Virus record (IMG/VR): IMGVR_UViG_3300027659_000022
Coordinates: 22,366-86,365 of that record
DNA from: a virus
DNA length: 64,000 nucleotides
Direction: 5' to 3' (one strand)
Shown: piece after piece, positions 1 through 64,000 of the stretch
How the letters are laid out: each line of letters begins with the position of its first letter
Position numbering within the stretch: position 1 is the stretch's first letter
Position numbers and translations under genes: made by a program
Notes under the pieces: generated by a model
The model's database searches: none
The model's input: only the letters and a program-made list of their open reading frames with translations
Told to the model about the DNA's origin: nothing

Positions 1-3000
1 ATTGGAGACGAATTAAGATCCACAAACGCTGGTCCTGCTGGTAGCTTGACGAATCTTGCAGATTCTTACTATTCTATGGGTGCGCTGTCAAGACTAGAAA
101 CAGTAGTCAGTCAAATTATCACTGGCTCTAACGTCACAGAAAGCTCAGGAAACACTGCTACACAGAGTGCAGCATTTCCGTATGCCAGCGCAGATGAACA
201 GGCAGATATCACACAGCTGGTAAGAGTAATACAGCATCAGATCGATTATCGAATCAGCACCACTCACATGGTTACCAACACAGATCCTACAGGTTACGAT
301 ACTGCTTATCTCACAGGCTACGGTGATGCTAGAACACTGATAAAAGAAAACAAAGAATTTATCAAAGCTGAAATCATCGCCTTTATCACTGAAAACTACC
401 CTTCAGTGAAATATTCTAGAACCATATGCAAACGAGACACAGGTTTTATTGTCGATGCTATGGTCTATGACTTGACCTATGGCGGTTTTACGCAGACACT
501 GAATGCAGGATTAGCCTATTTTGACGGCACCACAGGGCTGGAAATTGACGCATCAGAAGTCACTGCTACTGTGGCTGCTTATGGTAGATTAAAAACTGTG
601 ATGCAAGAAATCGCTGCTAACACCACAGTGACCAAATCCACAGGTAATGCTGCTACACAATGGACCGATGCGACTAATCTCACAGGTGGGTCTGCAGCCA
701 GCGCATTCATCGGCGCTAACATTGACAACATCACTAACCTATTAGCAGGCGATTCCACCGCAGCTACTCCTCCTATCGTTACAGTGACTTCGATAACTGG
801 CACAGACACCTTTGTTACTGCTGGTCACAGTCTACAAGCAGGCGACCTAGTGGTTCCTATTGAAACACAGAACGGACTCACTGTAGGCACACGTTATTAC
901 GTAATTGCATCAGGACTTACAGCTACTGATTTCAAGGTATCAACAAGTTATGCGGGTGCAGCAGCCACAGGATTTACTAACGGTTCTGGTTTAACCTTGG
1001 TAATGACCTACGAGGATCGTCCGATTGCCACCAACGCTGTAACTTCTACCACAGCACTAATTACTGCATTTACAACTCTAAGTGCGGCGGCTCAGACTAT
1101 TGTATCAAACATGACAGTTTATATTGATGCAAACTTTCCATCATTAACCTATGATCCTAATAAGTGTGAAAGAGATGCTAGAATTATCTTAGATGCAGTA
1201 GGCTATGACTTCATGTTTAACGCCAACGGACAAACTAGAAATGCAGCTTACGCTTATCTAAGAGCCAGTGCCAGCGATGTTTATAGTCTAGGACAGAAAG
1301 CAGCCACCCGAGCAGCATTTAGTTATGTGAAAACACAAGCCAAGGCCAACGTAGGCGGTGATGCTACTGCACAGGCTCGCATTGAAACACTGATGACTCT
1401 GTTAGATGATATCATTTATGGCGCCACCAACGAAGGTAGTCGCTGTGCTTCTGGTAACAGGATGGTGGATTACGCAGTTCTGCAGTTAGAAAGAAACAGA
1501 GATTATGTTGTTACAGAGATCGATGCGTACATAGACTCAACATATACAACCACAGTAACGAATGCCACAGCGGCCACAGATGTGTTTACCTGCACCAGCA
1601 CAGCTTGGATGCAGCGTAATGCAGCAGTGAGATTCTCAGGAACTGTATTTGGCGGTATTAGCACAGGTACAACATATTACATACAGAATGTTGTAAGCTC
1701 AACAACCTTTAAAATCTCAACTACAAGAGATTCAAACACAGCACTAGACATTGCATCTAATGCATCTGGATCTATGACTGTGAGCTTGTATTACAGCAGT
1801 GAAGCATGCCTGCGAGACGTTGGTACATATATTGACGCACTAAAATATGATTTGAAATATCCAGGCAACTACAAATCTCGATATGCCGCTAGATACTATG
1901 GTAACAGCGTGGTTGGCAGCCTAGAAGAAGACATGTATTATCTACGTGATGGTACAGGTGTTAGAGATCAGACACTGCAGGGACTCACAGGCGATCTTTT
2001 AGCACCTAATGAGTACGGTACATCAAGAGTTTCGGCCGGAGCCTACTGTTCCTTGGATCCAGGTTGGGGTCCAGAAGATTACCGTACCTGGATCAACACT
2101 CGCTCACCATACGTACAAGGGGTGACCACACTGGGTACAGCCGCCGTGGGACAGAAGATCGACGGCTCGCTGCACAATGGTGGTAATGATTCCATCGTTT
2201 CCAACGACTTCACACAGGTTATATCAGACGGTATTGGTGCTTGGATCACCAACAACGGTCGTGCTGAATTGGTATCAGTGTTCTCATACTATGCGCACAT
2301 CGGATATCTAGCAGAAAATGGTGGTAGGATCCGTGGCACCAACGGTAACTGTTCATACGGAGATTTTGGAGCTGTGGCAGAAGGATTTGATGCCAGTGAA
2401 ACACCTGGCACAGCCGTAGTAGATAATAGACTGCAATTTGAAGCAGTTATTGATCGCATTGTCACAGACGGATCGGCACTGACACAATTTGAATTTACCA
2501 ATGCTGGTATTGATTACACTGAAGTCACATATGTCATTACAGGTGGCGGCACTGGAGGATCAGTTCAGCAGGATGAATTCCGTGATGACGCTGTGTTCGA
2601 AGTACGCATGTTGGATCTAGTTGAAGACAGTACCGACGCTGAAGAAGCTGTAGGTAATTTTGGTGGATTTGGTTATATTACAAATTCCAACACCTGCCAG
2701 GGCGGCACATCAACTTCAGTGACTATTGCTGCCACAGATAGTGAGACCAGCACAGCCTATATAGGTATGAAAATCGTGCTCACAGGCGGTGCAGGTGTAG
2801 GACAGTTTGGTATTATCGACACATATAATTCAGGCACTAAAGTAGCAGGCTTGGTCAAAGAATCCGATGGCACAGCAGGATTTGATCATTTGATAGCAGG
2901 CACAGCAATAGTATCACCAGATGCTTCTAGCACCTATATCATCGAACCAAGAGTAACATTCTCAGCACCCGGCTACACATCCACAGCAGCTACACTGCCA

Positions 3001-5193
3001 ACCTCAGGCACATGGACCGCTGTCAAATACGGAGAAACCGCAGCGGTATACGCATCAGTCACCGGCACCTACAGTGGTGCCGGTGTTGGTGCTACATTTA
3101 CTGTGATACGCAACGGATGGAAATACACACCGTCCTTACAGACCGCTGGTACAGGATATGTGAGATTACAAACCATTACCATACTGGGAACCAGTCTCGG
3201 TGGGTTGAGCACAGCCAACGACCTAGTGATAACCATCACCGCGGTTAATGCTGCAACTGGAGCTATCTTAAACTTTGATCATGCAGGATATGGCATAGGT
3301 GGCAGATATGTAGCTCTAAGAGGTGGCAGCACAGTGGGCGCAACATCTGAAGATGGTATTGCATGGGATACTCGAGCCAGCTTAATGCCGAGTGCGGCAA
3401 ACTGGTCAGCTATGACTGCTGGCTTGTTTGATGACGGATCCACAGTGGGCAAAGTCAGCAAATTCGTAGCAGTTGCTGGAACCTCAGCCAACACCACAGG
3501 TGCATATTCAGATGACGGCATTACTTGGTCAGCCGCCAGTATGCAGACATCAGCAACATGGGTAGATGTGGCATTTGGTGGTTTCAGCGCACAGAAATTT
3601 GTAGCAATAGCCAGCGATGTAACCACTGTGCGGATCAGCAATGATGGTGAAAACTGGGATCAAACTGGCACACTTACCACCACTGGTTTCACAGCTATTG
3701 CATACGGTAAAAACAGATTCGTAGCCATCAAGAGTGGAACCGCAGTTACAAATTATGCTACCACATCAGGAGTCACGGGCACATGGACTGCAGGCACACT
3801 GCCAAGTTCATCGAACTGGAACAGTATAGCCTACGGTAATAACAGATTCGTAGCTGTGTCTAACACCAGTGGTACTGTAGCTGCCTACAGTCTAGATGGT
3901 ATTACGTGGACTGCCAGCACACTGCCATCAACAGCACAATGGACCAAGGTCACATACGGTCAAGGAGTATTCCTTGCTGTGAGTACAACCACAGCAGCAG
4001 CAACTTCTCCAGACGGTATCACATGGACTCTAAGAGCTACATCTACAGCAGCCAGTGGATTCTCAGCTGTCACTTTTGGTAACAGAAATCGTTATGGTCA
4101 ATTTGTAGGTGTTGGCGCTAGCACAGGCACAGTAGCCACATACATTAGAACTGGAGCCACTGCTAGAGCTCGTGCGTTGGTGGCATCTAACAAGATATTC
4201 CAGATTAACATCACAGAGCCTGGTTCTGGATATACTACTGAACCAACTATAACATTCACGGATCCTAACAACACCTTTGAAGCACCAGTAACCGTGAGAC
4301 GAGGATCGGGAGTATTGGCCAATCCATCGTTTGTTAACCGAGGCACGCAGTATGTCACCAGCAGCTGTGAAGTAGACATCGGCGACGGTTACGCCAACGT
4401 GTTCCAACCAGGCGCATTTGTAGCAGTGAGACAGATCACTGAACAACCAACTCCGGGATCTAATGTGGTGTTTGGACATCTACCAGATCGCACATTTAAA
4501 TTAGTGAATGTTATCACGTTCTTGGGCGTCAACGATGGAGCCTACACCGCATTCTTACAGATCAGTCCTAATTTAACCATCGGCGAAGCACCTGAAGATG
4601 CTGTAACGGTCACCACCAGACTGCGTTATAGCCAGTGTCGTTTAACTGGGCATGACTTCTTGGACATAGGTACTGGTAGTTTTATTGAAACTAACTATCC
4701 TAACTCTCCGTTGCAGCCGCCTATTCCAGCCAACGAAGCAGTTGATTCCAACGGTGGCCGTGTGTTCTTTACAAGCACAGACCAGGACGGTAACTTCCGA
4801 GTTGGCGACCTGTTTAACATTGAACAATCAACTGGTATTGCTACATTAAATGCTGATGCTTTTAATATTTCGGGCCTGCAAGAACTTAATTTAGGCAACG
4901 TGACACTAGGTGGCGGTTCGGCTACGATCACTGAATTCTCTACAGACCCGTTCTTTACTGCGGATTCAGACAATATCGTACCTACACAGAGAGCGATCAA
5001 AGCCTATATTGGCAGCCAAATTGGTGGTGGTGGTGCTAGCTTGAACGTTAACTCAGTGACAGCAGGATCAGTGTTTATCAGCTCAAATATCATAACTACT
5101 ACCACAGGCGGTGCGATTAAAATGAATGCTACCTTTGATTTCAGAGGGGGAGTAACTGGCCTTCCGTTGGCATTCAACTACTTTTTAAACTAA
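1..5193 (+). CDS. Giant tail-fibre/adhesin-like structural protein (5' partial)
   Basis: The frame is open from base 1, so the true start lies upstream; 1730 residues are visible. Residues 1-660 hold three copies of a unit with a Cys-x-x-Asp motif followed by a D-A-x-x-Y-D stretch and an Asn/Gly turn. Residues about 1100-1370 carry repeated units of the type S-x-D-G-I-T-W-T followed by an F-V-A-V strand, which suggests a BNR/kelch-like beta-propeller. The C-terminal part has the low-complexity Gly/Thr/Ser-rich beta sequence typical of marine myovirus fibres. A role in the tail fibre or baseplate periphery and in host contact is inferred from composition and from the fibre genes that follow. 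The exact T4 equivalent is not clear. Confidence 0.75.
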   Translation: MGDELRSTNAGPAGSLTNLADSYYSMGALSRLETVVSQIITGSNVTESSGNTATQSAAFPYASADEQADITQLVRVIQHQIDYRISTTHMVTNTDPTGYDTAYLTGYGDARTLIKENKEFIKAEIIAFITENYPSVKYSRTICKRDTGFIVDAMVYDLTYGGFTQTLNAGLAYFDGTTGLEIDASEVTATVAAYGRLKTVMQEIAANTTVTKSTGNAATQWTDATNLTGGSAASAFIGANIDNITNLLAGDSTAATPPIVTVTSITGTDTFVTAGHSLQAGDLVVPIETQNGLTVGTRYYVIASGLTATDFKVSTSYAGAAATGFTNGSGLTLVMTYEDRPIATNAVTSTTALITAFTTLSAAAQTIVSNMTVYIDANFPSLTYDPNKCERDARIILDAVGYDFMFNANGQTRNAAYAYLRASASDVYSLGQKAATRAAFSYVKTQAKANVGGDATAQARIETLMTLLDDIIYGATNEGSRCASGNRMVDYAVLQLERNRDYVVTEIDAYIDSTYTTTVTNATAATDVFTCTSTAWMQRNAAVRFSGTVFGGISTGTTYYIQNVVSSTTFKISTTRDSNTALDIASNASGSMTVSLYYSSEACLRDVGTYIDALKYDLKYPGNYKSRYAARYYGNSVVGSLEEDMYYLRDGTGVRDQTLQGLTGDLLAPNEYGTSRVSAGAYCSLDPGWGPEDYRTWINTRSPYVQGVTTLGTAAVGQKIDGSLHNGGNDSIVSNDFTQVISDGIGAWITNNGRAELVSVFSYYAHIGYLAENGGRIRGTNGNCSYGDFGAVAEGFDASETPGTAVVDNRLQFEAVIDRIVTDGSALTQFEFTNAGIDYTEVTYVITGGGTGGSVQQDEFRDDAVFEVRMLDLVEDSTDAEEAVGNFGGFGYITNSNTCQGGTSTSVTIAATDSETSTAYIGMKIVLTGGAGVGQFGIIDTYNSGTKVAGLVKESDGTAGFDHLIAGTAIVSPDASSTYIIEPRVTFSAPGYTSTAATLPTSGTWTAVKYGETAAVYASVTGTYSGAGVGATFTVIRNGWKYTPSLQTAGTGYVRLQTITILGTSLGGLSTANDLVITITAVNAATGAILNFDHAGYGIGGRYVALRGGSTVGATSEDGIAWDTRASLMPSAANWSAMTAGLFDDGSTVGKVSKFVAVAGTSANTTGAYSDDGITWSAASMQTSATWVDVAFGGFSAQKFVAIASDVTTVRISNDGENWDQTGTLTTTGFTAIAYGKNRFVAIKSGTAVTNYATTSGVTGTWTAGTLPSSSNWNSIAYGNNRFVAVSNTSGTVAAYSLDGITWTASTLPSTAQWTKVTYGQGVFLAVSTTTAAATSPDGITWTLRATSTAASGFSAVTFGNRNRYGQFVGVGASTGTVATYIRTGATARARALVASNKIFQINITEPGSGYTTEPTITFTDPNNTFEAPVTVRRGSGVLANPSFVNRGTQYVTSSCEVDIGDGYANVFQPGAFVAVRQITEQPTPGSNVVFGHLPDRTFKLVNVITFLGVNDGAYTAFLQISPNLTIGEAPEDAVTVTTRLRYSQCRLTGHDFLDIGTGSFIETNYPNSPLQPPIPANEAVDSNGGRVFFTSTDQDGNFRVGDLFNIEQSTGIATLNADAFNISGLQELNLGNVTLGGGSATITEFSTDPFFTADSDNIVPTQRAIKAYIGSQIGGGGASLNVNSVTAGSVFISSNIITTTTGGAIKMNATFDFRGGVTGLPLAFNYFLN

Positions 5194-5196
5194 ATA
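5191..5196 (+). promoter_or_regulatory. T4-type late promoter core TAAATA
   Basis: The TAAATA core overlaps the stop codon of the giant fibre gene. With the usual T4 late geometry, transcription would start near 5202, just before a GGAGAA ribosome binding site for the gene at 5216. Confidence 0.5.
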
Positions 5197-5215
5197 TATA
5201 CATGGAGAACAAATT

Positions 5216-5536
5216 ATGGCAACAGGAAGACTAGGAGTAGCAGATCTCTCAGCAGCTACTAATACCACATTATACACAGTGCCTGCAAGTACATTCGCAG
5301 TTGTAACTGTAAATGTGGTAAACAGGGGTGCATCAGCGGCTGCTGTAAGAATAGCAGTGGCTTCTACAGCATCTCCAGCAGATTCAGAATATATCGAATA
5401 TGACGTTAGCCTAGCTGCAAAAGGTGTGGTAGAACGCACAGGTATTGTTATGGATGCAGGAAAGCTCTTGGTAGTACGATCAAGTGCAGTAAGTGTAAAT
5501 GCTGTGGTTTACGGCATCGAAACTTCAACTGCGTAA
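5216..5536 (+). CDS. Small virion structural protein, conserved type
   Basis: This 106-residue protein is Ala/Val/Thr-rich with alternating hydrophobic residues and looks all-beta. The N-terminal M-A-T-G-R-L-G-V-A-D-L-S segment is one I associate with small structural proteins of marine T4-like phages. It has no signal peptide, membrane segment or Cys. A GGAGAA ribosome binding site lies 8 bases before the ATG, and a late promoter core overlaps the previous stop codon, which fits virion expression. It sits between the giant fibre and another fibre gene, so a tail-fibre or baseplate accessory role is inferred. No enzymatic motif is visible. Confidence 0.55.
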   Translation: MATGRLGVADLSAATNTTLYTVPASTFAVVTVNVVNRGASAAAVRIAVASTASPADSEYIEYDVSLAAKGVVERTGIVMDAGKLLVVRSSAVSVNAVVYGIETSTA

Positions 5537-5549
5537 CTAGGAGAATCAA

Positions 5550-6227
5550 ATGGGTAGAAAACATACAGCAGGATCGGTTGGTAATCAAGGTGTTGGCGGT
5601 GTTCAAGTTGATAACACCACGTTGTCTGCTGCTGACAATCAAAACATCACCATTGATGCATCCGGAACCGGTTTATTTGTAATCGCAAGTGATACACTGA
5701 TACAGGCTCAAGGCGACTTGAGATTTGGTGATGCTGACAGTTCTAATTATGTTGGGTTCCAGGCTCCAGGAACAGTTTCAGCTAATGTGTTATGGACACT
5801 GCCCGCAACTGACGGATCTAACACACAGGCGTTGACTACCAACGGATCAGGTACATTGTCTTGGGCCACGAATTCCGTAGTCATATCTGACGAAGCCGCA
5901 GACGCTGCTTCCAACTATGTGGCGTTTACAACAGCCACTACAGGACAAATTACCACAGCTAGAGTCAGCAGTACTAAACTTACCTTTCAGCCAAGTTCTG
6001 GAACACTGACATCTACCGTTGTGACTTCAACAGGAAACACCACTGTTGGTGCAAATCTAAACATAACTGGAATTCCCAGTATCACTGGAAGCTTTCCGGT
6101 GTACCAAAATCAAACCAGTATAAACACTTATACAATACCTGCAGGAACCAACGCTATGAGTGCAGGACCAATAACTATTGCTGCTGGACAAACGGTGACA
6201 GTTAATGGAGATTGGAGCATAGTCTAA
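5550..6227 (+). CDS. Tail-fibre-like structural protein
   Basis: This 225-residue protein starts after an AGGAG ribosome binding site. Its central part (about residues 50-110) carries D-L-R-F-G-D-A-D-S-S-N-Y-V-G-F-Q-A-P and W-T-L-P-A-x-D-G-S-N-x-Q-A-L-T-T-N-G-S-G-T-L-S-W, a segment often seen in phage tail-fibre shafts just before the distal domain. The C-terminal part is a Ser/Thr-rich beta repeat. Its TAA stop overlaps the ATG of the next gene by one base, which suggests translational coupling into the fibre array that follows. The fibre assignment is based on motif resemblance and context. Confidence 0.6.
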   Translation: MGRKHTAGSVGNQGVGGVQVDNTTLSAADNQNITIDASGTGLFVIASDTLIQAQGDLRFGDADSSNYVGFQAPGTVSANVLWTLPATDGSNTQALTTNGSGTLSWATNSVVISDEAADAASNYVAFTTATTGQITTARVSSTKLTFQPSSGTLTSTVVTSTGNTTVGANLNITGIPSITGSFPVYQNQTSINTYTIPAGTNAMSAGPITIAAGQTVTVNGDWSIV

Positions 6228-6793
6228 TGAGCACACTGGTCACTGACGAATTACAAGGACCACATGAGGCCAACCATCTCATAGCAATGCCAAACAACAC
6301 TACCTTGTACGCTGCTGGGCAGACAATACAAACTGTTTGGAGAAAATTTCAAGGTGTGCAGACCTATAACAGCTATAATGATAACACCAGTAGACCAATC
6401 AGTGGATTGGATGTTAATATCACACTTAAGAGAGCCAACAGTAAAGTTATCCTAAAATGGTGGATTTTTTATGAAGCCCATCATGATATAACATTTCAGG
6501 CAATCCGTGGGGGCACAGTAATTGGATTCAACTCAGAAGTTGGTAATGTTAGATACAGCGGTATGGGTGGTGCTGACTATGAACATTCACATGATCAAAA
6601 TAGTACCCCAACATACCAGCATCATTGCTGGATTGACTCCCCAGGCACAGTTGGTCCGCACACTTATCAAATAGGTTCAAGATCATCTTCAAGTGCAAAC
6701 TATGATATTCGTATGAATCGTTCTTGGAATGGTCCAACTGATGACCACGAAGTGGGTATAAGCTGGTGTGTGGTAGAGGAGATAGCTGTATGA
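6227..6793 (+). CDS. Fibre-array protein A1 (small tail-fibre paralogue)
   Basis: This 188-residue protein is the first of nine related genes. The ATG at 6227 overlaps the previous stop and is preferred over an in-frame TTG at 6212. The opening M-S-T-L-V-T-D-E-L resembles the fibre start M-S-T-L-K-V. The A-type subfamily signature is a Y-E-A-H-H-D-I-x-F strand pair near residues 85-95, an S-T-P turn near 127, a P-G-T-x-x-x-x-T-Y motif near 145, R-S-S-S-S near 158 and a terminal D-D-H-E-V-G-I-S with V-E-E-I-A. A similar terminal pattern is common at the distal end of phage fibres. It probably forms a receptor-contact or tip module; its oligomeric state is unknown. Confidence 0.55.
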   Translation: MSTLVTDELQGPHEANHLIAMPNNTTLYAAGQTIQTVWRKFQGVQTYNSYNDNTSRPISGLDVNITLKRANSKVILKWWIFYEAHHDITFQAIRGGTVIGFNSEVGNVRYSGMGGADYEHSHDQNSTPTYQHHCWIDSPGTVGPHTYQIGSRSSSSANYDIRMNRSWNGPTDDHEVGISWCVVEEIAV

Positions 6794-7344
6794 GCGTGAC
6801 TCTTAACAATCTCCAACCACAATCAGGCACAGAAATCGTATTCAATGCCGCACATCAGATGCAGCACCAAGGTAAAGTTGTGCAGACTCAGACAGTAACT
6901 ACTCATGTGCGAACCACTTATTCAGCAACCAACAGCGGAAATGGCAATGTGATCACTCAGCTAAATTTACTCATCACACCATATCGTGCGGACAGTTACA
7001 TTTGGTTGCGATGGACAGTGGCCTATGAAATGCATCATGACACATCGTTTGTTGTACAACGCGATGGTACTTTAATTGGATACAATTTAGATATAGGTAA
7101 TACTAGATGGAGTAATATACTTACTCCGCAATATGATAATGATTACTCATCAACACCCCAGGTTAGTACTATAAATTGGTTTGATCTTGCGGGATCAACT
7201 GCTGCGAGAACCTATCAATTAGCTGTAAGAAGCAGTGGCGGCAGCAACCATACATTTGCTCTTAATAGAACTCTTGGTTCCACAGGCACAGACGGTCACG
7301 AGATTGGGGTTAGTCATGGTATAGCAAGGGAGATCAGTGGATGA
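6790..7344 (+). CDS. Fibre-array protein A2 (small tail-fibre paralogue)
   Basis: This 184-residue paralogue of A1 has its ATG overlapping the preceding TGA as ATGA; a longer in-frame start at 6766 would lie deep inside A1. It shares R-A-D-S-Y-I-W-L-R-W-T-V-A-Y-E-M-H-H-D near residues 65-85, R-D-G-T-L-I-G-Y-N, R-S-S-G-G-S-N-H near 155 and a D-G-H-E-I-G-V-S ending. An 18-base stretch at 7234-7251 within its R-S-S-G-G-S-N-H region is repeated exactly in the next gene. The ATGA junctions imply coupled translation along the array. Confidence 0.55.
   Translation: MSVTLNNLQPQSGTEIVFNAAHQMQHQGKVVQTQTVTTHVRTTYSATNSGNGNVITQLNLLITPYRADSYIWLRWTVAYEMHHDTSFVVQRDGTLIGYNLDIGNTRWSNILTPQYDNDYSSTPQVSTINWFDLAGSTAARTYQLAVRSSGGSNHTFALNRTLGSTGTDGHEIGVSHGIAREISG
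7234..7251 (+). repeat. Exact 18-bp direct repeat, copy 1
   Basis: The sequence agtggcggcagcaaccat occurs here and again at 7839-7856, at the equivalent S-G-G-S-N-H position of the neighbouring paralogue. A 13-bp core (ggcggcagcaacc) recurs at 8802-8814 in a third paralogue. It may reflect recent duplication or gene conversion. Confidence 0.8.
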
Positions 7345-7955
7345 CCTTAAAAGTAAACAATATTTCAGGAACCAGCGGCGTTGTTCGCGTGGCACATCCC
7401 AACGCCATATATCAACCAGGACAGATCATACAGGTCAAATGGAGCCGTGCCATGCAGCGTCTACGTTACAATATCCCTAACAACGACGGTGGAAGCCGAG
7501 GCGATGTTTTTGCCACGGGTATCTCAGAAGGTGGCACCATCATACGTCCCTTGGATGTTACAATCACTCCAAAAAGTCTAGACAGTTATATCTTTGTGGA
7601 ATTTTGTGTGGCCTATGAAGCCACAAACAATATTGTGTTTAACATAGTCAGAGACGGAATGTTAGTCGGTGCGTCATTTGCCAACGTCAACGATCAAACA
7701 TACAATAGTAGATGGACTGGTGCAGGTGTTAGTCGCTATGACAATAACGATTCATCAACACCGGGTCATATCTGCTTGCCTTGGGTAGACAGACCGGGAA
7801 CCACAGATCCAGTAACCTACGGATTTGCTGCACGTAGTAGTGGCGGCAGCAACCATGAGTTCATGTTAAATACCACCTACGGCAGTTACCTAAACGGTCA
7901 AGACGATCATGAAGTTGGCGTGAGCTTTGGAATCGCACAAGAAATAGCATTTTAA
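7341..7955 (+). CDS. Fibre-array protein A3 (small tail-fibre paralogue)
   Basis: This 204-residue A-type paralogue starts with an ATGA overlap on A2. It has a longer N-terminal loop (about residues 40-70) than A1 and A2. It then follows the same pattern: D-S-Y-I-F-V-E-F-C-V-A-Y-E-A, I-V-R-D-G-M-L-V-G, N-D-S-S-T-P, D-R-P-G-T-T-D-P-V-T-Y, R-S-S-G-G-S-N-H and D-D-H-E-V-G-V-S-F-G-I-A-Q-E-I. It is the last A-type copy, and a chaperone-like gene follows after 22 bases. The fibre or adhesin role is inferred from family and context. Confidence 0.55.
   Translation: MTLKVNNISGTSGVVRVAHPNAIYQPGQIIQVKWSRAMQRLRYNIPNNDGGSRGDVFATGISEGGTIIRPLDVTITPKSLDSYIFVEFCVAYEATNNIVFNIVRDGMLVGASFANVNDQTYNSRWTGAGVSRYDNNDSSTPGHICLPWVDRPGTTDPVTYGFAARSSGGSNHEFMLNTTYGSYLNGQDDHEVGVSFGIAQEIAF
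7839..7856 (+). repeat. Exact 18-bp direct repeat, copy 2
   Basis: This is identical to 7234-7251 and sits at the homologous position of the next paralogue. Flanking sequence differs, so the identity is local. Confidence 0.8.
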
Positions 7956-7977
7956 AGAATAATAAGGATCTAATACA

Positions 7978-8412
7978 ATGGCAGACGAACAAACTAAAAT
8001 TTTACCTGTGGCAACAGCACTGGGCGTGCTGTGTCCTAATAATAAATGGAGCATCGAAGCTGATGACCTAGCTACTCTAGTTTGGGATGACGATCCAGAA
8101 GCTAGACCCACAGATGAAGAGATTACTGCAAAAGCTCAAGAATTACTAGCGGCAGCTCCATTACGAAGACTGCGTCAAATGCGCGATGAACGCATGCGTG
8201 AAGTAGATTGGGTTACATTACGAGCAGCTAGAACTGGGGAACCTGTTCCCCAAGAATGGCGGGACTACATGCAGGCTCTAGCTGATATCACCGATCAAGT
8301 AGGCAATGCTACACTCAGTGGGAGAGAAATCTTTGGTGTAACATGGCCTGAGCGTCCAGACGGGAAGCCAGCAGGTAATCAGAGAGCCCAACGAGGATTA
8401 TTCGGTCTATGA
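7978..8412 (+). CDS. Tail-fibre assembly chaperone-like protein (Phage_tail_APC type)
   Basis: This 144-residue protein has an aggaT-type ribosome binding site about 10 bases upstream. After an acidic N-terminal half, residues 60-105 read L-R-x-M-R-D-E-R-M-R-E-V-D-W-V-T-L, then a Pro, then W-R-D-Y-M-Q-A-L-A-D-I. This is the pattern of the phage tail assembly chaperone family (R-D-x-x-L-x-x-x-D-W ... W-x-x-Y-R-Q-A-L-R-D). Such proteins help fold or attach tail fibres. It lies between A-type and B-type fibre paralogues, which fits a dedicated chaperone for the array. Its stop overlaps the next gene. Confidence 0.65.
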   Translation: MADEQTKILPVATALGVLCPNNKWSIEADDLATLVWDDDPEARPTDEEITAKAQELLAAAPLRRLRQMRDERMREVDWVTLRAARTGEPVPQEWRDYMQALADITDQVGNATLSGREIFGVTWPERPDGKPAGNQRAQRGLFGL

Positions 8413-8912
8413 CAACACTAAGGGTAGATAATCTACAACATCAAAATCAAGAATATCTTTTACCACTGACTCAACTACGTCAGCGTACTATTAAAGAATA
8501 TCGTCAAACCTATCAAAATGGTAGTTGGGAACCCAGCGACTCTTACGCATGGGCTCCAGGATTATGGGTTGATTATCAGCCAGCTTCGGCATCAAGTAGA
8601 ATTAGAGCCACTTGGTGTTTTAATTTCGCACACACCGACGGTCATGCAATTTCCAGCTGTGTATTTTACAGCAACGGCAGCACCGAACAAGGCCGGCACA
8701 GCATAGCAGGTCAGAGCCCAGAATATCGACACACCTATGTATGGGAATTTGACAGCTGGGGTACTAGTCGTGCTCGTATCGGATATCAAATAAGACGGCA
8801 CGGCGGCAGCAACCGACCTAGATTTTTTGGTACGCACCATTGGGATGGTGTTGGATCAAATCAAACTGGAACCAGCCAACTGTTTGTAGAGGAATATTTG
8901 CCAATAACATGA
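8409..8912 (+). CDS. Fibre-array protein B1 (small tail-fibre paralogue)
   Basis: This 167-residue protein begins M-T-T-L-R-V-D-N-L-Q, the standard fibre opening. It is the first of six B-type copies defined by T-Y-x-x-G-x-W-x-P-x-x-x-Y-x-W-x-P-G, S-R-I-R-x-T, H-A-I-S near residue 78, F-Y-x-N-G, a W-x-F-D-S-W-G-T-S-R-A-R-I-G-Y-Q core near 120 and H-H-W-D-G-V-G-S-N-Q near the C terminus, ending V-E-E-Y. The ATG overlaps the chaperone-like gene as ATGA. Trp and Gly richness suggests a compact beta fold. Receptor binding is inferred. Confidence 0.55.
   Translation: MTTLRVDNLQHQNQEYLLPLTQLRQRTIKEYRQTYQNGSWEPSDSYAWAPGLWVDYQPASASSRIRATWCFNFAHTDGHAISSCVFYSNGSTEQGRHSIAGQSPEYRHTYVWEFDSWGTSRARIGYQIRRHGGSNRPRFFGTHHWDGVGSNQTGTSQLFVEEYLPIT
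8841..8863 (+). repeat. Exact 23-bp direct repeat in B-type fibre genes, copy 1
   Basis: The block beginning tgggatggtgttgg at 8841 is repeated exactly at 9863-9885 in paralogue B3, across the W-D-G-V-G-S-N-Q codons. The identity extends through third codon positions, which favours recent copying over protein-level constraint. Confidence 0.8.
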
Positions 8913-9418
8913 GCACACTTATCACAAATTCTCTTAGTTTTGATCCTAATTCAACTCCTATACCTTTAACAGAGTTAGGACATCGTGTGGTCAAAGAAGC
9001 AAGAGCCACCTATGATGGTGGTCAATGGAATCCTGATACCACCTATGCATGGATTCCTGGTATGTTCAACGACTACACTCCATTGCTGGCAACATCTAGA
9101 ATACGCATGACCTGCATGATTCCTTATGCAAGAAATTCTGGCTCAGCACACGCTATCAGTCACTGGATATTTTATGCCAACGGTGCTGAGCAAGGACGAC
9201 ATGGAGTATCTGGAGAACATCACGAAGATATGCGTACCTATGTATGGGATGTGGCCAGCTGGGGCACAGCTTCAGGACGTATCGGCTACCAAATGCGGGC
9301 CTATGCCAACGATAACAACGAAGTTAGACCTTATTGTACGCAATACTGGGATGGTGGCGGCTCAGTACAAAACTGTCGCGGCCAATACGTGATTCAAGAA
9401 TATCTTCCAGGAGTGTAA
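8909..9418 (+). CDS. Fibre-array protein B2 (small tail-fibre paralogue)
   Basis: This 169-residue B-type paralogue has its ATG overlapping the previous TGA; a longer reading start at 8840 would lie inside B1 and is rejected. It shows T-Y-D-G-G-Q-W-N-P-D-T-T-Y-A-W-I-P-G near residues 30-47, H-A-I-S-H-W-I-F-Y-A-N-G near 82, H-G-V-S-G-E-H-H-E-D, a W-D-V-A-S-W-G-T-A-S-G-R-I-G-Y-Q core and Y-W-D-G-G-G-S near the end, closing I-Q-E-Y-L-P. The several His residues in the central loop could be metal ligands, but this is only a suggestion. Confidence 0.55.
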   Translation: MSTLITNSLSFDPNSTPIPLTELGHRVVKEARATYDGGQWNPDTTYAWIPGMFNDYTPLLATSRIRMTCMIPYARNSGSAHAISHWIFYANGAEQGRHGVSGEHHEDMRTYVWDVASWGTASGRIGYQMRAYANDNNEVRPYCTQYWDGGGSVQNCRGQYVIQEYLPGV

Positions 9419-9421
9419 TAG

Positions 9422-9928
9422 ATGCCTAATAATGTACAGATTTCAACCTTACAAGATGTCTCTGGATCTGTGACTATTCCTGTGGTAGAATTAACCACAC
9501 GAGTCATACAATATATTAGACAGGATTATACCGCCGGGGTATGGAATCCAGATAATTCATACAACTGGGTGCCAGGCGCTTTTTACGATTTCACTCCAAA
9601 ACGAGCAGACAGCGTTATTAGTTATACTATGAGGCTACCAATAGCAAGAGCCGGTGGATCAACACATGCTATTGGAAACTGGTATTTTTACGCCAACAAC
9701 ATAATTTATTATCGCTGGGAAGACAGCCTACAGCACGGAGAAAACGGCAACATATGGCAATTTCAAATTCCAAGCTGGGGTACCAGCACCGGTCGTATCG
9801 GTCTTCAACATCGCGCCCATAGTAATGACAGCAACGAATTTAGAATGTATACCACAGAATACTGGGATGGTGTTGGATCAAATCAGAATTGTCGCGGACA
9901 GCTGTTCATCGAGGAGATCGTGTTATAA
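9422..9928 (+). CDS. Fibre-array protein B3 (small tail-fibre paralogue)
   Basis: This 168-residue B-type paralogue starts 3 bases after B2. It keeps the G-V-W-N-P-D-N-S-Y-N-W-V-P-G opening motif, H-A-I-G-N-W-Y-F-Y-A-N-N, the I-P-S-W-G-T-S-T-G-R-I-G core and Y-W-D-G-V-G-S-N-Q-N-C-R-G-Q. It lacks the R-H-x-x-x-G-x-H stretch of its neighbours, where it has R-W-E-D-S-L-Q-H-G. It shares a 23-base exact block with B1. Its stop overlaps the next start by one base. Confidence 0.55.
   Translation: MPNNVQISTLQDVSGSVTIPVVELTTRVIQYIRQDYTAGVWNPDNSYNWVPGAFYDFTPKRADSVISYTMRLPIARAGGSTHAIGNWYFYANNIIYYRWEDSLQHGENGNIWQFQIPSWGTSTGRIGLQHRAHSNDSNEFRMYTTEYWDGVGSNQNCRGQLFIEEIVL
9863..9885 (+). repeat. Exact 23-bp direct repeat in B-type fibre genes, copy 2
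   Basis: This is identical to 8841-8863. Copy 1 is in B1 and copy 2 in B3; B2 between them has a different sequence at the same codons. Confidence 0.8.
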
Positions 9929-10479
9929 TGGGTACTTTAACCACCAGCTATATAGCCAGCAGCACTGGATCACTGGTAATTCCTATCAGAGAACTGGCTA
10001 CTAGATGCATACAAAGATATCATAGTCAATATACCTCAGGAGAATGGAATCCGGACACTACCAGCAACTGGGCACCAGGAGGATTTGTAGATTTTACTCC
10101 CCAACGTGCAGACAGCAGGATTGTGTTTATTTGGCGTGTGCCAACAGCTTGGTCAAACGCCGCCCACAGTATCAGCCATTGGAGATTTTATGTTAATGGT
10201 GTTCTTTATTATAGACATGGTATGGGCGGCACACATGTGGAAGATGGAAATACACTGAAGTGGGATGTACCAAGTTGGGGTACATCATCTGGACGTATTG
10301 GATATCAAGTACGATCTCATACCAACGACAACCACGAAACTAGACTGTATAGAACATACTATTGGAACGGCACTACATCAACTCAAAACGCCTACGGACA
10401 GTTAATAGTTGAAGAATGGGCACAATCAGGATTACCAGCCGGTGCTGATAATACCGAAGGCATAGTTACTGCCCGCTAA
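9928..10479 (+). CDS. Fibre-array protein B4 (small tail-fibre paralogue)
   Basis: This 183-residue B-type paralogue starts at the ATG that shares its A with the previous TAA (TAATG). It contains S-G-E-W-N-P-D-T-T-S-N-W-A-P-G, a H-S-I-S-H-W-R-F-Y-V-N-G strand, R-H-G-M-G-G-T-H-V-E-D, the V-P-S-W-G-T-S-S-G-R-I-G-Y-Q core and Y-W-N-G-T-T-S-T-Q. A short tail of about 18 residues extends past the usual V-E-E-W end. A late promoter core overlaps its stop codon. Confidence 0.55.
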   Translation: MGTLTTSYIASSTGSLVIPIRELATRCIQRYHSQYTSGEWNPDTTSNWAPGGFVDFTPQRADSRIVFIWRVPTAWSNAAHSISHWRFYVNGVLYYRHGMGGTHVEDGNTLKWDVPSWGTSSGRIGYQVRSHTNDNHETRLYRTYYWNGTTSTQNAYGQLIVEEWAQSGLPAGADNTEGIVTAR

Positions 10480-10482
10480 ATA
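10477..10482 (+). promoter_or_regulatory. T4-type late promoter core TAAATA
   Basis: The core overlaps the stop codon of B4. Transcription would start near 10488, leaving a leader of about 36 bases that carries AGGAGA before the chaperone-like gene at 10524. Confidence 0.4.
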
Positions 10483-10523
10483 ACATTATGGTATTATACA
10501 ACCAAAAGATTAGGAGATAAAAC

Positions 10524-10853
10524 ATGTCAAGTGAAATAGATTTCGGTGAAGTTATGCATAGATTCTATGCAGGTCGCCAGTACGGTGTAAGAGGCCCCAA
10601 CTATGAAGATATTTCGTGGATGGAACCAAGCGAACCAATGCCCAGCAGAGAAGCATTAGCTGCTAAATGGGAAACAATCAAAGAAGAAATTAGATTGATG
10701 AAAATTGCCCAGAAAAGATCAACACCTGGTGAATACCCCGGTAAAGATGAAATTCTAGTTGCACTATGGGAAATGGTAGTTGAAAATCGTCCCGAAAAAG
10801 CTGAGGCATTACAAGCACGTAGATTAGAAATCAAAGCCAAGTATCCTAAATAA
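10524..10853 (+). CDS. Small tail-assembly/chaperone-like protein
   Basis: This 109-residue protein has an AGGAGA ribosome binding site. The second half (about residues 70-109) reads Y-P-G-K-D-E-I-L-V-A-L-W-E-M-V-V-E-N-R-P with a closing R-R-L-E-I-K-A-K-Y-P-K. This resembles short proteins often placed beside fibre genes in marine phages (XkdW or tail-assembly type). It is predicted to be helical and charged, with no Cys. Together with the gene at 7978 it makes two chaperone-like genes inside one fibre array. The function is inferred from position and pattern only. Confidence 0.45.
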   Translation: MSSEIDFGEVMHRFYAGRQYGVRGPNYEDISWMEPSEPMPSREALAAKWETIKEEIRLMKIAQKRSTPGEYPGKDEILVALWEMVVENRPEKAEALQARRLEIKAKYPK

Positions 10854-10855
10854 TT

Positions 10856-11395
10856 ATGACTGCAACTTTAAGAGTTAATACCATTACTAACTCAACTGCC
10901 AGTGTCAGTTTAGCCACCACTTATTTTCAAAGAAGATTGGTGCAGAGAATTTACAAGCGATTCCACGGTGGTGGAAATCCAGAGCAAGGCGGTGGAGGAC
11001 TTTGGAATCCAGGAAACGAATACAGACCAATTCCAGGAAATTCTTTGAGTATTACTCCCATGTATAGCAACAGTATATTGGTATATACCTGCAATGCTCC
11101 TGTGGGGCATCGTCAAAATAGCCACAGTATCACTCATTGGAAATTTTATGCAGGTGGTCAAGAATATGCTCGTCACAGTAAATCAGGAACGCACATGAGT
11201 CATGCACATGTTCATAGATGGGAAGTTCCTAGTTGGGGTGCGGGGCGAGCAGGTATGATGGGATATCAAGTTAGACAATACGGTGACGGAACGCACTCAA
11301 CACATTTCAACGGCCGTCGTTGGCTTGACGGCAGCGACACTAGTAGATCAGTACCAAGTTACGTAATGGTAGAGGAGTATGTGACAGCACCATGA
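10856..11395 (+). CDS. Fibre-array protein B5 (small tail-fibre paralogue)
   Basis: This 179-residue B-type paralogue starts 2 bases after the chaperone-like gene. It has a Gly-rich insertion (G-G-G-N-P-E-Q-G-G-G-G) before the L-W-N-P-G-N-E-Y motif and a Met/His-rich loop (G-T-H-M-S-H-A-H-V-H-R-W near residue 115). It then has V-P-S-W-G-A-G-R-A-G-M-M-G-Y-Q, where the usual G-R-I-G-Y-Q is altered. The end keeps W-L-D-G-S-D and V-E-E-Y-V. It is a divergent member that still aligns along its whole length. Confidence 0.5.
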   Translation: MTATLRVNTITNSTASVSLATTYFQRRLVQRIYKRFHGGGNPEQGGGGLWNPGNEYRPIPGNSLSITPMYSNSILVYTCNAPVGHRQNSHSITHWKFYAGGQEYARHSKSGTHMSHAHVHRWEVPSWGAGRAGMMGYQVRQYGDGTHSTHFNGRRWLDGSDTSRSVPSYVMVEEYVTAP

Positions 11396-12387
11396 CCGCC
11401 CAATTAAACGTTTCAACCATTCAAAGTGAAGATGGATCAATATCCAGAAACATACAAGATTTCGCTCACAGGGTAGTTCAACGAGTAAGTTACACACACC
11501 GAAACGGCTGGATTCGTGGTGATAACACCTATTATTGGATGCCTGGAGGCTATGCCGATTTTACTCCAGTAAGATCAGACAGTAGAATAAGATCCACATG
11601 GTGCATTCACACCAGAGACTATGGTTCCAGCCACATGATAATGCACTATATTTTTTACAGAGATGACATAGAGTATGGCCGCTTTACTAGAGGCGGACAC
11701 GAAATAGAAAATACCAACGCCATAGAATGGGATATTCCAAGCTGGGGCGCTGGACAAAAAGCTCGTATGGGGCACAGATATCGAGCATACGTAGACGGTA
11801 ATCACAATGCGCATCTATTCCACACTGAGTGGTGGGACGGTAGTGGCAGCGGCCAAAGTGTGCCGGGACAATATACAATTTTAGAATACGTTCCTAAACT
11901 TCCTCTTAATACTGCTGACATGCCACATAGTCAACAGAATATGCAAAACGCTGCTGTAAGAAATAACGGTGCAGGCGGTGCTGGATCAGCGGCCAGCGAT
12001 GGCCTGGGAGATGATCGTACGCGAAGTCTAAGCTACGGTTGGCATTCTAGTCCAGCTGTTTTTAACGGAATTTGTGCAGTTTACATGGGTAACAAATATC
12101 CTAACGGAGTTGTTGTAAATCAACTACGTCTAATTGCTCACACTAACCATTTACAAGCATTTACTATTCAAGGTAGTAACGATAGTGGTCAAGGTGCAAA
12201 CTTCCATAATGCTGGAAACTGGACCACAATTATTACAGGTGACGGTGGCGGCCCAGGCTCAGCATTTGACCGCCAAGCACTGGATTACCAATCAACCAAT
12301 ACTACACCATACCTAGCATACCGCATAGTTGTTACAAGCGGTGGTAGCGGTTGGGCCAGCTACGGTTGGGAACTATACGGGTATTAA
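11392..12387 (+). CDS. Fibre-array protein B6 with C-terminal discoidin-like domain
   Basis: This 331-residue protein closes the array and starts with an ATGA overlap. Residues 1-165 are a B-type copy (W-I-R-G-D-N-T-Y-Y-W-M-P-G, I-P-S-W-G-A-G, W-W-D-G-S-G-S, then I-L-E-Y-V-P). Residues about 170-331 are unique to this copy. They look like a galactose-binding or F5/8C-type beta-sandwich: an early G-W-H-S-S-P-A-V-F-N-G segment, a V-V-V-N-Q-L-R-L strand, I-Q-G-S-N-D-S-G, W-T-T-I-I-T, and a closing A-Y-R-I-V-V-T-S ... Y-G-W-E-L-Y-G-Y, which matches the usual end of such domains. A glycan-binding tip is inferred. Confidence 0.55.
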   Translation: MTAQLNVSTIQSEDGSISRNIQDFAHRVVQRVSYTHRNGWIRGDNTYYWMPGGYADFTPVRSDSRIRSTWCIHTRDYGSSHMIMHYIFYRDDIEYGRFTRGGHEIENTNAIEWDIPSWGAGQKARMGHRYRAYVDGNHNAHLFHTEWWDGSGSGQSVPGQYTILEYVPKLPLNTADMPHSQQNMQNAAVRNNGAGGAGSAASDGLGDDRTRSLSYGWHSSPAVFNGICAVYMGNKYPNGVVVNQLRLIAHTNHLQAFTIQGSNDSGQGANFHNAGNWTTIITGDGGGPGSAFDRQALDYQSTNTTPYLAYRIVVTSGGSGWASYGWELYGY

Positions 12388-12445
12388 TTCATATTTGATC
12401 TCATATCTTATTACTGTAAAATAAGTAGTTGCATAGGAGATAGAC

Positions 12446-12919
12446 ATGCATCATGACGAAATAATTTCTCAGTTTATCGGAAAAGACGGAAAGGTCCTCT
12501 ACATCGGAAACCCCACGGATGCTATAAAAAAACCAACAACACCGTCGGTTTTCCACGCCATTGATCCTTCAACAACACTCATTGATGCATCTAATTTACC
12601 AAAAGATTTTGATACTGTGATATTTGCAACAGCGTTAGAACTAGTAAATGACCCGCGAGGATTGATAAATCAATTCAAATGGCAGGCCAAATGTACAATT
12701 GTCTATGAATTCAAATACGATCACATGGACGACATTGATCCGTCATGGAAACTAACCTGGAAAAATATCGGATTAGAAAATATACTCACTTGGGAATTTG
12801 ATTATGTTAGAAGCATATACCTAGGATATGCTACAATATATTTCTGCGAAGGTCCCAACAAATATACTCCTGACGAAATCGGAGAGGGTGTCTCAGTTGA
12901 ACACAAAAACACAATTTAA
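12446..12919 (+). CDS. Methyltransferase-like small protein with degenerate SAM motif
   Basis: This 157-residue protein has AGGAGA 7 bases before its ATG. It shows a weak class-I Rossmann pattern: G-K-V-L-Y-I-G-N-P-T-D near residues 15-27 stands where the V-L-D-x-G-x-G-x-G motif would be, and F-D-T-V-I-F-A-T-A-L-E-L-V-N-D-P near 60-76 resembles the methyltransferase motif around the fourth strand. The Gly-x-Gly signature is missing, so SAM binding is doubtful. It lies 20 bases upstream of the halogenase and is probably co-transcribed. It could be a partner or a decayed enzyme. Confidence 0.35.
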   Translation: MHHDEIISQFIGKDGKVLYIGNPTDAIKKPTTPSVFHAIDPSTTLIDASNLPKDFDTVIFATALELVNDPRGLINQFKWQAKCTIVYEFKYDHMDDIDPSWKLTWKNIGLENILTWEFDYVRSIYLGYATIYFCEGPNKYTPDEIGEGVSVEHKNTI

Positions 12920-12939
12920 AACTTAAAAGGTAACTGACA

Positions 12940-14412
12940 TTGATTAATAACATAGCTATAGTAGGTGGGGGCACAGCCGGAGTAACTACCGCTTTGATTT
13001 TAAAAAAAACATATCCTAATCTACAGATTGATTTGATAGAATCAGATCAGATAGGAATCGTAGGGGTAGGAGAAGGCAGCACTGAACATTGGGCTACCTT
13101 CATGCAGCACTGTGATATCAGTACCACTGAGCTGGTCAAACATACTGATTGTACTTTTAAATACGGTATTAATTTTGATAACTGGAATGGCGATGGTACA
13201 AATTATATTCACACAATTAGCAGTGCTTTTAACATGGAGAGTCAAAGCAACAGTAAATTTGTATACTCATATCTGATAGCCAACGGAGCAGGCCCCAAGG
13301 ATCTCATTCACAAATATATAGAACCTAGTCTGCATAGAATGCCGTTCTTTACTATAAACCAATTTCATTTTAACACAACCAAATTAAATAAATTCCTACA
13401 CGATCTCTGCGATCAAAGAAAAATAAACACCATAAAAGCAGAAATCAAAGAAGTTAAATTGGATGAGCAGGGCGCAATCAAAGAGTTAATTACCACAACT
13501 GATAAACACCTTAGTTATGACTTATATGTCGATTGTACCGGATTTCATCGTTTGCTTTTGCACAAAACTATGGGGGTCAAATGGCGCAGTTACCAAAAAT
13601 ATCTTCCAATGAACAGTGCTATCGCATTCCCTACAGAAACCACAGAAAAAATTCCCAGTTGGACACTAGCAAAGGCAATGAACAATGGATGGTTATGGAG
13701 AATTCCAACTCAACAACGATACGGCAATGGTTACGTGTTCAATGATAGTTTTATAGATTTCGACAAGGCCGTTGACGAAGTTGAAAAGCTCTATGGACAT
13801 AAAATACAAGTAGCAAAAAAAATAAAATTTGATGCAGGATGTTTAGAAAAATCATGGGTAAAAAACTGTGTAGCTATTGGTTTATCTAGCAGTTTTATTG
13901 AACCTCTAGAAGCCAGCTCAATAGGATGCAGTATACAACAGGCATTCAAGTTAAATCATTTATTACCTGCTTATATACCGGAAATTAAAACTACTCGGGT
14001 GATCGACGAATTCAATCAAGAATGTGATGAACTTCTTGAAAATATTTTAGATTATGTAGCATTACATTATATCACTAAGAGAACTGACACAGATTTTTGG
14101 AAATCTGCTAAGACTCTTCCAAAACCTTCGGGGTTAGAAGACAAATTAGAATTATACAAATACAAATTTCCTAGTAAGTCAGAATTTTCAAATAGAAAAG
14201 TCATGTTTAAAGAAGCCAACTGGATATTAGTAATGCATGGTCTAGGATTAATCAGCAAAGAATTAGCACAGAAAGATGTGGACATGCAGGCTAAACATCT
14301 AATGGAATCAATACCGTATAATCTTCCTAAAGAGGATATCGATTCTGGAGAATTTGTTGATCATAGGCAGGCGTTACAATGGCTAATTGACAATCCAGAG
14401 CAGATAAATTGA
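12940..14412 (+). CDS. FAD-dependent tryptophan halogenase family protein
   Basis: This 490-residue protein matches the Trp_halogenase family in length and motifs. Residues 8-13 are the FAD-binding G-G-G-T-A-G. G-V-G-E-G-S-T near 42-48 is the second flavin motif. F-K-Y-G-I-N-F-D-N-W places Lys74 at the position of the catalytic Lys79 of PrnA. G-W-L-W-R-I-P is the halogenase signature W-x-W-x-I-P. S-S-S-F-I-E-P-L-E-A-S puts Glu324 at the position of PrnA Glu346, although the following Ser is replaced by Ala. The start is TTG, placed by an AAAAGG ribosome binding site and the complete FAD motif. The substrate cannot be told. An in-frame ATG start would lose the flavin motif. Confidence 0.85.
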   Translation: MINNIAIVGGGTAGVTTALILKKTYPNLQIDLIESDQIGIVGVGEGSTEHWATFMQHCDISTTELVKHTDCTFKYGINFDNWNGDGTNYIHTISSAFNMESQSNSKFVYSYLIANGAGPKDLIHKYIEPSLHRMPFFTINQFHFNTTKLNKFLHDLCDQRKINTIKAEIKEVKLDEQGAIKELITTTDKHLSYDLYVDCTGFHRLLLHKTMGVKWRSYQKYLPMNSAIAFPTETTEKIPSWTLAKAMNNGWLWRIPTQQRYGNGYVFNDSFIDFDKAVDEVEKLYGHKIQVAKKIKFDAGCLEKSWVKNCVAIGLSSSFIEPLEASSIGCSIQQAFKLNHLLPAYIPEIKTTRVIDEFNQECDELLENILDYVALHYITKRTDTDFWKSAKTLPKPSGLEDKLELYKYKFPSKSEFSNRKVMFKEANWILVMHGLGLISKELAQKDVDMQAKHLMESIPYNLPKEDIDSGEFVDHRQALQWLIDNPEQIN

Positions 14413-15053
14413 TAATTAGTCAAGGATTAAATTGGCTGATCACTGATCACATTGCTGATTTAGGTACTATTAAAAAAGTAGTCAGTGATGTAACGTCGGA
14501 AGATTGGTCATCATATACCACAGCTAAAGGCCCATTATCTAGACAGCACTACTTAATAAACCCGTCATGGATGCCATCCCAAGTTCATGAAGAACCACAA
14601 GGATGGGCTGAACTTAAATTGTGGTATGAAAACACCGTACAAAAGTTATTGGTACATCACGGTCTTATGCCAGGTCAATGGCAAGGAATTTCAGCAAACA
14701 GATCGTGGACTGTGATCGGCGAAGAAGGCAGTTATCATACGATACACGATCATGGACCAAATTCTGTATGCTCTGTGACCTATCTCGAAGTACCGGAACA
14801 AAATAAAAACGACGATAAAGCGGGTCAAATTTATTTTGTATTACAGTCCGATCCCTATCATCCATTAACTCCGGTAAAACATAAAGTAGTTCATATATCT
14901 CCAAAACCGGGAATGATCGTAATTTTTCCTAGCTGGTTACTACATGGCGTTTATCCTCAAGGTCCAGGAATACGCCAAACACTCAATGTTGATTTTGTCG
15001 GAAACGTGTGTCCAGGGCCAGAAGATTCTGCTGGATATATTAGTATTTTATAA
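14409..15053 (+). CDS. 2-oxoglutarate/Fe(II)-dependent oxygenase family protein
   Basis: This 214-residue protein starts at a TTG that overlaps the halogenase stop, so the two are translationally linked. The double-stranded beta-helix pattern is visible. Y-H-T-I-H-D-H-G-P-N-S near residues 109-119 offers His113 and either Asp114 or His115 as iron ligands. V-I-F-P-S-W-L-L-H-G-V near 171-181 gives the distal His179. Arg189 sits where the 2-oxoglutarate-binding Arg is expected. The closest family type is the phage 2OG-FeII_Oxy_5 group. The substrate is unknown; a joint product with the halogenase is a reasonable guess. Confidence 0.65.
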   Translation: MIISQGLNWLITDHIADLGTIKKVVSDVTSEDWSSYTTAKGPLSRQHYLINPSWMPSQVHEEPQGWAELKLWYENTVQKLLVHHGLMPGQWQGISANRSWTVIGEEGSYHTIHDHGPNSVCSVTYLEVPEQNKNDDKAGQIYFVLQSDPYHPLTPVKHKVVHISPKPGMIVIFPSWLLHGVYPQGPGIRQTLNVDFVGNVCPGPEDSAGYISIL

Positions 15054-15134
15054 AGTTATTTTGTCTAGACGATATCTTTGATATTTTAACTTAATTGTAA
15101 TATAGTTATTTGGCGAAAACCTAAATCATTTTTC

Positions 15135-15143
15135 GATAAATAC
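15135..15143 (+). promoter_or_regulatory. T4-type late promoter, 5 bases before ATG
   Basis: GATAAATAC lies in the 94-base gap before the collagen-like fibre, with the TAAATA core at 15137-15142. Five bases separate the core from the ATG at 15148, so transcription would begin at or next to the start codon. No ribosome binding site is present. The flanking bases almost match the promoter of gp13. Confidence 0.7.
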
Positions 15144-15147
15144 TATT

Positions 15148-17190
15148 ATGACCAGAGAAACCCTCAATATTTTAAGAATCATACCTAGAGATGCTGATTT
15201 TCTAGATAGAAAAACTGGATCTCGCGGAGAAATATTCTACGATAAAGATACAAATACACTTCGTTTGTATGACGGACAATATCAGGGAGGTTATACACTA
15301 GCTAAGGCAGACTTAACAAATATCACTAACTCAGATTTCCTTGCCAAAGCTAATTCAGCAGGATTTAGTGGTGGGGTACAGGCAGGTGTAGCTGGTAGAA
15401 TAGCCTACTATCCTAGTACAGGCAGTCAGGTCAACGATCTTGCTGAAGTTTATTGGCATACACACGATAGCGCCAGTATGTTGCACATCAACGGACTGTT
15501 GGAAGTATCTGGCCAAAAAAATAAGATACGTTTCCACTGGGACACACTGGCTGATTTAACCAGTGAAGTTCCTGCTGTAGATTGGCACGGTATGGTAGCC
15601 CACGCACACGATACGGGGAAATTGTATTACGCTCATGCCAGTGCTTGGGTGCCAGTAGCCAGCGAATCTAGTCTGCCCAATTCATTTAGCACTGTGGTTG
15701 TTGCAGGACAGAGCTCTGTGATAGCCGATTCTACTGCTGACACACTAACCCTAGTCGCCGGCTCTAATATTACTATTACTACCAATGCTGGCACAGACAC
15801 CGTAACCATAAGTTCAACTACCAGCACAGGTTCTATTACTTTTGTAGGAACCACAATAGATTCAGCAGACAGTTCCACCATCACATTTACGCCTACGGTG
15901 GCATTTGATTCAGATGTTGTGGTAGGCAATGAAATTGTATTCGCGGACGGGACAAGGCAATCGACCACCGCCGTAGGAGTTCCCGGACCACAAGGACCAC
16001 CAGGCCCCACAGGAGCGTCAGGCGCGGGAACAGGGGATGTATTAAGCGCAGGCGGCGGGTATGTGGATAATGCTATCATACGCTACGATGGTACCACAGG
16101 TACAATCATTCAAAACAGTTCTGCGACTATATCAGACGCTGGATTATTGACAGCTACCAGCTTCAGTGGTATCGGCAGTTCTCTGACTGCGTTAAATGCT
16201 ACACAACTGACTGCTGGAACTATACCAGATGCACGTTTTCCAGCTACACTGCCTGCACTAAGCGGAGCAAATCTCACAGCATTGCCTGCGACCCTGCCAG
16301 CCGCCAGCGGTGCAAATCTTACTGCATTGAACGCCACTGAACTTACCAGCGGGACAGTACCTGTGCTTAGACTAGGTGCGTCTGGCACTAGAGACGCTAC
16401 TACCTATCTCAGAGGAGATAATACATGGGCTACAGTAGCAGGCGGCGGCGGAGCAGCATCCGACAGTTTCGCTACTATCGCAGTAGCTGGACAAAGTTCT
16501 GTTGTAGCTGATTCTGCCACAGACACATTAACACTGGTAGCTGGTAGTGGTATAACTATTACCACAGATGCCGGTACAGATACGATAACTATAACCAATA
16601 GCAGTGCTGCTCAAAATACATTTTCCACTGTGGCAGTCACCGGACAGAGCAACATCGTAGCAGATTCTAGCACAGATACACTGACAATAGCAGCCGGTAC
16701 AGGTATTTCTATTACCACAGATGCAGGCACAGACACAGTAACTATAACCAGCACAGTCGCCGCTGGCGCTACTGCATTCACTGGTCTTAGCGATGCAGGA
16801 AGTCTCACCGTGGATAGATTTTATCTTCCTGCGATCACTATGTTGGATGTCACTGCCAACGGCACATCAGCCTATAGATTTGATCAGTACGGTACCACAG
16901 ATGATCCTACCATATATGCCATCAATGCTACGACTATCGCATTCAATTTGGCCGGCGCTACTAGCCATCCGTTCCTAATACAGGACAACACCGGTACCAA
17001 TTACAACACTGGATTGGTGCATGTAACCACCAGCGGAGTTGTGACCACAGGGGCAGCAGCACAGGGCAAGTCATCGGGTACTTTGTATTGGAAGATTCCT
17101 GATTCTATATCAGGCAACTATAGATATCAGTGTCAATCTCATGCTGGTATGATAGGGACTATAACCATCAAGAACTTTGGCAGCATCTAA
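15148..17190 (+). CDS. Collagen-like tail fibre with C-terminal cupredoxin-like domain
   Basis: This 680-residue protein begins with a marine-phage fibre-type segment ending near residue 72 (R-G-E-I-F-Y-D-K-D-T-N-T-L-R-L-Y-D-G). Three repeats of the pattern Q-S-x-V-x-A-D-S-x-x-D-T-L-T-L-x-A-G follow, near 185-225, 445-485 and 490-530. A short collagen-like Gly-x-y stretch (G-V-P-G-P-Q-G-P-P-G-P-T-G) lies near 277-293. Residues about 560-680 look like a plastocyanin-type domain: His607, then Y-Q-C-Q-S-H-A-G-M-I-G with Cys662, His665 and Met668, and a final G-T-I-T-I strand. The C-x2-H-x2-M spacing is that of amicyanin, so type-1 copper binding is possible. The structural role is inferred. Confidence 0.7.
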   Translation: MTRETLNILRIIPRDADFLDRKTGSRGEIFYDKDTNTLRLYDGQYQGGYTLAKADLTNITNSDFLAKANSAGFSGGVQAGVAGRIAYYPSTGSQVNDLAEVYWHTHDSASMLHINGLLEVSGQKNKIRFHWDTLADLTSEVPAVDWHGMVAHAHDTGKLYYAHASAWVPVASESSLPNSFSTVVVAGQSSVIADSTADTLTLVAGSNITITTNAGTDTVTISSTTSTGSITFVGTTIDSADSSTITFTPTVAFDSDVVVGNEIVFADGTRQSTTAVGVPGPQGPPGPTGASGAGTGDVLSAGGGYVDNAIIRYDGTTGTIIQNSSATISDAGLLTATSFSGIGSSLTALNATQLTAGTIPDARFPATLPALSGANLTALPATLPAASGANLTALNATELTSGTVPVLRLGASGTRDATTYLRGDNTWATVAGGGGAASDSFATIAVAGQSSVVADSATDTLTLVAGSGITITTDAGTDTITITNSSAAQNTFSTVAVTGQSNIVADSSTDTLTIAAGTGISITTDAGTDTVTITSTVAAGATAFTGLSDAGSLTVDRFYLPAITMLDVTANGTSAYRFDQYGTTDDPTIYAINATTIAFNLAGATSHPFLIQDNTGTNYNTGLVHVTTSGVVTTGAAAQGKSSGTLYWKIPDSISGNYRYQCQSHAGMIGTITIKNFGSI

Positions 17191-17201
17191 TTAGAGTGAA
17201 A

Positions 17202-17465
17202 CTAGTCTAGATTTTTTAATTTGTTATCTAGTTTTTTACGAATAGCTACTATATTCTGTTTCATATCGGAACCCATAGACGGCATCTGTTTGGTATAGAT
17301 CATTTCCATGTGCATGGTGTCTAGTTTTCTAACTTCAGAGATCAATTTGTTCAGCAGTTCTTTGACTTCTTGTTTGAACTCACCTTCTGGAATCTGTTCA
17401 ATCTTGGCTAGATACCGTTCGTGGTCTTGTTGAAATCTACTAGATTTCTGTAGTAGGCTTGACAT
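17202..17465 (-). CDS. Small helical protein, unknown function
   Basis: This 87-residue protein is strongly charged with heptad-like Leu, Ile and Met spacing, and is probably an alpha-helical coiled coil. It has no Cys and no motif I recognise. Its start overlaps the end of the gene upstream on the same strand by 26 bases, and it is the last gene of a minus-strand block with gp15 and gp14. That position suggests a late protein linked to virion assembly, but nothing in the sequence proves it. Confidence 0.5.
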   Translation of the reverse strand: MSSLLQKSSRFQQDHERYLAKIEQIPEGEFKQEVKELLNKLISEVRKLDTMHMEMIYTKQMPSMGSDMKQNIVAIRKKLDNKLKNLD

Positions 17466-17871
17466 TTTCTAACTCCATGATAGTTTCAATTTTAATTCTG
17501 ATCACTTGATTATTCAGCGTGGTTTTCAAACCCAGATGCAGTTGTTTAGGAAGATCATCTAGATCGGCCCAGCACACAGTCCGCACCGCAGAGTTTAGAA
17601 ATTCTTGATCAACCACACACACATAGGTGCCGTATTCAAATCCTCGATCCTCTGACAGATACAACTCAATAGGCAGTATTCTGCCTGTGGCATAATCTTT
17701 GAGCAGCGGAGCACTGTCTTCCAACAAAGGTCCTGTTCTCACGAAAGTAGGTACAGTCCATCGTTGATCCTCGAGGATCAACAGTATTCTACCTGTGGTT
17801 TTGGCTAAAAATAGCAGTCCGGCACGCTGTTGCATGTGAGTACTTAGCGTCAGACCATCCTGAAGTTCCAA
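17440..17871 (-). CDS. NUDIX-fold-like protein without the catalytic box
   Basis: This 143-residue protein reads like a divergent Nudix domain. The first strands L-L-F-L-A-K-T-T-G-R-I-L-L-I-L-E-D-Q-R-W-T-V-P near residues 19-41 and a later V-C-W-A-D-L-D-D-L-P-K-Q-L-H-L-G-L-K-T near 98-116 match where a Nudix protein has its substrate strands and its W-x-x-x-x-x-L-P region. The G-x5-E-x7-R-E-x-x-E-E box is absent, so hydrolysis is not expected. I recall similar proteins next to gp15 in T4-like cyanophages. The gene overlaps gp15 by 22 bases. Confidence 0.5.
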   Translation of the reverse strand: MELQDGLTLSTHMQQRAGLLFLAKTTGRILLILEDQRWTVPTFVRTGPLLEDSAPLLKDYATGRILPIELYLSEDRGFEYGTYVCVVDQEFLNSAVRTVCWADLDDLPKQLHLGLKTTLNNQVIRIKIETIMELENVKPTTEI

Positions 17872-19412
17872 CGTCCTGGCGCATACTCGCCCTCAAAGGC
17901 CTTGAGCCATTGCGAGCCGTCCCATTTGTATTTGATACCTGTGCGGATGTTTTGGATATAGGTGGCTTCGAAATCTTGATCAATAACGGCATCATCTTGT
18001 AAGGTGTTATCATCGGGATCCCAGATAGTGTTCCACTTGGTTCCGGACCATTCTATGATGGAGTTAGCTGTGATTACAGGATCAGTGCCGTCCTGGTTTT
18101 CCCATGACGAATCGTCGTTGCCGGGCTCACGCCAAGCCTGTGGTCCGCGATAAGGCACATTGGTGCTGTCTGCGGGATTACTAGGGTATTCGATGAATCC
18201 TCCGCGATTCGCACTGTTGTTGACATCCTCCAACATGAGGAATCTCAAACCTATAGGAATACCAGCATGATTACCATACACTTCTAGAGGATTGTATTTG
18301 TAAGGATCGATGATAGCATCCACGGTGCCACGAGTTTCTATAGCACTTGCTATATCTGAGTTAGCAGGATAGGTATCTGGATCTAGAGTCACAGTCAATA
18401 CTGTTCTATCTAAAGGATTGATCACAAATGTGCCAACAATTTCACTGTCACTATCTTTGAGAAAAAACACATCGCTGCCTGGTACATATCCGCCCTGTAC
18501 TTCTAGGATACGATCCCATTCTACGGGCTCACCATTTTTATATTCTTGTGCATCTAGTCCCAGTGATAAGACTGCTGCGTCAGGATTGACCAGCGTGAGG
18601 TCATACTGATTGTCTGTGAGGTTGCCTGTGTTAGACTTAAACAGCAGCACACGATATCTGTTACTAGAATTAGTTACTATAGATACTGTTGGTTTTTCAC
18701 GATTGTAAATTAACTGTTCGAGATCAGCAACATCTCCAGTTTCTGTGAACACATTTGAAATAATAGTCTGTACGATACCTAATTTTTTAACTTTCGCAGG
18801 GGCAGTGATATAGATTGGTATTTCAAAGTCAAGGCTACAGACATCTATTTCGCTTTCCGCACCAGCAGGAATAGTCCTTGAGGTAAAGTTTGTGCTGGTA
18901 AGATACAGTGTGCTGAGACTGGTCCAATCTAGATAGTTGTCTGTGGTCTGTAGTTCTAGACTAGGGTTAAACAGCACAAGGATCTGTTCCAGCAGTTGCA
19001 GCTTTTGATCTGTGTTAGAAGTCCATATGTCTGCTTTCATGGTCATCTTGAAAGGAGTTGGCATTAGTCTTTCTACGGTATAGTTGCCACCCTGCGCATT
19101 TTGATATTCTCTAGTTCCCGCAGCATCTGTGAATCTGCGTTCCCTCACATGCACTTTAGAAACAAACGTAGGATCACTGAGCCGCGACGTATCCATTTCT
19201 AGGGCACTGATATAACAGCTGATCTTGGGCACAGACGGCATTTTATTTTCTGAATTTTCTTTGATGATAGCAGCTACCTGGCGTGCCTGGTCACCATAGC
19301 TTACAGGCACACTGATCTCATCACCATTGCCAGCTTTGTATTTGAAGCCTATGAACACACGCATGAACTGTGTTACATAGCGTCTTATTTGTCCGTCATA
19401 GAAAAAATCCAT
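17850..19412 (-). CDS. 15: Tail sheath stabilizer and completion protein (gp15-like)
   Basis: This 520-residue protein aligns with T4 gp15 over its N-terminal half. F-F-Y-D-G-Q-I-R-R-Y-V-T matches F-Y-N-S-S-F-R-R-Y-A-T. V-P-V-S-Y-G-D-Q-A matches V-P-I-T-Y-A-S-K-E. The R-L-M-P-T-P-F-K-M-T ... W-T-S-N-T-D-Q-K-L-Q-L-L-E-Q-I-L-V-L-F-N-P run matches the T4 Q-Y-N-P-S-P-I-K-M ... Q-I-V-E-Q-I-L-P-Y-F-Q-P run. T4 gp15 is about 272 residues, so the second half is an extension containing Pro/Asp-rich and W-x-x-x-W-D-G segments. gp15 caps the tail tube and sheath at the neck. The gene overlaps gp14 by one base. Confidence 0.85.
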   Translation of the reverse strand: MDFFYDGQIRRYVTQFMRVFIGFKYKAGNGDEISVPVSYGDQARQVAAIIKENSENKMPSVPKISCYISALEMDTSRLSDPTFVSKVHVRERRFTDAAGTREYQNAQGGNYTVERLMPTPFKMTMKADIWTSNTDQKLQLLEQILVLFNPSLELQTTDNYLDWTSLSTLYLTSTNFTSRTIPAGAESEIDVCSLDFEIPIYITAPAKVKKLGIVQTIISNVFTETGDVADLEQLIYNREKPTVSIVTNSSNRYRVLLFKSNTGNLTDNQYDLTLVNPDAAVLSLGLDAQEYKNGEPVEWDRILEVQGGYVPGSDVFFLKDSDSEIVGTFVINPLDRTVLTVTLDPDTYPANSDIASAIETRGTVDAIIDPYKYNPLEVYGNHAGIPIGLRFLMLEDVNNSANRGGFIEYPSNPADSTNVPYRGPQAWREPGNDDSSWENQDGTDPVITANSIIEWSGTKWNTIWDPDDNTLQDDAVIDQDFEATYIQNIRTGIKYKWDGSQWLKAFEGEYAPGRWNFRMV

Positions 19413-20803
19413 TATTCATCCGCCTGTGGTCTTAGAGCCTTGGTAAGGCTCTGCTTTTCTTTGGTCTCATGACCATCTATGGTAGTCACTGTGGTGTTGT
19501 TGACAAACGTGGCCTTTTGTGTCTGACGAATATCTTTGCCAGCATAGGTACCACCTGCAGCCACATCACTGGCTCCGAGATTGTTCATGGTCATGCGCAC
19601 ATTGTCCTCAAATTTAGTCCAACGTCTGCCATCAAATCTAAACAGTCTGTTGGGTAGATAATCAGTCCTAAGAGCAAACTGCCCCACAGTGGGATTGATA
19701 GGAAATGCGATACCAGCAGTAAATGGAGCGCCGTTAGGCGGCAGGCCATCTCTGGTCAGATACCCGTTATAGCCGTCGCCGTCTGCAGACATAAGCATCG
19801 AGCTTGCAGTCTGTCCTACGTAGACAGGATTGCCGTCTGCATCAAACAACGGTGTGCCATCTATGTCAGTGGCCTGTGTCTCAGCATCTACAGTCACAGC
19901 AGTGGCATCTACCGAAGCAAGTTCCGCTGTGCCATCCTCTGCTCTCTGCAAGGTGTAGAACTTGCTGTTATCATATCCACTCTTAGGAGCATCAGCTTCT
20001 GCTTGATTTAATACAGCTGACGTGATCTGCATTTCTTTGTTGTAGGTAGAGATGATATCTTTCAGCGTGTCAGCGATCACATAGTAGGTACCATTGGGAG
20101 GTGCAACTCCTGTTACTTCTTGGGTGACCTGATATTTCTTGCCATCTGCGCCTGTGACAATGTCTCCAGGATAGTAAGTGATATCAGCATTGTAGGAGCC
20201 TCGGTCGGAGTCTGTGTTGGCTATGCCGTCTAAGATCTGTTTATATTCTTGGCTGTCTACCAATGGTTTGCATTTGGCTCTGTACAGATGCGGATACCAT
20301 GTCACAGAAAATCCTTCTGCTGCTCTGCTTACTTCTTCGATGACATAAAATCTTTTCAGCGCATACTGAAGATCGTTCAACGCATATTCATCTGTGAGGT
20401 GCGGCAGTTCTATCACATCACCTGCGATGATTTTACGACCTATCTTTTCCACAGTGTCGTTGATGTGGAACGTAATAAAAATAGTATCGTTCTGTAGAAA
20501 CAGTCCAAATTGGCTGAGATTGAAATCTATGTCTGAGAGATTATACACCCCCCTAAGCAGATAAATGTCGGGATCATATTTGCGATCTCGATTTTCTAAG
20601 AACAATAGATCCTGTATGTTAAAGGGATCGTCTGTGTTGTACGTGGGCGTCGAAGGAGTGTTGCCCTGCACAGCGGTATCGGGCCCAAGATATTTGTGCA
20701 CCAGCACATCCGTGCCGCCAACCTGGAACATTTCCCAGATGGTTTTATCTATAAATCGGTAATCATTGCCCTTTTGGGGCCGGTAGAGACTGAGTCTTGG
20801 CAT
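19412..20803 (-). CDS. 14: Neck protein (gp14-like)
   Basis: This 463-residue protein keeps the order of T4 gp14 features. I-W-E-M-F-Q-V-G-G-T-D-V-L-V-H-K-Y near the start is followed by N-I-Q-D-L-L-F-L-E-N and by F-N-L-S-Q-F-G-L-F-L-Q-N-D-T-I-F-I-T-F, matching the T4 stretch with F-F-S-N-F-G-M-Q-V-Q-D-E. A-G-D-V-I-E-L-P-H-L and Y-A-L-K-R-F-Y-V-I-E follow. It is longer than T4 gp14 (256 residues), with an inserted Ala/Asp-rich region near 240-340. Two ATGs are possible, 20809 and 20803. I chose 20803 because the minus-strand late promoter core ends one base before 20809, so the first ATG would not be transcribed. Confidence 0.8.
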   Translation of the reverse strand: MPRLSLYRPQKGNDYRFIDKTIWEMFQVGGTDVLVHKYLGPDTAVQGNTPSTPTYNTDDPFNIQDLLFLENRDRKYDPDIYLLRGVYNLSDIDFNLSQFGLFLQNDTIFITFHINDTVEKIGRKIIAGDVIELPHLTDEYALNDLQYALKRFYVIEEVSRAAEGFSVTWYPHLYRAKCKPLVDSQEYKQILDGIANTDSDRGSYNADITYYPGDIVTGADGKKYQVTQEVTGVAPPNGTYYVIADTLKDIISTYNKEMQITSAVLNQAEADAPKSGYDNSKFYTLQRAEDGTAELASVDATAVTVDAETQATDIDGTPLFDADGNPVYVGQTASSMLMSADGDGYNGYLTRDGLPPNGAPFTAGIAFPINPTVGQFALRTDYLPNRLFRFDGRRWTKFEDNVRMTMNNLGASDVAAGGTYAGKDIRQTQKATFVNNTTVTTIDGHETKEKQSLTKALRPQADE

Positions 20804-20810
20804 AGTCATA

Positions 20811-20816
20811 TATTTA
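20811..20816 (-). promoter_or_regulatory. T4-type late promoter core for gp14/gp15 (minus strand)
   Basis: TAAATA on the minus strand lies 7 bases before the ATG at 20803. It is back to back with the plus-strand late promoter of gp13 within 35 bases, forming a divergent late control region for the neck and tail-terminator genes. Confidence 0.6.
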
Positions 20817-20823
20817 CCGCTAC

Positions 20824-20832
20824 GATAAATAC
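20824..20832 (+). promoter_or_regulatory. T4-type late promoter, 5 bases before gp13 ATG
   Basis: GATAAATAC with the core at 20826-20831 is separated by five bases from the ATG at 20837. No ribosome binding site lies between, so a leaderless transcript is predicted. Confidence 0.7.
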
Positions 20833-20836
20833 TATC

Positions 20837-21595
20837 ATGAGCACAACTGATCAAGCAAAACAACAGGTTTTTGACTACTGCAAGGCCATGCTGGGTGACG
20901 GCATGATCGACATAGAACTAGACCCTATACACTACGAAACCGCACTGAATCGCAGTCTAGCTGTGTTTAGGCAGCGCAGTGATAACGCTGTAGAGGAAAG
21001 TTATTGTTTTCTCACACTAACTGAAAGCAACAACGAATATATCCTTCCTAAAGAAATACAACAGGTTAGACAGATATTCCGTCGTTCAGTGGGATCTAGA
21101 ACGGGCAATGGCACAGGTGGAACGGTGTTTGAACCGTTCAATTTAGCCTATTCCAATACCTATCTGTTAAGCTCGACTAACATGGGCGGATTAGCTACCT
21201 ATGAACTGTTTGCACAATATCAGGAACTGGTGGGCAAAATGTTCGGCTCCTTTATCAACTTCACATGGCACCCACAGAGCCATAAGCTGATCATACATCA
21301 ACGTCCTAGAGGCGAAGAGTCTGTGATGCTACAGGTCTATAATACCAAACCCGACTTCGCTATCATAGATGATGTGTATTCTGGGCAGTGGATCAAGGAC
21401 TATACCTTGGCCAACTGCAAGATGATGCTGGGCCAAGCACGTGAAAAATTCGCACAGATCGCAGGACCACAGGGTGGTTCGGGGCTCAACGGTGCTGCTA
21501 TGAAAACTGAAGCTGCCGCAGAAATGGAAAAACTAGTGGATGACCTAATGAAGCTAGTGCCCGGCGGTTCAGGGTATTCTTGGATAATTGGCTAA
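20837..21595 (+). CDS. 13: Neck protein (gp13-like)
   Basis: This 252-residue protein matches T4 gp13 (309 residues) in order and end. The N-terminal I-D-I-E-L-D-P-I-H-Y-E-T-A-L-N-R-S-L-A-V-F-R aligns with [20 protein letters not shown]. The C-terminal W-I-K-D-Y-T-L-A-N-C-K-M-M-L-G aligns with W-V-K-D-Y-A-T-A-L-A-K-E-L-N-G, and both proteins close with an I-x-G-type ending. gp13 and gp14 seal the filled head and join it to the tail. The start at 20837 is set by the late promoter; the longer open frame from 20696 would lie inside antisense gp14. Confidence 0.85.
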   Translation: MSTTDQAKQQVFDYCKAMLGDGMIDIELDPIHYETALNRSLAVFRQRSDNAVEESYCFLTLTESNNEYILPKEIQQVRQIFRRSVGSRTGNGTGGTVFEPFNLAYSNTYLLSSTNMGGLATYELFAQYQELVGKMFGSFINFTWHPQSHKLIIHQRPRGEESVMLQVYNTKPDFAIIDDVYSGQWIKDYTLANCKMMLGQAREKFAQIAGPQGGSGLNGAAMKTEAAAEMEKLVDDLMKLVPGGSGYSWIIG

Positions 21596-21601
21596 AAATT
21601 C

Positions 21602-21630
21602 TTGACTCTTTGATTATTCTATAGTATACT
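21602..21630 (+). promoter_or_regulatory. Sigma70-type early promoter
   Basis: TTGACT, a 17-base spacer and TATACT stand in the 55-base gap before the dNMP kinase. A leader of about 14 bases follows and contains AAGGAGA. Both hexamers match the host consensus at five of six positions. Confidence 0.85.
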
Positions 21631-21650
21631 GTCTTTGTAAGGAGACATTT

Positions 21651-22322
21651 ATGATTATAGGAGTATGTGGTTTTATTGGCAGCGGCAAGGACACCGTCGC
21701 AGACTATCTGGTTAACTTCCACGAATTTAGACGAGAATCATTTGCCAGCACACTGAAAGATGCTGTGGCAGCCGTATTTGGTTGGGACAGAACCATGTTG
21801 GAAGGTCGTACTAAAGCAGCTCGTGAGTGGCGCGAACAGGTAGATCCATGGTGGGCCAAACGCTTAGATATGCCTACGCTAACCCCTCGATGGGTCTTGC
21901 AATACTGGGGCACAGAAGTCTGTAGAAAATCCTTCCACGATGATATCTGGATAGCCAGTTTAGAAAACAAACTGCGAAATTCACAGGATCATGTGGTAAT
22001 CTCAGACTGCCGTTTTCCTAATGAAATTGCCAGCATACGCAATGCGGGCGGTAAAATCATTTGGGTGCAACGTGGTGCGTTACCCGAGTGGTATGATACC
22101 GCAGTGGCAGCTAATCAAGGCTATAATTGGGCTCATCAAGATCTCAAGATGCGAAAGATACACGCTTCAGAGACTGCTTGGGTGGGCACAGAGTTTGATC
22201 ATATCTTGATCAACGATCACAGCATAGACGAGCTCTACGATACTGTGAGATCAATAATCAGCAACGAGATCACCTTGACGCCAAGTGACTCCTTCTTTGC
22301 TCAGAACGCCAGCACAGTTTAG
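21651..22322 (+). CDS. 1: Deoxynucleoside monophosphate kinase (T4 gp1 type)
   Basis: This 223-residue P-loop kinase carries G-F-I-G-S-G-K-D-T at residues 7-15 as its Walker A. It also has L-Q-Y-W-G-T-E-V-C-R near 84-93, D-D-I-W-I-A-S near 98-104, and V-V-I-S-D-C-R-F-P-N-E-I near 116-127, features of the phage dNMP kinase family. It would phosphorylate dNMPs for phage DNA synthesis in the cytoplasm. An AAGGAGA ribosome binding site and a strong early promoter fit early expression, unlike the late genes on both sides. Its last 72 bases overlap an antisense gene. Confidence 0.85.
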   Translation: MIIGVCGFIGSGKDTVADYLVNFHEFRRESFASTLKDAVAAVFGWDRTMLEGRTKAAREWREQVDPWWAKRLDMPTLTPRWVLQYWGTEVCRKSFHDDIWIASLENKLRNSQDHVVISDCRFPNEIASIRNAGGKIIWVQRGALPEWYDTAVAANQGYNWAHQDLKMRKIHASETAWVGTEFDHILINDHSIDELYDTVRSIISNEITLTPSDSFFAQNASTV

Positions 22323-22646
22323 ACATATGGTTTTAAGATTCGCAGCTCGGCAGTTGTCTAAATTGCCGTCCATGTGAAACACTCTAAAAACTTCCGCATG
22401 CGGAGAACGAAACCCGCATTTTTCACACTGCGATTTCATTCTATAGCCACTGCGCAACCATCGTGGCACTCCTGTGTATAACCCATGAGCCATACAGATT
22501 TCACAGAGACTTCTATAATAGGTCTTGGAATTTTTCTTATAGTTCACAGCACAGGGTCTTGCACCGCACTTGCATAGTGGTCTCATACAGATATTTAACG
22601 CTTCTGTACCTTTTGCGCCCCTTTTGATTGGCACGTAATCATCCAT
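22251..22646 (-). CDS. HNH endonuclease-like zinc-finger protein
   Basis: This 131-residue basic protein has paired cysteines: Cys26/Cys28, Cys48/Cys51, C-E-K-C-G at 74-78 and C-L-N-C at 108-111. The core F-H-M-D-G-N-L-D-N-C-R-A-A-N-L-K-T-I-C at residues 90-108 is an HNH-type beta-beta-alpha-metal motif with His91 and Asn103. Such genes occur in many T4-like phages, either as free-standing homing endonucleases or as structural zinc proteins. It is antisense to its neighbours and overlaps the dNMP kinase 3' end by 72 bases, which suggests an inserted element. Nuclease activity is inferred only. Confidence 0.6.
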   Translation of the reverse strand: MDDYVPIKRGAKGTEALNICMRPLCKCGARPCAVNYKKNSKTYYRSLCEICMAHGLYTGVPRWLRSGYRMKSQCEKCGFRSPHAEVFRVFHMDGNLDNCRAANLKTICLNCAGVLSKEGVTWRQGDLVADY

Positions 22647-22662
22647 TTTTACTTGATACAGC

Positions 22663-22668
22663 TAAATA
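22663..22668 (+). promoter_or_regulatory. T4-type late promoter core upstream of sheath gene
   Basis: TAAATA here would start transcription near 22674. The resulting leader of about 26 bases carries AGGAGA at 22687-22692, correctly spaced for the ATG at 22700. Confidence 0.6.
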
Positions 22669-22699
22669 TTATGAGCAACTATTACCAGGAGAAAATGGG

Positions 22700-25600
22700 A
22701 TGGCACTACAATCACCAGGCGTACAAGTTACGGTAATCGACGAGAGTTTTTATACACCAGCAGAACCTGGTACCACACCTCTTATCGTAGTAGCAACAGC
22801 GCAAGATAAAACCAATGGTGCAGGCACAGGCACTGCATTAGGTACCACAGCGGCCAATGCTGGCAAGGCCTTTAAGATAACCAGCCAGCGAGAACTTACA
22901 GAAACATTCGGCGTTCCATTCTTTGAGAAAACAGCCAGTGCTACTCCTGTACATGGTTCAGAGCGCAACGAATACGGACTGCTTACAGCCTACAGTTTAT
23001 TGGGTGTAAGCAATGCTGCTTTTATCGTAAGAGCAGATGTCGACCTAGACGAACTAGAAGCACAGACTGACGCCCCGGGAGCGAATCCCACAAACGGCCA
23101 GTGGTGGATTGATACGCAGGCCACAACCTGGGGTATCCAAGAGTGGAATGGTGCCGCTGCAACAGTAGCAGGCGGCCAGAAATTCACATATAAAGTGCCA
23201 ATCGTACTCACAGACGCAGACTATCCTTCAAAAATTGTTCTTAATGGCAACGCCCCAAAAGAAGGAGTAGGCAAGATTGGTGACTATGCTGTGGTTTTCC
23301 GCACAGTGGAAGGTGACACTAGTTTTGGTGCAGAAGAAGAATATGCTAGAATCTATTACAAGAGTCCCGGTGCTCCAGCGTCTGCTGGTGGCAATGTAGC
23401 TGCGGTTGATGCAGGCGAATGGGTTCTAGTTGGATCTAACGAATGGCAGTCTAGCTGGCCTACAGTTAGCGGGACAGCAGTTAATACTTCAGTGACTTAT
23501 GATTTTTATATAAACAACAGTTTGGTCACTGGTACAGGAACTATTACGCAAGTGGCCTCAGCTATTAACTCTGGCAGTATTGAAGGAGTCAGCGCCCAGG
23601 CCATCAGCGGTAGATTGTACATTTACTCCAATGGTGAAACAAGCGCCACCGACGACTCAACCGGAGCAGATGGCAGAATTGTAATAGCGGTTGGAACATC
23701 TCCTTTAAGTAATGTTGGATTGACAGCAGGAACATATCTCAATCCTCGTCTAGCACAACAACCCCATACATCAATACCTGCGTTCAAACTTGCAGATAAT
23801 GCCGGAACGGTAGGCGGAGCAGCCACTGGCAGTGTGTGGGTCAAAACCACCGAACCCAATAACGGCGCTCGTTTGAGAGCCAAACGTTGGAGCTCAGCCA
23901 CACTGTCATGGGTCAGCTATGAAGCACCTATCTATGACACCACCTCAGCAGCTCTGTACTATCTAGATCGCAGCGGAGGCGGTGCAGGTATTGCAGAAGA
24001 TGCATTATTCACACAGTCAAATGCCAAAGAAACATCTGGTCTTGACACAACACCTGCTACAGCAACATTTAGATTATGGCGTAGAAATATTGCTGTAGGT
24101 TCAGCTACCAGCATCACCAGCAATATAATTAAAAACGGCACATTGGGATCATCAGGTACCAAAACATTTACCATCAGTGAATCACTGAAAACCACACTTG
24201 CCCTAGACACTGCGAAAACAATTACATTTACAGCAGTCAATACCAGCGCAGATGCAGAACTAATGGCTGCGGCTATTAACGCAGCTGGATTTACCAACAT
24301 TGTGGCTTCTGTTACAGCAGTCAGCCTTACATCTAACAGATTAATTATCAGTCACACACTAGGTGGAGATTTTAGACTAGTAGATACAGTAAGCACCGCA
24401 GTGGCCAGTATGTTTACTGCTTACAACATAGACACACTAGCAGGCACAGAAAACTTCTACGCTGCAGAATCTGCAGTAGGAGGCTACCTAGCTTCTGGTT
24501 GGAAGCCACTAGCAGCCTCGGATCCAAGATTTGCTGCTTCTCCAGATGCTCCGTTGAACGAGCCACAGGACGGTCAGTTATGGTATAATCCGAACTTCTC
24601 AGAAGTTGATCTAATGGTGCACAATGGTAATACATGGGTTGGATATCGTCATTCGACAGCACCGTACTATGAAGCAGCCACAGCAACATTGAGAAACGGA
24701 TATCTGCCTATAGTGTCAGCTTCAAATCCCTACAAGGCCAGCGTAACTGCCAATGGTGATATATGGATCAGCACAGCGGATCTTGAAAATTATCCTACCA
24801 TTTACAGATACAACACCAACTTGAGTGATGTACCTGATCTTGCACAGCGTTGGGAACTGGTAGACAAAGCAGACGATACCACAGAAGAAGGTGTGTTGTT
24901 TGCAGATGCACGTTGGAATACCGCAGGTACTTCAACAGTGGCCAGCACCATAGAAGACCTAATTACCAACAACTTCTTAGATCCAGACGCTCCGGATCCT
25001 GCACTATATCCTAAGGGTATGCTGTTATGGAACCTACGCCGCAGCGGAGGTAACGTCAAACAGTATCAAAACAGCTACATTGATACTACCGCTGATAATC
25101 CAAGAACCAGTGCAGCTACACTAGCAGGTTCAGCATTTGTCAGCGGCAGCGGTGAAAGCATGGAAACCTATGCCACAGACCGTTGGACCACAGCTTCAGG
25201 CAACAACGAAGATGGCTCAGGATCATTTGGTCGCAAAGCACAGCGCAAGGTTGTAACACAGGCCTTGAAGAGTGTAGTTGATACCAGTCAAGAGATCCGT
25301 GACGAAGAACGCCGCAATTTCAACATCATAGCTGCTCCTGGTTATCCAGAACTGTTGAGCAATCTAGTGAATCTAAACATCGATCGCGGTGTTACAGCGT
25401 TCGTGGTTGGCGACACACCGTTGAGACTACCTTCAGATGCCACAAGTTTAACCACATGGGGTACTAATGCTAACCTAGTCACAGACAACGGTGACGATGG
25501 TGTTGTTACATATGATGAGTATTTGGCGGTTTATTATCCAAACGGATTCACCACTGATCTCAGCGGTTCGCCTGCAGTGGTTCCAGCTAGCCACATGATG

Positions 25601-26164
25601 CTGAAGACCATCACACTCAGTGACAACGTCAGCTTCCCATGGTTTGCACCAGCAGGAACACGTCGAGGTGGTATTACTAATGCAACAGCAGTGGGTTATA
25701 TTGACGCTGCCACAGGTGAATTCCAAACTGTAGCTCTAAACGAAGGACAGCGTGATACATTGTATGATCTTAAGATCAATCCAATTCCATTCTTCAACGG
25801 AATAGGATTAGTAGCACACGGACAAAAGACTCGCGCAAGAAACGCTTCAGCATTGGATCGTATCAATGTAGCACGTTTAGTGGTATATCTACGCAGCCAG
25901 TTGAACAAGCTAGCTCGTCCGTATATCTTTGAACCCAATGATAAAATCACACGTGATGAAATCAAACAAGCTGTAGATAGTCTATTGTTAGAACTAGTAG
26001 GACTAAGAGCACTCTACGACTTTGCGGTTGTCTGTGACGAAAGCAACAACACACCTGCAAGGATAGATCGCAACGAACTGTATGTTGATATTGCAATTGA
26101 ACCCGTGAAGGCGATTGAGTTCATTTACATTCCGTTACGTGTCAAGAACACAGGAGAAATTTAA
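22700..26164 (+). CDS. 18: Contractile tail sheath protein (gp18-like, enlarged)
   Basis: This 1154-residue protein starts at 22700 after AGGAGA, rejecting an upstream in-frame GTG at 22628 that precedes the promoter. M-A-L-Q-S-P-G-V-Q-V-T-V-I-D-E-S-F-Y is the classic sheath N terminus. The C-terminal third (residues about 850-1154) has the conserved core: E-I-R-D-E-E-R-R-N-F-N-I-I-A-A-P-G-Y-P-E, V-V-G-D-T-P-L-R-L, P-A-S-H-M-M, P-W-F-A-P-A-G-T-R-R-G-G-I, the R-A-R-N-A-S-A-L-D-R-I-N-V-A-R-L run and F-E-P-N-D-K. T4 gp18 has 659 residues; the excess lies in the middle as repeated G-Q-x-W-x-x type beta inserts, probably exposed on the tail surface. Confidence 0.92.
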   Translation: MALQSPGVQVTVIDESFYTPAEPGTTPLIVVATAQDKTNGAGTGTALGTTAANAGKAFKITSQRELTETFGVPFFEKTASATPVHGSERNEYGLLTAYSLLGVSNAAFIVRADVDLDELEAQTDAPGANPTNGQWWIDTQATTWGIQEWNGAAATVAGGQKFTYKVPIVLTDADYPSKIVLNGNAPKEGVGKIGDYAVVFRTVEGDTSFGAEEEYARIYYKSPGAPASAGGNVAAVDAGEWVLVGSNEWQSSWPTVSGTAVNTSVTYDFYINNSLVTGTGTITQVASAINSGSIEGVSAQAISGRLYIYSNGETSATDDSTGADGRIVIAVGTSPLSNVGLTAGTYLNPRLAQQPHTSIPAFKLADNAGTVGGAATGSVWVKTTEPNNGARLRAKRWSSATLSWVSYEAPIYDTTSAALYYLDRSGGGAGIAEDALFTQSNAKETSGLDTTPATATFRLWRRNIAVGSATSITSNIIKNGTLGSSGTKTFTISESLKTTLALDTAKTITFTAVNTSADAELMAAAINAAGFTNIVASVTAVSLTSNRLIISHTLGGDFRLVDTVSTAVASMFTAYNIDTLAGTENFYAAESAVGGYLASGWKPLAASDPRFAASPDAPLNEPQDGQLWYNPNFSEVDLMVHNGNTWVGYRHSTAPYYEAATATLRNGYLPIVSASNPYKASVTANGDIWISTADLENYPTIYRYNTNLSDVPDLAQRWELVDKADDTTEEGVLFADARWNTAGTSTVASTIEDLITNNFLDPDAPDPALYPKGMLLWNLRRSGGNVKQYQNSYIDTTADNPRTSAATLAGSAFVSGSGESMETYATDRWTTASGNNEDGSGSFGRKAQRKVVTQALKSVVDTSQEIRDEERRNFNIIAAPGYPELLSNLVNLNIDRGVTAFVVGDTPLRLPSDATSLTTWGTNANLVTDNGDDGVVTYDEYLAVYYPNGFTTDLSGSPAVVPASHMMLKTITLSDNVSFPWFAPAGTRRGGITNATAVGYIDAATGEFQTVALNEGQRDTLYDLKINPIPFFNGIGLVAHGQKTRARNASALDRINVARLVVYLRSQLNKLARPYIFEPNDKITRDEIKQAVDSLLLELVGLRALYDFAVVCDESNNTPARIDRNELYVDIAIEPVKAIEFIYIPLRVKNTGEI

Positions 26165-26166
26165 AA

Positions 26167-26817
26167 ATGGCAATTACATCACTGAATAATTTAGGTATTC
26201 CAACAACTAACGCAGCTGGCAGCACACAAGTGCTGTTGATGCCTAAATTAAAATATCGCTTTAGGGTTACATTGTTGGGTTTTGGAGTTGCCGCTGCCAC
26301 AGAACTTACCAAGCAGGTACAGGACGTGACTAGACCCAAGGTGTCATTTGAAGAAATGACCTTAGACATCTATAATTCCAAAGTCAAACTGGCCGGAAGA
26401 TATACCCTGGAAAATATTACATTGACCTTACGTGATGATGCCAGCGGTCAAGTGCAAAAACTTGTGGGACAACAGATCCAGAAACAATACGATTTCATGG
26501 AACAGGCATCTGCTCGTTCAGGTATCGACTATAAATTTACCACACGCATTGAAGTCTTAGACGGTGGTAACGGCGCTTTGGTTCCTTCAACTCTAGAAAC
26601 ATTCGAACTATATGGATGCTTTGTTCAGAACGCAGACTACGGTGATGCCAACTATTCTACCAATGAACATATGACGGTGGCATTGACGCTCGCCTACGAT
26701 AATTTGGTTCAGTTCGCAGCAGGCGCAGCATCTACTAGCCCGATTGGTGGTATTGGTGCAGCAGTAGGACGCTCTCTTGGTGCAGCCGTAACTGGTGCAT
26801 CAACTACACAGGGTTAA
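26167..26817 (+). CDS. 19: Tail tube protein (gp19-like)
   Basis: This 216-residue protein follows the sheath gene by 2 bases, as in T4. V-Q-D-V-T-R-P-K-V-S-F-E-E-M-T-L-D-I-Y-N-S near residues 50-70, then A-G-R-Y-T-L-E-N-I-T-L-T-L-R-D-D and an E-L-Y-G-C-F-V-Q-N-A-D-Y-G-D strand near 140-155, match the T4-type tube fold that stacks as hexamers inside the sheath. The C terminus is Ala/Gly-rich. A strong intrinsic terminator follows 18 bases after the stop, ending the sheath-tube transcript. Confidence 0.9.
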   Translation: MAITSLNNLGIPTTNAAGSTQVLLMPKLKYRFRVTLLGFGVAAATELTKQVQDVTRPKVSFEEMTLDIYNSKVKLAGRYTLENITLTLRDDASGQVQKLVGQQIQKQYDFMEQASARSGIDYKFTTRIEVLDGGNGALVPSTLETFELYGCFVQNADYGDANYSTNEHMTVALTLAYDNLVQFAAGAASTSPIGGIGAAVGRSLGAAVTGASTTQG

Positions 26818-26834
26818 TTGAACCTATAATCAAG

Positions 26835-26861
26835 AAAAGCTCGATTATTCGAGCTTTTTTT
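26835..26861 (+). terminator. Rho-independent terminator after gp19
   Basis: A 9-bp stem (26835-26843 with 26850-26858, aaaagctcg/cgagctttt) has a 6-base loop and runs into seven T residues. It separates the sheath-tube operon from the next late promoter, which begins only 5 bases further on. Confidence 0.9.
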
Positions 26862-26865
26862 GTGA

Positions 26866-26874
26866 CATAAATAT
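26866..26874 (+). promoter_or_regulatory. T4-type late promoter, 5 bases before ATG
   Basis: CATAAATAT with the core at 26868-26873 leaves five bases to the ATG at 26879. There is no ribosome binding site. It immediately follows the gp19 terminator. Confidence 0.7.
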
Positions 26875-26878
26875 TTGT

Positions 26879-27982
26879 ATGGCAAACTATTTTACAAGAT
26901 TTCTCACTGGTGTCGGCGAAGGTTTATTAACTCCTAAAGGTCAGAGCGCAAACTGGCGCCATGCCACCAAGTTGTTCATAGATGGCAACATGCGGCTGGC
27001 TCCTCGCACCAAGTTCAACTACTATGTGAGATTTGATCTAGACAAAAGTGTGGTGCGTGTTCCTGCATTTACACAAAAACATCATGAAGAAATTGGCCTG
27101 CTAGTCAAAACAGTAGAACTACCTAAGTATAATTTTGATAGTGTGGTAAAAAATCAGTATAATAGAAAAAAATTAGTCTATAAGAATTTCAATTACGACC
27201 CTGTGTCCATAACCATGCACGATGATGCTACGGGAGTTATCAATGCGATGTGGGCTGTATATTATGGATATTATATTGCTGATAGACAATTGCCAGAATC
27301 GGCCTATTCTGAAACCAAATATCGTGCGGCTGATACTCCTAAAGACAATTTCCGATACGGTATGGACAACGATGTCACTGCTGGATTTTTTAAATCAGTT
27401 AGCATTTATACCATGGCACGCAGAAGATTTTTAGGATACACTTTGATTAATCCAAGAATCAAATCATGGAATCACGGTAACATGGATTATGCAGCTAGTG
27501 AATTTGCAGAAAGTACCATGACTTTGGAATATGAATCAGTTAAATATTCAGCGGGACAGGTATCATTTAATAATCCCAAAGGATTCGCTACACTTCACTA
27601 TGATTCTATGCCAAGCCCTATATCAGTGGCAGGTGGCGGCGTTGCTACACTAACCGGCGAAGGCGGTGTCCTAGACGGGCTAGAGCAGATATTCGGAAAT
27701 ATCGGCTCCGGTGCTGCGTTCGACAGCAAAGGAGGGTTTCTCAGCACTGCCATTGCATCAATAAACACCTACAAGAATTTTAAATCTCTAACACCGGCAC
27801 AGTTGAAATCAGAAGCCATCAATATACTCAGCGATCCAGGAAATATCTCATCAGCTATATCTACAGTAGGTGGAGTTATAGGTGCGGCATTTCCAAAGAG
27901 TGCGACACCGACGCCATCTACCACAGCTACTCAACGACCGTTGGTAGGAGACTTCCCCCCAGCACCAGGAAATCAAGCATAA
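26879..27982 (+). CDS. Tail-tube-like structural protein of marine T4-like phages
   Basis: This 367-residue protein has an N-terminal F-T-R-F-L-T-G-V-G-E-G-L-L-x-P-K-G-Q and N-W-R-H-A-T-K-L-F-I-D pattern that I recall from conserved marine myovirus proteins. Residues 75-260 show tube-like features: L-L-V-K-T-V-E-L-P-K-Y, Y-N-R-K-K-L-V-Y, D-P-V-S-I-T-M-H-D-D and T-M-T-L-E-Y-E-S-V-K-Y. The C-terminal 100 residues are Gly/Ala/Thr-rich. A gp54-like baseplate tube initiator is one possibility, since T4 gp54 shares the L-P and beta arrangement, but the identity is not secure. A late promoter and its place after gp19 support a tail role. Confidence 0.6.
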   Translation: MANYFTRFLTGVGEGLLTPKGQSANWRHATKLFIDGNMRLAPRTKFNYYVRFDLDKSVVRVPAFTQKHHEEIGLLVKTVELPKYNFDSVVKNQYNRKKLVYKNFNYDPVSITMHDDATGVINAMWAVYYGYYIADRQLPESAYSETKYRAADTPKDNFRYGMDNDVTAGFFKSVSIYTMARRRFLGYTLINPRIKSWNHGNMDYAASEFAESTMTLEYESVKYSAGQVSFNNPKGFATLHYDSMPSPISVAGGGVATLTGEGGVLDGLEQIFGNIGSGAAFDSKGGFLSTAIASINTYKNFKSLTPAQLKSEAINILSDPGNISSAISTVGGVIGAAFPKSATPTPSTTATQRPLVGDFPPAPGNQA

Positions 27983-27983
27983 C

Positions 27984-28349
27984 ATGGCTACCAATCTACC
28001 CTCATTTGAAATCCAAGACAGTGCCGCAGGTACCAAGCTGTATTTTGACACCTACGGTGAAGCTGCGCTGGAGTTCGCAGCCAACGACGTCACAGCCGCT
28101 GTGAGCTTTTTCACTGCCGCAGGTTTTGACTCAGATGCAGCTGCCACTGTGGCTATGACACTGCTGCGCCAGGCTAAGATTGATGCTACTCCTATCTCAC
28201 AGATCTTAGATACGCTTACCGGGACGAACAAAAACAAACTCAGCCAATTAGTTGGAGAGATACTGAACAATAATCGTGTGCCAACCAGCCTTCTGGGGTT
28301 TAGAACCGCAGATGTCAAACCTGCCCAGATCAGAAACATAGCTGCATAA
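27984..28349 (+). CDS. Conserved small helical protein, unknown function
   Basis: This 121-residue protein is mostly helical, with L-Y-F-D-T-Y-G-E-A-A-L-E near the start, M-T-L-L-R-Q-A-K-I-D-A-T-P-I-S-Q-I-L-D-T-L in the middle and V-G-E-I-L-N-N-N-R-V-P-T-S-L-L-G-F near residue 90. I recall orthologues downstream of the preceding gene in marine T4-like phages. It starts one base after that gene ends and its stop overlaps the gp4 start. A virion or assembly role is inferred from this position. Confidence 0.55.
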   Translation: MATNLPSFEIQDSAAGTKLYFDTYGEAALEFAANDVTAAVSFFTAAGFDSDAAATVAMTLLRQAKIDATPISQILDTLTGTNKNKLSQLVGEILNNNRVPTSLLGFRTADVKPAQIRNIAA

Positions 28350-28789
28350 TGGGCAAATTCGCACAGGGTAGATTTGAAATGAAAAATCCTGCCAAGTACG
28401 TAGGATTAAAAACTCCGTTGGCTCGCAGCTCATGGGAATTCGTGTTCATGCGGATGTTGGATGAACACCCAGGCGTACAGAATTGGGCCTCAGAAAGCAT
28501 CAAGATACCCTATAGAGATCCCCTGACTGGTCGCAGTACCATATATGTGCCAGATTTTTTTATCGTGTATCAAGATAAGAATGGTGCTAAACACGCAGAA
28601 GTTGTAGAAGTTAAACCTTCTAATCACACATTTAGAGAAGCTGTGGGCAGAAGCCAATATAATCAACAGCAGTATGTGAAAAACATGGCCAAATGGGAAG
28701 CTGCTAACGCTTGGTGCAAACAGCAGAACATAAAATTTAGGGTGATAAACGAAACAGACATTTTCCATCAAGGCACAAAACGAAGATAA
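28349..28789 (+). CDS. 4: Head completion protein (gp4-like)
   Basis: This 146-residue protein aligns with T4 gp4 (150 residues). N-P-A-K-Y-V-G matches N-I-S-K-Y-R-G. R-S-S-W-E-F-V-F-M-R-M-L-D-E-H-P-G-V-Q-N-W matches R-S-N-W-E-K-F-F-F-E-W-L-D-K-N-P-E-I-I-A-W. E-S-I-K-I-P-Y matches E-T-A-V-I-P-Y. V-P-D-F-F-I and V-V-E-V-K-P match the M-D-I-W-M and I-E-I-K-P elements of a TnsA-like nuclease fold. gp4 finishes filled heads before tail joining. The ATG overlaps the preceding TAA. Confidence 0.85.
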   Translation: MGKFAQGRFEMKNPAKYVGLKTPLARSSWEFVFMRMLDEHPGVQNWASESIKIPYRDPLTGRSTIYVPDFFIVYQDKNGAKHAEVVEVKPSNHTFREAVGRSQYNQQQYVKNMAKWEAANAWCKQQNIKFRVINETDIFHQGTKRR

Positions 28790-28796
28790 GTATGAT

Positions 28797-29273
28797 ATGA
28801 CCAAAAGACTTGAAGAATTGTTAAATCTAGAAACCACAGAACACACGGCAGCAACGCCAGTTGAAGCACCTACACATGAACAGGTACAGAGCCTGGATGA
28901 CAGCTATCGCAGAGTGGCCGAAATCACTAGAGGACTGCCGCAGATCAAAGAGCTCGATGAGTTAGATGATAGAGAACTAGACGAGCTGGCTAAAAAAGCA
29001 GAAGCTGCATATGATGATCTAATGGATCTTGGTATGAACGTAGAAGTTAGATATGCAGGGCGTATCTTTGAAGTAGCTGCTAGCATGATGGGCAACGCTA
29101 TCACTGCTAAAACCAATAAGATAGATAAAAAACTCAAGAGCGTAGATCTACAACTAAAGAAGCTGAAAATAGACAATGACGCAGGTAATGAACAAGACGG
29201 TGTCATCAACGGTGCTGCCTATGTGATCACAGACCGCAACGAGCTGCTGAAAAAATTAAGCGGAAAAGCATAA
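28797..29273 (+). CDS. 16: Small terminase subunit (gp16-like)
   Basis: This 158-residue protein has the gp16 architecture. An N-terminal acidic segment ends in S-L-D-D-S-Y-R-R-V, like D-L-E-D-D-Y-G-V-V-R in T4. A long central coiled-coil hairpin follows (residues about 55-130) with G-R-I-F-E-V-A-A-S-M-M-G-N-A-I-T-A-K-T-N-K matching the T4 V-F-A-T-L-M-G-Q-M-T-T-T-N-R. A final V-I-N-G-A-A-Y-V-I-T-D-R-N-E-L-L-K-K-L matches N-A-T-V-F-M-G-S-P-T-E-L-M-D. It recognises DNA for packaging together with gp17. It is separated from gp17 by three head-type genes, whereas the two are adjacent in T4. Confidence 0.8.
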   Translation: MTKRLEELLNLETTEHTAATPVEAPTHEQVQSLDDSYRRVAEITRGLPQIKELDELDDRELDELAKKAEAAYDDLMDLGMNVEVRYAGRIFEVAASMMGNAITAKTNKIDKKLKSVDLQLKKLKIDNDAGNEQDGVINGAAYVITDRNELLKKLSGKA

Positions 29274-29277
29274 ATAC
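29269..29277 (+). promoter_or_regulatory. T4-type late promoter, 5 bases before ATG
   Basis: The TAAATA core at 29271-29276 overlaps the gp16 stop codon and lies five bases before the ATG at 29282, predicting a leaderless start for the capsid-targeted protein. Confidence 0.65.
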
Positions 29278-29281
29278 AAGT

Positions 29282-29848
29282 ATGAAAACTTTTAAAGAAT
29301 ATCTCACTGAAAACAAAAAAATCTACAGCTTCAAGGTCAAAGTTGCTGGCGACATTCCTGAGAATTTTCAGGAAAGTCTCAAGACCAAACTAGAACGCTG
29401 CAAGGTCGTGACCTTTGAAAAGATGAGCACAACACCTATACAGAAGTTTCCGCTGGATTTTCCAAACAAAAGCAACATGGAAGTCACTGTGTTTGAAGTT
29501 GTTACAGAATATCCGGTAACTCCTCCAGAAATTGCTGTTATGATCAAGGGCTCCGGAATCACTGAAGACTGTTTTCGTGTACGCGGCAGCGGCGAACCTA
29601 CAGAAATGGATCAGCTGCTCATGGACAATGAGCCCACAGGTGATGCACTGTTAGATGAACAGGACATGGACAAAAGCACAGGAAAAATCAAACACAAAGA
29701 TTATTTCGGAGATGATTTCAACAAGAGTTTCTTAAAAGATTTAACTAAAGCTGCCAAAGATCGCAAGAAGGATGGCATCAACGTGGAATACAAACTGCCT
29801 AAGGGCAAACAAGACAAAGCAGGTGCTAAAAGCGCCCTAGGGAGTTAA
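29282..29848 (+). CDS. Putative internal head protein with capsid-targeting N terminus
   Basis: This 188-residue protein starts M-K-T-F-K-E-Y-L-T-E-N, which closely matches the T4 capsid-targeting sequence found on internal proteins (M-K-T-Y-Q-E-F-I-A-E). In T4 that peptide directs a protein into the prohead core and is cut by the gp21 protease. The rest has a small alpha/beta N-terminal domain (residues 14-110) and a Lys/Asp-rich tail with D-Y-F-G-D-D-F-N. It lies between gp16 and gp17 and has a late promoter. Packaging into the head is inferred from the leader; the function of the body is unknown. Confidence 0.6.
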   Translation: MKTFKEYLTENKKIYSFKVKVAGDIPENFQESLKTKLERCKVVTFEKMSTTPIQKFPLDFPNKSNMEVTVFEVVTEYPVTPPEIAVMIKGSGITEDCFRVRGSGEPTEMDQLLMDNEPTGDALLDEQDMDKSTGKIKHKDYFGDDFNKSFLKDLTKAAKDRKKDGINVEYKLPKGKQDKAGAKSALGS

Positions 29849-29851
29849 TAC

Positions 29852-30607
29852 ATGGATTTCAATCAATTAATGGCACGCATGCGTGAACTGGATCAACCCA
29901 CAAATGAGGGAGGTTGCGGCATGGATTCGCCAATGGCACCGCCTATGTCTCCGCCCATGAGCATGACTCCGCCAAAACCAGACACACCACCACCTACAAT
30001 GAGCATCAATCTAAATGCCCAAGGCATGGACAACATCGAGTCATTGATGAAATTAGTGACGAAAGTGAATCCAAGCATGGATAAACCGATGATGCCACCG
30101 AGTATCAGTATTGAGCCTATGGACAAACCAGCAGGCATGCCTCCAATGGGCGGTCTTGGAGACCTAGACCGAGGTCCTTTAAAAATGCTGCCAGATCTAG
30201 ACGCAGACAACGATGATATGCCAGGCGGTGAAATGGACAGTGACTATGATGACAGCGGAGATCTAGATGCACATGAAAAAGATCACGCTGATGAAAAACC
30301 ATTGATCAAAACTCTAGACCGTGATGACGACGGCGATCATGACATGGACGATCATGACGCAGAGAAAAAAGAAAAAGATGAAGCGTTCGGCAACAGTGTA
30401 GACGATTCCGAACCCGGCTACAAGACTATCGCCGATGTGATGAACAAAGGCAACGATCTAAACAGACCAAAGAAAAGCTTCAGCGGCAAACCATATCGCG
30501 GTGACAATCCTATGGCAGCTGGAGCATATGAAAGCAAAGAACAACTACGTGCCGGCATACGTGCAGAACTCATGCAACGTTTGGCAGAAGCTAAAGGAGC
30601 GAAATAA
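29852..30607 (+). CDS. Met/Pro-rich acidic head-core-like protein
   Basis: This 251-residue protein opens M-D-F-N-Q-L-M-A-R-M-R-E-L, an amphipathic segment like the targeting peptides of marine phage head proteins. Residues 24-55 are Met/Pro-rich. Residues 105-175 are extremely acidic with D-x-D-x-D-G runs (D-R-D-D-D-G-D-H-D-M-D-D-H-D). The C-terminal 25 residues form a basic helix (R-A-E-L-M-Q-R-L-A-E-A). The charge pattern recalls prohead core or scaffold proteins, and Ca2+ binding by the Asp repeats is conceivable. Neither is proven. Its stop shares one base with the next start. Confidence 0.5.
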   Translation: MDFNQLMARMRELDQPTNEGGCGMDSPMAPPMSPPMSMTPPKPDTPPPTMSINLNAQGMDNIESLMKLVTKVNPSMDKPMMPPSISIEPMDKPAGMPPMGGLGDLDRGPLKMLPDLDADNDDMPGGEMDSDYDDSGDLDAHEKDHADEKPLIKTLDRDDDGDHDMDDHDAEKKEKDEAFGNSVDDSEPGYKTIADVMNKGNDLNRPKKSFSGKPYRGDNPMAAGAYESKEQLRAGIRAELMQRLAEAKGAK

Positions 30608-31308
30608 TGGCATCAGGATTCCAACAAAACACAGATCAACTTACACCGGGGTTATATCGTGTGGTAATTGATCTCACAGGTTATTCAACCACAGCAGCTA
30701 ATGAAGATGCAGGTGGCGTTGAAACCAGAGACAACAGTGCGTTCGCCACACAGGTCACTACCACAGCAATTGGCCGACGCAGAGCCAGAGGCAATCTACG
30801 CTGGCAAGGAATTTTAGAAAATCTAGGCCGAGGTGGCGATTTTAGGATCTTAGACATAGAAGAACTAGAAGCTACAGGTCCAAGCGTGTTAGACAATGCA
30901 GACGACACCACTACTACACTTACCTTTACCGTGCAGTATGACAGAGATGCCTTTGTGTTGGGCAACGTACAAAACTTCCTGATCGCCGAAGGCAGAGTTA
31001 GCGGTGGTGTGGCTAAGAATTCAGATCACGAAACACTGGCCTCAGCAACTACCTGTTCAACTACTGCATTAGCCATAGAGGAGCTTGTGGTAAGAGGCAT
31101 TACCAAAGGCTATCAGGACTACGTGACCGATGTCAGCACAGCAGTGACCAGCACGGATATATTCAAAAGAAGTTATCGTGTATTTGATGGCACTAATGCC
31201 ATTGAGAATCAAGAAGTTCTCACGGTGAAAGCACCAATCACACCAAAAGCAGCTCACACAGATGTCACTGTTACTAATATTGACGGTACCACTCTGCCAA
31301 CTACATAA
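30607..31308 (+). CDS. Virion structural protein of unknown role
   Basis: This 233-residue protein begins M-A-S-G-F-Q-Q-N-T-D-Q-L-T-P-G-L-Y-R-V-V-I-D-L-T and has alternating beta-type sequence with R-G-N-L-R-W-Q-G-I-L-E-N-L near residues 60-72. A later Y-D-R-D-A-F-V-L-G segment lies near 116-124. It has one Cys and no enzyme motif. It is the last gene before a strong terminator and follows capsid-targeted proteins, so a head or neck component is likely. It is not a recognisable T4 gene product. Confidence 0.5.
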   Translation: MASGFQQNTDQLTPGLYRVVIDLTGYSTTAANEDAGGVETRDNSAFATQVTTTAIGRRRARGNLRWQGILENLGRGGDFRILDIEELEATGPSVLDNADDTTTTLTFTVQYDRDAFVLGNVQNFLIAEGRVSGGVAKNSDHETLASATTCSTTALAIEELVVRGITKGYQDYVTDVSTAVTSTDIFKRSYRVFDGTNAIENQEVLTVKAPITPKAAHTDVTVTNIDGTTLPTT

Positions 31309-31323
31309 ATCCAGCACACACCC

Positions 31324-31351
31324 AAATAGGCTCTACGGAGCCTATTTTTTT
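31324..31351 (+). terminator. Rho-independent terminator with UACG tetraloop
   Basis: A 10-bp stem (31324-31333 with 31338-31347, aaataggctc/gagcctattt) closes on a C(UACG)G tetraloop of the very stable UNCG class and continues into T residues to 31351. A late promoter follows four bases later. Confidence 0.92.
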
Positions 31352-31354
31352 CAG

Positions 31355-31360
31355 TAAATA
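31355..31360 (+). promoter_or_regulatory. T4-type late promoter, 5 bases before gp17 ATG
   Basis: The TAAATA core at 31355-31360 leaves five bases to the ATG at 31366. No ribosome binding site is present, so gp17 is predicted to be made from a leaderless mRNA. Confidence 0.65.
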
Positions 31361-31365
31361 AACAT

Positions 31366-32952
31366 ATGGGAAAATCACTAGACGGCGTACTGATTAAAAA
31401 GGCTCATGCTCAGACCAAATACACAATGGATGAGGTCAAGCATCTTGAAGCCTGCTTGGATCCTGTCACAGGACCTTTGTATTTCTGCACTAACTTTTTA
31501 AAGATACAGCATCCAACTCGTGGCGCTATCAATTTTGAACCCTACGAATATCAAGAAAGATTGATAAAAAGCATACACACTAATAGGCAGTGTATAGCCA
31601 TGCTGCCTCGCCAGATGGGCAAGACCACCTGTGCTACTGGTTATCTGCTTTGGTACACCATGTTCATACCTGACTGTCAGGTGTTGATAGCTGCCCACAA
31701 GTATGAAGGTGCCAAAGACATCATGGACAGATATAGATTTGGTTATGAAAATCTTCCAGACTTTATTCGTGCAGGAGTTTATTCATACAACAGAAACACC
31801 ATTGAATATGACAACGGTGCTAGGATACAGGCCACAACTACAACAGAAAACACTGGTCGTGGTAAATCTCTTTCATTGATCTACTGCGATGAGTTTGCGT
31901 TTGTGCAGCCGCCAGAAAAAGCCAAAGAGTTTTGGACAGCTTTGAGTCCCACACTAGCCACTGGTGGTAAGTGTATAATCACATCCACACCAAACTCAGA
32001 CGAAGATCAGTTTGCGTTGATATGGGCCGAGGCCAACAAGCGTTTTGACGAATTTGGCAACGAAGCCGAAGTAGGACAGAACGGATTTGCTTCATACACA
32101 GCTCATTGGTCAGAGCATCCAGATCGAGATGACGCATGGGCCAACGTGGAAAGATCTAAAATTGGTGAAGAACGTTTTCGTCGTGAGTTTGAATGTGAAT
32201 TCTTGATCTTTGATGAAACGCTGATCAACTCTGTGAAACTGGTCGAGTTAGCAGGCTCAGATCCCACAATGACCATGGGACAAACACGCTGGTACAAAGA
32301 CATAGATCCCAAGGCCACCTATCTAGTGGCTCTAGATCCCAGCCTAGGCACAGGCGGAGACTATGGTGCCATACAGGTCTATGAAATGCCTACAATGACC
32401 CAGGTAGCAGAATGGCATCACAACCAAACTCCAGTGCAGCAGCAGGTCAAACACATGCGAGAAATACTGAGATACATACACGATCGTGGAGAAGAACAGG
32501 GCGGTGTACCACAGATCTATTATTCAGTGGAAAACAACAGCCTCGGTGAAGCTGCGCTGATAGTGATCAACGACATAGGCGAAGAAAACTTCTACGGCCT
32601 GTTTCTCTCAGAACCCATACGCAAAGGACACATACGCAAGTTCCGAAAAGGATTCAACACCACGCACCGTTCAAAGATCACTGCCTGCAGCCAACTGAAA
32701 AATCTCATTGAAACTAATAAAATGAGCCTTAAATCAAAACCCTTGATTTCAGAACTCAAGACTTTTGTAGCCACTGGATTGGGTTTCAAGGCCAAAAGCG
32801 GTGAGCATGACGACCTAGTATCCAGCACACTGTTAATCATACGTATGGCCGATGTACTGGCCGATTGGGATCCGCAGATCTACGATAAAATGACTGAAAA
32901 AGTCTCCGAAGAATCTATGCCTATGCCGATCTTTGTTAGCATGGGCCTTTGA
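31366..32952 (+). CDS. 17: Large terminase subunit (gp17-like)
   Basis: This 528-residue packaging motor has both halves. In the ATPase half, P-R-Q-M-G-K-T-T at residues 81-88 is the terminase-type Walker A, and L-I-Y-C-D-E-F at 171-177 gives Walker B with Asp175 and the catalytic Glu176. T-S-T-P-N near 207-211 is the coupling motif. In the RNase H-like nuclease half, L-V-A-L-D-P-S-L-G-T-G-G-D-Y places the first metal Asp at 324, followed by Y-S-V-E-N-N near 386-391 and G-E-H-D-D-L-V near 488. T4 gp17 has 610 residues, so this is a compact version. It packages DNA into proheads and cuts concatemers. Confidence 0.95.
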   Translation: MGKSLDGVLIKKAHAQTKYTMDEVKHLEACLDPVTGPLYFCTNFLKIQHPTRGAINFEPYEYQERLIKSIHTNRQCIAMLPRQMGKTTCATGYLLWYTMFIPDCQVLIAAHKYEGAKDIMDRYRFGYENLPDFIRAGVYSYNRNTIEYDNGARIQATTTTENTGRGKSLSLIYCDEFAFVQPPEKAKEFWTALSPTLATGGKCIITSTPNSDEDQFALIWAEANKRFDEFGNEAEVGQNGFASYTAHWSEHPDRDDAWANVERSKIGEERFRREFECEFLIFDETLINSVKLVELAGSDPTMTMGQTRWYKDIDPKATYLVALDPSLGTGGDYGAIQVYEMPTMTQVAEWHHNQTPVQQQVKHMREILRYIHDRGEEQGGVPQIYYSVENNSLGEAALIVINDIGEENFYGLFLSEPIRKGHIRKFRKGFNTTHRSKITACSQLKNLIETNKMSLKSKPLISELKTFVATGLGFKAKSGEHDDLVSSTLLIIRMADVLADWDPQIYDKMTEKVSEESMPMPIFVSMGL

Positions 32953-32959
32953 TAAATAT
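32951..32959 (+). promoter_or_regulatory. T4-type late promoter, 5 bases before ATG
   Basis: GATAAATAT overlaps the gp17 stop codon; its core at 32953-32958 is five bases before the ATG at 32964. This spacing decides the start of the next gene against an in-frame TTG at 32949. Confidence 0.7.
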
Positions 32960-32963
32960 ACTT

Positions 32964-34832
32964 ATGGACGCAAGAAATAACATAGCAACAGATTTATTCT
33001 ACAAGGTACGTAGTCGGTTTTCTGGCCTTAAATTAGGTGCGGAAACCGGGGAAATAACCATCAATCCTGAAGAAGCTCGATTCTTTGATTTTGACTACAT
33101 GGAAGGAAAGACTCCCATAGGACATGTCAGTATCAGTCTTGCAGAACCCAACTCGATGAAGGTATATTTCAGTCATGGTATTTCTGAAGGCATGGATGAA
33201 AAACAAAAGGTCAATTGGTACGGTTTCCTCAAAGAGCTGCGCCAATTCGCTAAACGTAGACTACTGAGTTTCGACACCAGAGACATAGCCAAAGACAATC
33301 TAGATCGCAGGGACTACGAATTTCTAGTGCAAAACTCACAGCCCAAGCAGACCAAGCAGGACACTATACAAAAACCAGTCGGAGAAAGTATGATGGCAGA
33401 AAGCAATATGTATGGTAGTAGAACCATGAGCTACCAAAAATTAATGGACACTAGATTGATTATCAAACACAACCAAGCGGTCATGGATGAGAATCAGCCA
33501 GGTGCAAGAACACGCCACATAGGTGCGTTGTTCGTGGAAAACCAAGACGGTGAAAGATTCAAATATCCTTTCATCCATCTAGCAGGTGCTAGAGCCATGC
33601 AGAGACATGTGGCCAACGGTGGCGTTCCCTATGATGATCTAGGCAAGAGCATAATTGGCATGAGCGAAGAAATCGCACAGTTAAAGAGTTTTGGTAATTA
33701 TGTTGTACGTAACGATCTTATGAACTCAGATACAAATTCAGTAGTAGAAAGATCAACCACTTACCTAAATCAATTGCGCGAGCAGATCAAGGCACTGAGC
33801 AAACAGAGCCATTACGAAGCATACAAAGAAAACTTTCAGGCCTATGACAGTGAAGAAATTCCACAGGACGTGGTAGAAGATTTCAAAGAAAAATTCACTG
33901 TAAAATCATTCAAAGAAGATATCGCATCAGTGTTTCCTGTGTTGTACAGACTGATGAAAGAAGGAAACACCATAGGCTACGACGACATAGTCGCAATGAC
34001 ACAGGAAGAAATAGCCAACGAAGATCTAGAAGTCAGTGAAGACGCCTATGATCCATTTGATCAATTTGAATCATGGGTGATGGCACTGGGTGAAGAATCC
34101 GCTATCACCTCAGAAGATCCAGAAGCACAGGCCACTGCCGTCCAGAGCCTACAAGAACTAGTAGGACAGCATTTCCCCGCAGGCGTAGATGGCACTAATG
34201 CCATAGAAAGCCTCAAAGGCATCATAGAAGATCCAGAACTATACAAACGCATCAAAGCACAGGCCGCCGAAGACGCAGACTCATGCGTGAGACCATTGGT
34301 CAAAGAATGGTTAGAATTAAATGCTCCAGAAACTCTAGAGCAATTAGATTTTGGTGATATGGTCGATGAGCCGGAAGCAGCCCAAGGAGGTGACCAAACT
34401 GCCCCGGAAGGAGAACCAGTAGCAGTTGATCCAGCCGCAGCCGAAGTTCCTGTGCAACAACCAGTTCCGCAGGAAGCTATAGATCCTGACAATCCCAGAG
34501 ATTATGAGAGACCTGCGATTGATAGAAAGAAATCTGGTCAAGCACCATTAACAATGAAAGACGTCAAAGACAAAGATGAAAAATCAGAACGTGATCGCAA
34601 AGAACGCTCAGGCATAAAAGTTGAAGAACTAGCAGAATTTATTACATCATTCTATGACAGGCAGTCAGGTACGTTCCCTAAAGGACCTGAAGGTGTAGTG
34701 ATAATGGTAGGCAAAAAGTTTGGCGAACAGGCAGAACAAGTTGCTCGAAAGTTTGTAGAGCGCATGGCCCCACAACAGCAAGATCCACAGATTTCAGAAT
34801 TGGCTCGTATCAGAGAACTAGCAGGCTATTAA
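32964..34832 (+). CDS. Large late protein of unknown function
   Basis: This 622-residue protein is charged and largely helical. The first 110 residues form an alpha/beta region with F-Y-K-V-R-S-R-F-S-G-L-K-L-G and G-F-L-K-E-L-R-Q-F-A-K-R-R-L-L-S-F-D. Residues 135-250 carry G-S-R-T-M-S-Y-Q-K-L and R-H-I-G-A-L-F-V-E-N-Q-D-G-E-R-F-K-Y-P-F. The second half is acidic, Pro/Gln-rich near 480-530, and ends in a basic helical segment (R-K-F-V-E-R-M-A-P). I recall similar-sized proteins after gp17 in marine T4-like phages, but no function. A late promoter precedes it and a UUCG terminator follows, so it is a single-gene late unit. Confidence 0.5.
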   Translation: MDARNNIATDLFYKVRSRFSGLKLGAETGEITINPEEARFFDFDYMEGKTPIGHVSISLAEPNSMKVYFSHGISEGMDEKQKVNWYGFLKELRQFAKRRLLSFDTRDIAKDNLDRRDYEFLVQNSQPKQTKQDTIQKPVGESMMAESNMYGSRTMSYQKLMDTRLIIKHNQAVMDENQPGARTRHIGALFVENQDGERFKYPFIHLAGARAMQRHVANGGVPYDDLGKSIIGMSEEIAQLKSFGNYVVRNDLMNSDTNSVVERSTTYLNQLREQIKALSKQSHYEAYKENFQAYDSEEIPQDVVEDFKEKFTVKSFKEDIASVFPVLYRLMKEGNTIGYDDIVAMTQEEIANEDLEVSEDAYDPFDQFESWVMALGEESAITSEDPEAQATAVQSLQELVGQHFPAGVDGTNAIESLKGIIEDPELYKRIKAQAAEDADSCVRPLVKEWLELNAPETLEQLDFGDMVDEPEAAQGGDQTAPEGEPVAVDPAAAEVPVQQPVPQEAIDPDNPRDYERPAIDRKKSGQAPLTMKDVKDKDEKSERDRKERSGIKVEELAEFITSFYDRQSGTFPKGPEGVVIMVGKKFGEQAEQVARKFVERMAPQQQDPQISELARIRELAGY

Positions 34833-34853
34833 AAGTTTCGTCGCAGTTAGATC

Positions 34854-34877
34854 GGGCACTTCGGTGCCCTTTCTTTT
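34854..34877 (+). terminator. Rho-independent terminator with UUCG tetraloop
   Basis: The stem gggcac/gtgccc (34854-34859 with 34864-34869) closes on the C(UUCG)G tetraloop and is followed by TTTCTTTT. It isolates the recombination cluster from the upstream late genes. Confidence 0.9.
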
Positions 34878-34910
34878 GGCAAAACAAAATCAAAAAAACG
34901 CAGATAATCA

Positions 34911-34939
34911 TTGACCTTGATAAATAAAAAGCGCATAAT
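34911..34939 (+). promoter_or_regulatory. Sigma70-type early promoter of gp32
   Basis: TTGACC, a 17-base spacer and CATAAT are followed by a leader of about 50 bases to the gp32 ATG. A late promoter core lies within its spacer, so gp32 can be made early and late from almost the same place. Confidence 0.7.
34921..34926 (+). promoter_or_regulatory. T4-type late promoter core nested in the gp32 early promoter
   Basis: The TAAATA core lies inside the spacer of the sigma70-type promoter at 34911-34939, preceded by GA as at the other late promoters here. Confidence 0.55.
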
Positions 34940-34978
34940 AAAACATGTGCATAAGGCATATAAACATTTTAGGCATAA
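34933..34978 (+). promoter_or_regulatory. Repeated GCATAA motifs in gp32 leader, candidate autoregulatory site
   Basis: GCATAA or GCATAT occurs at 34933, 34949, 34956 and 34973, followed by AGGAGG at 34982-34987 with GGCAT again at 34986. T4 gp32 represses its own translation by binding an AT-rich unstructured leader. This repeated AT-rich leader is a plausible counterpart, by analogy only. Confidence 0.35.
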
Positions 34979-34995
34979 CATAGGAGGCATTTAAA

Positions 34996-35973
34996 ATGGC
35001 ATCACTCGCAGAAATCCGTGCTAAACTTCAAGAAGCACAATCAAAGTCCACAGGACAATCCACCGGCGGTGGAGACAACGCAATTTACCCACACTGGAAC
35101 ATGCAAGAAGGCAAGGAAGCGGTTATCCGTTTGCTACCTGATGGCAATCCCAACAACACATTTTTCTGGGTAGAACGTGCGATGATCAAACTGCCATTCG
35201 CTGGCATCAAAGGTGAGACTGATAGTCGTCCAGTTCAAGTGCAGGTTCCATGCGTGGAAATGTACAACGACGGCACAGCTTGTCCGATCCTCGCAGAAGT
35301 GCGTGGTTGGTTCAAAGACAAAAGTCTTGAAGAAATGGGTCGTAAGTATTGGAAAAAGCGTTCATACATTTTCCAAGGCTTTGTAGTTGAAGATCCAATT
35401 GGTGAAGACAAGACGCCAGAAAATCCTATCCGTAGATTTATCATTGGTCCTCAGATCTATAATATCATCCGCTCGGCATTGATGGATCCAGAACTAGATG
35501 AACTGCCAACAGACTTCCTGAAAGGTCTAGACTTCCGTATCGCTAAAACATCCAAAGGCGGATTCGCTGACTACTCAACATCTAAGTGGAGCCGCAGAGA
35601 ACGTGCTTTGAGCGATGTTGAAAAAGCAGCCATTGACACTCACGGACTGTTTGATCTCAGCGGGTTCCTTCCTAAGAAGCCTACAGATGTTGAGCTTAAA
35701 GTGATGAAAGAAATGTTTGAAGCGTCAGTGGATGGCGAAGCATATGACATGGATCGCTGGGGACAGTATTTCAAACCAGCAGGTATGGGACAGGCCACTG
35801 GTGATCCTAACAAAGCATCTGCTCGTGCAGCCCCAGTTGATGAAGATGCAGATGACACACCCGCTCCTGTAGTCAAACCTGTAAGTGCTCCTGCAGCACC
35901 AGCGGCTGCCGCTGAAGGTGCTAGTCGTGCGCAAGATATCCTTGCAATGATTCGCAATCGTCAAAAGCAGTAA
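34996..35973 (+). CDS. 32: Single-stranded DNA-binding protein (gp32-like)
   Basis: This 325-residue protein has the gp32 layout. A short N-terminal segment (L-A-E-I-R-A-K-L-Q) would mediate cooperativity. A central OB-fold core spans residues about 30-230, with Y-P-H-W-N-M-Q-E-G-K-E-A-V-I-R-L-L-P-D-G, F-F-W-V-E-R and F-I-I-G-P-Q-I-Y-N. An acidic Ala/Pro-rich tail follows (V-D-E-D-A-D-D), ending in a helix. The zinc motif of T4 gp32 seems reduced: only Cys-x9-Cys (V-P-C ... A-C-P-I) is seen, with no nearby C-x-x-C. It coats single-stranded DNA for replication and recombination. AGGAGG gives strong translation. Confidence 0.92.
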   Translation: MASLAEIRAKLQEAQSKSTGQSTGGGDNAIYPHWNMQEGKEAVIRLLPDGNPNNTFFWVERAMIKLPFAGIKGETDSRPVQVQVPCVEMYNDGTACPILAEVRGWFKDKSLEEMGRKYWKKRSYIFQGFVVEDPIGEDKTPENPIRRFIIGPQIYNIIRSALMDPELDELPTDFLKGLDFRIAKTSKGGFADYSTSKWSRRERALSDVEKAAIDTHGLFDLSGFLPKKPTDVELKVMKEMFEASVDGEAYDMDRWGQYFKPAGMGQATGDPNKASARAAPVDEDADDTPAPVVKPVSAPAAPAAAAEGASRAQDILAMIRNRQKQ

Positions 35974-35982
35974 TTAACACGG

Positions 35983-36023
35983 CTCGGGCCAATGAGACGT
36001 AGTTCTTATGCCCGAGTTCTTCT
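35983..36023 (+). terminator. Possible weak terminator or attenuator between gp32 and uvsX
   Basis: CTCGGGC (35983-35989) pairs with GCCCGAG (36010-36016) around a 20-base loop and is followed by a mixed TTCTTCT tract. It may reduce read-through from the very active gp32 unit into uvsX. The interrupted T-tract makes it uncertain. Confidence 0.45.
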
Positions 36024-36040
36024 CATCACAGGATAATAAT

Positions 36041-37120
36041 ATGGCAAAAGCATTTGATATTTCTAAATTTAGAAAGTCAATTACTAAGAGCATCGAAGGA
36101 CTTAGTATTGGCTTCAATGATCCAGTAGACTGGATCTCAACCAACAACTTCGCACTGAACTATTTGATCAGTGGAGATTTTTACAAAGGCATTCCCCTGG
36201 GCAAGGTCACTGTGTTTGCTGGCGAGTCAGGTGCAGGCAAGAGTTTTATCTGTGCCGGTAACTTGGTCAAGAACGCACAGGCATCGGGCATATTTCCTAT
36301 ATTGATTGACACAGAAAACGCCTTAGATAAAGATTGGCTAGAAGCCTTAGGCGTAGACACTTCAGAAGATAAATTGATGAAGTTGAACATGGCCATGATC
36401 GATGATGTGGCCAAGACCATCGTGGAGTTCGTAGCAGAATATAAATCCATGGATGAAGCCACACGTCCTAAGATCTTGTTCGTGATAGACAGTCTTGGAA
36501 TGTTACTGACTCCCACGGATGTTAATCAGTTTGAAGCCGGGGATCTCAAAGGTGACATGGGCCGTAAGCCCAAAGCACTTACGGCACTGGTTCGCAACTG
36601 TGTGAACATGTTTGGTAGTCTTAATATCGGTTTGGTGTGTACTAATCATACCTATGCCAGCCAAGACATGTTTGATCCAGATGACAAGATCAGCGGTGGT
36701 CAGGGTTTTATCTACGCCAGTTCAATCGTAGTTGCCATGCGTAAGCTAAAACTCAAAGAAGACGAAGACGGCAACAAGATCTCAGAGGTCAAAGGCATTC
36801 GTGCTGCCTGCAAGGTTATGAAAACACGATATGCTAAACCTTTTGAATCAGTGCAGGTGAAGATTCCTTATGAAACAGGTATGAATCCATATAGTGGACT
36901 GGTCGACCTGTTCGAAGCCAAAGGCATGCTCAAGAAAGAAGGAAACAGCCTAGTCTATACCACTGCCGATGGCGAGATCATCAAACAGTTCCGCAAGGCC
37001 TGGGAACGCAATGACAATCTCGGTCTCGACAAGGCCATGGCAGATGTATCAAAACACGGTGAAAAATCCATTTCTGAGATAACTACTACAGTTGAACCAG
37101 ACTTGGAGGAAGCCGAATGA
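36041..37120 (+). CDS. uvsX: RecA-like recombinase UvsX
   Basis: This 359-residue protein has Walker A G-E-S-G-A-G-K-S at residues 61-68, preceded by L-G-K-V-T-V-F-A. Its Walker B strand is K-I-L-F-V-I-D-S-L-G-M-L near 146-157. N-H-T-Y near 205 and G-G-Q-G-F-I-Y-A-S near 222 match the DNA-binding loop regions of UvsX/RecA. The C-terminal tail is acidic. It forms filaments for strand exchange and recombination-dependent replication. I chose the ATG at 36041 because AGGATAA lies 6 bases upstream and M-A-K-A-F-D starts the family motif; the upstream in-frame ATG at 36008 lies in the hairpin. It overlaps the next gene by ATGA. Confidence 0.92.
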   Translation: MAKAFDISKFRKSITKSIEGLSIGFNDPVDWISTNNFALNYLISGDFYKGIPLGKVTVFAGESGAGKSFICAGNLVKNAQASGIFPILIDTENALDKDWLEALGVDTSEDKLMKLNMAMIDDVAKTIVEFVAEYKSMDEATRPKILFVIDSLGMLLTPTDVNQFEAGDLKGDMGRKPKALTALVRNCVNMFGSLNIGLVCTNHTYASQDMFDPDDKISGGQGFIYASSIVVAMRKLKLKEDEDGNKISEVKGIRAACKVMKTRYAKPFESVQVKIPYETGMNPYSGLVDLFEAKGMLKKEGNSLVYTTADGEIIKQFRKAWERNDNLGLDKAMADVSKHGEKSISEITTTVEPDLEEAE

Positions 37121-37344
37121 AAGAAGATTTAATCGCCGATATATGGAATGTAGTGATTGGTCATATTCCAGAAAAACAACGAGCTGATGTTGCCGCTGAT
37201 TTTGTTAATACACTATTAGACTACGGTATCAAAGACTCTGTGTTAGAATCACTGCAAGGAGTGGATCCTTATTTAGACGATGCTATCGATTACGCAATCG
37301 ATGGTGAGGAAATCGAAGAAGAATACGAAGACGACGAGGAATAA
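37117..37344 (+). CDS. Small acidic protein between uvsX and uvsY
   Basis: This 75-residue protein is helical (D-I-W-N-V-V-I-G-H-I-P-E-K-Q-R-A-D-V-A-A-D-F-V-N-T-L-L-D-Y-G-I-K) with a strongly acidic end. I recall near-identical proteins next to uvsX in cyanophages. It overlaps uvsX by ATGA and directly abuts uvsY, so a recombination-linked role is likely. No fold or activity can be assigned. Confidence 0.65.
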   Translation: MKEDLIADIWNVVIGHIPEKQRADVAADFVNTLLDYGIKDSVLESLQGVDPYLDDAIDYAIDGEEIEEEYEDDEE

Positions 37345-37800
37345 ATGAATTGGTATGATCGAGTTTCCAAGGATATTTCGAATATTCCTGATGCTGTGGC
37401 CTATTATGAAGCTGAATTAATTTCAGCAAAACAAGATGTCCGTGTAACGGGAAACATCGAGAAAGCCTCTGCGCAGATGCCTGGCATCGTAGAAACTCGG
37501 TTCAATCAACTTCAAGAAATTGAAGGTATTCTAGAATATCTCAATATCGAACTTCGAAGACTGCGTAGTCAACACTTTCGTAAATATCTCGAAAACTATC
37601 AACGTCAGCTCAGTTCCAGAGACTGTGAAAAGTTTGTGGAAGGTGAAGCTGATGTTGTAGATTTTGAAAAGATCATCAATGACTTTGCTCTGCTACGTAA
37701 CAAATGGCTAGGCATTATCAAAGCCTTAGACATCAAGCAATGGCAGTTGAGTAATATCGTCAAACTTAGAACTGCAGGACTAGAAGACGCTACTCTATGA
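37345..37800 (+). CDS. uvsY: Recombination mediator UvsY
   Basis: This 151-residue, mostly helical protein starts directly after the previous stop. Its C terminus N-K-W-L-G-I-I-K-A-L-D-I-K-Q-W-Q-L-S-N-I-V-K-L-R-T-A-G-L-E-D lines up with the T4 UvsY end (Y-W-G-I-L-L-D-F-C-S-G-A-L-D-A-I-K-S-R-G-F-A-I-K-H-I-Q-D-M-R-A-F). Its middle has a basic R-R-L-R-S-Q-H-F-R-K-Y-L segment like the T4 K-A-R-L-D-Y-Y region. T4 UvsY (137 residues) loads UvsX onto gp32-coated DNA, and gene order with gp32 and uvsX supports the call. It overlaps the first glycan gene by ATGA. Confidence 0.8.
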   Translation: MNWYDRVSKDISNIPDAVAYYEAELISAKQDVRVTGNIEKASAQMPGIVETRFNQLQEIEGILEYLNIELRRLRSQHFRKYLENYQRQLSSRDCEKFVEGEADVVDFEKIINDFALLRNKWLGIIKALDIKQWQLSNIVKLRTAGLEDATL

Positions 37801-38765
37801 CAATTTTAGTAACTGGTGGCCTAGGATTAATAGGGCACCATGTAGTTAAGAAATTAGAAGATCTCGGTGAACAAGTGGTAATCACTGACACCCGAACCAA
37901 CTACGGTATTATACCTCAGGCCGAAATCGATTATCTAATTTCTCAGAGATTAAAATCAATCACGACCGATAAAATACATCGCATTGACATCAGCGAACGA
38001 GATAGTGTAGAATGGTTGTTCAGGCACTACCGACCTTCAGCAGTGGTACATCTAGCATCATTTCCCCGGCAAAAAGTAGTTAATGCTGATCCTGCGCAAG
38101 GCGCTAAAGTCATGAGCGAAGGACTACTGAACCTATTAGAGGCCAGTGTGAAATATCAATGTCCGAGATTCCTGTATGCCAGTTCTAGCATGGTCTATGG
38201 TGATTTCAAAGATTATGTCAAAGAAGATGCTGTTTGCCGTCCACAAGGTCAGTATGGTATAATGAAATTAGCAGGCGAGTGGTTAGTACGAGATTATCAA
38301 CGTAAAGGAATCGAGCATACTATTTTTAGACCCAGTGCGGTGTATGGTCCATTAGATGTTGAGGACCGCGTGATTTCAAAGTTTCTGCTCACTGCCATGA
38401 GAGGCGGTGTATTAAAGGTAAACGGGATCCACGAAACTCTAGATTTCACCTATGTGGACGATGCAGCCCAGGGCATGGTAAAGGCACTGCTGAGTAAAAA
38501 CACCAAAAACAAAACATACAATATAACCAAAAGCCACAGTAAAACTTTGTATGCAGCCGCACAATTGGCCGTGGAGTTAGTTGGCAATGGCAGCATAGCC
38601 ATCGGTGATAAAGATCAAGATTTTCCTAGTCGAGGTGCCTTAGACATTTCTGCTGCACGTCAAGATTTCGGATTTGATCCGAAGATAGATATAGAGGAAG
38701 GTTTCGAACGTTATTATCATTGGTTGAAAAATTCTTCGTACTATCAAGCCAATCTTTTAGATTAG
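37797..38765 (+). CDS. NAD-dependent nucleotide-sugar epimerase/dehydratase
   Basis: This 322-residue extended SDR enzyme has G-G-L-G-L-I-G at residues 7-13 for NAD(P) binding and D-T-R-T near 31. V-V-H-L-A-S lies near 83-88. The catalytic set is S-S-S-M-V-Y-G near 129-135 with Tyr153-x-x-x-Lys157 (Q-Y-G-I-M-K). R-P-S-A-V-Y-G-P near 182-189 and D-F-T-Y-V-D-D-A near 220 are typical of sugar-nucleotide epimerases. The precise sugar is unknown. The start overlaps uvsY, so the glycan genes are physically attached to the recombination operon. Confidence 0.85.
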   Translation: MTILVTGGLGLIGHHVVKKLEDLGEQVVITDTRTNYGIIPQAEIDYLISQRLKSITTDKIHRIDISERDSVEWLFRHYRPSAVVHLASFPRQKVVNADPAQGAKVMSEGLLNLLEASVKYQCPRFLYASSSMVYGDFKDYVKEDAVCRPQGQYGIMKLAGEWLVRDYQRKGIEHTIFRPSAVYGPLDVEDRVISKFLLTAMRGGVLKVNGIHETLDFTYVDDAAQGMVKALLSKNTKNKTYNITKSHSKTLYAAAQLAVELVGNGSIAIGDKDQDFPSRGALDISAARQDFGFDPKIDIEEGFERYYHWLKNSSYYQANLLD

Positions 38766-38781
38766 TCATTATATGTGCAGA

Positions 38782-38787
38782 TAAATA
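38782..38787 (+). promoter_or_regulatory. T4-type late promoter, 5 bases before ATG, glycan island 1
   Basis: The TAAATA core (context GATAAATAT) is five bases before the ATG at 38793. This marks the fusion gene and the overlapping genes after it as late genes, and decides its start over an upstream in-frame ATG at 38775. Confidence 0.7.
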
Positions 38788-38792
38788 TCTGC

Positions 38793-39554
38793 ATGAAAAC
38801 CTTAGTACTTGTCACAGGGGGATTCGATCCTCTACACTCCGGGCACATCGCCTACTTTCGTGCAGCAAAGCAACTAGGAGACACACTGGTTGTTGGTGTT
38901 AATTCTGATGCGTGGTTGGTTCGTAAAAAAGGTCGAGCATTTATGCCTTGGAACGAACGCATGAATATCGTCAAAAATATCAAAGACGTAGATTTTGTCT
39001 TGGAATTCAATGATGATGATGGCAGCGCCAAACAGGCAATAAAATTAGCCAGACAAACATGGCCGGATCATAAAATTATATTTGCCAATGGCGGGGACCG
39101 CACAGACGCTAATATTCCGGAAATGGAGTTTGAGGATCGTAATCTCGAATTTGCATTTGGAGTTGGCGGATTCGATAAGGCCAATTCCAGTTCGTGGATA
39201 TTAGAAGAATGGAAAGCTCCTAAGACCGGCAGGGCATGGGGTTACTATCGTGTGTTACATGAAGTTCCTGGAATGAAAGTCAAAGAGTTGACCGTTGATC
39301 CCGGTAAAAGTCTGTCTATGCAAAGACATCAATCTAGATCAGAATTTTGGATAGTCAGTGAAGGGCAGGCGATGGTAAACAGAGCTACACCTTTGAATTT
39401 TGATTTACCTACTGCAGAATTAAACAAACACGAACAATTACATATCGTTCAACAAGAATGGCATCAACTCACAAATCCTTACAGCCATCCATTAAAAATT
39501 GTAGAGATACAATACGGTGATCAGTGCGTAGAAGAGGACATAGAAAGACGATGA
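38793..39554 (+). CDS. Cytidylyltransferase-like / mannose-isomerase-type cupin fusion
   Basis: This 253-residue protein joins two activities. Residues 1-140 are a HIGH-type nucleotidyltransferase: G-G-F-D-P-L-H-S-G-H at 9-18 (His15, His18), G-V-N-S-D-A-W-L near 41-48, and N-S-S-S-W-I-L near the end, as in RfaE/TagD-like enzymes. Residues 150-253 are a cupin of the type II phosphomannose isomerase kind: M-Q-R-H-Q-S-R-S-E-F-W-I-V-S-E-G-Q-A followed by H-Q-L-T-N-P and P-L-K-I-V-E-I-Q-Y-G ending E-E-D-I-E-R. It probably makes or supplies a nucleotide sugar. The substrate is unknown, and I have not seen this order of domains as standard. Confidence 0.75.
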   Translation: MKTLVLVTGGFDPLHSGHIAYFRAAKQLGDTLVVGVNSDAWLVRKKGRAFMPWNERMNIVKNIKDVDFVLEFNDDDGSAKQAIKLARQTWPDHKIIFANGGDRTDANIPEMEFEDRNLEFAFGVGGFDKANSSSWILEEWKAPKTGRAWGYYRVLHEVPGMKVKELTVDPGKSLSMQRHQSRSEFWIVSEGQAMVNRATPLNFDLPTAELNKHEQLHIVQQEWHQLTNPYSHPLKIVEIQYGDQCVEEDIERR

Positions 39555-40222
39555 AAGTATTTGTTGGCTATGATATCAGAGAAGATATCGCATATCAGGT
39601 CTGTGAATACAGTATACACAAACATCAATCCGCAGCACAGGTGATTCCTCTCAAGCAAAAAGAACTTAGAGAAAGCGGTGTCTATACCAGAACTGTAGAT
39701 CCTCTCAGTTCCACAGAATTTACATTCACAAGGTTTCTAGTACCTTATCTAGCAGATTATCAAGGTTGGGCTGTGTTTGTGGACTGTGATGTTGTGTTTA
39801 TCCAAGATGTCAAAGAACTGTTTGCCCAGGCCGATGATCAATATGCCGTGATGGTGGTCAAACATGATTATACCCCTAAAGAAGGGTTGAAGATGGACGG
39901 GTGTCGTCAACTTCCGTATCCAAGAAAGAACTGGAGTTCTGTGATACTATGGAATTGTGCTCATCCTTCAAATCGACAAATTACTCCGGACATCGTTAAT
40001 AGTCAAACAGGACAGTATCTACACAGATTCCAGTGGCTAGACGAAAAAGAAATAGGTGCATTGACACTAGACTGGAATTGGCTAGTGGGCTGGTATCAAG
40101 AACCTCAAGATGGCACACCTAAGGCTCTGCATTACACAGAAGGTGGGCCATGGTTCGCTGAATATAGACGCTGTGATTATCACAAGGTCTGGAAAAAATA
40201 TCTTCGAGAAATGCTCAAATGA
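39551..40222 (+). CDS. Glycosyltransferase, GT-A type
   Basis: This 223-residue protein starts K-V-F-V-G-Y-D-I-R-E-D. It has F-V-D-C-D-V-V-F near residues 76-83, the D-x-D metal motif of GT-A transferases such as GT8. W-S-S-V-I-L-W-N-C-A-H near 123 and L-H-Y-T-E-G-G-P-W near 199 are acceptor-side features found in bacterial GTs. The ATG overlaps the fusion gene stop as ATGA; a longer start at 39524 would lie within that gene. It would add a sugar from a nucleotide donor in the cytoplasm. The linkage is not predictable. Confidence 0.75.
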   Translation: MKVFVGYDIREDIAYQVCEYSIHKHQSAAQVIPLKQKELRESGVYTRTVDPLSSTEFTFTRFLVPYLADYQGWAVFVDCDVVFIQDVKELFAQADDQYAVMVVKHDYTPKEGLKMDGCRQLPYPRKNWSSVILWNCAHPSNRQITPDIVNSQTGQYLHRFQWLDEKEIGALTLDWNWLVGWYQEPQDGTPKALHYTEGGPWFAEYRRCDYHKVWKKYLREMLK

Positions 40223-41013
40223 TTTTCCTCAGCAAAGACGGCCAGGATCCATATATCAACATGCTAGCACAAGGCTGCGGTAAAAAAGTCACTGACACCA
40301 ACAACTTCGATTATGCCGCTAGTTCTGAACCCCTAGTGCTACGAGGCATACTCAAGAAAAAAATCATACATCGTTGCTTGGCCGATGGCCGAACATTTTA
40401 CTACGTAGATACGGGATATTTTGGCAATGAGATCACTGCTGGTAATCCCAATGGTTGGAAGTATTGGCACAGAATTGTTAAGAACGATCTACAACACAAA
40501 TATGTGGTGCCAAGATCAGATGATAGGTTTAAAAATTTCAAAAAAAAGATTTCGTCTTGGAAAAAGACAGGTTCTAAGATATTAATAGCAAAGCCTGATG
40601 ACAAGCCAATGAGATTCTATGACTACAACATGGATGTATGGCTGCAGAATACTGTTGACACTATCCGTGAATACACTGACAGGCCTATAGAGATCAGAGA
40701 TCGTGCGGCCAAGCGCATAGATAGAATACAGCACAACACACTACAAGAAGCATTAGATGACGATGTGTTTGCACTAGTGACTTTTAATAGTGTGGCCGCG
40801 GTTGAATCTGTGTTTCACGGCATACCGGTGTTCACCCTAGCACCAACGAATGCAGCTGAGCCAATGGGGCTGCAGGATCTTTCACTGATAGAAACTCCTC
40901 GTTATCCAGACAGCGACGAAGTTTATCAATGGGCTAGTCATTTGGCCTACGGTCAATTCCACAACAGCGAATTACGCAACGGCAAGGCAATGGAGATGCT
41001 ACAACATGGATGA
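40219..41013 (+). CDS. Putative transferase family P, member 1
   Basis: This 264-residue protein is the clearest member of a six-gene family in this window. Conserved features in order: Y-Y-V-D-T-G-Y-F-G-N near residue 62, H-R-I-V-K-N-D-L near 85, S-K-I-L-I-A near 118, Y-T-D-R-P-I-E-I-R near 150, V-T-F-N-S-V-A-A-V-E-S-V-F-H-G-I-P-V-F-T-L near 188-208, and L-A-Y-G-Q-F at the end. The S-x-A-A-V-E-S ... G-I-P-V segment resembles the donor-site region of KpsC/KpsS-type capsule transferases. This suggests, but does not prove, a glycosyltransferase. It overlaps both neighbours. Confidence 0.55.
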   Translation: MIFLSKDGQDPYINMLAQGCGKKVTDTNNFDYAASSEPLVLRGILKKKIIHRCLADGRTFYYVDTGYFGNEITAGNPNGWKYWHRIVKNDLQHKYVVPRSDDRFKNFKKKISSWKKTGSKILIAKPDDKPMRFYDYNMDVWLQNTVDTIREYTDRPIEIRDRAAKRIDRIQHNTLQEALDDDVFALVTFNSVAAVESVFHGIPVFTLAPTNAAEPMGLQDLSLIETPRYPDSDEVYQWASHLAYGQFHNSELRNGKAMEMLQHG

Positions 41014-41764
41014 AGAACTATTTAGAAAATCAATCCCAGGCATACCACCCTCAGTTTTTCGAGGAGTAACCAAGAGAAAACACATACAACAACATTGGAA
41101 GGATAAAACAGATTTCTATTACATGGATACTGGGTATTTTGGAAATTTTATAAGTCTTGGAAATCCTGGTGGAACAAAATTGTTTCACAGAATAGTCAAA
41201 AACGATCTACAAAAACATTGGTTAGAGAAATATCCCGACGATCGTTGGCAAGAAATTTGTAAAATTGATTCTAGATACCAATGGAACGGATGGAAGAAAA
41301 AAGGCAACAAAATCTTAATAATTGTGCCGAATAGAAAATCGTGTGTGTTTTATGGCTACGAAGAAGGCAAGGCCAAAGACCGAGATGAAAGAAAACCCAC
41401 TTGGCTAATGAACACCATAGAAACTATAAAAAAATATACAGACATGGAGATTGTTATTAGAGAAAAAGGCAGCAGATCTGATCGACACCATCATTCAATA
41501 TTTGATGCCCTTGATGAAGGAATATTTGCCACAGTAACATTTAATAGTATTGCAGCACTAGAGTCTGTGATATACGGAATTCCTGCATTTGTCACAGTAC
41601 CGTGTGCAGCATCTCCGTTAGCTCTAACAGACCTTAGTCAAATATCAAAGCCATTTTATCCAGATAAATCTCTAGTACACCAACATTGTGCATCATTGGC
41701 CTACGGACAATTTACCGGAGAAGAAATAGCCAACGGCACAGCATGGAAATTATTAAACAAATGA
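41006..41764 (+). CDS. Putative transferase family P, member 2
   Basis: This 252-residue protein is the closest relative of member 1. It shares Y-Y-M-D-T-G-Y-F-G-N-F-I near residue 37, H-R-I-V-K-N-D-L-Q-K near 61, N-K-I-L-I-I-V-P, K-Y-T-D-M-E-I-V-I-R, V-T-F-N-S-I-A-A-L-E-S-V-I-Y-G-I-P-A-F and L-A-Y-G-Q-F-T-G-E-E. It lacks the first 25 residues of member 1. Its ATG lies 8 bases inside member 1 and its stop overlaps member 3, so the pair look like a tandem duplication with later divergence. Confidence 0.55.
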   Translation: MDEELFRKSIPGIPPSVFRGVTKRKHIQQHWKDKTDFYYMDTGYFGNFISLGNPGGTKLFHRIVKNDLQKHWLEKYPDDRWQEICKIDSRYQWNGWKKKGNKILIIVPNRKSCVFYGYEEGKAKDRDERKPTWLMNTIETIKKYTDMEIVIREKGSRSDRHHHSIFDALDEGIFATVTFNSIAALESVIYGIPAFVTVPCAASPLALTDLSQISKPFYPDKSLVHQHCASLAYGQFTGEEIANGTAWKLLNK

Positions 41765-42855
41765 AATTACTAGTAAATGACAAAGAACTTGCACACTATC
41801 TTATAAGTCTTATAGATTTGAAAGATCATTGCGCACACATAGAGTTAAACGAAGTAAGAACTGCTGAAGCCATACAGTTTATCATTCAAAAAAGAGATCA
41901 TCACAAATTTGATATTGAAAAATACCGTGATAAGTTTAAAGAAAAACTAGTGAGAGGCATCTCTGCAGATATTGAGGGATGGCGAAGAAAAGTCGATACA
42001 GTGCTATCAAATTATAGAAAAAATTATTTCGGCCAAGTCCATAAACGAGCAGAATATGTAATAGAGAAATTAGGTGCCGAAAAGGTCATTGACGCCTATA
42101 TGAATAGTGATCAACAGTATTTTATCAAAACTGTTGGGCAACAAATTGACCCCACAGCAACGATGATTCGTCGCAGAGATTTTTCGAACAGCATAGAAGA
42201 CTGTCTATTACGGAACACAGTAGGCAATGAACATATCATTGTAGATAAAATAGATAACAATTTACCTTTTTGGTTCATTGACAGCGGATACACGAATTTT
42301 ATAGAGCCCAATAAAAAGTGGCACAGACTAGTAAGAAATCACTTACATTTCAATCGAAATTTCGTAGCGCCGGCTGATCGATTAGATATTTTTCCTAGTT
42401 TTCCTAGACCGTGGCGACGGAATGGTTCTAAAATTTTAATCGTCGAACCTGGAGAATTTGCCGCCGGTATAATGCATGTGGAAGCTAAATCTTGGGGACA
42501 GAAGGTAGCAGACGAGTTGAAAAAATACACAGATCGTCCCGTAGAATTTAGATCGAAAACAAATAAAAAAACTAGAACTAGCCTGTATCAACAACTAGTG
42601 ACTGGCGATTATTACTGTACTGTTAGCATCAATTCCAATAGTGCTGTAGAATCTATATGGGCTGGCGTTCCCGCTATTACCTTGAACAGACATGTGAGTA
42701 ATGCCGTGACTAGAAATAGCCTCTCGCAGATTAATGATTTATATTACGGACCGTTAGGGGACTGGTTAGCCTGGCTCAGTTATTGTCAATTCACCTTCGA
42801 GGAACTAATGGATGGCACAGCTTTAGATATCATAAGGAAATATCACAGTGTCTAA
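41761..42855 (+). CDS. Putative transferase family P, member 3 with N-terminal helical extension
   Basis: This 364-residue protein starts at an ATGA overlap; an upstream in-frame start at 41686 is inside member 2. Residues 1-130 form an extra Lys-rich helical domain absent from the other members. From about residue 155 the family pattern returns: W-F-I-D-S-G-Y-T-N-F, H-R-L-V-R-N-H-L, S-K-I-L-I-V-E-P, K-Y-T-D-R-P-V-E-F-R, V-S-I-N-S-N-S-A-V-E-S-I-W-A-G-V-P-A-I-T-L and L-S-Y-C-Q-F. The added domain may give a different partner or acceptor. The function is inferred as for member 1. Confidence 0.5.
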   Translation: MKLLVNDKELAHYLISLIDLKDHCAHIELNEVRTAEAIQFIIQKRDHHKFDIEKYRDKFKEKLVRGISADIEGWRRKVDTVLSNYRKNYFGQVHKRAEYVIEKLGAEKVIDAYMNSDQQYFIKTVGQQIDPTATMIRRRDFSNSIEDCLLRNTVGNEHIIVDKIDNNLPFWFIDSGYTNFIEPNKKWHRLVRNHLHFNRNFVAPADRLDIFPSFPRPWRRNGSKILIVEPGEFAAGIMHVEAKSWGQKVADELKKYTDRPVEFRSKTNKKTRTSLYQQLVTGDYYCTVSINSNSAVESIWAGVPAITLNRHVSNAVTRNSLSQINDLYYGPLGDWLAWLSYCQFTFEELMDGTALDIIRKYHSV

Positions 42856-43771
42856 TATCACTGCTGTGGCTTATTATGCTGGTATACCTCCTAATAACAA
42901 TAATCTTGAAAAACCACAGATATTAGATTATTTTTGTCAGGGAGTTTTGACATCAGGTGATAATGCAATAGCTCACAAAGGGCTAAATGCATTGCCCTGT
43001 GATGTAGCACTGATACAAGGATTTGTACATGAACACGGCAAGTCTGCACCACATTTGCAATTAAGACAAAATGCAGTAGATCTACAAAAACGTACAAATA
43101 AGAGATCGTTGATAGTAGATAGCAATTTATTTCTATACGCAGACAAGTCTAATCCCTTGCATTACTTGAGATATAGTTTTGACGGAGTATTTCCTACCAC
43201 AGGATTTTATTTTGATCAAGATGTGGATCCTGCTCGATGGGAGCAGATCAGTAGAGATTTAGGAATTAGATTAAAACCTTGGAGGACACAAGGTAGTCAT
43301 ATTTTAATTTGCCTACAGAGAAACGGCGGATGGAGCATGAGAGGATTAGATGTTATTGAGTGGATGAACGCAACTATTTTAAAAATAAGAAAATACAGCA
43401 AAAGACCTATAATTGTTAGAGCTCATCCTGGAGATAAAAAAATTGGCAAATGTCTCAAAGTTAATCATAAATCAGTATCATTAAGTTCTCGACTTGATCT
43501 TAGAGAAGATCTGCACAATGCTTGGGCTACTGTGGTCTACAACAGCAGTCCCAGTGTGGCCAGTATTATAGAAGGCATTCCTGCATTTTTAACAGACCCG
43601 CAGCCACAACATAGTCAAAGTGTTGCAGTAGCAAATACTGACATAAGTAGAATAGAAGATCCGATAATGATCGATAGGCAAGCATGGATAGAACGATTAG
43701 CCATGTGCCATTGGAAGTTTGATGAATTGAAATCAGGCACTGCCTGGCAGTTTTTTAAAAGGTATATATGA
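42848..43771 (+). CDS. Putative transferase family P, member 4 (divergent)
   Basis: This 307-residue protein uses a GTG start that overlaps member 3 by 8 bases. It has its own N-terminal domain (A-Y-Y-A-G-I-P-P near residue 8, A-L-I-Q-G-F-V near 54). It then keeps the family core: S-H-I-L-I-C-L-Q-R near 150, I-R-K-Y-S-K-R-P-I-I-V-R-A-H-P-G-D near 180, V-V-Y-N-S-S-P-S-V-A-S-I-I-E-G-I-P-A-F-L near 232, and M-C-H-W-K-F-D-E-L. The R-A-H-P segment is also found in capsule-type transferases, which strengthens the GT guess for the whole family. Confidence 0.5.
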   Translation: MSNITAVAYYAGIPPNNNNLEKPQILDYFCQGVLTSGDNAIAHKGLNALPCDVALIQGFVHEHGKSAPHLQLRQNAVDLQKRTNKRSLIVDSNLFLYADKSNPLHYLRYSFDGVFPTTGFYFDQDVDPARWEQISRDLGIRLKPWRTQGSHILICLQRNGGWSMRGLDVIEWMNATILKIRKYSKRPIIVRAHPGDKKIGKCLKVNHKSVSLSSRLDLREDLHNAWATVVYNSSPSVASIIEGIPAFLTDPQPQHSQSVAVANTDISRIEDPIMIDRQAWIERLAMCHWKFDELKSGTAWQFFKRYI

Positions 43772-44478
43772 AATTAATGCACAACGGTTGGTATGTTCCT
43801 GACGACGACCAAAAAATAACCAGAGTTCTAGAAAATGACAGTGATAAATTATCACCTTCATACGAGGGAAAGTATCGAGAACAAATTCTAGAACATCTAC
43901 CTAATAAACGAACCTTCATTGATGTAGGAGCAAATGTAGGTATATGGAGTTTTCCTATGATTGGAAAATTCTCAAAGATTATTGGATATGAGCCGTCCAA
44001 ACAAAATATCGAATGCTTGCAGGCCAATGTAAAAGACGGAATTGAAATTAGAACCAAAGCAGTAGCAGATTTCCAAGGTGAGGCTGATTTTCATCAAGCC
44101 GGAAAAAATTGCGGCGACGGCAAATTATGTCGAGAGGGTGTGAAATCTGATTACACTGTTCCAGTGGTTAGATTAGATGATGAGCAGCTGACGGGTGTTG
44201 ATCTTATAAAAATTGATGTTCAGGGATGGGAATTAGAGGTGCTACGAGGAGCTGAACAAATTATCAAACAACAGCAACCGTGGGTTATATTTGAAGTAAA
44301 TCAAGACATTGATGTCTGTTGCGAATTTATGCAGAATCTAAACTATGAAACCATTTATACCAAAAGCAAACGAGTATTTTTATGGGCGCCGAAATCCGGG
44401 CATAACAAACCAGTTGATTCTAAACAGTTTGGTCGTTATCTAGGCCCCGGACCGTATGCTGCTAGGTTCGGTGGTTAG
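43768..44478 (+). CDS. FkbM-family methyltransferase (copy 1)
   Basis: This 236-residue protein carries T-F-I-D-V-G-A-N-V-G-I-W near residues 49-60 as SAM motif I. I-G-Y-E-P-S-K-Q-N near 72-80 holds the acidic ribose-binding residue. L-I-K-I-D-V-Q-G-W-E-L-E-V-L-R-G-A near 147-163 is the FkbM signature. FkbM enzymes O-methylate sugars or related hydroxyls, so this fits a glycan-tailoring step. It starts by ATGA overlap with member 4, and its last 39 bases overlap the convergent minus-strand gene. Confidence 0.85.
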   Translation: MKLMHNGWYVPDDDQKITRVLENDSDKLSPSYEGKYREQILEHLPNKRTFIDVGANVGIWSFPMIGKFSKIIGYEPSKQNIECLQANVKDGIEIRTKAVADFQGEADFHQAGKNCGDGKLCREGVKSDYTVPVVRLDDEQLTGVDLIKIDVQGWELEVLRGAEQIIKQQQPWVIFEVNQDIDVCCEFMQNLNYETIYTKSKRVFLWAPKSGHNKPVDSKQFGRYLGPGPYAARFGG

Positions 44479-45240
44479 TAATTCCCAAGCAAGTCCGTTC
44501 TCTAATTCTTTATGAGAAAATTGTCTATAGGAAAGATGCTTTAACCAAGAGTATCTTTTTTCTTGATCTATGTTACCAATATTTTCAATATCTGAAAGTT
44601 TGTAATTCATTAAACTTGTTGAAGCTGAATGTCCTAATGCAATGACTGGAATTCCGCATAACAGTGCTTCGACTAGTGCATTCGACGAGTAGCCAACAAC
44701 CACATGTGTGTCATTTTTAATAAAATCTTTAAAGGTATTAGAGAGCAATCTAGTATTTCTTGAAACTGGCCTACTTCTTACCTTCATAGGACGATCAGAA
44801 TATTTTTTAATTTCTTCTTGGGTCTTTTCAACCCAATTATCTGGTAATTTAAAACTTTTAGAAATTTTTTCATCGGGCGGAACAATTACTATTGTTGCTC
44901 CCCTAACAAAGTCTTGAATTTTAGGAGATAGTAATTTCAGTCTATCGTCAGGTCTATCAACAATCGGACTCTGATCTTGAAAATTGTTTATAGATACCCT
45001 AATTATTTCTTTTCTTTTGGCATTTCCAAAATATCCGGTATCTAAATTATAAAATTTTCTATTATTCTCTATACAGTGCTGATATAATACTTCTTTGTGC
45101 GATCCTGCCCAGCATAGCGGTAATGATAAATTAGATATCGCTTCATCGACTGTAACAATTTTTCCATTACTGCCGTTTGAGAATAATTCACACCCATATT
45201 TCTCACCACCGACACATAAAAAATTTACTGTGTCCATCAT
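44440..45240 (-). CDS. Putative transferase family P, member 5
   Basis: This 266-residue protein on the minus strand shows the family pattern: F-Y-N-L-D-T-G-Y-F-G-N near residue 63, D-R-P-D-D-R-L near 94, A-T-I-V-I-V-P-P-D-E-K near 114, K-Y-S-D-R-P-M-K-V-R-S-R near 145, V-V-G-Y-S-S-N-A-L-V-E-A-L-L-C-G-I-P-V-I-A-L near 180 and L-S-Y-R-Q-F-S-H-K-E-L near 245. The ATG at 45240 overlaps the upstream TGA as ATGA and is preferred over TTG at 45246. It converges on the FkbM gene and overlaps it. Confidence 0.55.
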   Translation of the reverse strand: MMDTVNFLCVGGEKYGCELFSNGSNGKIVTVDEAISNLSLPLCWAGSHKEVLYQHCIENNRKFYNLDTGYFGNAKRKEIIRVSINNFQDQSPIVDRPDDRLKLLSPKIQDFVRGATIVIVPPDEKISKSFKLPDNWVEKTQEEIKKYSDRPMKVRSRPVSRNTRLLSNTFKDFIKNDTHVVVGYSSNALVEALLCGIPVIALGHSASTSLMNYKLSDIENIGNIDQEKRYSWLKHLSYRQFSHKELENGLAWELLTTEPSSIRSGA

Positions 45241-46070
45241 TGCCAATAGCGTTCCGTACGCTGTACCTTCAAATCTTCTCTTTTGCTGCGACCAAGATTC
45301 TTTCTTGAACCTTTAAGGTGATCCAACCATGCACCCCAGTCGCTGTTAATCAGTGGATGGCCTTCACCGGAGCTCATACCAGGAGCTGGTCGCAGGTCAT
45401 GTAAGTGTCCGGCCCAATCTAACTGTCGCATCTGCGGGAATTTCACACGTACAGCATCAAATACGAAACTGTCATGCCACTCTTCTAGAAGAAAAATTCC
45501 CTGTTCGGCATCATCATACATGCGCTGGAATTCTTTTAGAAAATTCTGTATATTCTCAGACCTAAGATTCATTGAGTATAATCCACATTCCGAATATTTG
45601 CCTTTCCTACCTAGATAGCACAGTTCGCTATCTGTGGGAATCATCCTGTGCAGGTCCTGTACAGTGATAGGACTATGGCATATGGTATCAGCGTCCATCC
45701 ATATCAATACATCTGCATCGGTTTCTCGAGCACAGTGAAAAATCGCATATACCTTGTGTGCGAATCTCACAGCATGCCATTTAAATCCCTTGCCTGCGTC
45801 TTTTCTTCGTGATCTCACAGGATCTGCTGAAACATCACCGTTGGCCTTGGGAACATTCCGCCAACGTTCTTTGAATGCCATTAGTTCTGGAATTTCTTCT
45901 AGTCGTTTAAGTGTGACATGATCATGGTTGCGTATAGCAGGATTACACAATTCAGGATAGATGTGTAATTTGACCTCGGCAGGCCAGTTTTGGCAGAATG
46001 TATTGATCATTCTTTGACCATATTTTTTAAGACCTTCTTCATGGAAGGTCGTGACCACTGCTATTTTCAT
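45237..46070 (-). CDS. Glycosyltransferase-like protein, GT-A D-x-D type (copy 1)
   Basis: This 277-residue protein begins K-I-A-V-V-T-T-F-H-E-E-G and carries V-L-I-W-M-D-A-D-T near residues 120-128, a D-x-D metal motif. Y-L-G-R-K-G-K-Y-S-E-C-G near 152 and E-W-H-D-S-F-V-F-D near 197 follow. The same pattern (T-F ... Y-L-G-R-x-x-x-Y-S-E-T-G ... T-D-C-H-V-F-D) is found in the gene at 52111, so the two are paralogues. A GT-A transferase role is inferred from the D-x-D strand and context. Its stop and start overlap both neighbours by ATGA. Confidence 0.65.
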   Translation of the reverse strand: MKIAVVTTFHEEGLKKYGQRMINTFCQNWPAEVKLHIYPELCNPAIRNHDHVTLKRLEEIPELMAFKERWRNVPKANGDVSADPVRSRRKDAGKGFKWHAVRFAHKVYAIFHCARETDADVLIWMDADTICHSPITVQDLHRMIPTDSELCYLGRKGKYSECGLYSMNLRSENIQNFLKEFQRMYDDAEQGIFLLEEWHDSFVFDAVRVKFPQMRQLDWAGHLHDLRPAPGMSSGEGHPLINSDWGAWLDHLKGSRKNLGRSKREDLKVQRTERYWQ

Positions 46071-46465
46071 TTAATCTTTTCCCATACGTGATAAATTCCC
46101 TGTAAACTGGTGCACTGCCATCCTGTTTTAAACAATGGCTTAGATAGATGTCTCAGTATGCAATCGTTGCCTTCGACAAATATAGTTGACCTGTGCCTTT
46201 GCCAAAAATCTTCCAGGATGTCTAATTTATCAATCTTATCTAGGTCGATGAATATAGCACCAACCTGTGTCAACACATTTAGATCATCGAAATTTTCTTT
46301 ATAGATAAGATTTCTTGCCTTAGCGGACGGTGGTGCATCATCTATCACAAATACATTGATGTAGATTTCCAACAATTGGTCGAGATTTCCAAATGCCTTG
46401 CCTACAACCAAGGCGTTTTCTGTGTAATCGGATAATTTTCTTAATCTTTTTGCGAACTTGGCCAT
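46067..46465 (-). CDS. Small Rossmann-like protein, unknown function
   Basis: This 132-residue protein alternates strands and helices: I-N-V-F-V-I-D-D near residues 35-42, V-G-A-I-F-I-D-L-D near 68-76 and S-T-I-F-V-E-G-N-D near 93-101. That is a Rossmann-like pattern without a Gly-rich nucleotide loop. It may be a reduced methyltransferase-fold protein like that at 12446, but no active-site motif is clear. It leads a minus-strand operon with a glycosyltransferase and family P member 5. Confidence 0.4.
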   Translation of the reverse strand: MAKFAKRLRKLSDYTENALVVGKAFGNLDQLLEIYINVFVIDDAPPSAKARNLIYKENFDDLNVLTQVGAIFIDLDKIDKLDILEDFWQRHRSTIFVEGNDCILRHLSKPLFKTGWQCTSLQGIYHVWEKIK

Positions 46466-46473
46466 AATATCAT

Positions 46474-46479
46474 TAAATA
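46474..46479 (+). promoter_or_regulatory. T4-type late promoter core, plus strand
   Basis: TAAATA here would start a transcript near 46485 that reads into family P member 6 at 46501. It is face to face with a minus-strand core at 46486-46491 in a 35-base gap. Confidence 0.5.
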
Positions 46480-46485
46480 CACAGT

Positions 46486-46491
46486 TATTTA
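46486..46491 (-). promoter_or_regulatory. T4-type late promoter core, minus strand
   Basis: TAAATA on the minus strand would start near 46480 and drive the minus-strand block of three glycan-related genes ending at 44440. Confidence 0.5.
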
Positions 46492-46500
46492 TTACACAAG

Positions 46501-47334
46501 ATGCGCTTCAAATTATATCGCCAATACGGTGCACTGAACAGCCAACCGATCTTTGATGCATTTGCACTGGGAGCACAGTCTCTCGGCCACAGCATAGTCG
46601 ATGATCACGAGGATGTTGCCGTGATTTGGTCAGTGCTATGGTCTGGCAGGATGAGTCGTAACCGTCAAGTCTACCAGCAGTGTAGAAATATCAAAAAATC
46701 AGTGATCATTATCGAAGTAGGCAACCTACATAGAAATCACACGTGGCGAATTTCACTAAATCATATCAATAATCTCGGAGAATTTGCCAACGACAGAGAT
46801 CTCGACTCAACTCGACCAAAAAAATTAGGTGTTAATCTCAAAGATAGAGGATCTGACCAACGACCAGACATACTCATAGCGTGTCAACACAGTCATAGTC
46901 TTCAATGGGAAGGTATGCCGCCAATGAAAACATGGGTTGAAAACACCGTGAAACAGATACGGGCTAAATCTCAACGAAAAATCATAGTGAGACCACATCC
47001 TAGATCCTTGTTTGGTCTAGACATACCAGGTGTGACCCTAGAACGCCCTCGATTGATATCAGGCAGCTATGACGATTTTGATATTTTCTATAATTATCAC
47101 TGTGTTATCAATCACAACAGCGGTCCTGCTGTGCAAGCCGCGATCCAAGGGGTACCTGTGCTGTGTGATTCCACCAGTTTGGCCTCGAATCTGTCTATCA
47201 CTTGGGATCAAATAGAAACTCCCATGATGCCAGATAGACAGGAATGGTTCTTGCGATTATGTCACACCGAATGGACTGTGGAGGAAATCAGTCAAGGCAT
47301 GCCATTAGCAAGATTAATGTCAAAAATCAGTTGA
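46501..47334 (+). CDS. Putative transferase family P, member 6
   Basis: This 277-residue protein is the most diverged member. It has an N-terminal alpha/beta domain with V-I-W-S-V-L-W-S-G near residue 41 and V-I-I-I-E-V-G-N-L-H near 67. The core is D-I-L-I-A-C-Q-H-S near 122, W-V-E-N-T-V-K-Q-I near 142, R-K-I-I-V-R-P-H-P-R near 159 and C-V-I-N-H-N-S-G-P-A-V-Q-A-A-I-Q-G-V-P-V-L near 201. The V-R-P-H-P-R and H-N-S-G-P-A-V segments resemble capsule-polysaccharide transferases most clearly, which supports naming the family as GT-B-like. Confidence 0.55.
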   Translation: MRFKLYRQYGALNSQPIFDAFALGAQSLGHSIVDDHEDVAVIWSVLWSGRMSRNRQVYQQCRNIKKSVIIIEVGNLHRNHTWRISLNHINNLGEFANDRDLDSTRPKKLGVNLKDRGSDQRPDILIACQHSHSLQWEGMPPMKTWVENTVKQIRAKSQRKIIVRPHPRSLFGLDIPGVTLERPRLISGSYDDFDIFYNYHCVINHNSGPAVQAAIQGVPVLCDSTSLASNLSITWDQIETPMMPDRQEWFLRLCHTEWTVEEISQGMPLARLMSKIS

Positions 47335-47359
47335 CTTTCAGATCCTAAACACGTATACT
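47331..47359 (+). promoter_or_regulatory. Sigma70-type promoter with leaderless geometry
   Basis: TTGACT, a 17-base spacer and TATACT end six bases before the ATG at 47366. The expected start site is the A of the ATG, and no ribosome binding site is present. The -35 box overlaps the end of family P member 6. Confidence 0.8.
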
Positions 47360-47365
47360 GTATTA

Positions 47366-48556
47366 ATGCTATCATCACATTTTGCCGAAGACATATTTCT
47401 TGAATTCCATGGTCTAGTTGAATCTGATAAAATCAAGGTACAACACACGGACATAGGCCCCATTTCAAGTTTTTACTTGCGAATCTTCAACGATGATGCA
47501 TTGACCAAAAGTCAGGCTGATTTTGTGGTGAAAATTCTTGAAAAATACCGACACCTAGCTATGATGGCAGGATTCGACTATACTGATCCACTGAGAAATC
47601 CTGTATGGAAGCAGCCGTTCCGCGTATTAGACCTTACTAAACGAATCTATGTGGAACGCACAAATCAAGGGAATTTAGAGGTATGTGTGAAATTTCCTTA
47701 TCAGCTGAAAAAAGAGTTCGATGACCAGATAAATTCGTATCAACTCTCAAGTACCAGATTCAACAACTGGGACGCAGATCAAAAACTACGAAGGCTAAAC
47801 CTTTATGATTTCAATCTCATTGCACTGTACGAATTCGCCAATCGAAATAATTTTGAAATAGACGATAGCTTTATAAATGTGTTGGCAGATGTGGAAGAAA
47901 TCTGGCAAAATCAGGAAGAAATTTCACCTGCGTCGGATATCGTCGAGGGTAGAGTTCACCTGTTCAACGCCACTGCCGACGCCGAACAATGGTATAATCT
48001 TCACTGTGTGGGTGAGACTGATAAAGATCTGCTTACCGCCAAACACATGGGGTACTCATACCGCGGACGGCCTAAAAATATCAATGAAAAAATAGCTGCT
48101 CACGCAGAAAACAGCTTTTGGATCAGATCCAACGAGAAGTTTTTTGACCTATATAAAAAGATCACCGGCAAAGCCGCAGTGATGTTAGATCGCACCGGAG
48201 ACACGCTGACCTGGCTGCAGAAGTTTGTGGCAGATGCTGATGCACAAGGAGTTGATAGGGATGAAATCAAGGTATGTTTTAGAGACAGCAAGGATCGAGA
48301 CACTGGTATCAATGAGTGGATTAAGTTGGCGGGCGTTGGCGGAAAAGTAGAGTCAGGAAGAATATTGATATTTGAATCACGCCCAGCTAAATGGTTGTTT
48401 AAAGATCAGAGTGATGTTACACTGTTAGTAACGAACAATGTATTTCCTCCTACGAATGTCATAACTAGAGACTGGTTCAACAGTCATCCTTGTGTGATAT
48501 ACCTTGGAGATATCAAACCATCAGAGACTAAAGGACAAAAAATTGTCGAGCTGTAA
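47366..48556 (+). CDS. Unknown protein paired with UvsW
   Basis: This 396-residue protein is alpha/beta with no motif I can name. Visible features are S-F-Y-L-R-I-F-N-D-D-A-L-T near residue 34, a charged helical middle, L-F-N-A-T-A-D-A-E-Q-W-Y-N-L near 205 and a C-terminal Rossmann-like part (E-I-K-V-C-F-R-D-S near 300, G-R-I-L-I-F-E-S-R-P near 330, V-T-L-L-V-T-N-N near 352). It overlaps uvsW by 14 bases and shares its early promoter. A role in replication fork or recombination processing with UvsW is therefore the best contextual guess. Confidence 0.5.
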   Translation: MLSSHFAEDIFLEFHGLVESDKIKVQHTDIGPISSFYLRIFNDDALTKSQADFVVKILEKYRHLAMMAGFDYTDPLRNPVWKQPFRVLDLTKRIYVERTNQGNLEVCVKFPYQLKKEFDDQINSYQLSSTRFNNWDADQKLRRLNLYDFNLIALYEFANRNNFEIDDSFINVLADVEEIWQNQEEISPASDIVEGRVHLFNATADAEQWYNLHCVGETDKDLLTAKHMGYSYRGRPKNINEKIAAHAENSFWIRSNEKFFDLYKKITGKAAVMLDRTGDTLTWLQKFVADADAQGVDRDEIKVCFRDSKDRDTGINEWIKLAGVGGKVESGRILIFESRPAKWLFKDQSDVTLLVTNNVFPPTNVITRDWFNSHPCVIYLGDIKPSETKGQKIVEL

Positions 48557-49997
48557 ACTGATCATCCGAGACGAAGTCAACGTAAAATTTGAAGGCCTCA
48601 GCGTAGAGACTCGTCGAAAGATCGTGAACAAATTAAAATACGATCTTCCCTATGCTCGACACATGCCTGCATATAAACTAGGCAGGTGGGACGGCACTAA
48701 AACCTATTTTGGTATCGGCGGCACGGGATATCTCGCACATCTAGATGTGATCCTTCCTATCATCGAAGATTCAGGTTATGAGTTAGATATCGAAGATCTA
48801 AGATCGTTGCATAAATTTTCATTCCAACCCGTGTCGGAAACCTATTGGGCAGATCAGGGCAAAACATGGCCACAGGGACACATCGAAGCAGGAACTCCTA
48901 TTGTGCTGCGTGATTATCAATATGATGTCATCAACAAATTTTTAGAAAATCCGCAGGCCCTGCAAGAAGTGGCTACAGGAGCTGGCAAGACCATAACCAC
49001 AGCCACATTGAGCCATCTATGTGAACCGTATGGGCGTACAATGATTATTGTGCCTAACAAGAGTCTAGTAGTTCAGACTGAAGAAGACTATCGAAATCTT
49101 GGACTAGACGTTGGAGTATACTTCGGTGATAGAAAAGAATTAGGCCGCACTCACACTATCTGCACGTGGCAGAGTCTTAATATCTTAGACAAGAAAAGTC
49201 ACGACGAAGCCACAATGACCCTAGCAGAATTCTGTGAAGACGTGGTAGCTGTGATTGTAGACGAAGTGCATCAGGCCAAGGCAGAAGTGTTGACAAAACT
49301 GCTGACACAGAATTTTAAAAACTGTGCCATACGATGGGGACTCACAGGTACAGTGCCCAAAGAAGCTTGGGAATATCAAGGCATACTGGCCAGTATTGGT
49401 CCAGTGATCAATCAGGTATCTGCACATGATCTACAGACCAAAGGTGTACTGGCGCAGTTAAACATCAATGTGTTACAGACTACAGATGTGCAGGTGTTTA
49501 CATCCTTCCAAGATGAATACACGTTTCTAGTCACAGACGATACAAGACTTAAATGGATCGCTGATAAAATTACCAGCATATCTGCTGCTGGCAACACCCT
49601 GGTATTGATCAATAGAATCGACACAGGAAATAAATTAATTGCTTTGATTCCCGAGGCAGTGTTTGTGAGTGGCGGTATGAAACTAGGCGACCGCAAGGAA
49701 GAGTATGATGAAATTAAAACAAGTGATAACAAGATTATTGTGGCGACTTATGGTGTGGCCGCTGTGGGTATTAATATTCCACGTATTTTTAATCTGGTTC
49801 TTTTGGAACCCGGAAAGAGCTTTGTCCGCGTTATACAAAGCATTGGGCGAGGCATTAGACGAGCAGAGGATAAAGACCATGTGGAAATCTGGGACATAAC
49901 CAGTGCCTGCAAATACAGCAAGCGACATTTAACAGAACGCAAAAAGTTTTATAAGGATGCAAAGTATCCGTTCACGGTTACAAAAGTAAACATATGA
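48543..49997 (+). CDS. uvsW: ATP-dependent helicase UvsW
   Basis: This 484-residue SF2 helicase starts at TTG 48543, chosen because AAGGA lies 7 bases upstream; the longer frame to 48504 also uses TTG but has no such site. The N-terminal domain (R-K-I-V-N-K-L ... G-R-W-D-G-T-K) matches the T4 UvsW region with G-N-W-D-G-R. Helicase motifs follow: L-R-D-Y-Q near residue 125 (Q motif), A-T-G-A-G-K-T near 147 (Walker A), V-I-V-D-E-V-H near 240 (DEAH-type box), W-G-L-T-G-T near 270, and Q-S-I-G-R-G-I-R-R near 440 (motif VI). UvsW unwinds branched DNA and R-loops. Confidence 0.92.
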   Translation: MSSCKLIIRDEVNVKFEGLSVETRRKIVNKLKYDLPYARHMPAYKLGRWDGTKTYFGIGGTGYLAHLDVILPIIEDSGYELDIEDLRSLHKFSFQPVSETYWADQGKTWPQGHIEAGTPIVLRDYQYDVINKFLENPQALQEVATGAGKTITTATLSHLCEPYGRTMIIVPNKSLVVQTEEDYRNLGLDVGVYFGDRKELGRTHTICTWQSLNILDKKSHDEATMTLAEFCEDVVAVIVDEVHQAKAEVLTKLLTQNFKNCAIRWGLTGTVPKEAWEYQGILASIGPVINQVSAHDLQTKGVLAQLNINVLQTTDVQVFTSFQDEYTFLVTDDTRLKWIADKITSISAAGNTLVLINRIDTGNKLIALIPEAVFVSGGMKLGDRKEEYDEIKTSDNKIIVATYGVAAVGINIPRIFNLVLLEPGKSFVRVIQSIGRGIRRAEDKDHVEIWDITSACKYSKRHLTERKKFYKDAKYPFTVTKVNI

Positions 49998-50548
49998 GTG
50001 AAAGAAAGTTAACAAAATGGGCGTTCCCCTACATTAAAAGTTTTAGGACATACATCGATATTGGTGCAAGTACTGGAAAAACATCTATTCCTTTTATAGG
50101 AAAATTTGAAAAAATTTATTGCTTTGAACCTAATCCTAGAAGTTTTGAAGAGTTATCAAAAAATAAAAATCTAATTTGCTATAATTATGCAATTGGGGAT
50201 AAAAACGAAATTAAAGAATTAGTAATGAACGATTCTACAAACAATCCCGAACACGGATCAATTGCTGAAGAAAGAAATAAAGATTGGGTTACAGGTGAAA
50301 GATTTAAAGTTGAAGTTAAACGACTAGACGACTTTAAATTTGAATCAATCGATTTTATAAAAATTGACACGGAGCAATACGAGTTACAGGTTATAGAGGG
50401 TGCAATAAAAACAATTAAAAAACATAAACCTACTATATTTTTTGAAAATAAAAGAAATGAAGCAGACCAAGTAATCTTACTTTTATTAGATTTAGGATTC
50501 ACAGTAAAAAAATGGAAAAGCGATACTATAGCATATTACACGGAATAA
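49994..50548 (+). CDS. FkbM-family methyltransferase (copy 2)
   Basis: This 184-residue protein starts by ATGA overlap with uvsW. Y-I-D-I-G-A-S-T-G-K-T near residues 20-30 is SAM motif I, with Y-C-F-E-P-N-P-R near 42-49 and F-I-K-I-D-T-E-Q-Y-E-L-Q-V-I-E-G-A near 122-138 as the FkbM signature. It is markedly AT-rich and Lys/Asn-rich compared with uvsW next to it, which suggests recent acquisition. It is shorter than the usual 200-250 residues at its N terminus but keeps the core. The methyl acceptor is unknown. Confidence 0.8.
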   Translation: MSERKLTKWAFPYIKSFRTYIDIGASTGKTSIPFIGKFEKIYCFEPNPRSFEELSKNKNLICYNYAIGDKNEIKELVMNDSTNNPEHGSIAEERNKDWVTGERFKVEVKRLDDFKFESIDFIKIDTEQYELQVIEGAIKTIKKHKPTIFFENKRNEADQVILLLLDLGFTVKKWKSDTIAYYTE

Positions 50549-50551
50549 ATT

Positions 50552-51058
50552 ATGAAAATTTTAACATTAAACAACAGATCATTTGATCTCAACGAACTAC
50601 CAGAAGAAGTAGATGAAGATACTAGATTTTCAGTATTAGATAATTCTAATCCTCAAGAACCTGATTTCTTTTTCATGCCATTGATATTTTTAGAATCGTT
50701 TAATTCGCCAGCAATACTGCTGCGTATAGGCGGCCACGAAGTTCAGATGCCGTTGGATTGGTGCATGGTAGTAGGAGACAAAGAATGCGGTTTAGATCCA
50801 GAAGTATTGCCTTTAACCAGTATCAATGAACGAGGGTTTGATGCGTTGGTGTTTAATCCTATCAAAGGTTTCAAGACGGATTTTTTACCCATAGAAATTA
50901 TAAACATCTTTCAAGATGTTCGTTGGTATTTTCCTAAGATGAAAAACGGACAGTTACTAACCGTGCCCTTGCACGACGATCCAAATCCTCCCTGTGTGTT
51001 CTTTGTCAAAGAAGTCAGCAGGCAGAGCGAAATCGTACAGCTACACAAGTTGGTGTGA
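50552..51058 (+). CDS. Conserved phage protein, unknown function
   Basis: This 168-residue protein begins M-K-I-L-T-L-N-N-R-S-F-D-L-N-E-L-P. It has I-L-L-R-I-G-G-H-E-V-Q-M-P-L-D-W near residue 56 and ends in a P-C-V-F-F-V-K-E-V strand. I recall related proteins in marine T4-like phages near uvsW. It shows alternating strands and helices, with Cys residues at 71 and 78. Its base composition is nearer to the phage core genes than to the AT-rich genes on either side. No activity is visible. Confidence 0.45.
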   Translation: MKILTLNNRSFDLNELPEEVDEDTRFSVLDNSNPQEPDFFFMPLIFLESFNSPAILLRIGGHEVQMPLDWCMVVGDKECGLDPEVLPLTSINERGFDALVFNPIKGFKTDFLPIEIINIFQDVRWYFPKMKNGQLLTVPLHDDPNPPCVFFVKEVSRQSEIVQLHKLV

Positions 51059-51060
51059 AA

Positions 51061-51066
51061 TAAATA
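51061..51066 (+). promoter_or_regulatory. T4-type late promoter core, glycan island 2
   Basis: AAATAAATAC includes a TAAATA core directly after the previous stop. Transcription would start near 51072 and read a short leader with AAAGGG before the cupin ATG at 51090. Confidence 0.55.
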
Positions 51067-51089
51067 CTCAGATAATTAAAGGGTACCAT

Positions 51090-51434
51090 ATGAAAGCAGG
51101 TAAAGTTTGGGGTCAGACAGAATTGTTAGAAGCTAACGGTGTACTTGAGTTTCACCGTATTGAAGCCAAGGCCGGCGGAGTATGTTCTAAACACAAACAC
51201 AAATTTAAATGGAATGGTTTCTTTGTGGAATCTGGTGAAATGATTATTCGTGTTTGGAAAAATAATTACGACTTAGTCGATGAAACCTTGCTCAAAGCAG
51301 GTGAATACACAAAGGTTGCTCCGGGAGAATATCACCAGTTTGAAGCAGTTACAGACTGTGTAGCATTTGAACTGTACTGGGCAGAATTTGATCATGATGA
51401 CATTGCTAGAGAATCTGTAGGGTATTCAAAATAA
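51090..51434 (+). CDS. Single-domain cupin protein
   Basis: This 114-residue protein has the cupin motif: H-K-H-K-F-K-W-N-G-F-F-V-E-S-G-E near residues 31-46, then A-P-G-E-Y-H-Q-F near 75-82 and F-E-L-Y-W near 92. The His pair and the later His fit a metal site. It could be a sugar isomerase or epimerase of the phosphomannose-isomerase cupin kind, as in the fusion at 38793, but it is much smaller. The ATG at 51090 is set by the late promoter and AAAGGG; an upstream in-frame ATG at 50994 lies within the preceding gene. Confidence 0.65.
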   Translation: MKAGKVWGQTELLEANGVLEFHRIEAKAGGVCSKHKHKFKWNGFFVESGEMIIRVWKNNYDLVDETLLKAGEYTKVAPGEYHQFEAVTDCVAFELYWAEFDHDDIARESVGYSK

Positions 51435-51435
51435 A

Positions 51436-52110
51436 ATGAGCAATCCTGTTGAAGAAAAATTAAAAGCTGCATTCGCCGGGGTTGATCCTACTACATGTCT
51501 TGATGTTGGAGCAAACACAGGACAATTTACCACTGAGTGGCGAAAGGTATTTCCGGCATGTAAAATAACATCAATCGAACCAAATCCCTATTGCGAAAAG
51601 GGATTGAAAAAAATAGGAGTCGAATATTTTCAATACGGTATATCAGATAAAATTGGAGAGTTAGAACTTATTTTACCGAAAGCTAAGTCGAATTCTAAAG
51701 GTGCATCATTTTATAAAGAAATTAATTTTAATGGTTTATCCGATGATGAAATTTTAAAAATTAAAGTACCTGTGACTACACTTGACACTTTATTTCCCGA
51801 TAATGTGTTTGATGTAATTAAGATTGATGTTCAAGGAGCTGAGTTAGATGTTATCAATGGCGGCACATTGCTTTTATCAAAATCGTTGTATGTTATCATA
51901 GAAGTTTCGCTGATTCCATACAACGAAGGGGCACCGTTAGCAGATGTTATTGTGAGCCGCATGAAAGATTTTAATTTTTTTATTCAGGACATCGTCGGTA
52001 GGCATACTAATAAATCTGGTATTACACTACAATTAGATTTATTATTTGCAAAAATCGATACACATAGACTATCTGCTGTTAATGATTTTAAAAAAGAACT
52101 AGGACTATAA
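51436..52110 (+). CDS. FkbM-family methyltransferase (copy 3)
   Basis: This 224-residue protein carries C-L-D-V-G-A-N-T-G-Q-F near residues 20-30, S-I-E-P-N-P-Y near 46-52 and V-I-K-I-D-V-Q-G-A-E-L-D-V-I-N-G-G near 131-147, the three blocks of FkbM proteins. It starts 1 base after the cupin gene and abuts the next gene. Base composition is AT-rich like the rest of the island. It is likely to methylate a sugar made or transferred by its neighbours. Confidence 0.85.
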   Translation: MSNPVEEKLKAAFAGVDPTTCLDVGANTGQFTTEWRKVFPACKITSIEPNPYCEKGLKKIGVEYFQYGISDKIGELELILPKAKSNSKGASFYKEINFNGLSDDEILKIKVPVTTLDTLFPDNVFDVIKIDVQGAELDVINGGTLLLSKSLYVIIEVSLIPYNEGAPLADVIVSRMKDFNFFIQDIVGRHTNKSGITLQLDLLFAKIDTHRLSAVNDFKKELGL

Positions 52111-52839
52111 ATGAAAATTGGAATAGTATCAACTTTTAGCGATCAGGGGTATTATGATTATGCCAATCATTTTGTAGATAGTCTTAACAGCAAGTTAGAT
52201 GAACAGATTGCTGTGTTTCTTTACATAGACAATAGTAAAAAATTATTTAAAAGAAATTCTAATATAAATGTCATAAATTTAGAAAAAGCAGTTCCTGATT
52301 TAACCCAATTTAAAAATAGAAACAAGAATAAGCCGGTTGATTCATTTATAAACGACGGTGTTAGATTTAGCCATAAGAGTTATGCTATTTGGCATGCTGC
52401 GATGCACAGCGGAGTCGACGTTCTAGTTTGGTTAGATGCTGATACCGAACTACTCAAATATATGTCAGCGGAATATTTAAAGACATTTTTACCAGACGGA
52501 TATTTTACCAGTTATCTAGGAAGGCATAGTTACAGTGAAACCGGATTCATTGCATTTGATCTAAGAAATCCTTATACTAAAGAATTTTTTGATATTTTTA
52601 AAAGTTATTATGATTCGGACCGAATCTATACGTTGCCAGCATTTACTGATTGTCATGTGTTTGATGCCACTAGAACAGAACTAGAAACTACTGGCAAAAT
52701 AAAAGGACACAATCTCACACCAACAGAAGTGAAACATCCTTTTAATCATACATTTGAAGGATTTATGATGCATCACAAAGGCGGAAGAAAAGACGAAAGA
52801 GAGAAAATCATATCAAAATTAAGGAAAAAAGAAAAATGA
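52111..52839 (+). CDS. Glycosyltransferase-like protein, GT-A D-x-D type (copy 2)
   Basis: This 242-residue paralogue of the gene at 45237 starts K-I-G-I-V-S-T-F-S-D-Q-G-Y-Y. V-L-V-W-L-D-A-D-T-E near residues 106-115 is the D-x-D strand. S-Y-L-G-R-H-S-Y-S-E-T-G near 132 and T-D-C-H-V-F-D near 181 match the copy in island 1. The C-terminal stretch is Lys-rich. It overlaps the GDP-mannose dehydratase start by ATGA, which suggests use of a GDP-linked deoxysugar, but that is speculative. Confidence 0.65.
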   Translation: MKIGIVSTFSDQGYYDYANHFVDSLNSKLDEQIAVFLYIDNSKKLFKRNSNINVINLEKAVPDLTQFKNRNKNKPVDSFINDGVRFSHKSYAIWHAAMHSGVDVLVWLDADTELLKYMSAEYLKTFLPDGYFTSYLGRHSYSETGFIAFDLRNPYTKEFFDIFKSYYDSDRIYTLPAFTDCHVFDATRTELETTGKIKGHNLTPTEVKHPFNHTFEGFMMHHKGGRKDEREKIISKLRKKEK

Positions 52840-53816
52840 AAAAAGTAGCATTTGTCACTGGGATGACCGGTCAAGACGGACCGTATCTTGCAAAACTTCT
52901 TCTTGAAAAAGATTATACTGTATACGGGTTAGTAAAAAGGTATTCAAATCCAAATTTAAATAATCTTGAATTTTTAGGAATTGAAAACGATATCGAATTA
53001 GTGACCGGAGACATTACTGATGACGGTTCTATGAACCACATCATTAAAAATTTAAAACCACACGAAATATACAACCTAGCAGCACAGAGTTTTGTAGGAG
53101 CAAGTTGGGATCTAAATAAATTAACCACTGAAGTCAACAGCCTGGGACCTTTAAATATTTTAAATTCTATTAAAATGCACAGCCCGTTGTCTAAATATTA
53201 TCAGGCCAGCACCAGTGAAATGTACGGTAATAGTAACGGCGGAATGCAGGATGAAAATACAACTTTCAAACCACGAAGTCCTTACGGAGTTAGCAAATTG
53301 TATGCATACTGGATGACTATTAATTTTAGAGAAAGTTATAGTATTCATGCATCAAACGGAATTTTGTTTAATCATGAAAGCCCGTTAAGAGGAATAGAAT
53401 TTGTAACTAGGAAAGTTACCAACGGCATTGCTAAGATAAAATTAGGACTGCAGGATAAAATAACCTTGGGTAATATTGATAGCAAACGAGATTGGGGGTA
53501 TGCCGGAGACTTTGTCGAAGCCATGTGGATGATGGTTCAACAAGAAGAGCCGGGTGATTACGTTGTGAGCACAGGTGTTCAACATAGCATTGCAGATCTG
53601 TTAACTATCGGATTTAACCATGTAGGAATTACAGATTGGAAAAAATATATTGAATCAGATCCTAGATTTAAACGTCCTGCAGAATTACACAGCCTTTGTG
53701 GCGACAGCACCAAGGCTAAAAAAGTGTTAGGATGGCAACCTAAAACAAATTTTGAAACACTTATTAAAGAAATGGTAGATGCAGATTTAAAAAGATTGCA
53801 GAAAAATAAAAGTTAA
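52836..53816 (+). CDS. gmd: GDP-mannose 4,6-dehydratase
   Basis: This 326-residue enzyme keeps the GMD signature throughout: G-M-T-G-Q-D-G at residues 9-15 for NADP, N-L-A-A-Q-S-F-V-G-A-S-W near 80-91, A-S-T-S-E-M-Y-G near 124-131, and the catalytic Y-G-V-S-K with Tyr150 and Lys154. N-H-E-S-P-L-R-G near 174 and K-R-D-W-G-Y-A-G-D-F-V-E-A-M-W near 217 are diagnostic. It converts GDP-D-mannose to GDP-4-keto-6-deoxymannose, the precursor of fucose, rhamnose and perosamine type sugars. It is slightly shorter than bacterial versions and AT-rich. No second-step reductase or aminotransferase lies next to it. Confidence 0.93.
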   Translation: MKKVAFVTGMTGQDGPYLAKLLLEKDYTVYGLVKRYSNPNLNNLEFLGIENDIELVTGDITDDGSMNHIIKNLKPHEIYNLAAQSFVGASWDLNKLTTEVNSLGPLNILNSIKMHSPLSKYYQASTSEMYGNSNGGMQDENTTFKPRSPYGVSKLYAYWMTINFRESYSIHASNGILFNHESPLRGIEFVTRKVTNGIAKIKLGLQDKITLGNIDSKRDWGYAGDFVEAMWMMVQQEEPGDYVVSTGVQHSIADLLTIGFNHVGITDWKKYIESDPRFKRPAELHSLCGDSTKAKKVLGWQPKTNFETLIKEMVDADLKRLQKNKS

Positions 53817-53829
53817 CAGGACAACTAAT

Positions 53830-54492
53830 ATGAATATCGAAGACTGGTCAGTTGTCTCTGGAGATCGTGCATTAAGATCAGCCCTTGCAAAAGCAGACAT
53901 AATACCCGATCGACCTTCAACTATACTCGATTACCAGAAAGGTAAACTTAACATTGCTTTAGGATTTGTCAAAAATTTTACCACAGCTATAGATGCCGGT
54001 GCTAACTATGGCATAATGAGTTATAACTTAAACAGCAAATTTTTTAAAATTTATGCATTTGAGGTAGATACTCCGGTTCGAGAATGTCTTAAAAAAAATG
54101 TGGAAAAATTCCAACTAGATAATGTAGTAGTGTGCGATTGTGGGCTAAGTGACAAAGAAGAACTTGTTTCTCTGAAGTACCTTAAAAATACTTTTGGTAC
54201 TCACATTAATAAAGAAGTTTCTGGAACACATATTTGTAAAACTTTAGATTCTTTTGAATTAGCAGAAGTTGGATTTATAAAATTAGACTGTGAAGGATAT
54301 GAGCCTTATATCCTGCGAGGTGCTGAACAAACTATTAAAAAATATAAGCCAGTGATATTAATGGAAGAAAAAAACTATTCAGGAAAGTATTATGGTGAAG
54401 AAGGAAATCTAGCAGTTGATCTGTTGTTATCCTGGGGATACACTATGGAAGTAAGTTGGCCGAAAGACTGTGTTATGATTTATAAAGGTTGA
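53830..54492 (+). CDS. FkbM-family methyltransferase (copy 4)
   Basis: This 220-residue protein has A-I-D-A-G-A-N-Y-G-I-M near residues 53-63, Y-A-F-E-V-D-T-P near 74-81 and F-I-K-L-D-C-E-G-Y-E-P-Y-I-L-R-G-A-E near 149-166. The N-terminal 45 residues are an extra segment compared with copy 2. AGGACAA lies upstream as the ribosome binding site. It is the last gene of the AT-rich island, and base composition changes back to the phage norm in the next gene. Confidence 0.85.
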   Translation: MNIEDWSVVSGDRALRSALAKADIIPDRPSTILDYQKGKLNIALGFVKNFTTAIDAGANYGIMSYNLNSKFFKIYAFEVDTPVRECLKKNVEKFQLDNVVVCDCGLSDKEELVSLKYLKNTFGTHINKEVSGTHICKTLDSFELAEVGFIKLDCEGYEPYILRGAEQTIKKYKPVILMEEKNYSGKYYGEEGNLAVDLLLSWGYTMEVSWPKDCVMIYKG

Positions 54493-54494
54493 CT

Positions 54495-54776
54495 ATGGGA
54501 TCTCTTAAACCGGGTGCAACCTATATCTACGAACGCAACGGTGAAGAAATCTACGCCAGAGAAGCAGGCAAGACCGAACGAACCATGATTGGTTATCAGT
54601 ATGAAAACAAACCAGATCCCCGAACCGATGATGGCCGTCCATTGTACGAACATCTTAAAGAAGATAAACTGTGGGGCGAAATCCGTCGGGCGGCAAAAAC
54701 CAACAAGGCCTTGCAATCTATTTTAGATCGTGCTATACTTGTGTATCATCTAAGCAAAGATCATGGGAAAAAATAA
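54495..54776 (+). CDS. Small conserved phage protein, unknown function
   Basis: This 93-residue protein starts at the ATG with AAAGG 6 bases upstream (an in-frame TTG at 54489 is rejected). L-K-P-G-A-T-Y-I-Y-E-R near residue 4 and I-G-Y-Q-Y near 34 recall a family in marine T4-like phages. The C-terminal half is helical and basic. An early promoter lies inside its 3' end and drives the next gene, which overlaps it by 14 bases. No catalytic motif is seen. Confidence 0.5.
   Translation: MGSLKPGATYIYERNGEEIYAREAGKTERTMIGYQYENKPDPRTDDGRPLYEHLKEDKLWGEIRRAAKTNKALQSILDRAILVYHLSKDHGKK
54711..54739 (+). promoter_or_regulatory. Sigma70-type early promoter before the clamp-loader-like gene
   Basis: TTGCAA, a 17-base spacer and TATACT lie inside the end of the preceding gene. 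Transcription would start near 54746, leaving a 17-base leader to the ATG at 54763. Confidence 0.7.
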
Positions 54777-55242
54777 ACACGTAGACCTATTCAAAGATAT
54801 GATTCCTGCAGTAGACATGGGGGTCAAAGAACTTTGGGACGCAGCCACAGACGATGGTCGAAAAGAAATCAAAGGCGATTTCTGGAATCTCAATCGATAC
54901 ATCAGTTCGGTGAAATCTTCAAGTGCAGAACTGCAAGAACACTATGTACTCACTGTTAACGAATACTACAACAAGCATTGGGCTGATATACAGCAGCATC
55001 CACAGTTGGTATGGCAGACGCTGTGTCTCTGCAGCCATGAATCGAAAAAAACACACTTCCACGAATGGATTCCTCTGAAAACACGCAAGAACAAAAAGGA
55101 AGAATTCATCGCCGAACATTTTCCTAACATGAAGCGAGCAGACATTGAAACACTGGCAGAACTCACCACAGATCAAGAAATCAAACAGTACTGTGAGAAC
55201 CTTGGTTGGGACAAAAAGCAGATCCATGGACTTAAACTTTAA
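54763..55242 (+). CDS. 62: Probable sliding-clamp loader small subunit (gp62-like)
   Basis: This 159-residue protein opens with V-D-L-F-K-D-M-I-P-A, like the D-L-F-K-D opening of marine gp62 proteins. It then follows their order of features: a short helical region with N-R-Y-I-S-S, N-E-Y-Y-N-K-H-W near residue 67, an H-E-W-I-P-L-K basic block near 98 and a D-I-E-T-L-A helix near 127. T4 gp62 (187 residues) works with gp44 to load the gp45 clamp. The gp44 and gp45 genes are not in this window, so the call rests on pattern and on the replication context. Confidence 0.6.
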   Translation: MGKNKHVDLFKDMIPAVDMGVKELWDAATDDGRKEIKGDFWNLNRYISSVKSSSAELQEHYVLTVNEYYNKHWADIQQHPQLVWQTLCLCSHESKKTHFHEWIPLKTRKNKKEEFIAEHFPNMKRADIETLAELTTDQEIKQYCENLGWDKKQIHGLKL

Positions 55243-55909
55243 GTGCGAATATTGTGGTAAAACATTTGCCAAGGAAAAGACTCTGTTTGTACATGTCTGC
55301 GAACAGAAACGCCGACATCTTGGACAGAATGAACGACACGTACATATGGGATTGATCACCTTCCAACGATTCTACGATCTCACACAAAAATCCAAGGGCA
55401 CCAAGACCTTTGACGAATTTGCTGCCAGTCCGTACTATACAGCATTTGTGAAATTTGGCAGTTTCATGATCAATACTGCACCCATCTATCCTGAACGATT
55501 CATAGACTTTGTGATCAAGAGTGGAGTTAAGTTAGATCATTGGTGTCGTGATGAGTTGTATGACGCTTACATCAGCGAATTGATCAAGATCGAACCAGCA
55601 GACGGAGCCATACAAAGAACCATACAGAACATGATGGCCTGGAGCGAAAAGAACCACAGTGCTTGGGAACATTATTTTGCCTATGTGAATCTCAATCGTG
55701 CCACACATGATATCAAAGAAGGATTAATCTCTCCTTGGATACTATTAAATACTCGAGAAGGCAAGACTATGTTGCAAAAGATGAATGATGAACAGTTGGC
55801 TATAGTTGGTCCAGTAATTGATCCGCAGTTCTGGTTACGTAGATTTAAAGAATTGCCTGCAGATCTAGAACTGGTAAGAGATGTTATCAAGGAGGCCAAG
55901 ATATTGTAA
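55226..55909 (+). CDS. C2H2-type zinc-finger protein, conserved phage type
   Basis: This 227-residue protein starts within the end of the previous gene (17-base overlap); an earlier in-frame start at 55145 is less likely. M-D-L-N-F-K-C-E-Y-C-G-K-T-F-A-K-E-K-T-L-F-V-H-V-C near the N terminus is a single zinc finger of C-x2-C-x12-H type ending in H-V-C. The rest is helical: F-V-K-F-G-S-F-M near residue 73, L-D-H-W-C-R-D-E near 101. It sits between replication genes, and nucleic-acid binding is inferred from the finger. I recall orthologues in marine T4-like phages without known function. Confidence 0.6.
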   Translation: MDLNFKCEYCGKTFAKEKTLFVHVCEQKRRHLGQNERHVHMGLITFQRFYDLTQKSKGTKTFDEFAASPYYTAFVKFGSFMINTAPIYPERFIDFVIKSGVKLDHWCRDELYDAYISELIKIEPADGAIQRTIQNMMAWSEKNHSAWEHYFAYVNLNRATHDIKEGLISPWILLNTREGKTMLQKMNDEQLAIVGPVIDPQFWLRRFKELPADLELVRDVIKEAKIL

Positions 55910-56136
55910 TGCCGAAAAAACCCAAGATAGAAGAAGTTCTAGAAGAACTGGCAGAGAACGAATCATTTATCTCAGAGGATGACATAGAGATAGAAGTTAT
56001 GTGCACCAGTGACGAAGAACCTGCGGTATTTGTAAAATTCACCAATTTCTCAGATGCAGAAGACGCAGAGGCCTATGCAGAGTTTCTCGCAGAAACATTG
56101 CCTTTGCTATTGTTTGAATCTACAAGGATGCACTAA
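55909..56136 (+). CDS. Small acidic protein, unknown function
   Basis: This 75-residue protein is very acidic (E-E-V-L-E-E-L-A-E-N-E, E-D-D-I-E-I-E-V) with a central F-V-K-F-T-N-F strand and a C-terminal helix. Its start and stop overlap the neighbouring genes by one base each, so it is part of a tightly coupled operon. No family is recognised. Confidence 0.45.
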   Translation: MPKKPKIEEVLEELAENESFISEDDIEIEVMCTSDEEPAVFVKFTNFSDAEDAEAYAEFLAETLPLLLFESTRMH

Positions 56137-56333
56137 TGACTAGAACTTTAAAAAACGGAGAGCAAGTTGAGGAACTAGAAATTCCTGTGATACTTACCAT
56201 TAAAACCAAGTGCCCACAAAAATACATGCTGATTGATCAAGAGACCGGCGAGGTATATACTCCATATGCTACTCCGGGATCCAGGCAATGGCGTAAGATC
56301 GCGCAGGGCGACCTAGAATTTATTTGGAACTGA
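56136..56333 (+). CDS. Very small protein, unknown function
   Basis: This 65-residue protein is all-beta in appearance: I-P-V-I-L-T-I-K-T-K-C-P near residues 16-27, M-L-I-D-Q-E-T-G-E-V-Y near 31-41 and L-E-F-I-W at the end. The D-x-E-T-G-E-V-Y hairpin is common in small phage and bacterial beta proteins. It directly precedes the mini-DnaE gene with one base between them, so the two may act together. Confidence 0.45.
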   Translation: MTRTLKNGEQVEELEIPVILTIKTKCPQKYMLIDQETGEVYTPYATPGSRQWRKIAQGDLEFIWN

Positions 56334-56334
56334 A

Positions 56335-56913
56335 ATGCCTGACATTGACATAGACTTCGTTGATAGAGATTCTGCACTTAAACTGTTTCGACATATCAGA
56401 GCCAGTCGTGTGGATCAAGGTCAATTAATCAAACACAACACCGGTGTGTATTTTCACGCAGTTCCAGTAAATGCTGAGGCCAATGTCTGTGCTGTGCCCT
56501 ATGATCAAGCCGAAACGCAAGGATACTTCAAGATAGATTTTTTAAATGTTGGTATCTATAAAGGTGTTCGCGACGAAGCGCATCTAGTGGAGTTAATGAA
56601 TCAGGAGCCTCTATGGGATCTTTTAGAAGACGACTCTTTCGTCGCCTTGCTGTTTCACGTCAACGGGCATGGCGACATATTACGACAAATGAAACCCAAG
56701 ACGGTGGAGCAGCTAGCAGCGATACTAGCCATAATTCGTCCAGCAAAGAGACACCTAGTTGGAGAGAGTTGGTCGATAATTTTGAAAGAAGTTTGGCAAA
56801 AAACAGAAAACAATGAATATTATTTCAAGAAAAGCCATGCCACTGCCTATGCTGTGGCCATCGTGGTGCAGATGAATTTGATCTGTGAAAAAATTAGTTA
56901 TGGGTATGCATAA
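56335..56913 (+). CDS. Miniature DnaE-like (bacterial Pol III alpha palm) protein
   Basis: This 192-residue protein looks like isolated active-site segments of bacterial DNA polymerase III alpha. M-P-D-I-D-I-D-F at residues 1-8 matches the DnaE P-D-F-D-I-D-F block with its two catalytic Asp (here Asp3 and Asp5). H-N-T-G-V-Y-F at 34-40 matches the H-A-A-G-V region. Y-F-K-I-D-F-L-N-V-G at 64-73 matches K-M-D-F-L-G-L with the third Asp (here Asp68). M-K-P-K-T-V-E-Q-L-A-A-I-L-A-I-I-R-P matches the P-x-S-x-E-D-L-A-x-x-x-A-L-x-R-P region. F-K-K-S-H-A-T-A-Y-A matches F-x-K-S-H-A-A-A-Y. Full DnaE has over 1000 residues, so the PHP, fingers and clamp-binding parts are missing. Activity is unknown. Confidence 0.75.
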   Translation: MPDIDIDFVDRDSALKLFRHIRASRVDQGQLIKHNTGVYFHAVPVNAEANVCAVPYDQAETQGYFKIDFLNVGIYKGVRDEAHLVELMNQEPLWDLLEDDSFVALLFHVNGHGDILRQMKPKTVEQLAAILAIIRPAKRHLVGESWSIILKEVWQKTENNEYYFKKSHATAYAVAIVVQMNLICEKISYGYA

Positions 56914-57530
56914 TGGAACACAAAGAACTTAGAAATGTAGGTTTTGTACAAGAGACAGTTGATCTGCTACTCATGGAAAAAATTAAAAAAACTGTAAATG
57001 AAATAAAAGAAACCTTAAACGAACAAAGAAGTTTTGCAGGAAATTTAGTAGGAAATATTAAAAAACAATTTATCTTTGATCATCACCGAGAAGAAATAGA
57101 ACAACTTGCTATTAAACTAGCGCAATATCATGATGACATATATGACTGCAGCAATTATTTAGATGACAGTAATGGAAGATTATCTTTAGGTGCATTATGG
57201 ATTAATATGCAAGTTGCCGGAGAATTTAATCCAATACATAAACATCCAGGTGTATATAGTTTTGTTATTTGGATAGAATTGCCATTTACTCACGAAAATG
57301 AAAAGATGTACGGTCCAGGGGTTGCATCAAATGGAAATAAAGGCGGATGTTTTGAATTTGTATATACAAACACCTACGGACAACTAATGAGTCATCCAAT
57401 TCCTGCTGATAATTCTTATGAAGGGCAAATGATATTATTTCCTGCAAAACTTAATCACGTAGTGTATCCATTTTATACAGATGCAGGATACCGCATATCC
57501 ATAAGCGGAAATTTGTTTAGAAAACTCTAG
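56913..57530 (+). CDS. 2-oxoglutarate/Fe(II)-dependent oxygenase family protein (copy 2)
   Basis: This 205-residue protein has a helical N terminus (residues 1-90) and then a double-stranded beta-helix. I-H-K-H-P-G-V-Y-S-F-V-I-W near 108-120 gives His109 and His111. L-F-P-A-K-L-N-H-V-V near 175-184 gives His182, and Y-R-I-S-I-S-G-N near 193-200 gives Arg194 for 2-oxoglutarate. His111 stands where Asp is more usual in H-x-D. It matches the same phage oxygenase group as the gene at 14409. It is AT-rich compared with its neighbours. The ATG overlaps the mini-DnaE stop. Confidence 0.65.
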   Translation: MEHKELRNVGFVQETVDLLLMEKIKKTVNEIKETLNEQRSFAGNLVGNIKKQFIFDHHREEIEQLAIKLAQYHDDIYDCSNYLDDSNGRLSLGALWINMQVAGEFNPIHKHPGVYSFVIWIELPFTHENEKMYGPGVASNGNKGGCFEFVYTNTYGQLMSHPIPADNSYEGQMILFPAKLNHVVYPFYTDAGYRISISGNLFRKL

Positions 57531-57531
57531 A

Positions 57532-57903
57532 CTAGGAAATTTTCCTAACCAAGGTAATTGATTTACGTTTCACACGTTTGACAATAATGTCATTGAGACT
57601 GGTACAGGGGCCAAACAGCACCTTGACATCTTTGGTAGCAAAGGTCTTGACCACATAACGAAAAATAGCTAATTCCTTAGATAGAAATATATTGATAGGA
57701 ATCTGCCTGTTTGACTCCCACCACCAGGTTTCGCCGAATTCTAAAAACTGTTGTTTTTCGAGATCGGTACGAATACTACTATAATCGTAGATACTGGTAA
57801 CCTGTGCATCTTGGTTGATAATAATCCCAACATATTCGTGAGTTACGTGGTTAAGAACGCTGATGAACGGAAAGTTTTCTTGTAGGTTAGTTGATATTCT
57901 CAT
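57532..57903 (-). CDS. Conserved phage protein, unknown function
   Basis: This 123-residue protein contains G-E-T-W-W-W-E-S-N-R-Q-I-P-I-N-I-F-L near residues 57-74 and D-V-K-V-L-F-G-P near 92-99, with a basic C-terminal end (K-R-V-K-R-K-S). I recall proteins with this W-W-W-E-S-N-R segment in T4-like cyanophages, of unknown role and often near structural genes. It is on the minus strand, convergent to the oxygenase by one base and divergent from the structural gene at 57935. Confidence 0.55.
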   Translation of the reverse strand: MRISTNLQENFPFISVLNHVTHEYVGIIINQDAQVTSIYDYSSIRTDLEKQQFLEFGETWWWESNRQIPINIFLSKELAIFRYVVKTFATKDVKVLFGPCTSLNDIIVKRVKRKSITLVRKIS

Positions 57904-57907
57904 TCGA

Positions 57908-57913
57908 TAAATA
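57908..57913 (+). promoter_or_regulatory. T4-type late promoter core
   Basis: CGATAAATA includes the TAAATA core in the 31-base gap between divergent genes. A start near 57919 would give a short leader with AAAGG before the ATG at 57935. Confidence 0.6.
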
Positions 57914-57934
57914 ATGCTAAAGGTCCGTTAATAT

Positions 57935-58759
57935 ATGCAATTTAATCCTGTTTATTTATACGCAAATAAGGTAGATGTTTTTACCAGTTCTATGGACACT
58001 TGGTCAACAGAGAGGTATCGCAAAGTGTATAATCGCAATCTAAAAATATTTCGTGGTGTTGATAACCGCATAGACATCCAGGTTCGTAACGCAGATCAAA
58101 AAGCCAGTAACATAGTTGGTAGTACTTTGGTATTTAACCTCGTTAGCCGAGACACCAAAGATTTAGTCTTGCAGAAAGATTTCACAGCCATGGATCTCGC
58201 CACAGGCAAAGTCACAGTGACCCTTACCGAGACTGAACTTATGGACCTTGATAACGGATTCTATAATTACAGCATTATCAAAGAAATCCGTGCTACTGTG
58301 GATTCCACAGACTACAGAGTAACATCTAAAATGCCTATGTATATGGATGCACAGTATGATACAGTAGGCACACTTGAGATCACTGGAGATGTGTATGGTG
58401 ATGTAGAACCCAGTGTGTTGGTAGACACATTCAATTATACCAACCCATTCACACAGGGAGATGACACCCCCAAGTTTTTTGTCAGCCAAATCATAGATGC
58501 AAGGCCTACACTGAACACTGCTAATTCCACACACACATTCCAATTTTATACCACAAACTATCAAGGCACAGTCACCATCGAAGGCAGCCTAGATACACAA
58601 GGTGCTACTCCAAGAGAATCTAAATGGGCCACTGTGGCCACAGTAGATTTATCAACTTCAAAATACAAAAACGTCGTGGGCAAGTACAATTGGTTTAGAA
58701 TCAAGCATATTCCAACCACTGCAAACACAGGAACCGTTGACAAGATCCTTTACAGATAG
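57935..58759 (+). CDS. Virion structural protein, BppU-like N terminus
   Basis: This 274-residue protein opens with M-Q-F-N-P-V-Y-L-Y-A-N-K-V-D-V-F. Residues 30-125 (I-F-R-G-V-D-N-R-I-D-I-Q-V-R-N-A-D-Q-K, then L-V-F-N-L-V-S-R-D-T) look like a baseplate upper-protein type beta domain. The second half is Thr-rich and beta, with W-A-T-V-A-T-V-D-L-S near 235 and Y-N-W-F-R-I-K near 254. The late promoter supports a virion role; its isolated position among early genes is unusual. It has no enzyme motif. Confidence 0.55.
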   Translation: MQFNPVYLYANKVDVFTSSMDTWSTERYRKVYNRNLKIFRGVDNRIDIQVRNADQKASNIVGSTLVFNLVSRDTKDLVLQKDFTAMDLATGKVTVTLTETELMDLDNGFYNYSIIKEIRATVDSTDYRVTSKMPMYMDAQYDTVGTLEITGDVYGDVEPSVLVDTFNYTNPFTQGDDTPKFFVSQIIDARPTLNTANSTHTFQFYTTNYQGTVTIEGSLDTQGATPRESKWATVATVDLSTSKYKNVVGKYNWFRIKHIPTTANTGTVDKILYR

Positions 58760-58765
58760 TATACT
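58737..58765 (+). promoter_or_regulatory. Sigma70-type promoter with leaderless geometry
   Basis: TTGACA (perfect -35), a 17-base spacer and TATACT overlap the end of the structural gene and finish six bases before the primase ATG at 58772. There is no ribosome binding site, so the mRNA should begin at the start codon. Confidence 0.85.
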
Positions 58766-58771
58766 GTATGT

Positions 58772-59803
58772 ATGACTCTCGTTGTGGACAAGTTCCGTGC
58801 TCTATTACCTCCTCGTGCCAAACACAGTCCTTCAGGTTGGACATCGTTTAACGCACCCTGCTGTCACCATCGAGGACACAAATCGGACACACGCAAACGA
58901 GCTGGTATTCGTTTTGACAGCGACAGTATAGTCTACAACTGTTTCAATTGCAAATTCACCACTGGTTGGCAGCCTGGTTCTCCATTCGGCGAAAAGATGA
59001 AAACACTGTGCCGTTGGTTGGGCGCAGGCGAAGATACTGTGAAAGAATTAGTGTTTGAAGCGATGAAAACAGAAGGTGAAGCTTATCGACCAGCCCCATC
59101 CGCAATCCAGGTCGCATTCACAGATAAAGAACTGCCGGAGGGCGCAATGCCCTTGCTAGACTGGGTGAACTGTGAATATTACAAAGATCTCAGTCTTTTG
59201 CTAGAACCAGTGATTTCTTATGTTGTAACCCGCGGCTACGACCCCTACAACGGCGATTTTTACTGGTCACCTAGCCCAGGATACGAAAATCGTGTTATTT
59301 TGCCTTTTAGGTGGCAGGGGCGTATAGTTGGCAATACCGCTCGTAAAATCGTCGACGGAAAACCAAAGTATCTATCCGATCAACATCCGCATTTTGTATT
59401 CAACTTTGATCGTCAACTTGAAGAACAGAAGTATATATTTGTCTGTGAAGGTCCGTTTGATGCCTTGGCCGTGGGTGGAGTTGCATTACTCACTAACGAA
59501 ATCGCTGAACAACAGAGTCGGATAATCAATAGCCTAGGAGCAGAAGTTATCGTAATCCCGGATCAAGACACAGCTGGATTGACGTTGTTTGATCGTGCAG
59601 CTGAATTGGATTGGAGCATAGCAATGCCTAACTGGGACGCAGACGTCAAAGATGTAGCAGATGCCGTACAACGATATAGTGCATTATTTGTGATCGTAGA
59701 TGCGATTAAAACTGCACAGCGAGGCCAGATAAAGATAAAAATGGCTAAACAACAACAAGAACTGAAATTACAAAGGTTAGAATATGACAAAGAACATCAT
59801 TAA
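58772..59803 (+). CDS. 61: DNA primase (gp61-like)
   Basis: This 343-residue protein has the primase layout. The N-terminal zinc ribbon uses C-C-H-H at residues 30-33 and Y-N-C-F-N-C at 55-60. A linker leads to the TOPRIM domain with Y-I-F-V-C-E-G-P-F-D-A-L-A near 225-237 (catalytic Glu) and V-I-V-I-P-D-Q-D-T-A-G near 262-272 (metal Asp pair). It would make RNA primers with helicase gp41, which is encoded 2 kb downstream under a similar promoter. The length is like T4 gp61 (342 residues). A 38-residue gene overlaps its 3' end. Confidence 0.92.
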   Translation: MTLVVDKFRALLPPRAKHSPSGWTSFNAPCCHHRGHKSDTRKRAGIRFDSDSIVYNCFNCKFTTGWQPGSPFGEKMKTLCRWLGAGEDTVKELVFEAMKTEGEAYRPAPSAIQVAFTDKELPEGAMPLLDWVNCEYYKDLSLLLEPVISYVVTRGYDPYNGDFYWSPSPGYENRVILPFRWQGRIVGNTARKIVDGKPKYLSDQHPHFVFNFDRQLEEQKYIFVCEGPFDALAVGGVALLTNEIAEQQSRIINSLGAEVIVIPDQDTAGLTLFDRAAELDWSIAMPNWDADVKDVADAVQRYSALFVIVDAIKTAQRGQIKIKMAKQQQELKLQRLEYDKEHH

Positions 59804-59900
59804 ATTTTTACTATGGCCTTGGCACAAGTTTCAAGAGCACAGACATTTTAAGAAAAAAATTGCTGAACTGAGAAAACGAGATCCGTTTATATACAAATGA
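59784..59900 (+). CDS. 38-residue basic conserved protein
   Basis: This short frame runs from an ATG 20 bases before the primase stop to a TGA that overlaps the next start as ATGA. The product has I-I-K-F-L-L-W-P-W-H-K-F near the N terminus and ends K-K-I-A-E-L-R-K-R-D-P-F-I-Y-K. I recall short proteins with this R-D-P-F-I-Y-K ending in marine T4-like phages, which supports it being real. It otherwise fills a 93-base gap in a region with almost no non-coding DNA. An amphipathic Trp/Phe N terminus suggests membrane association. Function unknown. Confidence 0.65.
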   Translation: MTKNIIKFLLWPWHKFQEHRHFKKKIAELRKRDPFIYK

Positions 59901-60496
59901 CTATCTTAGCTGTTGGTTGTAGTTTTTTGTGCCATAGATCAGAAGTTAGACCGCAATGTGTGGTTATGGCTGAATCTCTCAATGAGGATTTAGATAATCG
60001 TAGTATTCCGGGAAACGGAAATGCACATATATTACATAACACTATGACCGCGATACTTGAAAATCCCAACAAATATTCACTGGTATTGATTGGATGGTCT
60101 AATCCTGCTCGATGGGATTTTGTAACCGCTCCCCATAAATGGTTTGCCATAAAAATGGGGAACGTAATAGAAACAGCCACTGACAAAAGAATTAATTTTG
60201 AATTAACACTGTTTCGACATTGGGCTCCTCAAGTGCTTTTATTATCTTCTTGGTTAAGATCGAAAAATATACCTTTTCTAATGTGGAACAGTTTAGAATG
60301 TTGGTTAGAAGGCGATAGTATATTACACAAAGAAATATTATCCATACCTGAATTTTATAAACCAAAAATAAATCATATTGCTGATCTAAGAGAAAAAAAA
60401 CAATGGATTTCCGAAGAGGATCATCATCCGAACCAACAGAGTCATGATCTTTGGTCTAAAGAATTATTAGACTTTTATAGGAATTTATACAAATGA
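59897..60496 (+). CDS. SGNH/GDSL hydrolase-like protein
   Basis: This 199-residue protein shows the four SGNH blocks: A-V-G-C-S-F at residues 5-10 (Ser9 nucleophile), I-P-G-N-G-N-A-H near 37-44 (Gly), L-I-G-W-S-N-P-A-R near 64-72 (Asn69) and E-D-H-H-P-N-Q-Q-S-H near the C terminus (Asp and His of D-x-x-H). Such enzymes act as esterases or deacetylases, often on polysaccharides. It is coupled by ATGA to the carbamoyltransferase downstream, so a shared glycan-decoration role is likely. The substrate is unknown. Confidence 0.65.
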   Translation: MTILAVGCSFLCHRSEVRPQCVVMAESLNEDLDNRSIPGNGNAHILHNTMTAILENPNKYSLVLIGWSNPARWDFVTAPHKWFAIKMGNVIETATDKRINFELTLFRHWAPQVLLLSSWLRSKNIPFLMWNSLECWLEGDSILHKEILSIPEFYKPKINHIADLREKKQWISEEDHHPNQQSHDLWSKELLDFYRNLYK

Positions 60497-61962
60497 TAAC
60501 CTGGGGAATAAGTGCTGCCAGCCATGATGCTGCTCTAGCTGTGTTCAAAGATGATATATTGATTTTTGCCAGTGAAAGCGAAAGATTCAGCGGAGTAAAA
60601 AATGATCCCGATCTAGATCAACAACTGGTTGATCATGCTCGCACATTTGGTGAACCTGATCTTGTGTGTTGGTATGAAAAGCCGTGGAAGAAAACCTTAA
60701 GACAACTGTCTGCTGGACAGGGATACGTATCGAATCAAGTCAGCAAATATCTGAAAAAATATCAAATCACCGCACCTATAAAAACCATCGATCATCATCG
60801 CAGTCATGCCAGCGCAGGATATTATACTAGCGGATTCGACAATGCCTGTGTGTTAGTTATAGATGCCATTGGCGAGTTCGAAACTTACTCGCAATGGCAG
60901 GGCAAGGGGTCAACACTGACTAAAATAAACAGCGTTAAATTTCCTAACAGTGTGGGACTCTGGTACAGTGCCATGACTCAGCGAATTGGTCTCAAACCCA
61001 ACGAAGAAGAATACATTCTAATGGGAATGGCTGCACAGGGCGATCCAAATAGGCTGACTCGAGATATATTCAATGACTTTGTGTCTCTGCCCAATGATGA
61101 TTATCAGGTGCCGTTTAGGATCAACGGAAATCTGCATAGAGGCTGCAGAGCGTGGAGGCCTGATCTAACCACACAGCAGGATCAATTTGATATCGCAGCG
61201 GCTACACAACAGGTGTACGAACTGATCTTTGAACGTATACTACAGAGTGCTGCAACTACAACTTCAAGTAGAAATCTAGTGCTGATGGGCGGATGTGCCC
61301 TAAACTGTGTGGCCAACAAACTTGCATATAGATATTTTGATCATGTATGGATCATGCCTGCACCCGGAGACAATGGCAGCAGCATAGGTGCTGTGCTGGC
61401 TCATCGACAGCAGCATATCACATGGCCTGGAGCAGCCTTGGGCTACGACATGGGGTACCACACAGATAATCGAACCATTGTGGAATATCTTATCAAGCAC
61501 AAGATCTGTGGTCTAGCCCGAGGTCGCGCAGAATTTGGACCCAGAGCCTTAGGCAATCGAAGTCTCGTCGCTGATCCTAGAGGTCCACATATCAAAGAGC
61601 AGATTAACGGCATCAAACAGCGAGAACAGTTTAGACCCTTTGCGCCTGCTATCCTCGAAGAACTAGCGGATAAGTATTTTGAAATGCCTACCGCATCAAC
61701 TCCTTACATGCAGTTCACTGCGAGATGCAAGGATCCGGATTATTTTCCTGCGATCACGCACACAGACGGTACCAGTCGTGTGCAGACAGTGAGCAAAACT
61801 GATAATCCAGAATTTAGAGAACTGTTAGAAATATGGTATGATCTCACAGGCTGTCCCATGCTGTTGAACACCAGTCTTAACATCAAAGGGCAACCTATGG
61901 TCAACGATCACACAGATGCGGAGGCGTGGGCAAAGACCTATGGTTTACATGTGTTCACATAG
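60493..61962 (+). CDS. Carbamoyltransferase, NodU/CmcH family
   Basis: This 489-residue protein has the full NodU pattern. G-I-S-A-A-S-H-D-A-A near residues 5-14, E-S-E-R-F-S near 28-33, D-H-H-R-S-H-A-S-A-G-Y near 100-110 (metal His), G-M-A-A-Q-G-D near 178, and M-G-G-C-A-L-N-C-V-A-N near 263 come from the YrdC-like/kinase-fold half. E-F-G-P-R-A-L-G-N-R-S, F-R-P-F-A-P-A and L-L-N-T-S-L-N near 345-460 form the C-terminal domain. Such enzymes add carbamoyl groups from carbamoyl phosphate to hydroxyls of sugars or antibiotics. It sits between primase and helicase genes; T4-like cyanophages are known to carry relatives. Confidence 0.92.
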   Translation: MITWGISAASHDAALAVFKDDILIFASESERFSGVKNDPDLDQQLVDHARTFGEPDLVCWYEKPWKKTLRQLSAGQGYVSNQVSKYLKKYQITAPIKTIDHHRSHASAGYYTSGFDNACVLVIDAIGEFETYSQWQGKGSTLTKINSVKFPNSVGLWYSAMTQRIGLKPNEEEYILMGMAAQGDPNRLTRDIFNDFVSLPNDDYQVPFRINGNLHRGCRAWRPDLTTQQDQFDIAAATQQVYELIFERILQSAATTTSSRNLVLMGGCALNCVANKLAYRYFDHVWIMPAPGDNGSSIGAVLAHRQQHITWPGAALGYDMGYHTDNRTIVEYLIKHKICGLARGRAEFGPRALGNRSLVADPRGPHIKEQINGIKQREQFRPFAPAILEELADKYFEMPTASTPYMQFTARCKDPDYFPAITHTDGTSRVQTVSKTDNPEFRELLEIWYDLTGCPMLLNTSLNIKGQPMVNDHTDAEAWAKTYGLHVFT

Positions 61963-61972
61963 AGTGTATAAT
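61944..61972 (+). promoter_or_regulatory. Sigma70-type promoter with leaderless geometry
   Basis: TTTACA, a 17-base spacer and a perfect TATAAT end five bases before the helicase ATG at 61978. The promoter overlaps the carbamoyltransferase stop codon and there is no ribosome binding site. Confidence 0.85.
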
Positions 61973-61977
61973 AAATT

Positions 61978-63411
61978 ATGATAAAAGATTACGGATACGA
62001 AGTACAGAAATTATATCTCGAACTGATGCTGTCAGATGCAGAAGTGTTCGTGCGCTGCCAAGGTATATTTGACCATACCCTGTTTGATCGCAAACTGCAG
62101 GATGCTGCAGAGTTCATCAATGAATATGCCAAACAGTACACAGTGCTGCCAGAATATGACATGGTAAATGCATCATGCAGACTGGATCTCAAAAGACCAG
62201 ACATAGTAAAAGATGGACATCTAGAATGGCTCATGGATGAGTTTGAATCATTCACCCGTCACAAAGCCATCGAACGTGCTATCATTTCGTCTGCGGATCT
62301 GTTGGAAAAACACAACTACGGTGAAGTGGAAACACTGATCAAAGCCGCGGTGCAGATAGGACTGGCCAGAGACATGGGCACAGACTATTTTGAAGATCCC
62401 CGAGGCAGGCTGATGGGTCTCAAAGACAAGAACGGACAGATCTCTACAGGTTGGCCCTGTATGGATCGTAAACTATTTGGTGGTATGAATCGCGGAGAGC
62501 TTAACATATTTGCGGGCGGTTCAGGTGCAGGTAAAAGTCTGTTCTTGGCCAACCTCGGAGTGAACTGGGCTCTGCAGGGGCTCAACGTGGTTTATCTAAC
62601 TCTGGAACTTTCAGAAGCACTGGTCAGTATGCGGATCGATTCCATGATCACTGGAGTGCCCACTAGAGAAATCTTCCGCGATCTTGATGACGTGGAAATG
62701 AAGGTCAAGATGATCGGTAAGAAAGCGGGACAGTTACAGATCAAATACATGCCTAGTGGTAAAACAGTCAATGACATACGAGCCTATGTCAAGGAATACG
62801 AAATCAAATGCGGCAAACCCATCGACGTGTTGTTGATAGACTACATGGACTTATTGATGCCCATAGGCAAGAAGATCTCTGCAGAAAATCTCTTTGTCAA
62901 AGACAAATATGTATCTGAAGAAATACGTAACTTGGCCATGGAAAAACAGGTGCTGTGTGTTACAGCAGCACAGTTGAATCGTGGAGCGGTGGAAGAAGTA
63001 GAGTTTGATCACAGCCATATATCAGGAGGATTGAGCAAGATCCAGACCGCAGACAATGTATTTGGTATCTTTACATCTAGAGCCATGCGTGAGCGTGGTC
63101 GCTATCAACTGCAGTTAATGAAGACCAGGTCTAGTTCGGGTGTAGGTCAAAAGATTGATCTAGAGTTTAATCTTGACAGCCTAAAGATATCAGATCTGCC
63201 GGAAGATGAACAAGACACACAGAACAACGCCAGTCGTGGCAGCACCAGCATCATTGAACAGATAAAACGCAAGACAGATCTGCAGCGAACAGATCCTGTA
63301 ACAGGTGAAATAGATCCTGCACAAGGACAGCCCGTAGCCAAGGTACGGGCTAATGTAGAAAGCACCAAACTGCGTGAGATTCTCAAAGGACTTAATTCCG
63401 ATGAAGAATGA
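61978..63411 (+). CDS. 41: Replicative DNA helicase (gp41-like, DnaB family)
   Basis: This 477-residue protein has an N-terminal helical domain (residues 1-150) and a RecA-like motor. G-G-S-G-A-G-K-S at 180-187 is the Walker A. L-T-L-E-L-S-E near 204-210 carries the catalytic Glu region of DnaB helicases. D-V-L-L-I-D-Y-M-D-L near 279-288 is the Walker B. A-A-Q-L-N-R-G near 321 and H-I-S-G-G-L-S near 337 are DnaB motifs H3 and H4. The tail is Gln/Asp-rich. It unwinds the fork with primase gp61. Its end overlaps the next gene by 11 bases. Confidence 0.94.
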   Translation: MIKDYGYEVQKLYLELMLSDAEVFVRCQGIFDHTLFDRKLQDAAEFINEYAKQYTVLPEYDMVNASCRLDLKRPDIVKDGHLEWLMDEFESFTRHKAIERAIISSADLLEKHNYGEVETLIKAAVQIGLARDMGTDYFEDPRGRLMGLKDKNGQISTGWPCMDRKLFGGMNRGELNIFAGGSGAGKSLFLANLGVNWALQGLNVVYLTLELSEALVSMRIDSMITGVPTREIFRDLDDVEMKVKMIGKKAGQLQIKYMPSGKTVNDIRAYVKEYEIKCGKPIDVLLIDYMDLLMPIGKKISAENLFVKDKYVSEEIRNLAMEKQVLCVTAAQLNRGAVEEVEFDHSHISGGLSKIQTADNVFGIFTSRAMRERGRYQLQLMKTRSSSGVGQKIDLEFNLDSLKISDLPEDEQDTQNNASRGSTSIIEQIKRKTDLQRTDPVTGEIDPAQGQPVAKVRANVESTKLREILKGLNSDEE

Positions 63412-63652
63412 AAGAGTGGTGTTGGCAGAATGGTTAGGTGATACCACAGATGGCTACATAGACATCCCGTGGCCTCGAGTGCATGAGATCGCAGGCTATC
63501 ACACTATCGCGTGGATCAATAATCAAAGCCCAAATGATGTACAGATGATCTTGGAAAAAGCTGAGGGTCATCTAGCAGGTATGCAGAGACTGTGTGCGGA
63601 ATTCTACACGCCTGCACTGCGCTCAGAGTTTGCGCTGAGATTCGCTAAATAA
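63401..63652 (+). CDS. Small conserved phage protein, unknown function
   Basis: This 83-residue protein starts at the ATG 11 bases before the gp41 stop; an upstream in-frame start at 63374 lies inside gp41. V-V-L-A-E-W-L-G-D near residue 6 and D-I-P-W-P-R-V-H near 22 are distinctive, and the C-terminal half is helical. It is coupled to gp41 and may be a small replication accessory protein, though no family is recognised. Confidence 0.5.
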   Translation: MKNERVVLAEWLGDTTDGYIDIPWPRVHEIAGYHTIAWINNQSPNDVQMILEKAEGHLAGMQRLCAEFYTPALRSEFALRFAK

Positions 63653-63655
63653 TGG

Positions 63656-64000
63656 ATGCGAGCCAAAGAGTTTATAACTGAGCGAGAAATGCCCGAACGC
63701 AAGAGTCGGGCTATGTCCACTTCCTATCATTTTCCTACTATGCCTAGCAGTGATGCTTATCAGGCCTATAGATTTGGATTGGCCATGGCCGATCACAAAA
63801 CCCACAGCAACTACGGTCCCTCTGCTCAACATGCTGTGATTGTGGCATATACTGAAGAAGAAGAAGAAATCATCAAAGGCGCTGAATCGGAGACGGGACA
63901 CAAAGGTAAATTACTTGCTGATAGTGGTAGTCGCGAGCCTAAATCCACAGAAACACAGAGTCCTGTGGCCAAGCCTAAACGCAATCGCTACGGAGTTTGA
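63656..64000 (+). CDS. Protein with capsid-targeting-like N terminus
   Basis: This 114-residue protein begins M-R-A-K-E-F-I-T-E-R-E, close to the T4-like capsid-targeting peptide (M-K-T-x-x-E-F-I-x-E). The central part has F-P-T-M-P-S-S-D-A-Y-Q-A-Y-R-F-G near residues 27-42 and V-I-V-A-Y-T-E-E-E-E-E near 61-71. The C terminus is Lys/Ser-rich with K-P-K-R-N-R-Y-G-V. If the leader is functional, the protein is packaged in the head. It ends with TGA exactly at the last base of the window. Confidence 0.55.
   Translation: MRAKEFITEREMPERKSRAMSTSYHFPTMPSSDAYQAYRFGLAMADHKTHSNYGPSAQHAVIVAYTEEEEEIIKGAESETGHKGKLLADSGSREPKSTETQSPVAKPKRNRYGV

Follow-up and report, generated by a model that had tools for sequence, protein, structure and literature searches.

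A short DnaE-like phage protein as the probable C-terminal half of a polymerase III core divided between two genes

As a rule, replicative polymerases of family B and of family C are found in separate branches of life. What, then, is a protein of 192 residues with the motifs of bacterial DNA polymerase III alpha (DnaE, family C) doing in a T4-like phage? An earlier note on this DNA found the combination surprising and offered a family C relict, a new small nucleotidyltransferase, a decoy of host DnaE or a repair factor as possible explanations. The gene lies at 56335-56913 on the plus strand of the window analysed here, a stretch of 64,000 nucleotides (bases 22366-86365) from a virus record 86,365 bases long; its product starts MPDIDIDFVDRD, and its start codon abuts the stop codon of the preceding gene. 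Position, length and cited motifs were all exact in the earlier description. A profile match places the protein in PHROG 11778, and it is almost certainly the C-terminal half (hereafter C-half) of a minimal core of Pol III alpha that has been split.

The C-half and its conserved residues

A profile search matched the C-half over residues 3-186, near its full length, to PHROG 11778, annotated as “DNA polymerase” (E 3.6e-67), and also to phrog_405, a long phage family C profile of 1190 residues (E 2e-9); the Pfam finger-domain match remained below threshold, with 16.2 bits against a cut-off of 22. In a single hhalign comparison of the C-half family alignment with a DnaE alignment (E. coli DnaE and bacterial loci), the match spans E. 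coli residues 399-783 with a probability of 99.1 and an E-value of 7e-18. On these alignments the product is a genuine DnaE homologue, and the relationship proposed in the earlier note holds.

Relatives of the C-half are widespread in phages. With tblastn, 90 phage records were found, all at 80% query coverage or more and all below 60% identity (best 54.6%), jumbo phages being the majority among the records listed, and more than 560 IMG/VR stretches encode a relative. Bacterial matches comprise DnaE itself only, at a mere 24-30% identity; this, together with an intact gene kept in hundreds of viral contigs, rules out a truncated or broken host dnaE. A frameshift or assembly artefact is likewise ruled out, given that start, length and neighbours are common to the relatives.

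The predicted structures point the same way. AlphaFold2 gave a pLDDT of 92.4 for the C-half, in whose model strands 4-8 and 67-71 bear D5, D7 and D68, and of 89.0 for a partner half (N-half, described below) from a related contig. All of the best 11 PDB matches to the C-half and of the best 12 to the N-half are Pol III alpha or PolC, and their query-normalised TM-scores reach 0.64 and 0.54, respectively; as modelled, the palm/finger fold of Pol III is present in the C-half.

The hhalign comparison maps the three aspartates for which a catalytic role had been proposed onto the DnaE triad (D3=D401, D5=D403, D68=D555), together with K66=K553, H34=H511, R135=R639, H168=H760 and D7=D405. The triad is invariant in 192/192 distinct relatives (38-100% identical), and D7, H34, G37, P44, K66, L70, R135, P136, K138 and H168 never vary in the same set. 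These counts are possibly biased upward, since a single short conserved motif was enough for a sequence to be retrieved; the eight isolate phages, which came from a motif-free tblastn search, show the same conservation pattern. Neither of the outcomes named as refuting in the earlier note was seen: the homologues retain the three aspartates, and Pol III alpha gives the best matches to the predicted fold. R135 and H168 correspond to positions at the nascent base-pair pocket, where the third contact of DnaE, Gln638, is H108 in the C-half; the invariance of the arginine and the histidine suggests that a template may be read.

Much of DnaE is missing, in line with the remark in the earlier note that most other domains are lacking. 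There are no residues equivalent to DnaE before 399 or after 783, and the alignment of the family with DnaE shows gaps, with approximate edges, at 419-460, 467-499, 679-717 and 726-751. The first two of these correspond to the thumb, and the family also lacks the part of the fingers that in E. coli contains YQEQVM (686-691) and ADMLRRAMGKK (705-715). The PHP, thumb, full-finger, clamp-binding and C-terminal features of full-length DnaE are thus absent from the C-half, and the loss of the finger stretch and the thumb makes classical processive synthesis unlikely. Also absent from this chain is GRGS (DnaE 361-364), so that a complete catalytic site, with GRGS and three aspartates, is not present on one polypeptide.

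The partner gene and the genome context

A separate gene encodes the N-terminal palm segment that the C-half lacks. With Pfam PF07733, another short gene was identified in each of the eight isolate genomes and in four IMG/VR relatives; its match covers profile positions ~11-98 and reaches the point at which the C-half begins. These N-halves are 155-183 residues long, all carry GRGS, and their C-terminal end is the segment equivalent to DnaE “FERFL”; PHROG 11127 (“DNA polymerase”) is matched by all twelve. In the alignment with DnaE, the N-half profile covers residues 242-398 (probability 98.6), without overlap with the C-half, which starts at 399, and GRGS, aligned to DnaE 361-364, is invariant in 81 distinct N-halves. 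A 62-sequence profile detected the N-half in four further long contigs. By tblastn the N-half is found in 90 phage records, the same number as for the C-half, and the host tallies nearly coincide. No fused, single-gene minimal form was found among the phage loci; the two halves occur on one chain only in bacterial full-length DnaE. Of DnaE, the two halves jointly preserve a palm and a minimal core of the fingers; the PHP, thumb, clamp-binding, OB and tail regions are absent from both. Judged from these alignments, a polymerase core is divided between two genes, its halves exactly complementary at 398/399. A relict is unsupported given a second gene whose GRGS exactly complements the C-half, and so is a new small nucleotidyltransferase in the form first proposed, one chain, since GRGS lies on that second gene.

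Given this division, the whereabouts of the N-half and of the family B polymerase are of interest. The family B polymerase was present in 13/14 records tested, the sole exception being the 86 kb window contig, and both halves accompany it in 8/8 isolated phages examined. In four relatives the family B polymerase gene is 23-26 kb downstream of the N-half, and the C-half comes another 144-159 kb later, the distance between the halves in four long contigs of relatives being ~167-184 kb; in isolates the separation ranges from ~14 kb (RAS14) to >180 kb. There is no evidence of an N-half in the 86 kb window record by Pfam PF07733 or the 62-sequence profile, and neither this gene nor the family B polymerase is expected there, as just 78.7 kb lie upstream of the C-half. 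The closest relative, a 280 kb contig with a C-half 85% identical, has 162 kb between polymerase and C-half, and no N-half was found on it; upstream of its polymerase this contig continues for just 18.6 kb, which together with the gene order predicts an N-half just outside it.

Other genes of the window support a T4-like setting: a T4-type large terminase (31366-32952), a tail sheath (22628-26164) and the gp41- and gp61-like helicase and primase described below. The structural part of the phage genome also holds a flavoenzyme of the tryptophan halogenase family (12940-14412, plus strand; PF04820, E 3e-107). Between 37797 and 54492, inspection by eye found apparent sugar-nucleotide epimerases/dehydratases, a nucleotidylyltransferase, glycosyltransferases and FkbM-like methyltransferases, a run of genes whose sequences suggest phage-directed glycan synthesis.

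The surroundings of the C-half were compared across 61 loci with enough flanking sequence. Upstream, two plus-strand genes are each conserved in 59/61 loci: PHROG 11758 (54763-55242, 159 aa) and PHROG 11058 (55145-55909), the latter encoding a C2H2-like zinc finger close to the N-terminal end of its product. The conserved PHROG 11058 protein probably starts near 55226, and it may be a partner of the split polymerase or regulate it. The plus-strand gene directly after the C-half (56913-57530) encodes a 2OG-Fe(II) oxygenase (PHROG 81) with relatives nearby in just 12/61 loci, and is therefore regarded as accessory. It is followed by a 123-residue PHROG 11637 protein on the minus strand (57532-57903; just downstream of the C-half in 59/61 loci), whose opposite-strand placement is unusually conserved, and by a plus-strand gene for a protein resembling a virion structural protein (PHROG 14467; 57935-58759; 57/61 loci). 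Further downstream, and also on the plus strand, are the genes for a T4 gp61-like DNA primase (58772-59803; a neighbour in 59/61 loci) and a DnaB-like replicative helicase similar to T4 gp41 (61978-63411; 55/61 loci), placing the C-half in a replication cluster. A NodU/TobZ-like carbamoyltransferase (60493-61962, plus strand) lies between primase and helicase, with a relative near the C-half in 45/61 loci, and its location among the replication genes hints at a connection to DNA or nucleotide modification. The C-half neighbourhood differs in XacN1 and RAS14. The N-half, for its part, has two genes after it within ~3.5 kb in RaK2, Atu_ph07 and Phosso: one is GroES-like or labelled “head morphogenesis”, the other is the clamp loader gp44 (in Phosso, an AAA-ATPase). 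PA5oct has a chaperonin there, together with a similarly sized gene that carries no annotation. A DnaQ-type exonuclease, considered as a fixed partner, scored above cut-off in seven of the eight isolates and weakly in the eighth; the IMG/VR contigs gave weak matches or none, and it was not found in the window contig.

Possible functions of the paired halves

We consider it most likely from the sequences that the two halves pair into an active nucleotidyltransferase which would aid replication or repair. In DnaE, GRGS holds the phosphates of the incoming nucleotide (as in pol-beta-type nucleotidyltransferases). The N-half, encoded elsewhere in the genome, would give the initial portion of the palm, which includes this motif; the C-half would give the metal-binding D3, D5 and D68 as well as R135 and H168, which would face the new base pair; and the two would bind each other and so rebuild one active site. 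Paired in this way, they would add nucleotides to a primer alongside the phage family B replicase, and their role may be short gap filling, the handling of lesions or primers, or the synthesis of one strand; with the thumb, the clamp-binding region and most of the DNA-gripping parts lost, tasks such as short gap filling would be a better fit than bulk copying. Reconstitution of the halves into an active, template-using enzyme is probable on this reasoning, and it is likewise probable that a catalytic and template-binding C-half and its N-half form a two-gene minimal family C core beside a family B replicase. The repair factor of the earlier note is a possible description of such a role.

The halves may instead assemble into a specialised nucleotidyltransferase, engaged in end-tailing, lesion bypass or primer handling and not in copying a template. 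Such an enzyme would keep its catalytic residues and could dispense with the thumb and with the YQEQVM/LRRAMGKK finger stretch, as is observed, and phages that carry the C-half already have a full replicase; we nevertheless regard this as unlikely, since the two invariant residues that face the templated base pair suggest template reading. Somewhat less unlikely, if still doubtful, is a broader proposition: that the two halves are the smallest known family C enzyme. It would be a polymerase or nucleotidyltransferase of ~350 residues on two chains, lacking a thumb, beside a family B replicase and with a chemistry or role (tailing, bypass or primer handling) unlike any characterised Pol III.

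It is more improbable that the pieces of DnaE serve as a non-catalytic part of the replisome, a structural or template-binding module on the family B replicase. Their extreme reduction, the split into two genes and the conserved position by primase and helicase are consistent with such a module, but the invariance of the three aspartates, of the lysine in K-x-D and of GRGS in the partner, in relatives down to 38% identity, would be unexpected in a protein freed from catalysis. In DnaE, the PHP region binds DnaQ, and the clamp- and tau-binding regions are C-terminal. That the protein is a decoy of host DnaE, disturbing replication in the host by binding its clamp, DnaQ or clamp loader, is very improbable: nothing beyond the resemblance to host Pol III alpha speaks for it, the C-half lacks the PHP region and the C-terminal clamp- and tau-binding regions, a mimic of those contacts needs no complete set of catalytic aspartates, and the protein is kept across very different hosts, paired with a complementary half.

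Comparison with known systems

A split minimal Pol III, present beside a family B polymerase, has been described in group 2.2 jumbo phages (Iyer et al., 2021; PMC7824862), where the polymerase activity of the paired halves is a prediction. The co-existence of the two families that the earlier note assumed is borne out in the related phages, and its surprise is reduced, both having been reported together. The family of the C-half closely resembles the published one: in its phages, too, T4-like jumbo phages with a family B polymerase, two distant genes encode an N-terminal NTP-binding part and a C-terminal part binding Mg2+ and template, and we see no essential difference. The proteins of that study were equated with PHROG 11127 and PHROG 11778 through their description in the text and the phages shared, and the protein of the window departs from PHROG 11778 by ordinary sequence divergence only.

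Earlier reports of short or truncated “Pol III alpha” proteins, Atu_ph07 gp316 (PMC6102473) and CBB_328 with 172 aa (PMC5259590), concern the N-half and not the C-half: gp316 lies at the PF07733 match, and the N-half match in CBB is 172 aa long. No experimental or biochemical study of the split polymerase was found in the literature searched, which lay mostly outside subscription journals. Phages in which a complete family B replicase stands beside a family C core in two pieces would allow a direct test of how little of Pol III suffices for catalysis, and of the purpose of a second polymerase; with its split point exactly placed, its invariant residues listed and its partner gene matched, the 2021 prediction is easily testable with two small proteins.

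With the bacterial enzymes (E. coli DnaE, Taq Pol III alpha and Mtb DnaE1) the C-half shares the palm aspartate triad, K-x-D, H-x-x-G-V, RP, KSHA and the predicted fold, whereas it has 192 residues against 1160, is without PHP, thumb, clamp-binding, OB and tail regions, and has its GRGS on a separate polypeptide. The protein of the window thus belongs to a kind known since 2021, to which the exact split point, the conservation counts and the gene order are added here.
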